Positions 1 through 37,687 of a stretch of DNA of 37,687 nucleotides are shown piece after piece. The stretch comes from Actinomycetes bacterium (GTDB lineage: Bacteria > Actinomycetota > Acidimicrobiia > IMCC26256 > PALSA-610). Location of the stretch: contig JAODBI010000337.1 of NCBI GenBank assembly GCA_025463875.1, forward strand, positions 1 to 37,687. The letters run 5' to 3'. Under the pieces are notes generated by a model that did not search any database, was not told where the DNA came from, and saw only the letters and a list, made by a program, of their open reading frames with translations. How positions within the stretch are numbered: the stretch's first letter is position 1; the number at the start of each line of letters is the position of its first letter. The position numbers and the translations under genes are program-made.

Positions 1-1154
1 GTGAAGTCGCAACCGTCGCATTCGTAACCGACGGTGGTCGCGCCGGCACCGAGCACATCGCCGTAGCCGAGGCCGGTGCCGTCGAAAATCCAGTGACCGG
101 CGCGGTGCACGGTGTAGCCGCCGAGGCCGCCGGTCACGTTGCGACCGATGCGGTGATAGCCCCCGCGGGTGAACGAGACGCCGGTCATATGGTTCTCGGG
201 GCGACCGACCACGAGGTCGGACCAGAACGTCGTCACCTCCGACTCGCGGTCGGTTCCCATCAGCGGGTCGTTCTTGAGGAAGCCCTTGTACCCGACCATC
301 ACCTCGTGATCGTCGCCCTCGATGCGCACCTGCCACAACGACGTGTTGCCCGAGAAGAACGCCGCATTGCCGCCGCGCGCGATGAAGGATTCGACCGTGT
401 CGCGCATCCCGCGAGACCAGTACTCGTCGTGGCCGACCGATAGATACAAGCTCGCGCCGTCCAACACTTCGGGATGTTCCTCGAGATCGGCGTTCGTGCA
501 CACACCGATCTCGAACCCTTCCCGTTCGGCCCACTCGATGAACGGCAGCTCCCAGTCGGGCCAACCCGCCGATCCGGCATAGCCCGACAGATGGTTGAGC
601 TGGACGTAGCCGACGTGCGCGGCGTTCTGCGGATCGGGCGCGCCCGTCCCCGTCACGCGCCGGCCCTTGCCCGGCGGCTTGTACAGGTAGCCCGCCGACA
701 TCGGCCGCTGCATCGCGACGTGGGTCCCGCCCGTGTACAGGTTCGGTCCGCCGAAGTCGTTGTAGGCGTGCCACGTATTGGTCGCCAGCGCGACCACGAT
801 CCGCGCGCCGGAAGACGGCCGCACGACGAAGAACGCGTAGTCGCGCCGCACCTTCTCGCCGACGTCGATCTCCATGACGACTTCGTAGTAGCCCGACCGC
901 CACGTCGGCTCGACGTCCAGCGTGAGCGCGACCGGCCAGCCGCACCCCTTCGAGGCCGCGTCCTTCGGCGTCTCGTGCTCGTCGGCCGCGACGGCCTCGG
1001 ACGCCGAACTGAACACGACCTCCCGGCGCGCGCCGACCCGCGCCACCTCGACCCGTACCGGCCGCCCCGCCGACGACGACATGTGCAGCCCGACCTGTTC
1101 GCCGGTACACACTGATTGCGGCCAGCAGTACCCCGTCACCACCTCACGTCCCAT
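1..1154 (-). CDS. N,N-dimethylformamidase large-subunit-like protein (partial, 3' end off window)
   Basis: The minus strand is open from an ATG at 1154 to the left edge, giving 384 codons without a stop; an in-frame TAG lies a few codons upstream of the ATG, so the start is well limited. Landmarks are ATNTWHAYNDFGG, a VGHDEYWS segment and FFSGNTSLWQVR, which are characteristic of the C-terminal domain of the N,N-dimethylformamidase beta-subunit family. The characterised enzymes hydrolyse dimethylformamide using a mononuclear iron centre; the many actinobacterial homologues have unknown substrates. No separate small-subunit gene is visible on this side. The family assignment is good; the substrate is unknown. 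The C terminus is cut by the window edge. Confidence 0.85.
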   Translation of the reverse strand, partial: MGREVVTGYCWPQSVCTGEQVGLHMSSSAGRPVRVEVARVGARREVVFSSASEAVAADEHETPKDAASKGCGWPVALTLDVEPTWRSGYYEVVMEIDVGEKVRRDYAFFVVRPSSGARIVVALATNTWHAYNDFGGPNLYTGGTHVAMQRPMSAGYLYKPPGKGRRVTGTGAPDPQNAAHVGYVQLNHLSGYAGSAGWPDWELPFIEWAEREGFEIGVCTNADLEEHPEVLDGASLYLSVGHDEYWSRGMRDTVESFIARGGNAAFFSGNTSLWQVRIEGDDHEVMVGYKGFLKNDPLMGTDRESEVTTFWSDLVVGRPENHMTGVSFTRGGYHRIGRNVTGGLGGYTVHRAGHWIFDGTGLGYGDVLGAGATTVGYECDGCDF

Positions 1155-1347
1155 GACCCGACCCTAACTGGGCGAGATGCTCGCTTCATCCGAGAAGGTG
1201 TCGCTCCGCGTGCCTGATGAGTGATCATGCTCGCCGCGCGAGCGGCCGATGGATCCAAAACTCAGTCCGAAGCTCACGACGAAGATGAACCCTGCGCCGG
1301 GCACTTCGCCTCGGCATTCGAGTGGTCGGCAAGCAAAAACGCGCGGC

Positions 1348-1971
1348 CTACCGCGGAACGCGTCGCTCCCACTGACGTTCGATCTGGCGCATGAGCGCCG
1401 GGTAGACGATCCAGTGCCGGAACGGCTTGATGAACGCCATGTATGCCCTGCCGAGCGCGCCGCGCGGTTTGACGTACACCGCCATCTGTCCCTGGTAGCG
1501 GCCGTTGCCTTGATCGACCCAAGCCAGATGCATCACACCGTGCATCGTCTGATTCGACAGCTCCGCGGCGAACTCCACGTCGGTGCGATAGAGCGGCACG
1601 AAAGGCAGGGAGACGAAATGCAGATTCACGGCCGTGTCGCGCAGATCGTCGGGCAGACGATGACGCAGTGAAGTTTCGTTCGTACCCGGGATCGGCGGCT
1701 TGCCCGCGGCATCCGAAGCGCGCTCGGCCGTGGCCGAGATCCGGCCGAGGTCGAACCAGGCGCCGAGGCGATCGCGCACGCGCCACAGGGCACGGGCCGG
1801 GAGCGACTTCGCATTGCCGGGATCGGACGAAAGCGTGTTCTCGATCAGGGTCTGGAACTCGTCGGCTCCGCCGTGTGCGGGGAGCGCCCAGACATCCTCG
1901 AGGGTGAAGTCGGAAACGATCGCACGGATGCGCCAGGGGCGAGATTCGTGCGCTGCGTTCGGAAGCCTCAC
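1348..1971 (-). CDS. DUF2867 domain protein
   Basis: A 207-aa protein beginning VRLPNAAHESRPWRIR and ending near FRHWIVYPALMRQIE is typical of DUF2867, a family of unknown function common in actinobacteria. I chose the GTG at 1971 because a GAGGG lies 6-7 nt upstream and the recognisable domain begins at once. The ATG at 2052 would add 27 low-complexity residues and run into the start of the divergent gene at 2051. It is divergent from the KARI-like gene with about 79 bp between the two starts, so the two may share a control region. No catalytic residues can be named. SRPBCC-like lipid or ligand binding is sometimes suggested for this type of fold, but nothing here proves it. Confidence 0.8.
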   Translation of the reverse strand: MRLPNAAHESRPWRIRAIVSDFTLEDVWALPAHGGADEFQTLIENTLSSDPGNAKSLPARALWRVRDRLGAWFDLGRISATAERASDAAGKPPIPGTNETSLRHRLPDDLRDTAVNLHFVSLPFVPLYRTDVEFAAELSNQTMHGVMHLAWVDQGNGRYQGQMAVYVKPRGALGRAYMAFIKPFRHWIVYPALMRQIERQWERRVPR

Positions 1972-2050
1972 GGCGGCCCTCGATCCCGACGACGTCGTGC
2001 GGATCGTAGGCGGGTTGCTCGTTGTCCCGGGATCTGCAACTTTGCTGGGC

Positions 2051-3025
2051 ATGACATCGATCTACTACGAGAGTGACGCCGACAGCGGCACGTTGGACGG
2101 GCAGCGGATCGCGGTGGTCGGGTACGGCAACCAGGGTCGGTCGTGGGCGCTCAACCTGCGCGACAGCGGGTATGCCCCCGTCGTGTGCGTGCGCCGCGAC
2201 GAGACCCGCGAGCAAGCGGTGGCCGATGGCTTCGAGGCGCACGAGGTGGAGGCCGCCAACGAAGCCGACGTGATCTGCATCCTCGTACCGGACGACGTGA
2301 TCACGCTGTTGGGGCTCGCGCCGAGCGCGGACTCGTGTGTGATCGTCGCGAGCGGATACACGCTCGGATTCGGCCGGCTGGATCCACCCGGCGACAGCGG
2401 AATGGTCGCGCCGCGGATGCTCGGCCCCGAGGTACGCCGCTGCTACGAGGAAGGAGTCGGGTTCATCACCGCGGTCGGCGTGCACCACGACGCCACCGGG
2501 AGCGCGCTCGCCCGCGTACTCGCGATCGCCAAGGCCATCGGCGGGTTGCGCCAGGGCGCGCTCGCGCTCACACCGATGCAGGAGGCGGTGCTCGATCTCG
2601 GTGTCGAGCAGGTGCTCTCACCCGCATTGACCGCCGTGAACAACGCGTTCGTGCAGACGATGATCGAACACGACATCCCCATCGAGGCGATCGTCGTCGA
2701 GCTCGTACTCTCGGGTGAGGTCGAGCGCACGTACCGGTTGTTGCGCGAGATCGGTTACGCGGCGCAGTCCGAGTTCCACTCGCCGACAAGTCAGTACGGC
2801 CAGCTCTCGCGCCGCGGCCGCTTCGACCACCTCGATATCGTCGCGACGATGCGCGGACTCGCCGACGACATCGAGTCGGGCCGGTTCGCCGACGAGTGGG
2901 ACGCCGAGCGAGACGCCGGATATCCGACGCTCGCGCGACTGAAGGAACAGCACGCAGGACCCGCCATCCGCGAGTACGAAGCCGAGTTGCGACGCCGGCT
3001 CGGACCCGGCGTTGCCGGCCGCTGA
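2051..3025 (+). CDS. Ketol-acid reductoisomerase (KARI) paralogue with altered active site
   Basis: A 324-aa protein of class I KARI (IlvC) length and architecture: an N-terminal NADP-binding Rossmann domain with GYGNQG at residues 24-29, then the all-alpha KARI C-terminal domain with IAKAIGGLR and DLGVEQ (182-187). True IlvC converts acetolactate to dihydroxyisovalerate in branched-chain amino acid synthesis. Several family landmarks are changed. The His-Gly before the Rossmann exit is Ser-Gly (S101); the lysine of the PKGPGH-type motif is R122 in PRMLGP. The metal residues D182 and E186 are kept, E217 appears kept, but the second Glu of the E-x-x-x-E motif is S221. This looks like a paralogue with a different reaction rather than housekeeping IlvC. 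No ilvB, ilvN, ilvD or leu gene is adjacent. Start: ATG with the domain beginning at residue 4. Confidence 0.85.
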   Translation: MTSIYYESDADSGTLDGQRIAVVGYGNQGRSWALNLRDSGYAPVVCVRRDETREQAVADGFEAHEVEAANEADVICILVPDDVITLLGLAPSADSCVIVASGYTLGFGRLDPPGDSGMVAPRMLGPEVRRCYEEGVGFITAVGVHHDATGSALARVLAIAKAIGGLRQGALALTPMQEAVLDLGVEQVLSPALTAVNNAFVQTMIEHDIPIEAIVVELVLSGEVERTYRLLREIGYAAQSEFHSPTSQYGQLSRRGRFDHLDIVATMRGLADDIESGRFADEWDAERDAGYPTLARLKEQHAGPAIREYEAELRRRLGPGVAGR

Positions 3026-3099
3026 ACGACTGCCGACCGGCGCCGCGCGACCTCGAGCTGAGCCGTCATGTGGAGTCATGAAGCCGCTGTCACCTGCGA

Positions 3100-3114
3100 C
3101 CGCGAAAAACGCGG
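3100..3114. terminator. Weak hairpin between convergent genes
   Basis: CCGCG-AAAAA-CGCGG, a 5-bp GC stem with a 5-nt loop, lies between the KARI-like gene (ends 3025) and the convergent membrane-protein gene (ends 3133). There is no T tract, so terminator function is only a guess. Confidence 0.25.
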
Positions 3115-3132
3115 ACCGCGATGTTTCGCGAA

Positions 3133-4095
3133 TCATCTGCCGACGTCCAAGCGGTCGCGTGGTTCGCGGCGGCGAATGAGGGCGACTGCCATCAGCGCGA
3201 TGAGCGGGCCGCTGTTGGGGTCGGTCGCCTGGCCGCTGTAGAGCTGGCCGAGGTCTTGTCCGAGCACCCAGATAGCGAGCGCGAGCACGAACCCGGCGGC
3301 CGCGGCAAGCGTGCGGCTCGAGCGTCGGAGCGCGGTGAGGCCGATCATCACTTCGGCGACGATCAGCGCGACAACGAGCGGCGCGCCTCGGTGACTCGTC
3401 CAGCCGCCGATGGACGCTTGGAGCCGGTTGAGCCAATGCGGCGCGCCGGAACCGGAGCCGGTGAGCGCGCCCGCGATCGCGGCGCCGGTGTTCTGGCCGG
3501 GGAGCGCTTGGAAGACGGCGCCGCCGACCCAGAGCACGGCCCACGCGAGCGGCAACCACCGTGCCGGTGCAACGTCTGGACGATCGCGCCGCGGCCACGC
3601 CGCGAGCGCGAGCACGCCGTAGAGCAGCACCGCGCCCGGCGCGCCGTTCAGCAGACTCGCATGTCCGCTGGCGAGACCGGCCAAGCCTTCGCCGAAGAAC
3701 CACACGCCGAGCACCCACGGGAGCGACACTGCCAGCGCGAGCCGCGCGGTGCGCGGGACCAGCAAACCGAGCCCGATTACCAGCTGGGTCACTGCGAACG
3801 GCAGGTCCCAGACGAGCGGGTGCGCCGCGACGATGCTCGCCGCCCAGCGGACCGGGCCCGCGACGACGATGGGCTGCCCCACGGCAAGCGGCGCGATCAC
3901 CTGTCGGGCGAAGCCGGTGCCGAGCATGAAGGGCTGAAGTTGCAGCGCGCCGTCCAGGAACCAGAGCAGGCCGAGTACGACCTGTATTTGGCGACGCGTG
4001 ATGAGCGCGCGATGCGAGACGAAGGTTGCGTTCAGGCCGAAGCGCCCAGGCCGGGTCGCACGCGGCGACCCGGCCCGGACAGTGGTAGCTGCCAT
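3133..4095 (-). CDS. Polytopic membrane protein (unknown function)
   Basis: A 320-aa protein with about seven or eight hydrophobic segments. The first (residues about 36-55, beginning IQVVLGLLWFLDGALQLQP) follows a basic N-terminal tail. Recurrent features are a short amphipathic stretch QPFMLG, a loop with PGQNTGAAIAG, and a basic C terminus RRREPRDRLDVGR. This layout is seen in uncharacterised actinobacterial membrane proteins; a loose DoxX-like resemblance is possible but not claimed. The gene starts 11 nt after the stop of the secreted CWB2-like gene on the same strand, so the two are probably co-transcribed. That context suggests an envelope role. No enzymatic motif is visible. Confidence 0.7.
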   Translation of the reverse strand: MAATTVRAGSPRATRPGRFGLNATFVSHRALITRRQIQVVLGLLWFLDGALQLQPFMLGTGFARQVIAPLAVGQPIVVAGPVRWAASIVAAHPLVWDLPFAVTQLVIGLGLLVPRTARLALAVSLPWVLGVWFFGEGLAGLASGHASLLNGAPGAVLLYGVLALAAWPRRDRPDVAPARWLPLAWAVLWVGGAVFQALPGQNTGAAIAGALTGSGSGAPHWLNRLQASIGGWTSHRGAPLVVALIVAEVMIGLTALRRSSRTLAAAAGFVLALAIWVLGQDLGQLYSGQATDPNSGPLIALMAVALIRRREPRDRLDVGR

Positions 4096-4106
4096 TCTTG
4101 GTCTGC

Positions 4107-5570
4107 CTACTGGGAGGAGTCCGTGTAACGACCACCGGTGTTCTGGTTCCAGAGCCGCCGGTTACCCATCTCGGAGTCGTAGTCGACGCGGGCCTGCTGT
4201 CCCCACGCGATCTGGTTCCAGCTGCCGATCACGTATGTCATGTTGTACGGCCCGTCCGCGGGCGTCGTCAGGTAGGTCGGTGCGACCGACTTGTAGTAGC
4301 CCTCGAGCTGAGGCGGCAACGCGCCGGAGCTATTTGTGAATAACAGCGGTGCGTGGAAGCCCAGATGCGACAGGGGAGCCGATGCGACCGCACCCTGCCA
4401 GTCGTTGATGTTGACGAGCGTGAAGCCGTGGCCGGGGCCGGTGATCTTCCAGCCGACCATGCCGGCCGGGTCCCACATCTTCGCGAAGGCGATCGCCGTG
4501 TCGACAGGAGTGTCTACGGGATCGGCGTTGAAGGCGACGATGTCGTCATTGGTGACCCGGATAATGGTCCCGTATGCAGCGAGCTGCTTTGCGACTGCGG
4601 CCGAGATCTGGTTGGGGCCGCCGAAGAGGTAGATGCGCGCCTGCCCGTTGCGGCGCTTGAGCGCGTCGATCGTGGGCTGCGGGACTGCGTTCCTGTTCAC
4701 CCAGAGCAGGCCGGACGCCATGTGCGCGACCCAGTGCGTCGCCGGGAGCAGGTACTGGTAGTCGGTCCCGTCCATCGAGCCGACCATCACGTTTTCCATT
4801 CCATTGCTCATGTTCGCGACGCCGGTGTCGGGGTTCTCGATCGAGCCGTAGAGCTGGTCGACCTGGTTGGCGAGCTGGGGCACGCTGGACGCGGTCACCG
4901 TGACGTACTTGACCCCGATCGACTTCAGTTGGTTCTCGACGCCCGAGTTTGCCGCGCCGCCGACAAGGAAAGCGTCGACGTTGTTGTAGCGCGAGATACC
5001 CGTGTCACCGAGCCGCTTGATCTCGTTCAATGTCACCTTCGGGATCCCGGTCTTGGTGACGTAGAGGATCGGCGCGTCATTGGGGAAATGGAGTAGCGGC
5101 ACCGCGGTGATCGCGGCGAGCGGGTCGTCGGGTGTGAGCAGCGTCAGCCCCCACGGCCGGTCGGGATCGTTGTCGTTCTCCGTCGGCGCATTCAACGGCA
5201 CCACCGCGGGCCAGACGTGCTGAGTCACCGAGACCGCCTCTTGGTAGGGATCCGCTCCGTAGAGGCGCTGAGTGGTCTTGGTGCCGATCGTCGGCACGAG
5301 CGTCGGTTCTGACGGTGGCGGCGGGACCTTGAAGTCGCCGTTCCCGGTGGGAGCACCGAACGGGTACAGATTCGGATCGGTCGCCGTCTTGGTCGCGGTG
5401 CTCGGTGGTGCCGTGGTGGGCGAGGTCGCTTGAGCTCGGGCCACCGCGGCCCGCGTGCTCGAGGCCCCGGCGCTGCCGGGCCCGAGCGCGAGTACAAGGG
5501 CTGCCGCGGCGGCGAGAGCAGTACCGCCGCCGAACAGAATCGGTCGAAGCTTCAATGACGCGAAGGACAT
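4107..5570 (-). CDS. Secreted cell-wall-binding-repeat-2 (CWB2)-like protein
   Basis: A 487-aa protein with a Sec signal peptide (basic start, hydrophobic residues about 11-36), a Thr/Pro-rich linker (about 49-66), and then repeats of CWB2 type. One repeat opens with RLYGADPYQEAVSV (103-116) and includes ILYVTKTGIP and AFLVGGAANSG (200-210); a second includes ARIYLFGGPNQISAAV; a third contains the APLLF and TYVIGSWNQI segments. In CWB2 proteins three such repeats pack together and bind anionic wall polymers. No extra catalytic domain is visible, so this is probably a wall-anchored protein of unknown partner. A strong GGAGG lies about 9 nt before the ATG at 5570. It leads an operon with the membrane protein downstream. 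Confidence 0.7.
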   Translation of the reverse strand: MSFASLKLRPILFGGGTALAAAAALVLALGPGSAGASSTRAAVARAQATSPTTAPPSTATKTATDPNLYPFGAPTGNGDFKVPPPPSEPTLVPTIGTKTTQRLYGADPYQEAVSVTQHVWPAVVPLNAPTENDNDPDRPWGLTLLTPDDPLAAITAVPLLHFPNDAPILYVTKTGIPKVTLNEIKRLGDTGISRYNNVDAFLVGGAANSGVENQLKSIGVKYVTVTASSVPQLANQVDQLYGSIENPDTGVANMSNGMENVMVGSMDGTDYQYLLPATHWVAHMASGLLWVNRNAVPQPTIDALKRRNGQARIYLFGGPNQISAAVAKQLAAYGTIIRVTNDDIVAFNADPVDTPVDTAIAFAKMWDPAGMVGWKITGPGHGFTLVNINDWQGAVASAPLSHLGFHAPLLFTNSSGALPPQLEGYYKSVAPTYLTTPADGPYNMTYVIGSWNQIAWGQQARVDYDSEMGNRRLWNQNTGGRYTDSSQ

Positions 5571-5790
5571 CAGTACTTACCTCCGTTGGCCGAATGGTTG
5601 AGCATCGAGATTCGCGAACGAGGACGGCGTTCGCATCGGTGAGTCCCCGGTGGTGCTGCCTGGTCCCGTCAACGTCGGCCATCGGCGCGGCGGTCTCGGG
5701 AGCGACTGGGGAATCGACTAGGTCCTCGCGGATGCGATCACGCGTTCGGGAGAACGACGCTGTCGTCGAGACACCCACTCGGGAGGTGAA

Positions 5791-6243
5791 ATGGACAAGG
5801 TCACGTTGGGGCGCAGCGGACTGAAGGTGTCACCCATCTGCTTCGGGACCTGGGCGTTCGACGGCGAGTGGGGTCCCGTCGACGTCAAGTCCGCGACCGC
5901 GACGAAGGGCGGCCTGCGCCGAGAGGGCGACCGTCTCGTCCGCGACGCAAGCCGCGAGTGGTTACGTCAGGGTGTCGACGCGAGTCTGCGCGCCCTCCGG
6001 GTCGACGTCATCGACCTCTACCAGCTGCACTGGCCCGACCCGAGCACACATTCGAAGAGACGGCAGCGACGCTCGCGGAGCCGTGCGCGGTCTCTCGCTG
6101 CCAACCTTGGCCGCGGCGTGGACGCTCGCGCATCCGGCGGTGGACGTCGCTGTCGTCGGCGCCACGAATCCCGATCATCTCGGCCACCTGGTCCTCGCCG
6201 CTCAAGCTCGACTGTCGAGCGAAGAGCTGCGCTACGTGCCTTC
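5791..6243 (+). pseudogene. Aldo/keto reductase remnant
   Basis: An intact start (GGGAGGTG just upstream of ATG 5791) opens an AKR N terminus, LGRSGLKVSPICFGTWAF, which then jumps directly to ATKGGLRREGDRLVRDAS and DLYQLHWPDP. About 65 residues that would carry the catalytic Asp and Tyr are missing. After the THS codons near 6054 the frame changes (FEETAATLAE), then changes again to RGLSLPTLAAAWTL, PAVDVAVVGATNP and LSSEEL. So there are two internal deletions and at least two frameshifts in about 450 bp. Intact AKRs of this class are about 325 aa. The product cannot be an active reductase. It is flanked by intact genes on the opposite strand. Confidence 0.85.
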
Positions 6244-6304
6244 CGGTGAGGGTCCTCGCAGCGGGACCGCACGGTCGAGGATCTCGTTGATCTCCGCACG
6301 CACC

Positions 6305-9112
6305 TCACGCACCATGAAGACCCACGCCGACTCCCTGGTTGTGCAGTGTTGCGGGCGGCAGAACGTGCACGAGTTCGCTCCGCGAGCGAATCTCGAGCTT
6401 GGTGAAGACCTTGCGCAGGTGGTACTCGACGGTGCGGGCACTGATGAACAGCTGTGCGCCGATCTCCGGATTCGAGCGGCCGTCGCGCGCGAGCTCGGCG
6501 ATCTGCGCCTCTCGCGCGGTGAAGTCGGCCGCCGTGTCGACGGTCCGTTTGCGCGCCCGCTCGCCAGTCGCGCGCAACTCGCGAGCAGCGCGCGCGGCGA
6601 ATGCCTCGGCACCCATCGTCGAAAACATGTGCTGCGCGGTGCGCAACTGTTCGCGGGCATCGATTCGTCGACGCTGCCGTCGGAGCCATTCACCGTAGAG
6701 AAGGCGAGCGCGCGCAACGTGTGCAGACGCGTGGAAACATCGGCCAAGTCGCTCGATTGACTCCCGGTACAACTGCTCAGCAACCGAGTCGTCACTCACG
6801 AGCGCGCGCGACCGCGCCTCGATACCGAGTCCCCAGTCCGTTCCGCTCAGCTGTGTCCGTTCGGAGAGCCGCTGGACTGCACTCGTCGCAACCTCGTACT
6901 CGCCACTACGTGCGGCCGCTTCGACGAGCTCGGGCAAAACCCAGCAGCAGAAACCCTGTCCACCCTCACGCGTGTGATGCAGCGACGCGAGCGCGTCTCG
7001 GTACCGGCCGAGACCGTTGTACAGCACGGCAGGCGCGTACTGGGGCCGGGTGAGGTGTGGCCCGTCTCCGCGGTGGCTCGCGTCTCGAATGCTCGTCTCG
7101 AAGAGCTCGACCATCTGTGCCTCGTCCCCGCGCCAGGCCGCGAACAGCAACGACGTGGGCACGACGCGTCCGTGACCAATCGCGCGTGCAATCGCGCCGG
7201 CTTCGTCGATCAATGCCGAAGCGCTCGAGAAGTCGCCGGCGTGCACCTGCAATGCCGCGAGGTAATTGAGCGCCATCGTGAGCTCGATCAACTTGCCCGC
7301 GTCGCGCGCGATCCGGACGTGACGACTCGCGAGCGCGTGCGTTGCCTGGTCGTCCCAGAGCTCCGCCGCCGCGCGGCACGCGACTGCGAACCAGCGCGTG
7401 TCGTCCTCCTGCTGAACGGCGTCGACGGCGCGGCGCAGCGCCGGCATGGCGGCCACATACCCGTTGGTGAGCAACGCCGCGAACCCGTCGAGCAGAAAGT
7501 CGACCGGGCGCGGGGTCTCGGTCGTCGGTGGTGCGGCGCGCGCCGCTTGCGCGGTGTCGACCAAACTCAGACTCGTCCTGCGTCGACCGGCGAACAGCGC
7601 GGCTTCGATCGCTCGCATGTACGTCTCGCGGGCCATCGGAACGTCGAGGTGCTCAAGCGCCTCTGCGGCGCGCAGGAACCGAAACGGTAGGTCGATTTCT
7701 CGTCGCAGCGTCAACGCGACCTCAGCTCGCAGCGTCTCGAGCCGCGCCTGCTCGAGTTCGGAGAGCGGCCCCACGCTCGCGGCCGCCAGCAGATCGTCGG
7801 TGGCGTGCGGCGCTCCGGCAATGAGCTTGGCGTGCGCGGCGGTGAGCGCCCGTGCGGCGCGGCGACCCGGTTCGGGCGTGAAGAGAGCCGATCGCTCGAG
7901 GAACGCGGCCGCGGCCGCCGCGCCACCACGCTCGCGCGCCAGCCCGGCAGAGCGTTCGAGGTCATCGGCGATGTCGGCGTTCGGAGCGACCGTCGCGTGC
8001 GCGCGGTGCCACACCCATCGATCCCGATGACTACTCGGGTCGATCGCCTCGGCGAGCGCACTGTGGACGCGCCGACGATGGTCGGGGGACGCCGCGCGGT
8101 ATACGGCAGATCGCAGGTGAGGATGCACAAACGTGACGCGCTCGCCGAATCGGAGCAACCCGTTGGACTCGGCGCCGGACGCCTCGCCGACGTCAAGTCC
8201 CAACAACGTGGCCGCGCGCCGTAGCAGGGCCGGATCGCCCTCGGGCTCCGCAGCCGCGACGAGCAGCAGCTGCCGCGTCTCGGGCGAAAGACCATCCAGC
8301 CGCGAGGCGGACCGAGCTACGGCCGGCTTGGTGGGCGGTCGCGTCGGGGGCACGCCGAAACCTCCCGCGAGCTCGGTCGGCGCCAACGCGTGCGGCAACT
8401 CGAGGAGCGCGCGTGGATTGCCCTGCGACTCGGCGATGATGCGCTCGCGAACGCGGGCATCGAGCGGGCCGGGAACCACCGACGACAGGAGGGCGTGCGA
8501 CTCCGCGTTCGAGAGTCCCTCGACGATGAGTTCGGGCAGCCCGGCAAACTCGTCGCTCGGTTCGCGCATCGCGAACACCAGCGCGACCCTCTCGGTACGC
8601 AATCGGCGCGCCACGAACGCGAGCACTTGGGAGGAAGGCCGGTCGAGCAGCTGCGCGTCATCGACGACACAAATCAACGGCGCGTCTGCGGCCACCTCGC
8701 AAAACAGACCCAGCACGGCCAGCCCGACGAAGAAGAGATCCGGCGCGCTCCCAGCACCGACACCGAATACGGCGGCGAACGCCTCACGCTGCGGAGCCGG
8801 CAGCCGGTCGGCTCGATCGGACATTTGCGCGAACAGACGATGTAGTCCGGCGAACCCGAGCTCCTGCTCCGCTTCGATTCCGTCGATTCGCGCAACCTGA
8901 AATCCCGACGCGGATTCCACCGCGAACTCGAGCAACGTCGTCTTGCCGATCCCGACCTCGCCTCGCACCACGGTCGCCTGGCCGCGCCCGGCCCGGGTGG
9001 CCTCGAGGAGCCTTCCGATCGTCTCCCGCTCTCGCGCTCGAATGCGGTCCCGACCGGGCCGCGAACCGTGCGACTCGTCGACGTCGTCGAGGACATGAGG
9101 TATCGATGCCAC
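6305..9112 (-). CDS. LAL-type LuxR family transcriptional regulator with N-terminal ATPase
   Basis: A 935-aa regulator. It has an N-terminal AAA/NACHT-like ATPase (Walker A GEVGIGKTT at residues 51-59, Walker B-like LICVVDDAQLLD), a long middle of TPR-like helical repeats, and a C-terminal LuxR helix-turn-helix (FTAREAQIAELARDGRS, then ARTVEYHLRKVFTKLEIRSR). Proteins of this MalT-like size and order are ATP-dependent, signal-sensing activators; ligands are usually unknown. I chose GTG 9112 because GGGAGG lies about 9 nt upstream; a GTG at 9121 is possible. The gene follows marR by 76 nt, and a palindrome resembling the one before marR lies in that gap, so MarR control is likely. A decayed AKR gene lies downstream on the other strand. 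Confidence 0.9.
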   Translation of the reverse strand: MASIPHVLDDVDESHGSRPGRDRIRARERETIGRLLEATRAGRGQATVVRGEVGIGKTTLLEFAVESASGFQVARIDGIEAEQELGFAGLHRLFAQMSDRADRLPAPQREAFAAVFGVGAGSAPDLFFVGLAVLGLFCEVAADAPLICVVDDAQLLDRPSSQVLAFVARRLRTERVALVFAMREPSDEFAGLPELIVEGLSNAESHALLSSVVPGPLDARVRERIIAESQGNPRALLELPHALAPTELAGGFGVPPTRPPTKPAVARSASRLDGLSPETRQLLLVAAAEPEGDPALLRRAATLLGLDVGEASGAESNGLLRFGERVTFVHPHLRSAVYRAASPDHRRRVHSALAEAIDPSSHRDRWVWHRAHATVAPNADIADDLERSAGLARERGGAAAAAAFLERSALFTPEPGRRAARALTAAHAKLIAGAPHATDDLLAAASVGPLSELEQARLETLRAEVALTLRREIDLPFRFLRAAEALEHLDVPMARETYMRAIEAALFAGRRRTSLSLVDTAQAARAAPPTTETPRPVDFLLDGFAALLTNGYVAAMPALRRAVDAVQQEDDTRWFAVACRAAAELWDDQATHALASRHVRIARDAGKLIELTMALNYLAALQVHAGDFSSASALIDEAGAIARAIGHGRVVPTSLLFAAWRGDEAQMVELFETSIRDASHRGDGPHLTRPQYAPAVLYNGLGRYRDALASLHHTREGGQGFCCWVLPELVEAAARSGEYEVATSAVQRLSERTQLSGTDWGLGIEARSRALVSDDSVAEQLYRESIERLGRCFHASAHVARARLLYGEWLRRQRRRIDAREQLRTAQHMFSTMGAEAFAARAARELRATGERARKRTVDTAADFTAREAQIAELARDGRSNPEIGAQLFISARTVEYHLRKVFTKLEIRSRSELVHVLPPATLHNQGVGVGLHGA

Positions 9113-9155
9113 CTCTGACACCTCCCACTCGGGAGCGTCAACTGTAAAGGGACTC

Positions 9156-9175
9156 ACTTGCTGTGTCAAGCAAGT
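9156..9175. promoter_or_regulatory. MarR-type operator candidate before luxR
   Basis: ACTTGCTgtgtcaAGCAAGT: 7-bp arms around 6 central bases, 44 nt upstream of the LuxR GTG and 14 nt after the marR stop. Its outer part (CTTGCT...AGCAAG) matches the palindrome in front of marR. Confidence 0.6.
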
Positions 9176-9188
9176 ATTAGGCCACCGG

Positions 9189-9656
9189 CTACCCCCTCCG
9201 CGAATCTCCGATTCGCTCGAAGGCCTTGGCCAGAGCGTCGAGATCGAAACCATCCAGGTGGTCGAGCACGAGGCGGCGCACGCTGCCCAGGTGCACGGGG
9301 TACGCACGTTTCAGTCGACGAAGTCCGGCGTCCGTCAGGACAGCGATCACCATCCGAGTGTCCTCGTCGTCCCGGACTCGCTCCACCAGACCGTCCTTGG
9401 CGAGGCGATCGACGATCCGGGTCATGCCGCTAATCGACAGAGAGCTGATGGACGCGAGCTGACTCATTCGCAATCGCCGGCCCGGAGCTTCGGAGAGGAC
9501 GACCAGGACGCTGTACTCGCTCCCGTCGAGATGCTCTGCCTCTTCGAGTTCGGCAAACAGCACCCGCGGGACCACGATCATCGCCTTGAGGAACGCCCGC
9601 CAGAACGCCTCCTCGTCACGAGTCAGCGGAGCCACACGCGGGTTTCGGGGAGTCAT
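9189..9656 (-). CDS. MarR family transcriptional regulator
   Basis: A 155-aa winged-helix regulator with the normal MarR layout. It has an N-terminal dimerisation helix (EEAFWRAFLKAMIVV), a recognition region RLRMSQLASISSLSISGMTRIVDRL, a wing with ERVRDDEDTRMVIAVLT (the DxR signature is present as DEDTR), and a C-terminal helix for dimerisation. MarR proteins usually repress themselves and a neighbouring gene, releasing DNA on binding phenolic or other small ligands. Two similar palindromes, one before this gene and one before the LuxR gene that follows, support self-control and control of luxR. The flippase-like gene upstream is on the same strand, 84 bp away. Confidence 0.9.
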   Translation of the reverse strand: MTPRNPRVAPLTRDEEAFWRAFLKAMIVVPRVLFAELEEAEHLDGSEYSVLVVLSEAPGRRLRMSQLASISSLSISGMTRIVDRLAKDGLVERVRDDEDTRMVIAVLTDAGLRRLKRAYPVHLGSVRRLVLDHLDGFDLDALAKAFERIGDSRRG

Positions 9657-9670
9657 ACCCAGTGAGCTTA

Positions 9671-9688
9671 CTTGCTTGCGCTAACAAG
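9671..9688. promoter_or_regulatory. MarR-type operator candidate before marR
   Basis: CTTGCTTGCGCTAACAAG, an imperfect 18-bp palindrome (7 of 9 positions per arm pair) 14 nt upstream of the marR start. It shares its CTTGYT...ARCAAG outer pattern with the site before luxR. Confidence 0.6.
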
Positions 9689-9740
9689 CACCTTCCTCTG
9701 TCGGCGAGACTCAGTTCCGGTACGAACGTCGGCGTTGTGC

Positions 9741-10847
9741 TCAGCGCCGTTCGAGGATCGCGGCCGGAGCGTGCCGCATGGACGTTGTCCGGGCACGAGG
9801 TTCCGGCTGCCGCGTGAGTCGCGAACGTGAGCGCAGGGTCGCCCAGACCCCGAGGCCGGCTGCCGCGGGGAGGAGAAGGGACACTGCGCGCCACAGCAGG
9901 ACCGCGGCGAGGCCGGTGGCAATGGGCACCTGGAAATGGTGAAGCAGTGCGGGCACTGCAATTTCGGTCAAGCCGATACCGCTCGGGAGAAGCGGTACCC
10001 AGGCGGCTACTTCGGCGACGACCAACGCCATGATCGCGATCTCGAAGGAGACGCCTGCATGGACCGCGGTGAGCATGCACCAAAGGGCGGTCGCATCGGC
10101 GAGCAAGGACAGCGCCGCAAGTGCCGTGACCACGACGCGGTTACGGCGCGTCCCGAGGTTCTGACGGAAGTCTCGCTGCAGTGCCACGGCGGTGTCGGCG
10201 CGTTGCGCAGCGGTCTTCTCGTGTTGACTTGGCAACCACGATGTGAGCACCGAGAGCCGACGAGCGGTGGCAGGAGATCGCATCAGGCGAGAGGCGATCG
10301 CGGTGATTGCGAATGCCAGCGCGGACCCGATGACGACGAGCCACGCATGGTGCCGATGGAGTTCTCCGTTCGCGGCCACGACGACGCGATCGGCGGCGAA
10401 CACCATGATCAGCGCCCAGAACTGCACCCATTGCGAAGTTCCGAGCATGAGCCAGATCTGACGGGGCGTCATCCCCCGCCGTCGAAGCGCCGCGCTCGAC
10501 AGCGCGAACCCTTCGGCGGGTGATGCCGGCATCAAGTCGCCGAGGCCGAAGGCGACGAGCGCGATGCCGATGCCGAGGCGCCTATCGGGCACCTCGGCCG
10601 TGCCGCGCAGGCGGCGGAGTTGCGCTCCCAGAAACACAAACCGGAAGCTGACGACAACGATGGCGAGTCCGAGCCAGCTGACGCTGATGTGCGTCAGGAG
10701 GTCGTATGCGTCGGAGAAATCTCCGGCGGCCGTCGCGGCGGCGCTGAGTCCGGCGATGACGAGAACGGCGTACATCAGCAGGCGCCATCGCGCGCGGCGG
10801 TGCACGCCCTTCGATGTCGCGGGGCTCTCATGCTGGGGACCCATCAT
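9741..10847 (-). CDS. Lysylphosphatidylglycerol synthase TM-region / flippase-like membrane protein
   Basis: A 368-aa protein with about eight transmembrane segments and landmarks of the UPF0104/AglD/MprF-flippase family. These include SFRFVFLGAQLRRLRG, a LGDLMPASPAEGFALSSAALRRRGM loop (compare the conserved PG/PaxxG region), WVPLLPSGIGLTEIA, and a C-terminal LLWRAVSLLLPAAAG. Such proteins are thought to move lipids or lipid-linked sugars across the membrane; no aminoacyl-transfer domain is attached. The start is the ATG at 10847 (ATG-ATG doublet). It stands on the same strand 84 bp before marR; the palindrome in that gap suggests marR has its own promoter. Confidence 0.8.
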   Translation of the reverse strand: MMGPQHESPATSKGVHRRARWRLLMYAVLVIAGLSAAATAAGDFSDAYDLLTHISVSWLGLAIVVVSFRFVFLGAQLRRLRGTAEVPDRRLGIGIALVAFGLGDLMPASPAEGFALSSAALRRRGMTPRQIWLMLGTSQWVQFWALIMVFAADRVVVAANGELHRHHAWLVVIGSALAFAITAIASRLMRSPATARRLSVLTSWLPSQHEKTAAQRADTAVALQRDFRQNLGTRRNRVVVTALAALSLLADATALWCMLTAVHAGVSFEIAIMALVVAEVAAWVPLLPSGIGLTEIAVPALLHHFQVPIATGLAAVLLWRAVSLLLPAAAGLGVWATLRSRSRLTRQPEPRARTTSMRHAPAAILERR

Positions 10848-11031
10848 GGGTCATGTTTGGCCGCGTTCCCTGGCTTTCCGTTGTGATCCGGACAAGACCA
10901 CGAACAGAAGCGGCACCAGCCCGACTCGCCGGGGACTGGAGCAGACGGCAGTGCTCTTGTCAGCGACATCGGTGGGTTGTTCGGACGTCATGAGTTGGCG
11001 GTGGGATCGGCTTGCTCACACGAACCCGTGC

Positions 11032-11283
11032 TCATTGCTCCAAACCGAGCAGCGCGAGGGATATCTCCGACAGCCGGTTCGCGTTGGCGGGGTCGAGGGC
11101 GTAGACGGCGACGCCGGAGATGGTGGTATTCGGGACGTCGGGGTCGAGGACCCGCCCCCGATTGCAGTCCTCGAAGTAGCGACCGACGATGGCGAAAAGG
11201 TCGATGCCGTCGATCACCTCGGCGGTGGTCGAGTCAAAGCCGAACGGGCTTTGGATGAGATGAGGGTTGGTGCTGGTTGCCAT
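11032..11283 (-). pseudogene. SDR oxidoreductase reduced to its two ends (in-frame internal deletion)
   Basis: The reading frame is open for 83 aa. Its first part (NPHLIQSPFGFDSTTAEVIDGIDL) is the leader of a large actinobacterial SDR family just before the Rossmann strand. The rest (RYFEDCNRG...GVAVYALDPANANRLSEISLALL) is the C-terminal tail of the same family. The Rossmann fold, the YxxxK catalytic motif and about 230 residues in between are gone, with the frame kept across the junction. ATG 11283 has GAGAG about 8 nt upstream. It may still be translated but cannot be a dehydrogenase. Confidence 0.8.
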
Positions 11284-11584
11284 GTGCCGACTCTCGGCCA
11301 CGACGCGCAGCTACAACAGAGACCTGGTGTTCCTGGTATTGGCAGGGCCAGGATCGAAGGGGCGCCCGGCGTGTCGTCGGGCATGCCGTGTGAGCCCCTG
11401 ACCGGCGAGTGCTGTGGCGCCGCCGATGCGAGAGTCGGCCACCCCCGAGTCGAGACGCCACGCTCGACGGTCGCCGGGTCGTGCGGACCACCGCGTGTGA
11501 CGAAATCGGCGACGAAATACTGAACAGCGAATACGGCACCAGTTTCGGCACCATTCCGACGCCGAATCCACGAGAATGCCGAAG

Positions 11585-11604
11585 GCCGGTGCATACGCAC
11601 CGGC
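11585..11604. repeat. Perfect inverted repeat abutting tRNA remnant
   Basis: GCCGGTGC-ATAC-GCACCGGC, 8-bp arms with a 4-nt loop. The right arm runs directly into the anticodon-loop-like sequence of the tRNA remnant, the place where tyrosine integrases often cross over. It could equally be a terminator stem, although no T tract follows. Confidence 0.6.
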
Positions 11605-11646
11605 TGATAACCCGAGGGTCGCAAGTGCAAATCCTGCCCCGCCACC
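11602..11646 (+). pseudogene. tRNA 3'-half remnant (anticodon loop to acceptor end)
   Basis: From GGCTGATAACCCGAGGGTC through GCAAGTGCAAATCCTGC to CCCCGCCACC the sequence follows the 3' half of a tRNA: anticodon loop CTGATAA, variable region GGGTC, a T-arm-like stem-loop and an acceptor 3' strand ending in ACC. It is very like the 3' half of initiator-type tRNA genes. No D arm or matching 5' acceptor strand (GGCGGGG expected) is found upstream, and the T loop has G for the usual T. So it is not a functional tRNA gene. It may be a leftover attachment site. Confidence 0.6.
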
Positions 11647-11688
11647 GGCGCGGCATACGCGCTCACCGGATCTGAGGCGATCACCATC

Positions 11689-12129
11689 ATGACGACGACG
11701 ATCACCGACCTCGACGACTTCAAGGCGCTCGACCCGTTCTTTCGCATCATCGAGAAGGGCCTCGATGGCATTGCCGATGGTGGACACTTCTTCGACCTGC
11801 TGGCCGAGAAGGTCATCTTCGAGTACATCATCACGACTCCCGGCTACCCAAGGCGCGTCGAGGGCCGCAACGCCGTCGCCGAGCTCTACCGGCCGTACGG
11901 CACCATGATCGTCCTCGACCGATGTCACGACCTGGCGGTCCATCACGACACCAAGACCGGCGTTGTGGTGCTCGAGTACGCCTCCGAAGGCCGAGTCGTT
12001 TCGACCGGGGCCCCGTATACCAACCGGTACATCTCGGTAATCACGATCACCGATCGCAAGGTCACTCACTGGCGCGACTACCTCGACCCCGTGGCGGTCT
12101 TCGACGCGCTCGGATGGCCGTCGCGTTGA
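11689..12129 (+). CDS. SnoaL/NTF2-like domain protein
   Basis: A 146-aa single-domain protein of the NTF2-like cone fold. It has an N-terminal helical part (DLDDFKALDPFFRIIEKGL, HFFDLLAEKVIFEYIIT), then GYPRRVEGRNAVAELYRPYG and beta strands ending with TITDRKVTHWRDYLDPVAVFDALG. The HWRDYxDP ending is typical of SnoaL-like proteins related to limonene epoxide hydrolase and ketosteroid isomerase-like families. The exact reaction cannot be told; small-molecule binding or isomerisation/hydrolysis are all known in the fold. It starts 43 nt after the tRNA remnant and converges on the DUF1801 gene. Confidence 0.8.
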   Translation: MTTTITDLDDFKALDPFFRIIEKGLDGIADGGHFFDLLAEKVIFEYIITTPGYPRRVEGRNAVAELYRPYGTMIVLDRCHDLAVHHDTKTGVVVLEYASEGRVVSTGAPYTNRYISVITITDRKVTHWRDYLDPVAVFDALGWPSR

Positions 12130-12151
12130 TGGAACGCGCAATGCGTTATTC

Positions 12152-12176
12152 CCCAGGCCTACTTCGCTCGCCTGGG
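12152..12176. terminator. Hairpin between convergent snoaL-like and DUF1801 genes
   Basis: CCCAGGC and GCCTGGG form a perfect 7-bp stem with an 11-nt loop, 22 nt after the SnoaL-like stop and overlapping the last codons of the convergent gene. A bidirectional terminator is likely, although a T tract is lacking. Confidence 0.5.
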
Positions 12177-12590
12177 CCTTGACTTTCCTCCGGACGTATT
12201 GAGCTCGACCGCGGCACGGATGAGCGCCTTGAACGCGCCCGCGTCGATCTTTTCCCCCTCCCGGATGTCGATCGCGCGCCGGGTGTTTCCCTCGAGGCTC
12301 GAGTTGAAAAGCTTGGCCGGGTCCTTCAACGAAGCCCCTTTGGCGAACGTGAGCTTCACGACCGACTTGTACGGCTCGCCCGTGCAGATGATTCCGTCGT
12401 GCGACCACGTGGGCGTGCCCGGGCTCGTCGCTTTCACCCACTTCACTTCCTCGACGACGTCCGGGTCTGCCTCCTTGATGAGCTTGCGCATCCTGCTCAA
12501 GGTCTCCCCGCGCCAGTCCCCGAGCTCGGCGACCCTCTTGTCAATCCGCTCAGATGCCGACTGGCCCTCGTTCGAATCCGACGCTTTCAT
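12159..12590 (-). CDS. DUF1801 domain protein
   Basis: A 143-aa protein with the DUF1801 (YdhG-like) pattern: ADPDVVEEVKWVKATSPGTPTWSHDGIICTGEPYKSVVKLTFAKGASL, then DPAKLFNSSLEGNTRRAIDIREGEKID. The family is widespread, has a small alpha/beta fold and no proven biochemical function. A basic tail (SGGKSRPRRAK) follows. The ATG at 12590 has a strong GGGAGGGG 3 nt upstream. It lies just downstream of the ABC permease operon on the same strand but 66 bp away; whether it is co-transcribed is open. Confidence 0.85.
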   Translation of the reverse strand: MKASDSNEGQSASERIDKRVAELGDWRGETLSRMRKLIKEADPDVVEEVKWVKATSPGTPTWSHDGIICTGEPYKSVVKLTFAKGASLKDPAKLFNSSLEGNTRRAIDIREGEKIDAGAFKALIRAAVELNTSGGKSRPRRAK

Positions 12591-12656
12591 GTTCCCCTCC
12601 CGAAAATTCCAGTCCTCACCGCGACCATTTTGGCTCCAGTAGTACCGCGACCCGGT

Positions 12657-15257
12657 TCAATCGAGTGGTTGGTGCGCGATCGAGACCGGCTCGCGTCCGG
12701 CAAAGAGCCCGCCCCCGGTGATCGCGAGCAGGGGCAGGCCCACGATGATGATCACGAGGTCGAGGTACGGCACCTGCGTCAACGGATGCAGATCGCTTCG
12801 ATGCCAGGCGATCAGCGCGACATAAGCGCCACCGGTCCCGAGTAGCGCGCCGAGCAGCGCGAGCGCGCCCGCGGTCGCGCCCGTGAGTACGCGGCGGGTC
12901 GCGCTCGTCGCCCCCGCGGCCGAAAGCGTCCGCAAGTCGTTTGCAGTCTCGCTCCGGATCAGCCCCACCGTCATGGCGAGCACACCGAGCGCGACGAGGA
13001 GACCCACGGCGGTGGCACCGTCGCGCAGCTGCGTGTTCGACGTTTGCGACTGCCGAGTTTCGAGCGTGATTCCGGCGGCCGCGGCCGCATGCCGGGCCGA
13101 GTTGATCTGGGCCGTCGTGAGCGGCGACCGGGTCTGGATGAACCAACCCGCCGCCACCGACTTCAGTCCGAATTCCTTGAGCGCGTGCGGGGTGAGGAGC
13201 GTGCCGGGGGCCGAGGTGTACGTAGGGAGCTTGAGGGTCTGGATGGTGGGATGCCACTGGTCCGGGCCGGAACGGGCGGCCGGCCCGGGCTTCGGCCGGG
13301 CTCCGATCACGCGGCACCGGGATTGAGCGGAATCACACGTTGGACCGCCCCGAGGCGCAATGACCACAGAGCCGGCGAGGTCGCTTCGTCCCGTGATGAT
13401 GTCGGTATTCGAGTTGATGTCTCTCGGATTGATTCCGTAGTGCGTGAGCAGCGCGGGAGTGGCAACGTGGAGTGGGATCTCGCTGGTGATTTCGATGCCC
13501 TTCCGTCCCCCGTGGGTCACGGCCGTTACCTTGCCCAACGTGGCGGGCACCTCGGAAACGGTGCCACCCGCCGATCCGGTGGGACTGCCGGGCGAGACCG
13601 TGGGTGACGCGGGATCGACAGCCTCGGCGACCGGGATCACGGCCTGCGCCTCGAGCGACGTGGCGAGCGCGTCGACGCGGGGTTGCAGCGAGCGGACCTC
13701 AGCCTCGGTCCGTTCGGATATCGCGGCAGAACCGTCGCCGGGCGCGGAGCCGTCGCCGGAGCTGAGAGAGACGACGGCTTGGTTGTTCGCAAGATTCGCC
13801 TCGGCGACGGGAACCGCGGCCGCGGCGGCGCTGATGGCGACGGTCGCCGCGATTGCGAGCGCAAGGCTGATAGCTCCGAGGGCTGCTGCCGATCGCGCTT
13901 GGTAACGCGCGAGGTCACGCATCGCGAGCCGCAATGCGATCGGCGCACGCCCGCCGACCGCGGCGAGTCCACGGAGGAACAGCGGTCCGAGGAACAACAT
14001 CCCGAAGGTGGTCGTGATCGTCCCGACGACGATGAGGAACGCGTTCGGCGCGTTTTGATTGCGATGCGCGAACGCAAGGCAGCCAACCCCGCCTGCCAAC
14101 AAGAGGCCGCCGGCACCGGCGAATCGGTGCGCGGGTTTGGGTGGCGACGGCCGCCCCGACAGCGCCGCGACGATCGACGACCGGGCCGCCGAGCGCGCCG
14201 GCCACCAAGCGGCGACGACAGCGGTCACGACCGCGAGGACCATCGAGGCGGCGAGCGCCCACCACGGCAGGTGGGATCGGTCGATGCGGTGTGTGACGAG
14301 CCTTTCGAAACCGGGAGCGAGCGCAACCCACGTAACCAAGCCCACGACCGCTCCGGTCACGGACCCGACGACACCGACGACCATTCCGTTCGCCACCGTC
14401 GCCAACCGAACCTGCCGATCGGTTGCGCCCAGCGCACCCAGCATGCCCAACGCCCGGAGCCGGCGCTGCGCCATGACGGCAAAACCCGCAGCCGCGACGA
14501 GACCCACGAACAAGAGACCGATGGTCTCGAGCGCGAGCACGATCACGGCGGCGGCGGTCTTGTTCAACGTCGAGCGGGTTCCGATACTCGTCGGGTCGCC
14601 CGTCGGCCGAAATGCGCCGAGCTGCTTGCCGGAGGCATCGAACAGGAGCGTCACCTGGCCTGGCGGGTCGGCCTGGCCCGGCGCGACGAGCGCGAACTCG
14701 TCGCTCAGGCTCAAGGGATTCTCGACCAGTCCGACAACGTGGCGGGTCACACCGTTCGCGACGAACGGGTCCCCGACGCGCACGTTGAACGTCCGGGCCG
14801 CACTGCCGGTCATCGCGATGTCGCCGGCGCCGCTCGGGTATCGCCCCGAGACGAGGCGCAGCGTCGGATGCCCGTACCTCCCGGCGGGATCCTGGGCGCG
14901 GAGATCGAGGGTGTCGAAAGTCCCGGGGATCGCAACGCGCTGATGGTCGATCTCCTCGATCGCGCCGAACGCACTCTGCGCCGCGACGACGTCGGCGCGG
15001 TCGGAACCAGAGAGAGTCATCTCGCTCGTCGCGGTTCCCATCGCCGGGTCGAGGCGTTGCCCCCCGTTGTACGCGAGCGCGACTCCGACGATCGTCGCCG
15101 CGACGGAAAACACAACGAGCGCCAACACCAAGATCTGCTGGCGCCACTCGCGACGGAACAGCCGCCACGACCAACGGAAGATCGCGCGCCGCGCCGCTCC
15201 GCCATCGGAGCCGGCCACCTCCACCGTGCGCGGTCGCTGCTCCAACGCCAGGCTCAC
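12657..15257 (-). CDS. FtsX-like ABC transporter permease
   Basis: An 866-aa MacB/FtsX-type permease. It has an N-terminal membrane segment (QQILVLALVVFSVAATIVG), a large extracytoplasmic domain, and a first FtsX core of three helices (around ALETIGLLFVGLVAAAGFAVMAQRR). A middle pair of helices follows, then a second extracytoplasmic domain rich in Ser/Gly, and a second FtsX core near the C terminus (TAVGLLVALGVLAMTVGLIRSE). Two FtsX cores in one chain mean it can act as a homodimer-like unit with the adjacent ATPase. Such permeases export peptides, lipoproteins or drugs, or act mechanically. The GTG start overlaps the ATPase stop by 4 nt (GTGA), which fixes the start and implies translational coupling. 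Confidence 0.9.
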   Translation of the reverse strand: MSLALEQRPRTVEVAGSDGGAARRAIFRWSWRLFRREWRQQILVLALVVFSVAATIVGVALAYNGGQRLDPAMGTATSEMTLSGSDRADVVAAQSAFGAIEEIDHQRVAIPGTFDTLDLRAQDPAGRYGHPTLRLVSGRYPSGAGDIAMTGSAARTFNVRVGDPFVANGVTRHVVGLVENPLSLSDEFALVAPGQADPPGQVTLLFDASGKQLGAFRPTGDPTSIGTRSTLNKTAAAVIVLALETIGLLFVGLVAAAGFAVMAQRRLRALGMLGALGATDRQVRLATVANGMVVGVVGSVTGAVVGLVTWVALAPGFERLVTHRIDRSHLPWWALAASMVLAVVTAVVAAWWPARSAARSSIVAALSGRPSPPKPAHRFAGAGGLLLAGGVGCLAFAHRNQNAPNAFLIVVGTITTTFGMLFLGPLFLRGLAAVGGRAPIALRLAMRDLARYQARSAAALGAISLALAIAATVAISAAAAAVPVAEANLANNQAVVSLSSGDGSAPGDGSAAISERTEAEVRSLQPRVDALATSLEAQAVIPVAEAVDPASPTVSPGSPTGSAGGTVSEVPATLGKVTAVTHGGRKGIEITSEIPLHVATPALLTHYGINPRDINSNTDIITGRSDLAGSVVIAPRGGPTCDSAQSRCRVIGARPKPGPAARSGPDQWHPTIQTLKLPTYTSAPGTLLTPHALKEFGLKSVAAGWFIQTRSPLTTAQINSARHAAAAAGITLETRQSQTSNTQLRDGATAVGLLVALGVLAMTVGLIRSETANDLRTLSAAGATSATRRVLTGATAGALALLGALLGTGGAYVALIAWHRSDLHPLTQVPYLDLVIIIVGLPLLAITGGGLFAGREPVSIAHQPLD

Positions 15258-15976
15258 GACTTCGCTTTCGGCGCGAGCAGCGACTCCGGTCCGTCCGGCG
15301 GCCTCGTCTGATCCACGACGCGCCCGTCCCGGAGGAACACGACACGGTCGGCCCACGATGCCAGTTGCGCGTCGTGCGTGACCACGACGCCGGCCACACC
15401 TCGCTGACACGCGGCCCGGATGAGCCGGATCACTGCCTCGGCATTCGCCGAATCGAGTGCCCCCGACGGCTCGTCCGCCAGCAAGAGGTGTCGATCCCCC
15501 ACTACCGCGCGCGCGATCGCGACGCGTTGTCGTTCCCCACCCGAAAGCTCCTCGGGAAAACTCGAAGCACGATCCGTGAGCCCGAGCTCCTCGAGTGCTT
15601 CCATGCCGGCGACGCGCGCCTTGCGCGCGCCAATGCCGTCAAGCTCCATCGGCAGAGAGACGTTCTCCACCGCGGTCAGGCCGGCCAACAGGTTGAAGTC
15701 CTGAAACACGTAGCCGATCGCCCGGCGCCGCAATCGAGCCCGCTCGTTGCGGGACATCGCCGACACCGCGACGCCGTCGATCAGGACCTCGCCGCCCGAC
15801 GGAACCTCGAGACTTCCCGCGATCGTCAACAGCGTGCTCTTTCCCGAACCGCTGGGTCCCATCACCGCCACCAGCGCGCCCGACTCGACCGAGAGATCCA
15901 CGCCGCGCAACGCCCGCACCTCGTTCGCGCCTTCCCCGTACACCTTGGACACGTCGCGCAGCTCGAGCGCGCTCAT
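15254..15976 (-). CDS. ABC transporter ATP-binding protein (MacB/LolD type)
   Basis: A 240-aa ATPase with Walker A GPSGSGKST (residues 40-48), Q-loop in YVFQDFNLL (about 89-97), signature LSGGE (144-148), Walker B LLLADEP (164-170) and the H-loop in VVVTHD. These features place it with the LolD/MacB/FtsE group that pairs with FtsX-like permeases. The ATG at 15976 overlaps the padR stop as ATGA, and its own stop overlaps the permease start as GTGA. It therefore forms the middle of a tightly coupled three-gene operon, and all three genes should be made together. Confidence 0.95.
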   Translation of the reverse strand: MSALELRDVSKVYGEGANEVRALRGVDLSVESGALVAVMGPSGSGKSTLLTIAGSLEVPSGGEVLIDGVAVSAMSRNERARLRRRAIGYVFQDFNLLAGLTAVENVSLPMELDGIGARKARVAGMEALEELGLTDRASSFPEELSGGERQRVAIARAVVGDRHLLLADEPSGALDSANAEAVIRLIRAACQRGVAGVVVTHDAQLASWADRVVFLRDGRVVDQTRPPDGPESLLAPKAKS

Positions 15977-16557
15977 CGCCGCACCCCCTGCCGGCGACGC
16001 AACCGCGGCGCCAACGCAGGCCCGGGCGGCGCCGGGGGGTCCGCAGCGAGCCGCGCCAGGCGGCCATCGGCGGCGTCCAGCCATCGAATCACCGAGTCGA
16101 GTCGGAACAGCTCGGCATCGACGACCAGCAAGAACCCGACCTCGTCGTCGGCCGCGTCGTCCTTCAGGCGCGTCCATTGCTGCATGAGCTCGACGACGTA
16201 CCGCCGGTGCACCTGCACCACGTCGCGCACGTCGACACCGGGCAGCCGCAGCGCGACCAGGACTTTGATGACCAACTCGTCCCGCGGAGGCGACGTCATG
16301 TCCGGAGGTGTCCGCAGCCACGTCGCCAGCTCCGCCGCACCCTCGGTCGTGATCCGAAACCCTCGCTGCGGGCCCTCGTCGCCGTCGCCTTCCGACTCGA
16401 CGAGTCCGTCACGCTCGAGCCGTTGCAGCGTCGTGTACACCTGGCCCACGTTCAGCGGCCACACCTCGCCGGTTCGGTCCTCGAACTCTTGCCGGAGTTG
16501 CAGTCCGTATTTCGGCCCGTCGCTCAACAAGGCAAGCAGGGCGTGCCGAACGCTCAT
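15973..16557 (-). CDS. PadR family transcriptional regulator
   Basis: A 194-aa PadR protein. The N-terminal winged helix starts MSVRHALLALLSDGPKYGLQLRQEFEDRTGE and continues through NVGQVYTTLQRLERDGLVE; the C-terminal half is a helical dimerisation/ligand domain (VDVRDVVQVHRRYVVELMQQW) with a Pro/Arg-rich tail. Members of this type repress drug-efflux ABC operons and are released by the drug or a related signal. It is the first gene of the operon with the ABC ATPase and permease, and a perfect palindrome lies 18 nt upstream of its start. Autorepression of the transporter is the natural reading. Confidence 0.92.
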   Translation of the reverse strand: MSVRHALLALLSDGPKYGLQLRQEFEDRTGEVWPLNVGQVYTTLQRLERDGLVESEGDGDEGPQRGFRITTEGAAELATWLRTPPDMTSPPRDELVIKVLVALRLPGVDVRDVVQVHRRYVVELMQQWTRLKDDAADDEVGFLLVVDAELFRLDSVIRWLDAADGRLARLAADPPAPPGPALAPRLRRRQGVRR

Positions 16558-16574
16558 CGTGTGTGTACGCGGAG

Positions 16575-16593
16575 TAGCATACTGAGTATGCTA
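16575..16593. promoter_or_regulatory. PadR operator candidate
   Basis: TAGCATAC-TGA-GTATGCTA, a perfect inverted repeat with 8-bp arms and a 3-nt centre, 18 nt upstream of the padR start. It is AT-rich against its surroundings, as expected for a promoter-overlapping operator. Confidence 0.7.
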
Positions 16594-16743
16594 TCCAGTC
16601 AATCCCCGCTCTCGCAAGGCTGCAAGGCCGCGACACGCATGGTCGCCGAGCGGATTACAACGCGGGCCGCGCAGTACGCGTCGGAGCAGTTCGCCGGGGC
16701 GCTCGCCCGCTTCGAGGAGCTGAGGCGGTTGGGCCGACTGCCG

Positions 16744-18540
16744 TCAGCGAGTGCAGAACTCCAGGCCCTCGAAGTCGCCGGAGTTCCGCCAGTTGTCGAT
16801 GTACTCGAAGTACGCGACCGGGCCGAGCGGGTAGCCGGCCATGCCGAAGCGGGCGCGGGCGTTCAGCGGCTGGCCCTCGTTGTTGTAGTAGCCGGGCGTG
16901 CAGTCGGCGTTGCCGAAGAATGACGCGGGACTGCTGTCCAGCAGGTCCATCCACGACCGTTCGGCCTCGGCCGTGACTTCCACTTCGTCGGCACCGGTCT
17001 CGAGCGCGTGCCGTACGACGGCTGCGATGGTCGTGCCGGAGTCGGCGAGGTTCGACGTGACGTTCGAGATCAGGTTGGCACCTTGTGCGAAGCCGATGAT
17101 GAAGAGGTTCGGGAAGCCGTGCGCGTGGATGCCGTGCATCGAGCGCATGCCGTCTTGCCAGCATTCGGAGAGCCGGTGGCCGTCGCGCCCGATGGTGTCG
17201 TAGCCCGAGCGGCGGTCGTAGCTGGTGCCGACCTCGAAGCCCGAGGCGAAGATCAGGCAGTCGAGCTCGTAGTGCAGGCCGGCGGCGCGCACTCCGGTCT
17301 CGTCGATGCGTTCGGCGCCTTTGCCGTCGGTGTCGATGAGGTGGCAGTTCGGTTGGTTGTAGGCCGGCAGGTACTCGTCGTGGAAGCACGGCCGCTTGCA
17401 GAGTTGGCGGTACCAGGCCTTCAGATCCTGGGCGGTCTCATGGTCCTCGACGACGGCGTCACAGCGGGCACGGATCTCTTCCATCTTCTCGTCGTCGCTC
17501 TCGAGGAACGCGAGGTCGGCGAGAGCGGGCGTGAGCTCGTTGCCGGCGGCAACCTTCTCGACGATCCGGTCTCGGATCCGTTGCGAGATGTCGGTCCAGC
17601 CGTCCTGCACGAGGTCTTCGTCGGCGAAGCCGCCGGTCTGGAGGGTCGCGAAGTTCAGTAGCCACTTCTTCTGCCAGCCGGGCTCGAGCGTCGCGAACCA
17701 CTCGGGGTCGATCGGGTGGTTGTTGCGGACGTCGACCGACGACGGCGTGCGTTGCAACACGTACAGCTCGTGCGCGTCACGGGCGAGTGGTGGGATGCAC
17801 TGCACGGCGGTCGCGCCGGTGCCGATGATGCCGACGCGCTTGTCGGCCAGGTTCGTCATCGGCGCGCCGGCCCAGTCGCCGCCGGTGTACGCGTAGTCCC
17901 AGCGGCTCGTGTGGAAGGAGTGGCCGGCGAAGGTCTCGATTCCGGGGATGCCGGGCAGCTTGGGCCGGTTGAGCGGACCCGTGCCCATGGCCACGAACTG
18001 GGCGCGGATTGCGTCGCCGCGGTCCGTGCGAATGATCCAGTGTGCCGCGGCCGCATCCCATTCGAGCTCGGTGACCTCGGTGGAGAACAGCGCGTTGCTG
18101 TAGAGGTCGAACGTCTTGGCGATGCGCTGGCAGTGCTCGAAGATCTCGGGTGCCATGACGTACTTCGCGGACGGCATGTGGCCGGTCTCCTCCAGGAGCG
18201 GCAGGTAGATCATGGCCGCGGTGTCGCACATCGCGCCCGGGTAGCGGTTCCAGTACCACGCGCCGCCGAAGTCGCCGCCGGCCTCGATGATCCGCACGTC
18301 GTCGATGCCCGCCTGCTTCAGCCGCGCGCCCACGCACAACCCCGAGAAGCCGCCGCCGATCAGCGCGACGGTCACGTCGTCGAACCGCGGCTCGCGCTCG
18401 ATCCGCTCGGTGTAGGGATCGTCGAGCATCGAGGCGAACCGACCCGTGGGCTCGAGGTACTGGTCGTTGCCGTCGGGCCGAAGCCGCTTGTCGCGCTCCA
18501 CGCGGTACTTGATCCGCAGCGCGCCGTGATCGATCGTCAT
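16744..18540 (-). CDS. Baeyer-Villiger-type flavin monooxygenase
   Basis: A 598-aa class B flavoprotein monooxygenase. The FAD Rossmann motif GGGFSG is at 62-67, the NADPH motif GTGATA at 240-245, and the BVMO fingerprint F-x-G-x3-H-x3-W at F204-W214 (FAGHSFHTSRW). The segment GGAWYWNRYPGAMCD and the roughly 60-residue N-terminal extension fit the longer BVMOs such as cyclopentadecanone and steroid monooxygenases. These insert oxygen next to a ketone to make esters or lactones. ATG 18540 overlaps the stop of the ABM-domain gene as ATGA, so the two are translationally coupled. The substrate is unknown; a cyclic or steroid-like ketone is an inference from the subfamily. Confidence 0.92.
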   Translation of the reverse strand: MTIDHGALRIKYRVERDKRLRPDGNDQYLEPTGRFASMLDDPYTERIEREPRFDDVTVALIGGGFSGLCVGARLKQAGIDDVRIIEAGGDFGGAWYWNRYPGAMCDTAAMIYLPLLEETGHMPSAKYVMAPEIFEHCQRIAKTFDLYSNALFSTEVTELEWDAAAAHWIIRTDRGDAIRAQFVAMGTGPLNRPKLPGIPGIETFAGHSFHTSRWDYAYTGGDWAGAPMTNLADKRVGIIGTGATAVQCIPPLARDAHELYVLQRTPSSVDVRNNHPIDPEWFATLEPGWQKKWLLNFATLQTGGFADEDLVQDGWTDISQRIRDRIVEKVAAGNELTPALADLAFLESDDEKMEEIRARCDAVVEDHETAQDLKAWYRQLCKRPCFHDEYLPAYNQPNCHLIDTDGKGAERIDETGVRAAGLHYELDCLIFASGFEVGTSYDRRSGYDTIGRDGHRLSECWQDGMRSMHGIHAHGFPNLFIIGFAQGANLISNVTSNLADSGTTIAAVVRHALETGADEVEVTAEAERSWMDLLDSSPASFFGNADCTPGYYNNEGQPLNARARFGMAGYPLGPVAYFEYIDNWRNSGDFEGLEFCTR

Positions 18541-18902
18541 CCCGCGTCCGTGACGGCGGCGATCGGTGCACCCCACCACGTGGTCGGCGCGCCCAGGACG
18601 TCACGGCGAGGCAGTCCGTCGGCCGCTCCGAACGCGTCCACTTCCGCAACCCGCACCGCGTCGGCGTAGCGCGGTGCGAGCTCGGTGAACACTGCACCGA
18701 GGCCGTGCGCGCGGAGTGCCTCGGGTGACGCGTAGGCCTCGTACAGCGTGCCGAAACCAGCCGCTTCGTCGACGTACCAGTCGTACACGACGGTCCCGGG
18801 CTCGTAGCGACTGACCCCCACCATCGCGCGGGCCATCTCGCGAAAGCTATCCACGTCGAGGATCTCGAAGCGGATCACGAACCGAACCCACTCGCCATCA
18901 CG
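18537..18902 (-). CDS. ABM-domain (putative quinol monooxygenase-like) protein
   Basis: A protein of about 121 aa with the dimeric alpha/beta-barrel pattern: VIRFEILDVDSFREMARAM, SRYEPGTVVYDWYVDEAAGFGTLYEAYAS, then APTTWWGAP near the C terminus. Proteins of this set are annotated as antibiotic biosynthesis monooxygenases or quinol monooxygenases, mostly without biochemical proof. The start is uncertain: GTG 18902 gives the normal length for the family, while an ATG at 19013 would add 37 low-complexity residues. Its stop overlaps the BVMO start by 4 nt, so it is the leading gene of a coupled pair and may act on the same compound. Confidence 0.75.
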   Translation of the reverse strand, partial: RDGEWVRFVIRFEILDVDSFREMARAMVGVSRYEPGTVVYDWYVDEAAGFGTLYEAYASPEALRAHGLGAVFTELAPRYADAVRVAEVDAFGAADGLPRRDVLGAPTTWWGAPIAAVTDAG

Positions 18903-19033
18903 CACGAGAAAGAACGTAGCCGCAGCCTCGCCGCCGACGCTTCGTTGCGGCGCCGCCGACTCGACCGGGCCGACCATGGGCCGGCGAGCCGGAGATCGAG
19001 CCGCGGACGACATCGAAGTGCACCGCGGGGCCA

Positions 19034-19855
19034 CTAGCCGGAGCCACTGCCCGCGGGAGTCGCGCGCGCCGGGATGAAGTGGTCGACGAACAAGAACACG
19101 ACGCCGACGAGAGCGAGCACAACGAGGCTCGTCACAATTCCCGCACCGACGGCGTGCGCGACCGCGGCAACGAGATGCGCCCACGGGTTGGTCGTCACCA
19201 CGGGAAGGATCACGACGGGAACGATCCACAGCACGATCAGATGCGCGACCGTGATCCCGATCAGCCACTTGCCGATGAGCTTCACGCTCGCGCGGCGATC
19301 GTCGGTGGTGATGAGCCCCACCGTGAGTAAAACGACCGCGCCGAGGAAGTAGAGCCAGAAGCGGTGCGCCAAGGCTTGGCGACTCTTGAACAGCGCCTGG
19401 CTCTGCGGCACGTCGAACCTGACCGCGTGCACCTTGGCGAGGTCGGCCGCACGAACCGCCGGGAATGCCGCGGCGACGATCGTGCGCGCGGACGCCTGGT
19501 CGAGGACTGCGGGCTGCGACCGCTCTCCAAGCAGCCGCTCATGGGCGTCGACGACGAACTGCTCGAGCTTCAACTGGATGTCGCGCCGGCCGAGCACCGC
19601 GTCGAGGTGGTTCGTGTACGCGCCGTTGGCCGTCGCTGCGCTCGCGGTCACGCCGACCGCAGGCGCCGTGACCGACGCGATGTGATCGGCGACGAAGTGC
19701 CGGACATCCGCGCTCTTCAGCACGGCCTCGGTGATCCGGCGGGTGCGCGTCGTGTCGAGAATGGTGTGCGAGGTCCACCACGATGCGAACGCGAGCGCCG
19801 CGCACAGCATGCCGAAGTGAACGAACAGCTTGCTCACCGAGCCGCGTCGCGTCAC
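19034..19855 (-). CDS. Membrane protein with large extracytoplasmic loop (unknown)
   Basis: A 273-aa protein with an N-terminal hydrophobic segment (FGMLCAALAFASWWTSHTI), a loop of about 140 residues containing Ala-rich helices (AVLKSADVRHFVADHIA, DAHERLLGE), then three or four membrane segments (FWLYFLGAVVLLTVGLIT, IGITVAHLIVLWIVPVVIL, GIVTSLVVLALVGVVFLFV) and a short Gly/Ser tail. This arrangement is common in uncharacterised actinobacterial proteins. The start is a GTG at 19855. The gene precedes the ABM/BVMO pair on the same strand with about 130 nt between, so co-transcription is possible but not shown. Confidence 0.65.
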   Translation of the reverse strand: MTRRGSVSKLFVHFGMLCAALAFASWWTSHTILDTTRTRRITEAVLKSADVRHFVADHIASVTAPAVGVTASAATANGAYTNHLDAVLGRRDIQLKLEQFVVDAHERLLGERSQPAVLDQASARTIVAAAFPAVRAADLAKVHAVRFDVPQSQALFKSRQALAHRFWLYFLGAVVLLTVGLITTDDRRASVKLIGKWLIGITVAHLIVLWIVPVVILPVVTTNPWAHLVAAVAHAVGAGIVTSLVVLALVGVVFLFVDHFIPARATPAGSGSG

Positions 19856-20175
19856 GCACCCTTCCTAGCGGTGGCGCCCGCCGCCTGCAATGCCCGCGGA
19901 CGGGCCCCCGCGGCCGAAGTCACCGCACCACGCGCGATGCAAACGCCTCGGCGCGAACGATTTCAGTTCCGGCGCAGGCCGCGAGATTCCACAAGCCGAT
20001 GCGGATCGTCTACGAGGACTTGTTCGAGTGCGGTCCGGTCGGTGACGGCGACGGGGACACGCACCTGTTCGACCAAAAGGCGCTCAACCAGCGAATCGAG
20101 CGACTGCTCACGCTGAACACGAGCGGCGGGCGGTAGCTCGATGTCGGCACGATCGGCGAAGATCGGCGGACGCCG
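19856..20175. other. Gene-poor stretch between membrane protein and msrA
   Basis: No recognisable gene, RNA or repeat is present. The only reading frame of note is a 45-residue one on the plus strand, listed separately. Confidence 0.5.
19998..20136 (+). CDS. Possible 45-aa small protein (doubtful)
   Basis: ATG 19998 opens a short frame MRIVYEDLFECGPVG...LNQRIERLLTLNTSGGR ending at TAG 20136. It contains an acidic GDGDGD stretch and a plausible C-terminal helix, so its composition is less random than the surrounding frames. There is no clear Shine-Dalgarno sequence and no family is recognised. It could be a remnant C terminus or chance. Confidence 0.2.
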
Positions 20176-20709
20176 TTACGCGACGACGTCGCTTCGTCGG
20201 GGCAACACCCATCCCGGGCGCGGGAAGTGGCAGGTGTAGCCGTTGGGATAGTGCTCCAGGTAGTCCTGGTGCTCGGGTTCGGCCTCCCAGAAGGGCCCGG
20301 CCAGGCTGACCTCGGTGACCACCTTGCCCGGCCAGAGCCCCGATGCTTCGACGTCGGCGATGGTGTCCTCGGCGACACGACGCTGAGTGTCGTCGAGGTA
20401 GAAGATGGCCGAGCGGTAGCTCGCGCCCACGTCATTGCCCTGACGATTCGCCGTCGTGGGGTCATGGATCTGGAAGAAGAACTCGAGCAGGTCGCGATAC
20501 GACGTCTTCTCGGGGTCGAAGGTGATCTCGATCGCCTCCGCGTGTGTCCCGTGGTTGCGATAGGTGGCGTTGGGCACGTCGCCGCCGGTGTAACCGACTC
20601 GCGTGGACAGCACTCCGGGGCGCTTGCGGATCAGGTCCTGCATGCCCCAGAAGCATCCCCCGGCCAGGATCGCCTTTTCGGTTGCGTCGTTCATCGGACT
20701 GGCGTTCAT
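20176..20709 (-). CDS. msrA: Peptide-methionine (S)-S-oxide reductase MsrA
   Basis: A 177-aa MsrA. The catalytic Cys19 is in GCFWG (18-22), followed by [29 protein letters not shown], the family signature. [22 protein letters not shown] and the C-terminal [11 protein letters not shown] segment, with a possible resolving Cys, follow. It reduces the S epimer of methionine sulfoxide in proteins in the cytoplasm. The ATG at 20709 is chosen because AGGAGG stands 7 nt upstream. It lies 26 nt after the msrB stop, giving an aldehyde dehydrogenase-msrB-msrA operon that suggests an oxidative or reactive-carbonyl stress unit. Confidence 0.97.
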
Positions 20710-20735
20710 TGGACTACCTCCTCTGCGTCATCGGG

Positions 20736-21179
20736 TCACTCGAACAGCTTCTTGTACCGTCCGTAGCCCTCGGCCTCGAGATCTTCGTAGGGCACGAAGC
20801 GCAGAGCGGCCGAGTTGATGCAATACCGTAAGCCTCCCTCCTCGGCCGGCCCGTCATCGAAGACATGGCCGAGATGGCTGTCGCCGTGGCTCGAACGGAC
20901 TTCGGTGCGGATCATGCCGAGGCTCGCGTCCGTCTTCTCCACCACATTGGCGGACTCGAGAGGAACGGTGAAGCTGGGCCACCCGCACCCGCTGTCGAAT
21001 TTCTTGGTGGACGCGAACAGAGGCTCCCCCGAGACGATGTCGACGTAGATGCCCGCCTCTTTCTTGTCCCAGAACTCGTTGTCGAAGGCCGGTTCGGTGG
21101 CACCTTCCTGGGTCACTGCGTATTGGCAGTCGTCGAGATTGGAGATCGCCTCAGGGTCCTTGCGGTAGTCGCCTGTCAT
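20736..21179 (-). CDS. msrB: Peptide-methionine (R)-S-oxide reductase MsrB
   Basis: A 147-aa MsrB with SGCGWPSF (63-70), [16 protein letters not shown] and [11 protein letters not shown], the catalytic Cys being C120. The CxxC pairs that bind structural zinc in many MsrB proteins are absent (GEPLF stands where a Cys pair would be), so this is the zinc-free form; C65 is the probable resolving Cys. It reduces the R epimer of methionine sulfoxide, complementing MsrA encoded 26 nt downstream. The start at 21179 is 16 nt after the aldehyde dehydrogenase stop, and the three genes are probably one transcript. Confidence 0.96.
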
Positions 21180-21195
21180 CGCGGACCGTGCTTCC

Positions 21196-22626
21196 TCACG
21201 TGGTGGTGTTCGCACCCATGATCGCTTTGGTCTCGAGGTATTCCTCGAAGCCGAGCGGACCCCATTCGCGGCCGTTGCCGGATTGGCGGTAGCCACCGAA
21301 GGGCGCGTTGAAATCCGGGCCGGCACCGTTGACGTGCACGTTGCCGCTGCGGATGCGGCGGGCCATCGCATTGGCGCGATCGCTGGAGCCGGAGATGTAG
21401 CCCGAGAGGCCGTAGAGCGTGTCGTTCGCGATGCGAACTGCATCGTCGTCATCGTCGTAGCCGATCATCACCAACACCGGACCGAAGATCTCCTCGCGGG
21501 CAATGGTCATGTCGTTCGACACGTGCGAGAACACCGTCGGCTGTACGAAGTAGCCGGTCTCGAGGCCTTCAGGCTTGCCGGGACCGCCGATCTCGAGCTT
21601 GGCGCCTTCGCCGATGCCCTTGTCGATGAGCTGCTGAATGCGGCTGTACTGCGTGGCCGAAACGACCGGCCCGATGTTGCTGGTCGCCTCGCGGGGATCG
21701 CCGACGACCACGTTCTTGGCCGCCGCGGCTGCGATCGCCGCGGCCTCGTCCATCCGCGCGGCGGGAACGAGCATGCGCGTGGGCGCATTGCAGGACTGGC
21801 CCGAGTTCGTGCACATCCCGGACATGTCGCGCGAGATCACGGCCTCGAAGTCGGCGTCGTCGAGGATGATGTTGGCCGACTTGCCACCGAGCTCCTGGGC
21901 GACACGCTTCACCGTCGGTGCCGCGGCGCGGGCGACTTCGATGCCGGCGCGGGTGGAACCCGTGAACGAGACCATGTCGACGTCGGGATGTGCGGCGAGT
22001 GGAGCGCCGACGTTGATGCCGTCGCCGTTGACGAGGTTGAACACGCCCGGCGGCACGCCCGCATCGTTCATGATCTCCGCGAACAGGATCGCGTTCAACG
22101 GCGCCACCTCGGAGGGCTTCAGCACCATCGTGCAGCCCGTCGCGATCGCGGGGGCCACCTTGCAAGCGATCTGGTTCAGCGGCCAGTTCCAAGGCGTGAT
22201 CATTCCGCACACACCGACGGGCTCACGAACAAGCAGCGTGGTCCCCGTCGGGCGCTCGAATTCGAAGTCGGCCAGCACGGCCCGCGCCGTCGCGAGGTGA
22301 CCGAGACCGGCCGCGGCCTGCGCGGCTTGCGCCAACCACAACGGTGCCCCGACTTCCTGGCTGATGATGTCGGCGAGCTCCTCCATGCGACCGGCGTACA
22401 CCCCGATGATGCTGTCGAGCAGCGCCAGACGCTCCTCCCGACTCGTCAGCGAGTACGTCTCGAACGCGGCTTTGGCCGCGGCGACCGCGGCATCGACGTC
22501 GTCGGCGCCGCCCATCGCGATCGTCGCGATCGGCTGCTCCGTGGCCGGATTGATCACGTCGAGCGTCTCACTCGTCAGCGGCGCGACCCAACGACCATCG
22601 ATATAGAACTGCATCGTGTGATCCAT
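21196..22626 (-). CDS. Aldehyde dehydrogenase (NAD(P)+), ALDH superfamily
   Basis: A 476-aa ALDH with all catalytic residues: the oxyanion Asn147 in TPWNWPLN, general base Glu245 in QELGGKS, catalytic Cys279 in NSGQSC, and EEIFGPVL downstream. It oxidises an aldehyde to the acid with NAD(P)+; sequence alone does not give the substrate. The C-terminal [21 protein letters not shown] pattern is common in broad-range actinobacterial enzymes. ATG 22626 follows GGGAGA by 4 nt. It is the first gene of the operon with msrB and msrA, which hints at a role in removing aldehydes formed under oxidative stress (inference). Confidence 0.95.
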
Positions 22627-22777
22627 GGTCTCTCCCTTGTACGCAGACGGGTCCCGGACAGCTTCTTCATGCCGGCGATCGGACGATAGACGAGCACCGG
22701 GAGATGTGAAACCGCGCGCCCGTCGATACCGTTGCAGGCATGCACGGTGAGCACGGCGACATACGTCCGTCGGTACC

Positions 22778-23007
22778 GTGACGACGCCGACGTTCGACCA
22801 GCGCTTCTGGGAAGAGCGGTGGTCGGAAGTCCTGCGCGAGCATGGAGATGAGGTCGCGCATCGCCCCCCCCGAACGCACACCTGATCGCCGGCGCCGCGA
22901 AGCTGCGAGCCGGTTTCGCTCTCGACGCCGGCTGCGGTCACGGATCAGAGACGCTCTGGCTTGCGGCGCGCGGATGGCACGTGACTGCGGTCGACTTCTC
23001 GAGAGCA
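22778..23007 (+). pseudogene. Class I SAM-dependent methyltransferase remnant
   Basis: GTG 22778 opens FDQRFWEERWSEVLREHG, the start of a small-molecule methyltransferase. At a run of eight C (22864-22871) the frame ends shortly after in a TGA. One base fewer restores PPNAHLIAGAAKL, then LDAGCGHGSETLWLAARGW and VTAVDFS, i.e. SAM motif I and the acidic post-I residue. After VDFSRATA (about 23000) homology stops and the sequence becomes the antisense of the small gene at 23080-23283. So there is one frameshift plus loss of the C-terminal two thirds. Confidence 0.8.
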
Positions 23008-23079
23008 ACGGCTGGCGACAGGGGTTCCGACCCGTTGGTCACGACGCGCACCGCCAGCCCACCCACGCATGCGACTGGA

Positions 23080-23283
23080 TCATTGGCTCGGCCGGACGTG
23101 TTCGACACTGATCGGCAGCGGCAAGGGCGCGCCATCGGAACGTCGGCGGACCCGAACATGATGATCATCGTCGAGGGCGATGACCTCGAAGCCCCGCGTC
23201 CAGCTGAACAGGTACCGCGTACGCACTTCAACCTGAGTGCCGGGGAGGAGCCGAGGCCAGTCGCCTGATCGCATGGAGGTCAT
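23080..23283 (-). CDS. Small conserved protein (67 aa), coupled to haloperoxidase-like gene
   Basis: A 67-aa protein with a compact beta-rich pattern: LPGTQVEVRTRYLFSWTRGFEV, then DHHVRVRRRSDGAPLPLPISVEHVR. This VEVR...SW..GFEV...RRRSDG...L...VR arrangement is familiar from small, Tudor/SH3-like actinobacterial proteins with no assigned function. ATG 23283 overlaps the stop of the upstream PAP2 gene (ATGA), which fixes the start and suggests coupled translation. On the opposite strand the methyltransferase remnant runs into its 3' end. Function unknown. Confidence 0.65.
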   Translation of the reverse strand: MTSMRSGDWPRLLPGTQVEVRTRYLFSWTRGFEVIALDDDHHVRVRRRSDGAPLPLPISVEHVRPSQ

Positions 23284-24581
23284 CTCAGTCCCGCGTCGTT
23301 CTGTGCGAGCACGTCGTCGGCGACGTCTTGTCCGAGGGAGAGCCCGGCATTGTGGTCGAGTCGGGTGTGGACGCCGGCGAAGATCCGGCTCTGGCCCGCT
23401 TCGAGGGCGGCGTCTTGGTAGCTGTCGAAGTGGCGGACCACGCCCGGCAGGACCTCGGAGGTCACGGCGATGTCGTGATGATTGCCGAAGAACGCGGACA
23501 ATACCGTCGCGCCCGCCTCGCTGATCACGCTGTGCGCCCCGGGATATGACGGGTCGGCCGGGGTCGCGGCAAGCGGGGTCCAGTTGGGATCCGCGATCGT
23601 CGCGGGATTGCCGTCAGTTGCTGCCTCACGAATCGCGGTGATGGGCCGCCAGAGGTCGTAGTGGTACTTGGCGTCGTAAAAGGTGATCGCGCCGTCGGCG
23701 AATGAGAGATCCAGGTCCGCGAACAGGCGGGCGGACTCCAGGAGGTCGCTGTGACGCGCGAGGACGGCGTCGTCGGCGATCTGGTTCCAGTAGTTCCAGA
23801 TCGGAGCGGACCAGAACTTTGCTTGGGTCGTCTCGTCGGCGGTACGAGTGGTGCTCGAGTCCTTTCCGACGGTCTTGACCTCGTTGAGCGCCGCCGCGTA
23901 CGCACCGCTCGACAGCGGCGGAGGTGGGACCGGCCGGAACTGCTCATCGTTGTTCAACACGAAAGGAGTGACACTGTCCCAGTGCGTGAAGACCGCGGGG
24001 GCGAAGTTGGGTGGCGTCGGACGGAATTGTCCGGGCTGGGTGGCAGCGGGAAGCGGCGGTGGCGTCGCGTCCGACCCGTCGTGCGCGCGAATCGCGAGCA
24101 TGAGTTCCGATGTGAGCGCCCCCACCTGCACGCCCCCCTGCTTCCCGGCCCCATCGGGGATGGCCGCCAGCTCCGTGGTGAGAAGCTGGTCGAGTTCCGG
24201 TTTCAGGGCCGGGTAGAGCCCGATGAGCGAGTCGTGGCCGGCCTGCGCGGCCGCGGCGTCCGGACGCGCGTCGTCTGCAGCGCGCACCGTGAACAGGTAG
24301 GGCGGCGCGGCGCGCGTGATCGAAACCACCGCGTCGTAGATGGCAGCCTGCAAGATCGCGAAGTTGCGCGTCGCGTGCACGGTCGCAGGCTGGACACCGG
24401 GCATCCGCACGATGCGCAGCAGCTCCTCGTTCCAATCGACAACGATCGCGCCCGACACACGAGAGCCGCGCGACAACCGCTCGTGTGCGCGATCGGTTGC
24501 GGCGGCGGTCCCCGCCGACGTGGCGGTCGTCGCGCCGAGCGCGATCGCGAGCGCGGTAACCAGAGTCAGTGCTTTTCGCAT
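23280..24581 (-). CDS. Secreted vanadium-dependent haloperoxidase-like PAP2 protein
   Basis: A 433-aa protein with a Sec signal peptide (about 1-28), an N-terminal helical domain (WNEELLRIVRMPGVQPATVHATRNFAILQ and so on) and a C-terminal PAP2 core. Oxyanion-binding landmarks are K305 and R312 (KYHYDLWRP), PSYPGAHS with H350, and R399 with H405 (SRIFAGVH), the last pair keeping the six-residue spacing of fungal vanadium chloroperoxidase. The usual PSGH is PGAH here, a variant whose effect on vanadate or phosphate use is unclear. It could be a haloperoxidase or an acid phosphatase. AAGGAG lies about 8 nt before ATG 24581. Its stop overlaps the start of the 67-aa gene. Confidence 0.85.
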   Translation of the reverse strand: MRKALTLVTALAIALGATTATSAGTAAATDRAHERLSRGSRVSGAIVVDWNEELLRIVRMPGVQPATVHATRNFAILQAAIYDAVVSITRAAPPYLFTVRAADDARPDAAAAQAGHDSLIGLYPALKPELDQLLTTELAAIPDGAGKQGGVQVGALTSELMLAIRAHDGSDATPPPLPAATQPGQFRPTPPNFAPAVFTHWDSVTPFVLNNDEQFRPVPPPPLSSGAYAAALNEVKTVGKDSSTTRTADETTQAKFWSAPIWNYWNQIADDAVLARHSDLLESARLFADLDLSFADGAITFYDAKYHYDLWRPITAIREAATDGNPATIADPNWTPLAATPADPSYPGAHSVISEAGATVLSAFFGNHHDIAVTSEVLPGVVRHFDSYQDAALEAGQSRIFAGVHTRLDHNAGLSLGQDVADDVLAQNDAGLR

Positions 24582-24792
24582 GAAGAGTTCTCCTTGGATC
24601 ACGTGCAGGCGTGCGTCAACCTCCTGGAGAGATAGGGCCGCGGGTTACACGGCTTGTTCCCCGGCGAACGGCGCTGCGGGCGGCGGCCCGAGCGTCACTG
24701 TTGCTGTGACGAGTTCGCCTCATCCCACTGGTGCGATTTGTCGACCGCAGCGGCGATGACCGCGCCTGGGGGAGGGTTATTGCGAGAGCCGC

Positions 24793-24981
24793 GTGGATAC
24801 AGAACGACACGAGATCGGTACCGAGACCTGGAGTGTCAGAGCGCGAGTGGCAAACTCTACGGAACGACACCAGCTCCTTGATCGCCTCGCACAACTCACC
24901 CCTCAGGTCGCAGGCGTCGTTGCGTACACGCAACCCGAGATCCCAGTCGTCGTCCTCGACAGCACCGAGAACCCCACATGA
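24793..24981 (+). pseudogene. C-terminal remnant of deazaflavin-dependent nitroreductase family protein
   Basis: The 62-residue frame reads EIGTETWSVRARVANSTERHQLLDRLAQLTPQVAG...YTQPEIPVVVLD. It matches the last third of F420-dependent quinone reductase/nitroreductase (DDN-like) proteins, which end VEVG...VRAR...ER..L......P....Y...T.REIPVVVLEP. The N-terminal two thirds, including the cofactor-binding part, are absent upstream. The stop overlaps the start of the DUF5996 gene (ATGA), so the fragment may still serve as a translated leader for that gene. Confidence 0.6.
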
Positions 24982-25901
24982 ACAGTGCGCCCTGGTCGCC
25001 GTTGCCGTACGAGGCGTGGATCGCCACCTGCGACACATTGCACGCGCACACACAGGTCCTCGGCAAGCTCGCGGTGGCAATGGCGCCGCCCGAGCCGCAG
25101 CTCCAACACGCTGCCCTGCGGCTCACTTCACGCGGCTGGGAAACACGACCGCTCCCTGCGCCCGACAACTCGGGCGCCCTCGTTGTGACGCTCGATCTCC
25201 ACGACCACCACGCCGTGGCCGAGCACTCAGACGGTCGGGCGCGGCGCGTGGAACTGACGCCCGACCGACCCGTCGCCGAGGTGACGCGTGAGCTCTTGGC
25301 TGCCGTCACGGATCTCGCCGGCCCTGTGCACGTCAACACCACACCGCAGGAAACGCCCTGGACAACGCCGCTCGACGAGGACTACGACCACACCACATAC
25401 GACCCCACGCAGGTCGAGGCATACTTCGCCGCAGCAACTCAAGCCGCCTTGGTGCTCGCCGAGCTACGCGCCCCCTACCGGGGACGATCCACCCCGGTCA
25501 ACGCCTGGTGGGGCACCTTCGACCTCGCCGTAAGCCTCTTCTCGGGCCGGACCGTGGACCCGCCATCGAACGACTTCATCATGCGCAACTCGGCGAACGC
25601 GGAGCAGATCGAGATTGGCTGGTGGCCAGGCGACGCTCGGTACCCACACGCAGCCTTCTTCGGATTCGCGTTCCCGACACCGGCCGAGTTCGAGACCGGG
25701 ATCGTGTCACCCGCCGCCGCCCGTTGGGAAACGGACCTGCGCGAGTACATCTTCGACTGGGACGACGCCCGCGTGGCGTCCGACCCGCACTCGGCCGCCA
25801 TCGACTTCGGACTCTCGGTGATCCGACATGCGTGTGCGGCGTGCAACTGGGACCCAGATCTGGCATCGAGCGCCGAAGGATTCCCCCGACCGATCAGCTG
25901 A
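24978..25901 (+). CDS. DUF5996 family protein
   Basis: A 307-aa protein with WSPLPYEAWIATCDTLHAHTQVLGKLAVAM at the N terminus, a central VHVNTTPQETPWTTPLDEDYDH, then TPVNAWWGTFDLAVSLFSGR and EQIEIGWWPGDARYPHAAFFGFAFP. This is the DUF5996 pattern, a family of unknown function. Tryptophan-rich conserved loops suggest an enzyme or ligand-binding protein, but no known catalytic motif is seen. The ATG at 24978 overlaps the end of a nitroreductase-family remnant by 4 nt, so the original operon may have paired DUF5996 with an F420-using enzyme. Downstream lies a remnant-rich gene-free stretch. Confidence 0.85.
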   Translation: MNSAPWSPLPYEAWIATCDTLHAHTQVLGKLAVAMAPPEPQLQHAALRLTSRGWETRPLPAPDNSGALVVTLDLHDHHAVAEHSDGRARRVELTPDRPVAEVTRELLAAVTDLAGPVHVNTTPQETPWTTPLDEDYDHTTYDPTQVEAYFAAATQAALVLAELRAPYRGRSTPVNAWWGTFDLAVSLFSGRTVDPPSNDFIMRNSANAEQIEIGWWPGDARYPHAAFFGFAFPTPAEFETGIVSPAAARWETDLREYIFDWDDARVASDPHSAAIDFGLSVIRHACAACNWDPDLASSAEGFPRPIS

Positions 25902-26513
25902 ACTCTTCGTCGAGTTCGCGATCGATCCGCCGTCCTCGATCTCGACGGCGAAGACGCACAGGCCGGTCGGCACGGCGGAGCGACGACACGCGGCTCGGCA
26001 TACGCTGGCCGCGACATGAGGCGCCACGAGCTCGGGCCGTCCGTACCCCCGGCACGCGGACGCGCGGGCGGCGCGCCATCGCGAGTCAACGCAACTCGGA
26101 GTACAGGCAACGGCGCAGATGGACTCCGTGGACCGTAACCGTCGCCGGAGGTAGTAGTCGGCGGCTCGGGCGTCGTCGACCCGCGCGCGCTTCGAGGGAT
26201 TCGAGAAGACGGTCTCGGCGATGAACGGTCGATGCTGCTCGATGAGCAGCCGCGGCGTCTCAGCCGCGCGCAGCGCCTGGCGGCGAGCCGTATCGCCGAA
26301 GCCCACGACACGCCGATCACCGACAACGAAACCGGCAAAATCGTGCAACTCGCCTCGAAGTCGGTCGAGTTCGAGGTCTGCAGAGTGGCATAGGTCGGTA
26401 GAACGAGGTTGTGGTCAAGGCCACGCGGCGAATGGTCGATTCCGCGGCAAACGATCACTGCGATCGGCGGGGCTCGTCGAGCCCGACTGATCTGCGATGC
26501 TGGAGATGACCGG
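25902..26513. other. Gene-free stretch with decayed sequence
   Basis: No intact gene is seen. A zeta-toxin-like fragment on the minus strand is listed separately. On the plus strand about 26255-26388 reads AQRLAASRIAEAHDTPITDN and so on up to a TAG, with coding-like composition but no recognised family or start. Confidence 0.5.
26151..26258 (-). pseudogene. Zeta-toxin-like P-loop kinase fragment
   Basis: The minus-strand frame reads RLLIEQHRPFIAETVFSNPSK, then ARVDDARAADYY. It resembles the segment that follows the Walker A region in zeta-toxin/UDP-GlcNAc-kinase-like ATPases (typically RxFIxETVFSHPSKxxLxxxARAAGY). Neither the Walker A motif nor the C-terminal half can be read in this or the other frames. 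A short, decayed remnant is the best reading; a chance resemblance is possible. Confidence 0.4.
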
Positions 26514-27554
26514 ATGTCCGCGTCCGAACCACAAGTCGCGCCGCAAGTCGCGCTCGGCCACGCGTTGCACGCCCAGGTCGACGAGATCGCGCACCGGGTG
26601 TTGATGACGTGGGAAGAGCAATGCGCAGTCACTGCTGCGGGCGCCGGAGACCGGGTGAAGGAGGACATCATCCGGTCGACCCGGCAGGCGACCATGGCGA
26701 TCACCTCCTACTTGATCCACGGCGAACGCCAGACGCCGGAGCAAAAGCGCGCCGAAGCTGCGTCCGGTAAAGCACCCCTGCGGGACACGATCTCGCTCAC
26801 GGATCTCACGAAGCTCTACCTCTACTGGCGAGACACGACGATCGACGTGCTACGAGCCGAGGCACTTCGTCTGGGTTCGCCGCGCTCGACGGCCGATGCG
26901 GCGATCGACATCGTGCGCGGGGGCTCCGACGGCAGCGTCGTGCGAATGGTCAAGCAGTTCGACGCCGAACGTCAGCGGCTTCACGCAGAACTCGAGCGCG
27001 AGCAGGCGCGGCTCTCGCACGAGGCAGTGCACGACGCGTTGACCGGTCTTCCCAATCGCAGGCTGTTCTTCGATCGCCTCTCCCGCGCGCTCGCACGGTC
27101 CACTCGACAGGCCTTCGGCACTGCTGTCCTGTTCATCGATGTCGATCGCTTCAAAGCTGTGAACGACAGCTACGGTCATCTCGCCGGCGATCAGCTTCTC
27201 ACGGCGATCGCGAAGCGACTGACGGACTGCGTCCGAGCGACGGACACCGTCGCGCGGCTCGGTGGGGACGAATTTGTCGTGCTGTACGAAGACCTCGTCT
27301 CGCCGCGCGAAGACACAAGAGTCCTCGTTGAACGGGTCGAATCAGCGTTTCACGGCCCGTTCATACTTCAGGACCGATCGATCGAGGCGACCGCGAGCAT
27401 CGGGCTTGCGATCGCGACGTCGAACTGCGACGCCGACGTACTACTGACCCGCGCCGATCACGCGATGTATCGCGCCAAACAAGATCGGCACCGCCGGCAT
27501 GCCGCGACCGCGCACCTCGCAGCGTCACAATCACAAGGGCCCGCGTCGACGTAA
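26514..27554 (+). CDS. GGDEF-domain diguanylate cyclase
   Basis: A 346-aa protein with an N-terminal all-helical domain (about 15-150, HAQVDEIAHRVLMTWEEQC...) resembling RsbRD-N-like or other four-helix sensor domains. A coiled linker follows (FDAERQRLHAELEREQARLSHE, 149-170), then a complete GGDEF domain: DALTGLPNRR at 174-183, FIDVDRFKAVNDSYGH, and GGDEF at 250-254. An inhibitory I-site RATD (241-244) lies five residues before GGDEF, so c-di-GMP feedback is expected. No transmembrane segment or EAL domain is present: a soluble cyclase making c-di-GMP. ATG 26514 has GGAG 9 nt upstream. It stands alone; downstream are toxin-antitoxin remnants on the other strand. Confidence 0.92.
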   Translation: MSASEPQVAPQVALGHALHAQVDEIAHRVLMTWEEQCAVTAAGAGDRVKEDIIRSTRQATMAITSYLIHGERQTPEQKRAEAASGKAPLRDTISLTDLTKLYLYWRDTTIDVLRAEALRLGSPRSTADAAIDIVRGGSDGSVVRMVKQFDAERQRLHAELEREQARLSHEAVHDALTGLPNRRLFFDRLSRALARSTRQAFGTAVLFIDVDRFKAVNDSYGHLAGDQLLTAIAKRLTDCVRATDTVARLGGDEFVVLYEDLVSPREDTRVLVERVESAFHGPFILQDRSIEATASIGLAIATSNCDADVLLTRADHAMYRAKQDRHRRHAATAHLAASQSQGPAST

Positions 27555-27657
27555 GAACGGCAGAATTCGCGGCACACGCCGCGCGTGAGCACGCAAACCG
27601 GGCGCCGACCGGCGGGCGGACCCAGATCGGCCCACACGCTGTCACCGCGGGCTACCA
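27500..27657 (-). pseudogene. MazF-like toxin remnant
   Basis: Directly after the antitoxin stop, and overlapping it, a frame reads LVARGDSVWADLGPPAGRRP, then VCVLTR. This is the start of actinobacterial MazF/PemK toxins (RGDVWWADLGPPxGRRPVxVLTR). A frameshift then leads to AVLTSTRALVIVTLRGARS, which resembles the next strand region. The rest is missing; the fragment runs into the 3' end of the GGDEF gene on the other strand. MazF toxins cut mRNA; this copy cannot be active. Confidence 0.65.
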
Positions 27658-27860
27658 ATCGGGCGCGGTGTGCGCGGCAAGCCGGGTCGCGGCGCCGACG
27701 ACAGCAGGATCTTGCGGGATCCGCCGGTAGGACTCCTGGAGGTCGCGGTCTGCCGCCGCCAACTCGGAAGCCTCGAGCACCGCGGCCGCGCCGCGCCGTA
27801 GGAGGTCCGAACGGCTCGTTCCCCTGCTGGTCGGCCAGCCGATCCGGGCGCTCGACTGCG
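27652..27860 (-). pseudogene. Ribbon-helix-helix/MazE-like antitoxin remnant
   Basis: The frame TSRSDLLRRGAAAVLEA, then AAADRDLQESYRRIPQDP, ending HTAPDW and TAG, is the C-terminal two thirds of an RHH-type antitoxin of mazEF modules. The expected DNA-binding start is found in another frame (RLADQQG), so a frameshift separates the two. No good start codon joins them. It stands immediately before the MazF-like remnant with stop and start regions overlapping, the normal order of a mazEF operon. Confidence 0.65.
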
Positions 27861-27929
27861 CCTGACTTGCCCGGCGCGGCGACTGGCACGACACTTCTTC
27901 GCCTGATCGAGGGCGAGAGTGGCGAGGCG

Positions 27930-29323
27930 ATGGGCGAGGTCAACGCGACGTCATCGGCGGTGGTACTCACCGCTGCACTCCGGTCAGGTTCCCTTTCCGC
28001 GCGCGAGCTGCTCGAGACCTATCTGGAGCGCATCGAGCGGCTGGATCGCGACGCCGTGAACGCGGTCGTCACCGTCGACGCCGACCGTGCCCGGCATGCC
28101 GCGGCGGCGGCCGATGACGCTCGGGCTCGGGGCGAGTTGCTCGGCCCGTTGCACGGCCTCCCGATGACGGTCAAGGACGCGATCGCGACCGAGGGCATGC
28201 GAACGACGGGCGGCGCAGTGGAGCTTGCGGAGCACGTGCCTACCGAAGACGCGCCGGCGGTTTCCCGGTTGAAGACCGCGGGGGCGATCGTCTTCGGCAA
28301 GACCAACCTGCCGCGTTGGTGTGGTGACAGCCAGGCGTTCAACGACCTGTTCGGCACGACGAACAACCCGTGGTCGGCCGCGCATGTTCCAGGTGGGTCG
28401 TCGGGTGGCTCGGCCGCGGCGCTCGCAGCGGGCCTCACCGGCGCGGAGCTCGGCACCGATATCGGTGGCTCCGTGCGCGCGCCCACTGCTGCGGTGTGTA
28501 TGCGTTGAAGCCCAGCTACGGACTCGTCCCCAACCTCGGCTATGTCGACCATGTCGGCGGGGGGACGACCCGCACCGACATCAACGTGTTCGGTCCGATG
28601 GCCCGGGCTGCGGGTGATCTCGACCTCCTCCTCTCGGTGCTCGCCGGTCCGAGCCCCGAAGATGCAATCGCGTGGCGGGTCGAGCTGCCCGAGCCGCGCG
28701 TCGCGTCATTGGCCGGGCTTCGGGTCGCGACGTGGTTCCACGACGATGCGTGCCCGGTAGACGCGGAGTACCACCGCTTGCTCCGCGGCGCGGCGGACAC
28801 GCTCGCCGACGCCGGCGCCAGGGTCGTGGACGCGCATCCCCCCGTCGACTTCGAGAGGATGATCAACCTGTACGTGCGGCTGATCGCCGCCGCGGTGTCG
28901 CCGAGCATGCCCGACGACGTCGGGGAGCAGATCTCCGGGAGCCATCTCGCGTGGCTCCGCGCCGACGAGCGGCGCGCCGCGGTCCGGCGAACGTGGGCGG
29001 AGTGGTTCCGCGCGTACGACGTGATGCTGCTGCCCGCGTGGTCGACGCCACCCTTCGTGCACGACCAGGTCGGAAACATGCTCGACCACGTGGTGATGGT
29101 GAATGGTGAGGAGCGCAACCACTTCGAAATCTCGCACTGGTTGATGATCGTCAACCTGACCGACCAGCCGGCCCTCGCCGTCCCGATTGGGCGCACGGCC
29201 GCCGGGCTCCCCGTGGGAATGCAGATCGTCGCGCCCTACCTGCAGGACCGCCGCGCGATCCGGGTCGCCGAGCTCGCGGCCGAAGTGCTCGGCGCCTACG
29301 AGGTCCCACCCGGCTTCGAGTAG
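27930..29323 (+). pseudogene. Amidase-signature family enzyme with frameshift
   Basis: ATG 27930 opens an amidase with the Ser-cisSer-Lys triad visible: K82 in MTVKDAIA, S158 in GGSSGGS, S181 in DIGGSVR. The frame ends at a TGA (28506-28508). From about 28490 the homology continues in another frame as HCCGVYALKPSYGLVPNLGY and runs to FE-stop at 29323 with the normal C terminus (LPVGMQIVAPYLQDR). About 4 nt seem to be missing in the GCGCGC-rich stretch 28478-28490. If this is a sequencing error, the gene is an intact amidase of about 465 aa hydrolysing an unknown amide. Confidence 0.8.
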
Positions 29324-29685
29324 CCGCACGGCACCGCTCAGGCGACTGGAAAGGCGTCCCATACTTCAACTCTTCACGCCCCGTCACCGAGACAGTGCCG
29401 CGCTGTGCAGCCCATGCGGAGCCCGCCACGCTCGATCTCGCGCATCGAGTCGACGCGACGAGGTCTCCCGGATCGCGCGGGTACGTAGGACTCGCGATCG
29501 GGATGACCGGCGGCGGCGACGCCTCCGACCTTCCAACTACGCGACTCCGGGGTGAATCGCGGCGGCGGCGAGCCCATCGTCGAGGGATGAGTTGTTTGCC
29601 GAAGATCCTCGTAGGCGTCGACGGTTCTCCGGCGGCGCAAAGCGGCGTTTCGAGCACGGCGCCGGGGCTGCCACGCCGGCCAACT
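29324..29685. other. Intergenic stretch; short universal-stress-protein-like start
   Basis: Mostly without recognisable content. From ATG 29587 the frame reads PKILVGVDGSPAAQSG, which is the first strand and loop of a universal stress protein (usually KILVGVDGSPAA...AL.WA). The resemblance then stops and the same frame runs on into the lipoprotein gene. It may be a USP fragment fused upstream, or the true N terminus of that gene. Confidence 0.4.
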
Positions 29686-30399
29686 GTGCGGCGATCGTTG
29701 TCGAACAGAAGAGGCCAATGGATCATGGCGGCTGCGTTGATGGGTGGGGTGATCGGACTTGCCGCCTGTGGCACGTCCTCGGCGAAAGCCACAGCCCCCT
29801 CGACAACCGCGGCCGGCAGTACCTCGACTACGGCAGCCGGCGGCGGATCCAACGCTCGGTCCGGACCCGCCGCAGGGGGAGCATCCGGCACCGTCGCCAG
29901 CGTGTCCACGTCGAGCTTCACGATGTCGACATCAGCAGGTCAGAAGGTAACCGTCAACGAGGCGTCTTCGACGACATACGAGAAGGGCACGAGCTCAACG
30001 TCGGCGAGTGCCGTAACAGCAGGCGAAGGCGTCCTCGTACTCGGGACCACTAACGGGACGACCATCACCGCCACTCAGGTCACGCTGCAACCGATTGGCG
30101 GCGTCGGATCGGCGGCTTCCTCAGCGGCAGCAGGGGTGGTCCCCTTCACGCGCGGTGCACCCACCACCTCGAAGCAGTCCGGTCAGATCCCGGCGAACTA
30201 CACCCAGGGGTCGGGAACAATCGTCAGCGGAACGACCGCGGACAAGGCGACAGAAGCTGCGCTGGTCGCCTACCCGGGGGGCGTCGTCGATCGTGTCGTG
30301 CAGCTGAGCAACGGCGAGTACGAGGTTCACTACATCGGCGTCAACTGGCCGCACCACATCTTCGTCAACCAGGACTTCAAGGTCGTCGGCGCCAACTAG
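29686..30399 (+). CDS. Putative lipoprotein with DUF5666-like domain
   Basis: A protein of about 237 aa with a basic n-region (RRSLSNRRGQW), a hydrophobic stretch and a lipobox LAAC, giving a membrane-anchored lipoprotein. A Ser/Thr/Ala linker follows, then a beta-rich OB-like part (GTVASVSTSSFTMSTSAGQ, VLVLGTTNGTTITATQV) resembling DUF5666. A C-terminal module reads KATEAALVAYPGGVVDRVVQ and HHIFVNQDFKVVG, PepSY-like in pattern. The start is uncertain: GTG 29686, TTG 29698 or ATG 29587 are all in frame and none has a good Shine-Dalgarno sequence; I prefer a start close to the RR-rich n-region. Function unknown; surface-exposed. Confidence 0.7.
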   Translation: MRRSLSNRRGQWIMAAALMGGVIGLAACGTSSAKATAPSTTAAGSTSTTAAGGGSNARSGPAAGGASGTVASVSTSSFTMSTSAGQKVTVNEASSTTYEKGTSSTSASAVTAGEGVLVLGTTNGTTITATQVTLQPIGGVGSAASSAAAGVVPFTRGAPTTSKQSGQIPANYTQGSGTIVSGTTADKATEAALVAYPGGVVDRVVQLSNGEYEVHYIGVNWPHHIFVNQDFKVVGAN

Positions 30400-30720
30400 T
30401 TCGCCCGCAACGTCGGTGCTGCAGGCGTTCGCGGTGATGTATCGAGCATCGAGCACTTCGGCGCGTTGCAGAAGCCGCGCGGCGACCGTCGGGTTCTACG
30501 GCACCCGGTCGGCGACGCGATTCGCTGCAGAGCAGTAAACGATGTGCCGTGACATCTGGTCCCGTCTACTGCTGTGCAGTCCGGCTGACGAGGCAGTACG
30601 CGCCACCATCGTGCCGTCTACTCCCGTCGTGTCCCGCTCGGTCCCGCTCGGTCCCGCGACAAACGGCAGAATTCACGGCACCACTCGCGACGGCGACGCG
30701 ACGCGCACGGTGGCAGCGCG
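30400..30720. other. Gene-free stretch before the anti-sigma gene
   Basis: No gene is recognised on either strand. It holds a 10-bp tandem repeat (30631-30657) and a 20-nt sequence also found at 27556-27575. Confidence 0.5.
30631..30657. repeat. Short tandem repeat, 10-bp unit
   Basis: GTCCCGCTCG occurs twice without a gap and is followed by a partial third copy, GTCCCGC. Confidence 0.7.
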
Positions 30721-30975
30721 TCAGTCGGGGCGTTCGCGAAACGCCTGCATGAGGCGATCCCGCACGTCGGCAGGCATCGCATCGACATCATCGTCGTTCA
30801 GGGCGTGGGTCATCGCAATCGTACGCCGCATCTGAGTCAGGTACTCCCGGCAGTGCGGGCAGTCAGCGAGGTGGAGATCAACGAGCAGCAGGACCTCTTC
30901 CGGCAGCGCGCCGTCGAGATATGCGGTGACATCTTCGACGAACTGTCGACAGACGTAGGACGCCGATGCGCTCAT
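30721..30975 (-). CDS. Zinc-finger (ZAS/zf-HC2) anti-sigma factor
   Basis: An 84-aa protein with the zinc-binding anti-sigma motif H-x3-C-x2-C in LHLADCPHC, preceded by FVEDVTAYLDGALPEEV. No transmembrane segment follows, so it is a small soluble anti-sigma factor of RsrA/ZAS type. The usual role is to hold its sigma factor inactive until a redox or other signal disturbs zinc binding. Its ATG (30975) overlaps the stop of the sigma gene as ATGA, which ties the pair together. The C-terminal helix PADVRDRLMQAFRE probably touches the sigma factor (inference). Confidence 0.9.
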   Translation of the reverse strand: MSASASYVCRQFVEDVTAYLDGALPEEVLLLVDLHLADCPHCREYLTQMRRTIAMTHALNDDDVDAMPADVRDRLMQAFRERPD

Positions 30976-31610
30976 GATGCTCGACCATCATCGTAATGAC
31001 GTTCGAGCGAGGCTCGAACCTTCGACCTTGCGCGATGAAGCAGTACCCGCTGGTTCGCGTCGGTCACTTCGAGCATGTCGCACACCTCGACTGCCGACCA
31101 ACCGAGTAGGTCACGCATGGTGATCACCTCGCGATGATCCGGTGGCAATCTCTCGACGACGGAGAAAATGAACTCCAGAGTTTCGGCGTCCAACGCGCGC
31201 TGCTCGGGCTCCGACCAAGGATGCGGCGGCCGCTTCCACGCGCCCCGCGCGCGAAGACCGCGCCGGAAGCGATGCGGATCTACCGCGGGTTCCTCTTCGA
31301 GCACAGCGGTGGCCGCGAAGGGGATCGAGCGGTTTTCCTTCACGCCGTGCGAGCGTGCGATGTTCACGAGTATCCGGTAGAGCCACGTCTTGAGACTCGA
31401 ACGTTGCTCGAACCGATCGATGCCATCGATCACCGCGAGCCACGTCTCCTGCAGAACTTCGTCGGCCACCGCTCGGCTCGGCACGTACTGCAGGGCGAGA
31501 CGCATGAGTGGCGCGTGGTAGCGGTCCAACAGATGGGCGAAGGCATCCGGATCGCGCGCCGCGAGCGCCTTCACCAAGACGCCATCGTCGGAGAAGTCGA
31601 GGCCCGCCAC
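30972..31610 (-). CDS. ECF-family RNA polymerase sigma factor
   Basis: About 212 aa. Region 2: LLDRYHAPLMRLALQYV, ADEVLQETWLAVIDGIDRFE and LKTWLYRILVNIARSH. The linker is about 45 residues and Arg/Pro-rich. Region 4: FSVVERLPPDHREVITMRDLLGWS, AVEVCDMLEVTDANQRVLLHRAR. No SnoaL extension is present. GTG 31610 is preferred; an ATG at 31664 abuts the inverted repeat that probably forms the promoter -35 region, leaving no room for a leader. The stop overlaps the anti-sigma ATG. The divergent beta-propeller gene is a likely target. Confidence 0.92.
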   Translation of the reverse strand: MAGLDFSDDGVLVKALAARDPDAFAHLLDRYHAPLMRLALQYVPSRAVADEVLQETWLAVIDGIDRFEQRSSLKTWLYRILVNIARSHGVKENRSIPFAATAVLEEEPAVDPHRFRRGLRARGAWKRPPHPWSEPEQRALDAETLEFIFSVVERLPPDHREVITMRDLLGWSAVEVCDMLEVTDANQRVLLHRARSKVRASLERHYDDGRAS

Positions 31611-31664
31611 GGGCCGGATCGTACGCGCACACAACCACGCGACACAGTCAGGGTGCCACCCCAT

Positions 31665-31714
31665 TCCGTTACAGGTCCTGCGCGACCAGGGTGCTCAGAA
31701 AGGTTTGTAACGGA
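31665..31714. promoter_or_regulatory. Inverted repeat TCCGTTACA...TGTAACGGA between sigma and propeller genes
   Basis: Two perfect 9-nt arms (31665-31673 and 31706-31714) are separated by 32 nt in the divergent intergenic region. Each arm reads TGTAACGGA toward its own gene, as expected for two -35 elements used by the same ECF sigma factor; a shared operator is the alternative. No clear -10 could be fixed. Confidence 0.55.
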
Positions 31715-31769
31715 TCGAAGATTCGGCGGACTGAAGGCCGACAACGACCGCTTCACCCGGAGGTTCTGC

Positions 31770-32930
31770 ATGAAATCCTTCCGCCGTCTCGCGACCGCCT
31801 CGGCGATCGCGATCGCGATCGTCGGGACCTTTGCGACGCCCGCGTTTGCCCACACGACCGATCATTCGTCGGGCCGCGACCACGACCGGTTCGCAAGAAG
31901 GGCCGATCACGTCGTGTTCGTCCAAACCGACGACCCGGCAGGGAATGCCGTGGTCGCGTACCACCGCGCCGGCGACGGCACGCTCTCGCAGGCCGGGACG
32001 TATTCAACCGGCGGAAAAGGCGGTGTACTCGCCGGCTCCGTCGTCGATCACCTCGCCTCCCAAGGATCGCTGACGTATGACGACGACCACGCGTTGCTCT
32101 TCGCGGTCAACGCCGGAAGCAACACCGTTTCGGTGTTCTCCGCCGACGGCGACCGGCTCCGCCTGCGCCAAGTTGTTTCCTCCTTCGGACAATTTCCGGT
32201 GAGCGTCGCCGTTCACGACGGCCTCGCGTACGTGCTGAACGCCCGCGCGGGCGGCTCGGTGCAGGGTTACGGCATCTCCGGTGAACACCTCTTCCCGCTG
32301 TCGGGTTCACACCGGACGCTCGGCCTCGACCCGACCGCGACTCCCGAGTTCGTGAACACACCCGGGCAGGTTGCGTTTACCCCCGACGGCACGCGCCTCA
32401 TCGTCACAACCAAGGCAAACGGCAACAACATCGATGTGTTCCGCATCGGATTCTCCGGAACACTGTCGACACCGCGCGTGAACACGGAGCCGGGCACCGT
32501 GCCGTTCGCCGTCACATTCGACTCCGCCGGTAACCTCGCCGTCACCGAGGCCGGCACCAACGCGGTGGCGACCTACAGCCTCCACCACAACGGAACCGTC
32601 ACGCCGCTGCACACCGCCGCCACCGGGCAGGCCGCAACGTGCTGGATCGTCGCAGCCGACGGACAGTTCTACGCGTCGAACGCAGGAAGTGGATCGCTGA
32701 GCCGGGTGCAATCCGGTCCCGGCGGCGCACTCACGTTCCTCGACAACACGAGCACCGACCCCGGTTCCGTCGACGCCGCGATCAGCGCGCAGAGTCACTA
32801 CCTCTACGTGCAGACCGGCGCCAATGGCATCGTCGACGAGTTCCGCATCAGCGACAACGGCTCGCTCAGCCCCATCGGAAGCGTCACCGTTGCCGGCGCA
32901 GTCGGCGGTGAAGGAATTGTCGCCATCTAG
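31770..32930 (+). CDS. Secreted beta-propeller (lactonase/YVTN-like) protein
   Basis: A 386-aa protein with a Sec signal peptide cleaved after ATPAFA (about residue 27). Repeats typical of seven-bladed lactonase or YVTN propellers follow: HVVFVQTDDPAGNAVVAYHR, LLFAVNAGSNTVSVFSADG, GQVAFTPDGTRLIVTTKANG, PFAVTFDSAGNLAVTEAGTN, FYASNAGSGSLSRVQ and HYLYVQTGANGIVDEFRI. Related cytoplasmic proteins are 6-phosphogluconolactonases, but export and the missing catalytic context make that activity doubtful; a binding or surface role is equally possible. GGAGG lies 8 nt before ATG 31770. It is divergent from the ECF sigma gene across an inverted repeat and is its likely regulon member. Confidence 0.85.
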   Translation: MKSFRRLATASAIAIAIVGTFATPAFAHTTDHSSGRDHDRFARRADHVVFVQTDDPAGNAVVAYHRAGDGTLSQAGTYSTGGKGGVLAGSVVDHLASQGSLTYDDDHALLFAVNAGSNTVSVFSADGDRLRLRQVVSSFGQFPVSVAVHDGLAYVLNARAGGSVQGYGISGEHLFPLSGSHRTLGLDPTATPEFVNTPGQVAFTPDGTRLIVTTKANGNNIDVFRIGFSGTLSTPRVNTEPGTVPFAVTFDSAGNLAVTEAGTNAVATYSLHHNGTVTPLHTAATGQAATCWIVAADGQFYASNAGSGSLSRVQSGPGGALTFLDNTSTDPGSVDAAISAQSHYLYVQTGANGIVDEFRISDNGSLSPIGSVTVAGAVGGEGIVAI

Positions 32931-33078
32931 CGCGACCGTCGACCAGAGGGACGAGCTCGAGGTTGCGGCGCGAAACCCACGCGCGTCGCAGCCTCGGGCG
33001 TCGAGCCCAGCGTGGTGAAATAGCACCGATCAGGATGAGTTGATACGAGAAATCTGTCCCGACGAGAGGGCACGTACG

Positions 33079-33825
33079 GTGACGTTGACAGCGAAGCAGG
33101 AAGAGCTGTGTGCACAGTCCCGGTGGCACTTCGGCGATCTCCGAGCCTTGTTCGTCAACTGCACGCTGAAGCCGTCGCCTGAGCCTTCGAACACACAGGG
33201 CCTGGCCGACCTCGCGATCGAGATCATGCGTCGACAGGGCGTGACCGTTGAAGTCGTGAGAGCGATCGACCACGACATCGCGACCGGCGTATGGCCCGAC
33301 ATGACCGAGCATGGCTGGGACCGGGACGACTGGCCGGCGATCTACGAGAAGGTCGAGGCCGCGCACATCCTCGTGCTGTGTACGCCGATCTGGCTCGGCG
33401 AGAAGTCGTCGGTGTGCACACGGGTGATCGAGCGGCTGTACGGCAACTCGCACCTGCTGAACGAAGCCGGTCAGTATTCGTATTACGGACGTGTGGGCGG
33501 CTGCCTCGTCACCGGCAACGAGGACGGTGTGAAGCACTGCGCGATGAATGTGCTGTATTCGTTGCAGCACCTCGGCTACGCGATACCGCCCCAAGCCGAC
33601 GCCGGCTGGATCGGCGACGCCGGACCCGGGCCGTCGTACCTCGATCCGGGCTCCGGGGGTCCGGAGAACGACTTCACCAACCGCAACACGACGTTCATGA
33701 CGTGGAACCTGCTGCATCTCGCCCGCATGGTCACCGACGCCGGCGGCATCCCCGCGCACGGTAACCAACGCTCCGAATGGGATGCGGGGTGCCGCTTCGA
33801 CTTTCCCAATCCCGAACATCGCTGA
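33079..33825 (+). CDS. Flavodoxin-like NAD(P)H-dependent FMN reductase
   Basis: About 248 aa. The flavodoxin-like fold shows in ALFVNCTLKPSPEPSNTQGL (phosphate-binding loop with Ser/Thr), VEVVRAIDHDIATGVWPDM, then ILVLCTPIWLGEKSSVCTRVIERLY (FMN-binding second loop) and GRVGGCLVTGNEDGVKHCAMN. Members use FMN to pass electrons from NAD(P)H to quinones or other acceptors. GTG 33079 has a GAGAGGG about 10 nt upstream; a TTG at 33040 is the alternative. The gene follows the propeller by about 150 nt on the same strand and could share regulation. The C-terminal extension (PENDFTNRNTTFMTWNLLHLARM) is usual for this subgroup. Confidence 0.88.
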   Translation: MTLTAKQEELCAQSRWHFGDLRALFVNCTLKPSPEPSNTQGLADLAIEIMRRQGVTVEVVRAIDHDIATGVWPDMTEHGWDRDDWPAIYEKVEAAHILVLCTPIWLGEKSSVCTRVIERLYGNSHLLNEAGQYSYYGRVGGCLVTGNEDGVKHCAMNVLYSLQHLGYAIPPQADAGWIGDAGPGPSYLDPGSGGPENDFTNRNTTFMTWNLLHLARMVTDAGGIPAHGNQRSEWDAGCRFDFPNPEHR

Positions 33826-33879
33826 CGGGAACGACTGAGATGGGCAACGCAGCCACCCCTTCTCGATCGAGCCCTCACC

Positions 33880-34030
33880 GAGCGGCCCACCCTGGTGTGG
33901 GCACCGGGCGCCATGTAGAACGCGTCGCCCGCCTCGAGCACGTCTTCATGGTCGTCGTCGCGAACGATCACCCCGACCGCTGAGCACGTAGCCCCAATGG
34001 GGCATGAGCAGTTGCGACCAGTGGGACAAG
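33880..34030 (-). pseudogene. Cupin-domain protein remnant
   Basis: Reading the minus strand, HWSQLLMPHWGYVLSGR in one frame is followed, after a shift near 33975, by VGVIVRDDDHEDVLEAGDAF, then YMAPGAH. Together these form the typical centre of a small cupin (HWGYVLSG...V....D..E...AGDAFY..PGH). Flanking parts of the domain are missing or shifted. One frameshift plus truncation at both ends makes it a remnant. Confidence 0.65.
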
Positions 34031-34216
34031 GTCGTGACTCTGCTTGATCGAAACGAAGTTGATCGTCTATCCGTCGACATCGGTTGATCGATCCTCGGCG
34101 ACCCTCCGGGCGACGCCGACGATGCAGCGGCGAACTGCTCGGCGGCATCGCTGTGGAAGCACTGAGGCTTCGGGACCCCCGACAGTGGTCGAGGCTGGAT
34201 GGCGTACGAGCCCGAA

Positions 34217-34245
34217 TTGACATCATCAGGCGCCCCGTGTACTTT
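34217..34245 (+). promoter_or_regulatory. Putative arsR promoter (-35/-10)
   Basis: A TTGACA -35 at 34217-34222 with a 17-nt spacer to TACTTT at 34240-34245. The -35 is perfect, the -10 poor (3 of 6). The -10 overlaps the left arm of the inverted repeat at 34240-34277. Confidence 0.5.
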
Positions 34246-34277
34246 CCTACTTGGTTAATTAGCTAGTTGAGAAAGTA
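34240..34277. promoter_or_regulatory. ArsR operator candidate
   Basis: TACTTTC (34240-34246) and GAAAGTA (34271-34277) form a perfect 7-nt inverted repeat around an AT-rich centre (TTGGTTAATTAGCTAG), ending 9 nt before the arsR start. CCTACTT...AAGTAGG forms a second, shifted repeat. Its low GC is conspicuous. Confidence 0.55.
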
Positions 34278-34286
34278 GGTGGTGCG

Positions 34287-34643
34287 GTGACGATCACGGT
34301 GCGCGAAGACCGGCTCAGCGAGACCTTCGCTGCACTGGCCAACTCGACGCGCCGATCGATCCTGGCCCGCCTCGCGGAAGGCGCGGCGACGGTCAACGAA
34401 CTCGCCGAGCCGTTCGAGTTGACCCTCCCGGCGATCTCGAAGCACATCAAGGTGCTGGAACGGGCCGGGTTGGTCATACGGGGTCACCGAGCTCAATATC
34501 GGCCTTGCGCACTTGACGCCGCCCCGCTTCGTGAGGTCTCGACCTGGGCCGAGCGATACCGGCCCGTCTGGGAAGCCCGCTTCGACCAGATGGACCACTA
34601 CCTCGCGCAGCTTCAATCGAAAAAGGACGAACGAACACGGTGA
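34287..34643 (+). CDS. ArsR family regulator (SdpR-like)
   Basis: A 118-aa winged-helix protein: LSETFAALANSTRRSILARLAEG, ATVNELAEPFELTLPAISKHIKVLERAGLV and RAQYRPCALDAAPLREVSTWAERYRPVWEARF. There are no metal-binding ELCV-type cysteines, so it belongs to the non-metal group usually paired with an AHSA1/SRPBCC gene. It starts at GTG 34287 and its stop overlaps the AHSA1 start (GTGA). An AT-rich inverted repeat overlapping the -10 region suggests autorepression. The ligand is unknown, possibly one sensed through the partner protein (inference). Confidence 0.92.
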   Translation: MTITVREDRLSETFAALANSTRRSILARLAEGAATVNELAEPFELTLPAISKHIKVLERAGLVIRGHRAQYRPCALDAAPLREVSTWAERYRPVWEARFDQMDHYLAQLQSKKDERTR

Positions 34644-35137
34644 CTGACAACAATCGTTCGGAGGACGCAGTCGTGATCGAACGGAGCTTCGACGCTCCCG
34701 TTGATCTCGTCTGGAAGATGTGGACCGACCCGGAACACTTCAAGGCCTGGTACGGCCCCGATGGCGCCACCATCCACGTCGCCAAGATGGACGTGCGTGT
34801 CGGCGGGTCTCGTCTGGTGTGTATGGAGATGCAGTTCCCGAGCGGACCGATGCAGATGTGGTTTGCCGGCGAGTACCGCGAGGTCGTTGAGAACGCGCGC
34901 CTCGTTTACACCGAGTTCATGTCCGACGAGCACGGCAACGTGTCCCCGCACGCAGAAACGGGCATGCCCGAGGGGCATCCGACGACAACCGAAGTTCGAG
35001 TCGATCTACAGAACGTCGGTGGCGGTACGAAGATGGTGATGACGCATGCGGGTATCCCCAGTGATTCTCCAGGTGCGGCCGGATGGACCATGGCATTCGA
35101 CAAGCTCGCCCTCCATCTGGAAGCGCAGAGTCTGTAA
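34640..35137 (+). CDS. AHSA1/SRPBCC-domain protein
   Basis: A 165-aa single-domain START-like protein: VIERSFDAPVDLVWKMWTDPEHFKAWYGPDGATI, GGSRLVCMEMQFPSG, MQMWFAGEYREVVENARLVYTEFM, TEVRVDLQNVGGGTKMVMTHAGIP, then the C-terminal helix WTMAFDKLALHLE. The helix-grip fold forms a hydrophobic cavity for a small ligand; the family also includes the Hsp90-activating Aha1 domain. GTG 34640 overlaps the arsR stop, the normal arrangement for this regulator-partner pair. No catalytic role is known for such pairs. Confidence 0.92.
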   Translation: MTDNNRSEDAVVIERSFDAPVDLVWKMWTDPEHFKAWYGPDGATIHVAKMDVRVGGSRLVCMEMQFPSGPMQMWFAGEYREVVENARLVYTEFMSDEHGNVSPHAETGMPEGHPTTTEVRVDLQNVGGGTKMVMTHAGIPSDSPGAAGWTMAFDKLALHLEAQSL

Positions 35138-35365
35138 CGCCCGGGCGCCCAGGTCGGCAGCCGCCGATCATCGCTGAGGAGCTGGTTACGCGGCCGAACG
35201 ACGTTGTGGACTGTTCGCTCCGACACTCGAGACCGCGAACCGTCAGCGCACGCTCGGGGTCGTCGCGGAGTAGTCCACGCGATCGCGGGATGCGCGGGCC
35301 GGCCACGGGTCGCAGACTGCGCGTACCCTCGGCTCGCGATGGCCTCAGTGGCAAGGGGAGCAACT

Positions 35366-36019
35366 ATGACGACTGACAATGAGCTTCGGCGCAACGTGGA
35401 ACGCGAACTCGAATGGGAGCCGAGCGTCGACGAGCGGCGAATCGGGGTCAGCGTCGTCGACGGCATCGTCACGCTCACGGGCGAGGTCAGCTCCTTCGGC
35501 GAGAAGTGGCGGGCCGAACGCGCGGTGGAGCGCGTCTCGGGCGTGAAGGGAATCGCGAACGAGCTCGAGGTGAAAGTGGCGAGCGAGCGCAGTGACACCG
35601 ACATCGCCAAGGCCGCGGTCGACGCCCTGAAATGGAACGTAATGGTGCCTTCCGACAAGGTGACGGTGAAGGTCTCGAAGGGGTGGCTCACGCTCGACGG
35701 CGAAGTTCGCTGGGACTACCAGCGGCGGGCGGCGGATCGGGCCGTACGCGACCTTCCGGGTGTGCGCGGCGTCTCGAACCTCATCCAGATCAAGCCGCGG
35801 GTCGAGCCGGACCACGTCAAGGAGAAGATCGAGGAGACGTTCAAGCGCGTCGCGACCCTCGACGCGAACCGCATCACCGTGCAGGTGGAAGGCTCGGAGG
35901 TGACGTTGCGCGGAACCGTGCGATCCTGGGTCGAGCGCCACGAAGCCGAGAAGGCCGCGTGGGCCGCGCCGGGGGTCACCGCCGTGCACAACTACATCAC
36001 CATCGCCGCGGCGGCGTAG
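35366..36019 (+). CDS. Triple BON-domain protein
   Basis: A 217-aa protein made of three BON domains at about 3-70, 75-145 and 148-216. Each carries the pattern of a helix followed by V-x-V-x-x-G-x-V-x-L-x-G: IGVSVVDGIVTLTGEV, VTVKVSKGWLTLDGEV, ITVQVEGSEVTLRGTV. Each ends in a V..V.N.I stretch (GVRGVSNLIQI, GVTAVHNYITI). There is no signal peptide, lipobox or CBS domain. BON domains bind phospholipids or other envelope components and occur in osmotic-shock proteins such as OsmY; a stress role is likely but unproved. GGGGAG lies 6 nt before ATG 35366. It stands alone. Confidence 0.9.
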   Translation: MTTDNELRRNVERELEWEPSVDERRIGVSVVDGIVTLTGEVSSFGEKWRAERAVERVSGVKGIANELEVKVASERSDTDIAKAAVDALKWNVMVPSDKVTVKVSKGWLTLDGEVRWDYQRRAADRAVRDLPGVRGVSNLIQIKPRVEPDHVKEKIEETFKRVATLDANRITVQVEGSEVTLRGTVRSWVERHEAEKAAWAAPGVTAVHNYITIAAAA

Positions 36020-36162
36020 TCCTCGGGTCGGGCGTCTTCGGTCCACGATGCGCCGCGCACGCGTTGTCGGTCGCCACGCGTTCATGCAGTCTGGCTGTTG
36101 ACGCGCGATCTACGCGAGTGCGTGATGGCGCGCGATGTCTCGCCGGACACACTTGGCATGCC

Positions 36163-36534
36163 CTACCGGCCAATGCGTGCCGCTGCGTGCACTGCGTCGA
36201 GCATTCCGTGCAGGTGGGCAACGGCGAGCTCGATGTCGTGGTACTTGCGCTGCCCGGCGCGTGACTCCGCCGCCAAGAGCCCGCAACGGTGAACCTTATG
36301 GAAATCGCCGCACGGGAACTTGTAGCGCCCCTTGGTGTGTTGGTTCGCTTCATCGTCGACACCGAGATACCAGCTGGCGTATTCGTCGTAGCCGTGCTCA
36401 CCGATGAAGGCGTTCTCGTCCGCCGCCGAAGGTTGGTGCTCGCTCCAGGCGTCGCGGTCGTCGTAGACGAAGCGTCCCTCGGTTATCAAGGTCTTGGCGT
36501 GCTCGAAGGCTCGCTCGTTCAGTTTCACTGCCAT
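36163..36534 (-). CDS. Conserved hypothetical protein (stress-type context)
   Basis: A 123-aa protein: AVKLNERAFEHAKTLITEGRFVYDDRDAWSEHQPSAADEN, YDEYASWYLGVDDEANQHTKGRYKFPCGDFHKVHRCGLLAAESRAGQ, and ending HLHGMLDAVHA. I recognise it as a conserved protein found in many bacteria without an assigned function. It has several conserved His, Cys and acidic residues but no known metal or catalytic motif. The gene is downstream of the erythromycin-esterase-like gene on the same strand with about 40 nt between, suggesting an operon. Start ATG 36534. Confidence 0.8.
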   Translation of the reverse strand: MAVKLNERAFEHAKTLITEGRFVYDDRDAWSEHQPSAADENAFIGEHGYDEYASWYLGVDDEANQHTKGRYKFPCGDFHKVHRCGLLAAESRAGQRKYHDIELAVAHLHGMLDAVHAAARIGR

Positions 36535-36575
36535 GGCCTTGTCCTCCTCGCCGATGCTCGGAAGCTCGATCCGCG

Positions 36576-37687
36576 TCAGACGGCGGACGGGAAGGTCTCG
36601 GGAATTTCGCCTTCGTCCCAGCGCGCGGTGCGCTCGAGCGGTTCAACCGCCCGGGTCTCGTCGATGTGAATTACTGCGTCGAACTGGTCAGCCAGCCGGG
36701 CGCGGAAGTAGTGGCTCTGGCGCTCGGTGCGGGGCCGGTAGATCACGCCGATCGCTCGCTCCAACCGCGGCGACCGAAGCAACTCGGTCGCGTTGGGCGT
36801 CGCACGCGCAAACGCGATCGAGAACGCCTTCTCGTCGACATCGTGCAGGAGACGCTCGTAGCTGTCGCGCAACGCCCGCCGCACGCGTTTGCGCTCGGCG
36901 CCGCCGCCCCAGTCATCGGCCGCGGTCACCGTTCCGGTGAAGGTGCTGAAGCCGATGAGGCGACAGTCGTCGCCGTGTCGCTCGCGCACGAGTTGACCCA
37001 CGTTGAGCTGACCTTGTGTGGCGACGTCGGTGGCGCGGGCGTCGCCCAGATGTGAATTATGGGCCCATACCACGACCTTGGCCACCTCGCCGCGCTGCCG
37101 ACTGAGATGGACGACGAGAGCGTCGAGAGTTTCGACCATGTGCTGATCGCGCAGGTTCCACGACGATGCTCGGCCGCCGAACATCGTGCGGTAGTACTCC
37201 TCCGCGTCCTTCACGGTCCGGGCGTTCAGCCCGGCGTAGAACGCCTCTTCCTCTCCGACCAGACCGTCATGCCGCGCGTAGTCCGCGGCGTGGGTGTGCA
37301 GGTCGACGAGTTGATCGATGACCTGCTGTTCGCAGGAGGCGCCCGCGCCGAACGCCGCGGCGAAGCCGTAGTCCTGGGCCTCGCCGCGATAGTGGTCGAA
37401 GCAGGAGTAGCGCTCTCGGGCGCGTGCCGCCGCCTCCGGATCGACGCGCTCGAGATAGGCGATCACCTCCTGGATGGAGCGGTGCAAGCTGTAGAGGTCG
37501 AGTCCGTAGAAGCCGGCCTTGGCTCGTTCGTCTTTTCCGACTCGGTCGTTGCGATCACGCAGCCAGCCAACGAAGTCCAACACGACCGCGTTGCGCCACA
37601 TCCAAGTGGGAAAGCGTTCGAAGCCGCGCAAGGCCTCCTCGGCGGTTGCGTCGTCGCTACGGGCTCGGACATAGCGGTTCACCCGAT
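36576..37687 (-). CDS. Erythromycin esterase family protein (partial, 5' end off window)
   Basis: The minus-strand frame is open to the right edge, so the N terminus (about 60-80 residues in the family) is missing. Landmarks are [48 protein letters not shown], and the conserved [18 protein letters not shown], which holds the His residues needed in EreA/EreB-type enzymes, followed by ETFPSAV at the end. Clinical members open the macrolide lactone ring; the many environmental homologues have unknown substrates, so resistance should not be inferred from this alone. The 36163-36534 gene lies downstream on the same strand. Confidence 0.88.

Follow-up and report, generated by a model that had tools for sequence, protein, structure and literature searches.

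What a small extracytoplasmic-function-type (ECF) sigma switch senses, and which genes it turns on, is the question raised by one locus in a 37,687-nt stretch of actinobacterial DNA (the window), in which genes for an ECF sigma factor and its putative anti-sigma factor diverge from a gene for a secreted beta-propeller. The first-pass annotation had taken the propeller for the principal target of the sigma factor and proposed an envelope or extracellular stress function. The features of the locus are as follows.

30721..30975, minus strand: zf-HC2 (ZAS-type) anti-sigma gene, 84 aa; Pfam zf-HC2, 40.7 bits
30972..31610, minus strand: ECF sigma gene, likely start GTG 31610, 212 aa; Sigma70_r2 and Sigma70_r4
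31636-31638 (minus strand) and 31740-31742 (plus strand): predicted transcription starts, about 7 nt past each ACTG
31644..31673, minus strand: predicted sigma/anti-sigma promoter; TGTAAC 31673-31668, N18, GACTGT 31649-31644
31706..31734, plus strand: predicted propeller promoter; TGTAAC 31706-31711, N17, GACTGA 31729-31734
31770..32930, plus strand: lactonase-like propeller gene, 386 aa, signal peptide; PF10282
33079..33825, plus strand: FMN reductase-like gene (flavodoxin fold, NADPH-dependent); PF03358

Products of the locus

Gene order and Pfam domains confirmed that a sigma/anti-sigma pair diverges from a secreted propeller, and the 4-nt overlap of the two regulatory genes was found as described (coordinates read as 30972-31664 and 30721-30975). 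The sigma protein contains Sigma70 regions 2 and 4 only in Pfam, which places it among the ECF factors, and scored 82.7 bits against TIGR02937 (cut-off 42.9). Its start had to be corrected. ATG 31664 abuts the -35 box, approximately 25 nt ahead of the position at which transcription is predicted to begin, so the predicted transcript would not contain it. The likelier start codon is the in-frame GTG 31610, which agrees with the promoter position and with the start region of the relatives.

In the anti-sigma protein, residues C9, H35, C39, and C42 were present in all correctly aligned homologues (the L059 row, from Catenulispora, was disregarded as taken from the wrong strand) and are the likely zinc ligands. 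An HX3CX2C motif with a further ligand in a small protein corresponds to the ZAS (zf-HC2) type. No hydrophobic segment was seen when the sequence was inspected by eye and the protein was judged soluble, so that its designation as a soluble ZAS factor is upheld by the domain match, the ligand conservation, and this inspection. Soluble anti-sigma factors with zinc motifs have often been linked to intracellular redox sensing, and such motifs may also be purely structural (PMC7406223). The combination of a soluble anti-sigma factor and retained zinc ligands points to cytoplasmic sensing and a redox signal, not to envelope sensing. The analogy with RsrA and ChrR suggests that the protein may bind zinc and release the sigma factor upon oxidation. 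The organization of the pair varies among the related loci: the zf-HC2 gene lies on the strand opposite to the sigma gene, with no operon, being divergent in L143 and convergent in L149 and L059.

The propeller gene was assigned the start ATG 31770 behind a GGAGG sequence rather than the longer ORF from 31134. Its product matched the Lactonase family PF10282 with 47.1 bits (gathering threshold 21.7), and the AlphaFold2 model (pLDDT 92.1) was all-beta with a propeller-type strand pattern. The best Foldseek matches of this model were Pgl-like propellers and Pseudomonas PpgL (12-19% identity); a sequence search of the PDB gave no match. The window protein thus has its Pfam family and fold in common with the seven-bladed Lactonase-family propellers Pgl and PpgL, and differs from them in being secreted and in its low identity to the solved structures. 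Against the 6-phosphogluconolactonase equivalog NF008258 it scored 26.4 bits, far under the cut-off of 370. A literature search for ECF sigma factors with a lactonase or propeller target found nothing relevant.

The FMN reductase gene begins 148 nt behind the propeller gene, and the gap between them contains neither a GTAAC box nor a terminator-like site. Such a gene also follows the propeller in the related genome G001, and the propeller of G004 has none behind it. Judged from this arrangement, the propeller and the reductase probably form one transcription unit in the window.

Predicted paired promoters in the divergent gap

The sequence TGTAACGGA occurs at 31706-31714 on the plus strand and its reverse complement at 31665-31673, so the two perfect 9-nt arms, each directed at its own gene, are present as annotated. 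In the 4.6-Mb draft genome this 9-mer was found seven times (the reversed control eight times), and at such rarity two outward-facing copies within 50 bp are not a chance expectation. Four of the remaining five copies lie in coding sequence, and the fifth is intergenic, in a hairpin-like stretch without a matching -10 element. In the same genome, near a stray TGTAACGGA copy, a further ECF-like sigma gene diverges from a gene whose product is predicted to be exported (L004:2144-2677).

The arms form the -35 elements of two predicted promoters of the form YGTAACG-N16-18-(G/C)ACTG. Alignment of the gap from the window and from three genomes of the same family (G001, G002, and G004) revealed TGTAAC in both directions with ACTG 17-18 nt downstream of each box, i.e., the pair was conserved in all four family genomes having the locus. 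The sole -10 deviation was ACTA at the propeller promoter of G002. The proposal that the arms are paired -35 elements was thereby strengthened, by the ACTG accompanying each arm as well as by the conservation in relatives. The distance between the boxes varies among the family genomes but the ACTG spacing of each arm stays, which argues for divergent promoters, not a spaced operator. On sequence grounds, the gap is a pair of divergent promoters of one class, predicted to be served by one sigma factor.

Genome-wide searches with strict and relaxed motifs gave frequencies not above the reversed-pattern control, and the matches outside the locus were mostly within coding sequence or without a convincing gene downstream. 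The scan for further promoters, which the first-pass annotation had proposed, therefore left it plausible that the local regulon in this genome consists of the sigma switch itself and the propeller unit, and added no convincing intergenic site.

Partners of the sigma factor and of the propeller in other genomes

A profile of the window sigma factor was run on 396 genomes of the phylum, of which 34 matched; loci were fetched from these and 28 were analyzed. In these sigma-ascertained loci the bipartite motif occurred 17 times in 196 kb (shuffle mean 0.35, maximum 3 in 100 shuffles), an approximately fifty-fold enrichment. This figure is slightly favourable: the motif had first been fixed on propeller loci, and its G following GTAAC and its permitted spacing were narrowed once these sigma loci had been inspected. 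Control loci contained one motif in 451 kb. The strict motif was absent from 15 of the 28 sigma loci.

Directly behind the motif we found genes for FMN reductases (L133, L142, and L145), a glutaredoxin-thioredoxin reductase fusion (L129 and L132), a FAD disulfide oxidoreductase (L143), and a SnoaL protein followed by FMN reductase (L136). When genes beside the sigma gene are also counted, FMN reductase was present in L133, L136, L142, L145, and L149, FAD disulfide oxidoreductase in L125, L139, and L143, and RclC-like DUF417 proteins, whose matches score under the NCBIfam cut-off, in L144, L145, and L147, with GTAACG boxes directed at the latter genes in L145 and L147. Other partners were exported proteins of other families (L136 and L142), propellers (L146 and L151), and distant propellers (L133 and L137). 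A Mycobacterium kansasii plasmid also carries a related sigma/zf-HC2 pair amid redoxin, peroxiredoxin-like, and DUF417 genes. On a Pseudomonas aeruginosa plasmid a related sigma and zf-HC2 pair was seen upstream of DUF692, DUF2063, and DoxX genes (L161:3986-7747). On the sigma side, oxidoreductases are thus commoner partners than propellers and several of them have the same motif, so that the propeller does not hold as the principal target for this sigma type.

The search from the FMN reductase side gave a consistent picture. GTAACG was present within 130 nt upstream of the reductase gene in five of the six genomes having the sigma factor and in none of the 22 without it (Fisher's test by hand, about 6e-5), a count that leaves out the deep-branching sigma of G237 and includes three already known positives among the five; the previously unseen genomes alone gave two of three versus 0 of 22 (0.01). 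In one of the five, G343, the reductase and sigma genes are unlinked. No matching promoter was found for the unlinked FMN reductases of G004 and G010.

The motif also preceded the propeller gene in five more loci where a sigma gene of this type is adjacent (L022, L049, L052, L059, and L062), whose carriers are SZAS-9, an Acidimicrobiales MAG, Trebonia, Catenulispora, and a Chloroflexi MAG, with differing gene orders. Cultured carriers include Trebonia kvetii and Catenulispora rubra. None of the remaining propeller loci with a callable start had the motif: it was missing ahead of propellers without this sigma type, and ahead of the propeller in L040 and L028, where a related sigma gene lies 2.3-2.5 kb off. 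In the tree the window sigma fell inside a fully supported clade of its family, and propeller linkage across the tree required at least two gains or losses, which makes the propeller a recurrent but non-universal partner.

Sigma genes of a second, distinct ECF subgroup lie next to propeller genes of this family at 15 loci (L020, L034, L036, L037, L041, L042, L043, L045, L047, L048, L050, L053, L057, L060, and L071), of which L020 also carries FMN reductase. A GTAAG-type box was found in six of the 15 linked loci and also in two of 24 without that sigma. A tentative idea, less likely than not, is that two ECF subgroups are paired with one secreted propeller family, GTAAC promoters serving the first and perhaps GTAAG promoters the second; if true, actinobacteria would make wide use of this uncharacterised propeller as an extracellular branch of their response to redox stress or electrophiles.

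Proposed switch and its relation to known systems

We favour, with somewhat better than even confidence, an autoregulated ECF sigma/soluble ZAS switch with cytoplasmic redox sensing, whose local regulon would comprise itself, the propeller, and the reductase. In an unstressed cell the ZAS protein would keep the sigma factor bound. An oxidant or electrophile signal would oxidise its Cys/His zinc centre, and the freed sigma would then transcribe from the two divergent YGTAACG-N16-18-(G/C)ACTG promoters. One of them would provide more sigma and anti-sigma factor, the other the secreted propeller together with the flavin reductase, which would be reached by read-through, and the exported propeller would play a protective role. 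The switch would probably be an oxidative-stress response that additionally exports a protein.

The originally proposed envelope or extracellular stress sigma, with one exported propeller as the main output, appears unlikely. The divergent partners do encode exported proteins in the window family, L049, L059, L136, L146, and L151, and it is also favoured by the genome scan, which added no convincing motif site, and by the second ECF subgroup that neighbours these propellers at 15 loci; the anti-sigma factor, however, is soluble, without a membrane or extracytoplasmic sensor part, and the commoner partners are oxidoreductases, so the envelope function did not hold as stated. Quite improbable is a response in which the sigma factor senses a toxic lactone or related small molecule to be hydrolysed by the secreted propeller: the fold is nearest to 6-phosphogluconolactonase and the periplasmic gluconolactonase PpgL within the Lactonase family, but the equivalog score (26 versus 370 bits) and the redox enzymes encoded by the partner genes speak against it. 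That the inverted repeat is the operator of a separate DNA-binding regulator, as its location between divergent genes might imply, is very improbable given the variable arm spacing with ACTG kept 17-18 nt from each arm and the single directional copies ahead of target genes at other loci.

The redox-responsive switch that we prefer offers a testable promoter code, YGTAACG-N16-18-SACTG, with a candidate regulon for this actinobacterial sigma/ZAS type, and the first functional lead for the secreted propeller family. With SigR/RsrA and the ChrR-type ZAS systems it has an ECF sigma and a soluble zinc anti-sigma factor in common and, by analogy, the redox logic. The window anti-sigma scored 32.6 bits against the RsrA equivalog TIGR03988 (cut-off 62.5), and its match to the ChrR model was also under the cut-off. 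SigR recognizes GGGAAT-GTT, and the window promoters are unlike it.

The promoters match the -35 consensus YGTAAC of ECF16 (PMC8315932), the group of Caulobacter SigF, Bradyrhizobium EcfF/OsrA, and Brucella BcrS/AbcS, which is autoregulated, responds to oxidants or HOCl, and has oxidoreductase targets (PMC8315932, PMC3420878). EcfF showed a similar conflict, between its annotated start codon and the transcription start as mapped (PMC8315932, PMC3420878). The -10 element of ECF16 is CGAA/CG(T/A), whereas that of the window is ACTG in both directions, and the ECF16 anti-sigma factor is a six-helix DUF1109 membrane protein, whereas that of the window is a soluble 84-aa zf-HC2 protein; the window system was therefore not filed as ECF16. 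Altogether, the comparison suggests that the oxidant-associated -35 element of the proteobacterial ECF16 also serves a sigma factor with a different kind of inhibitor.
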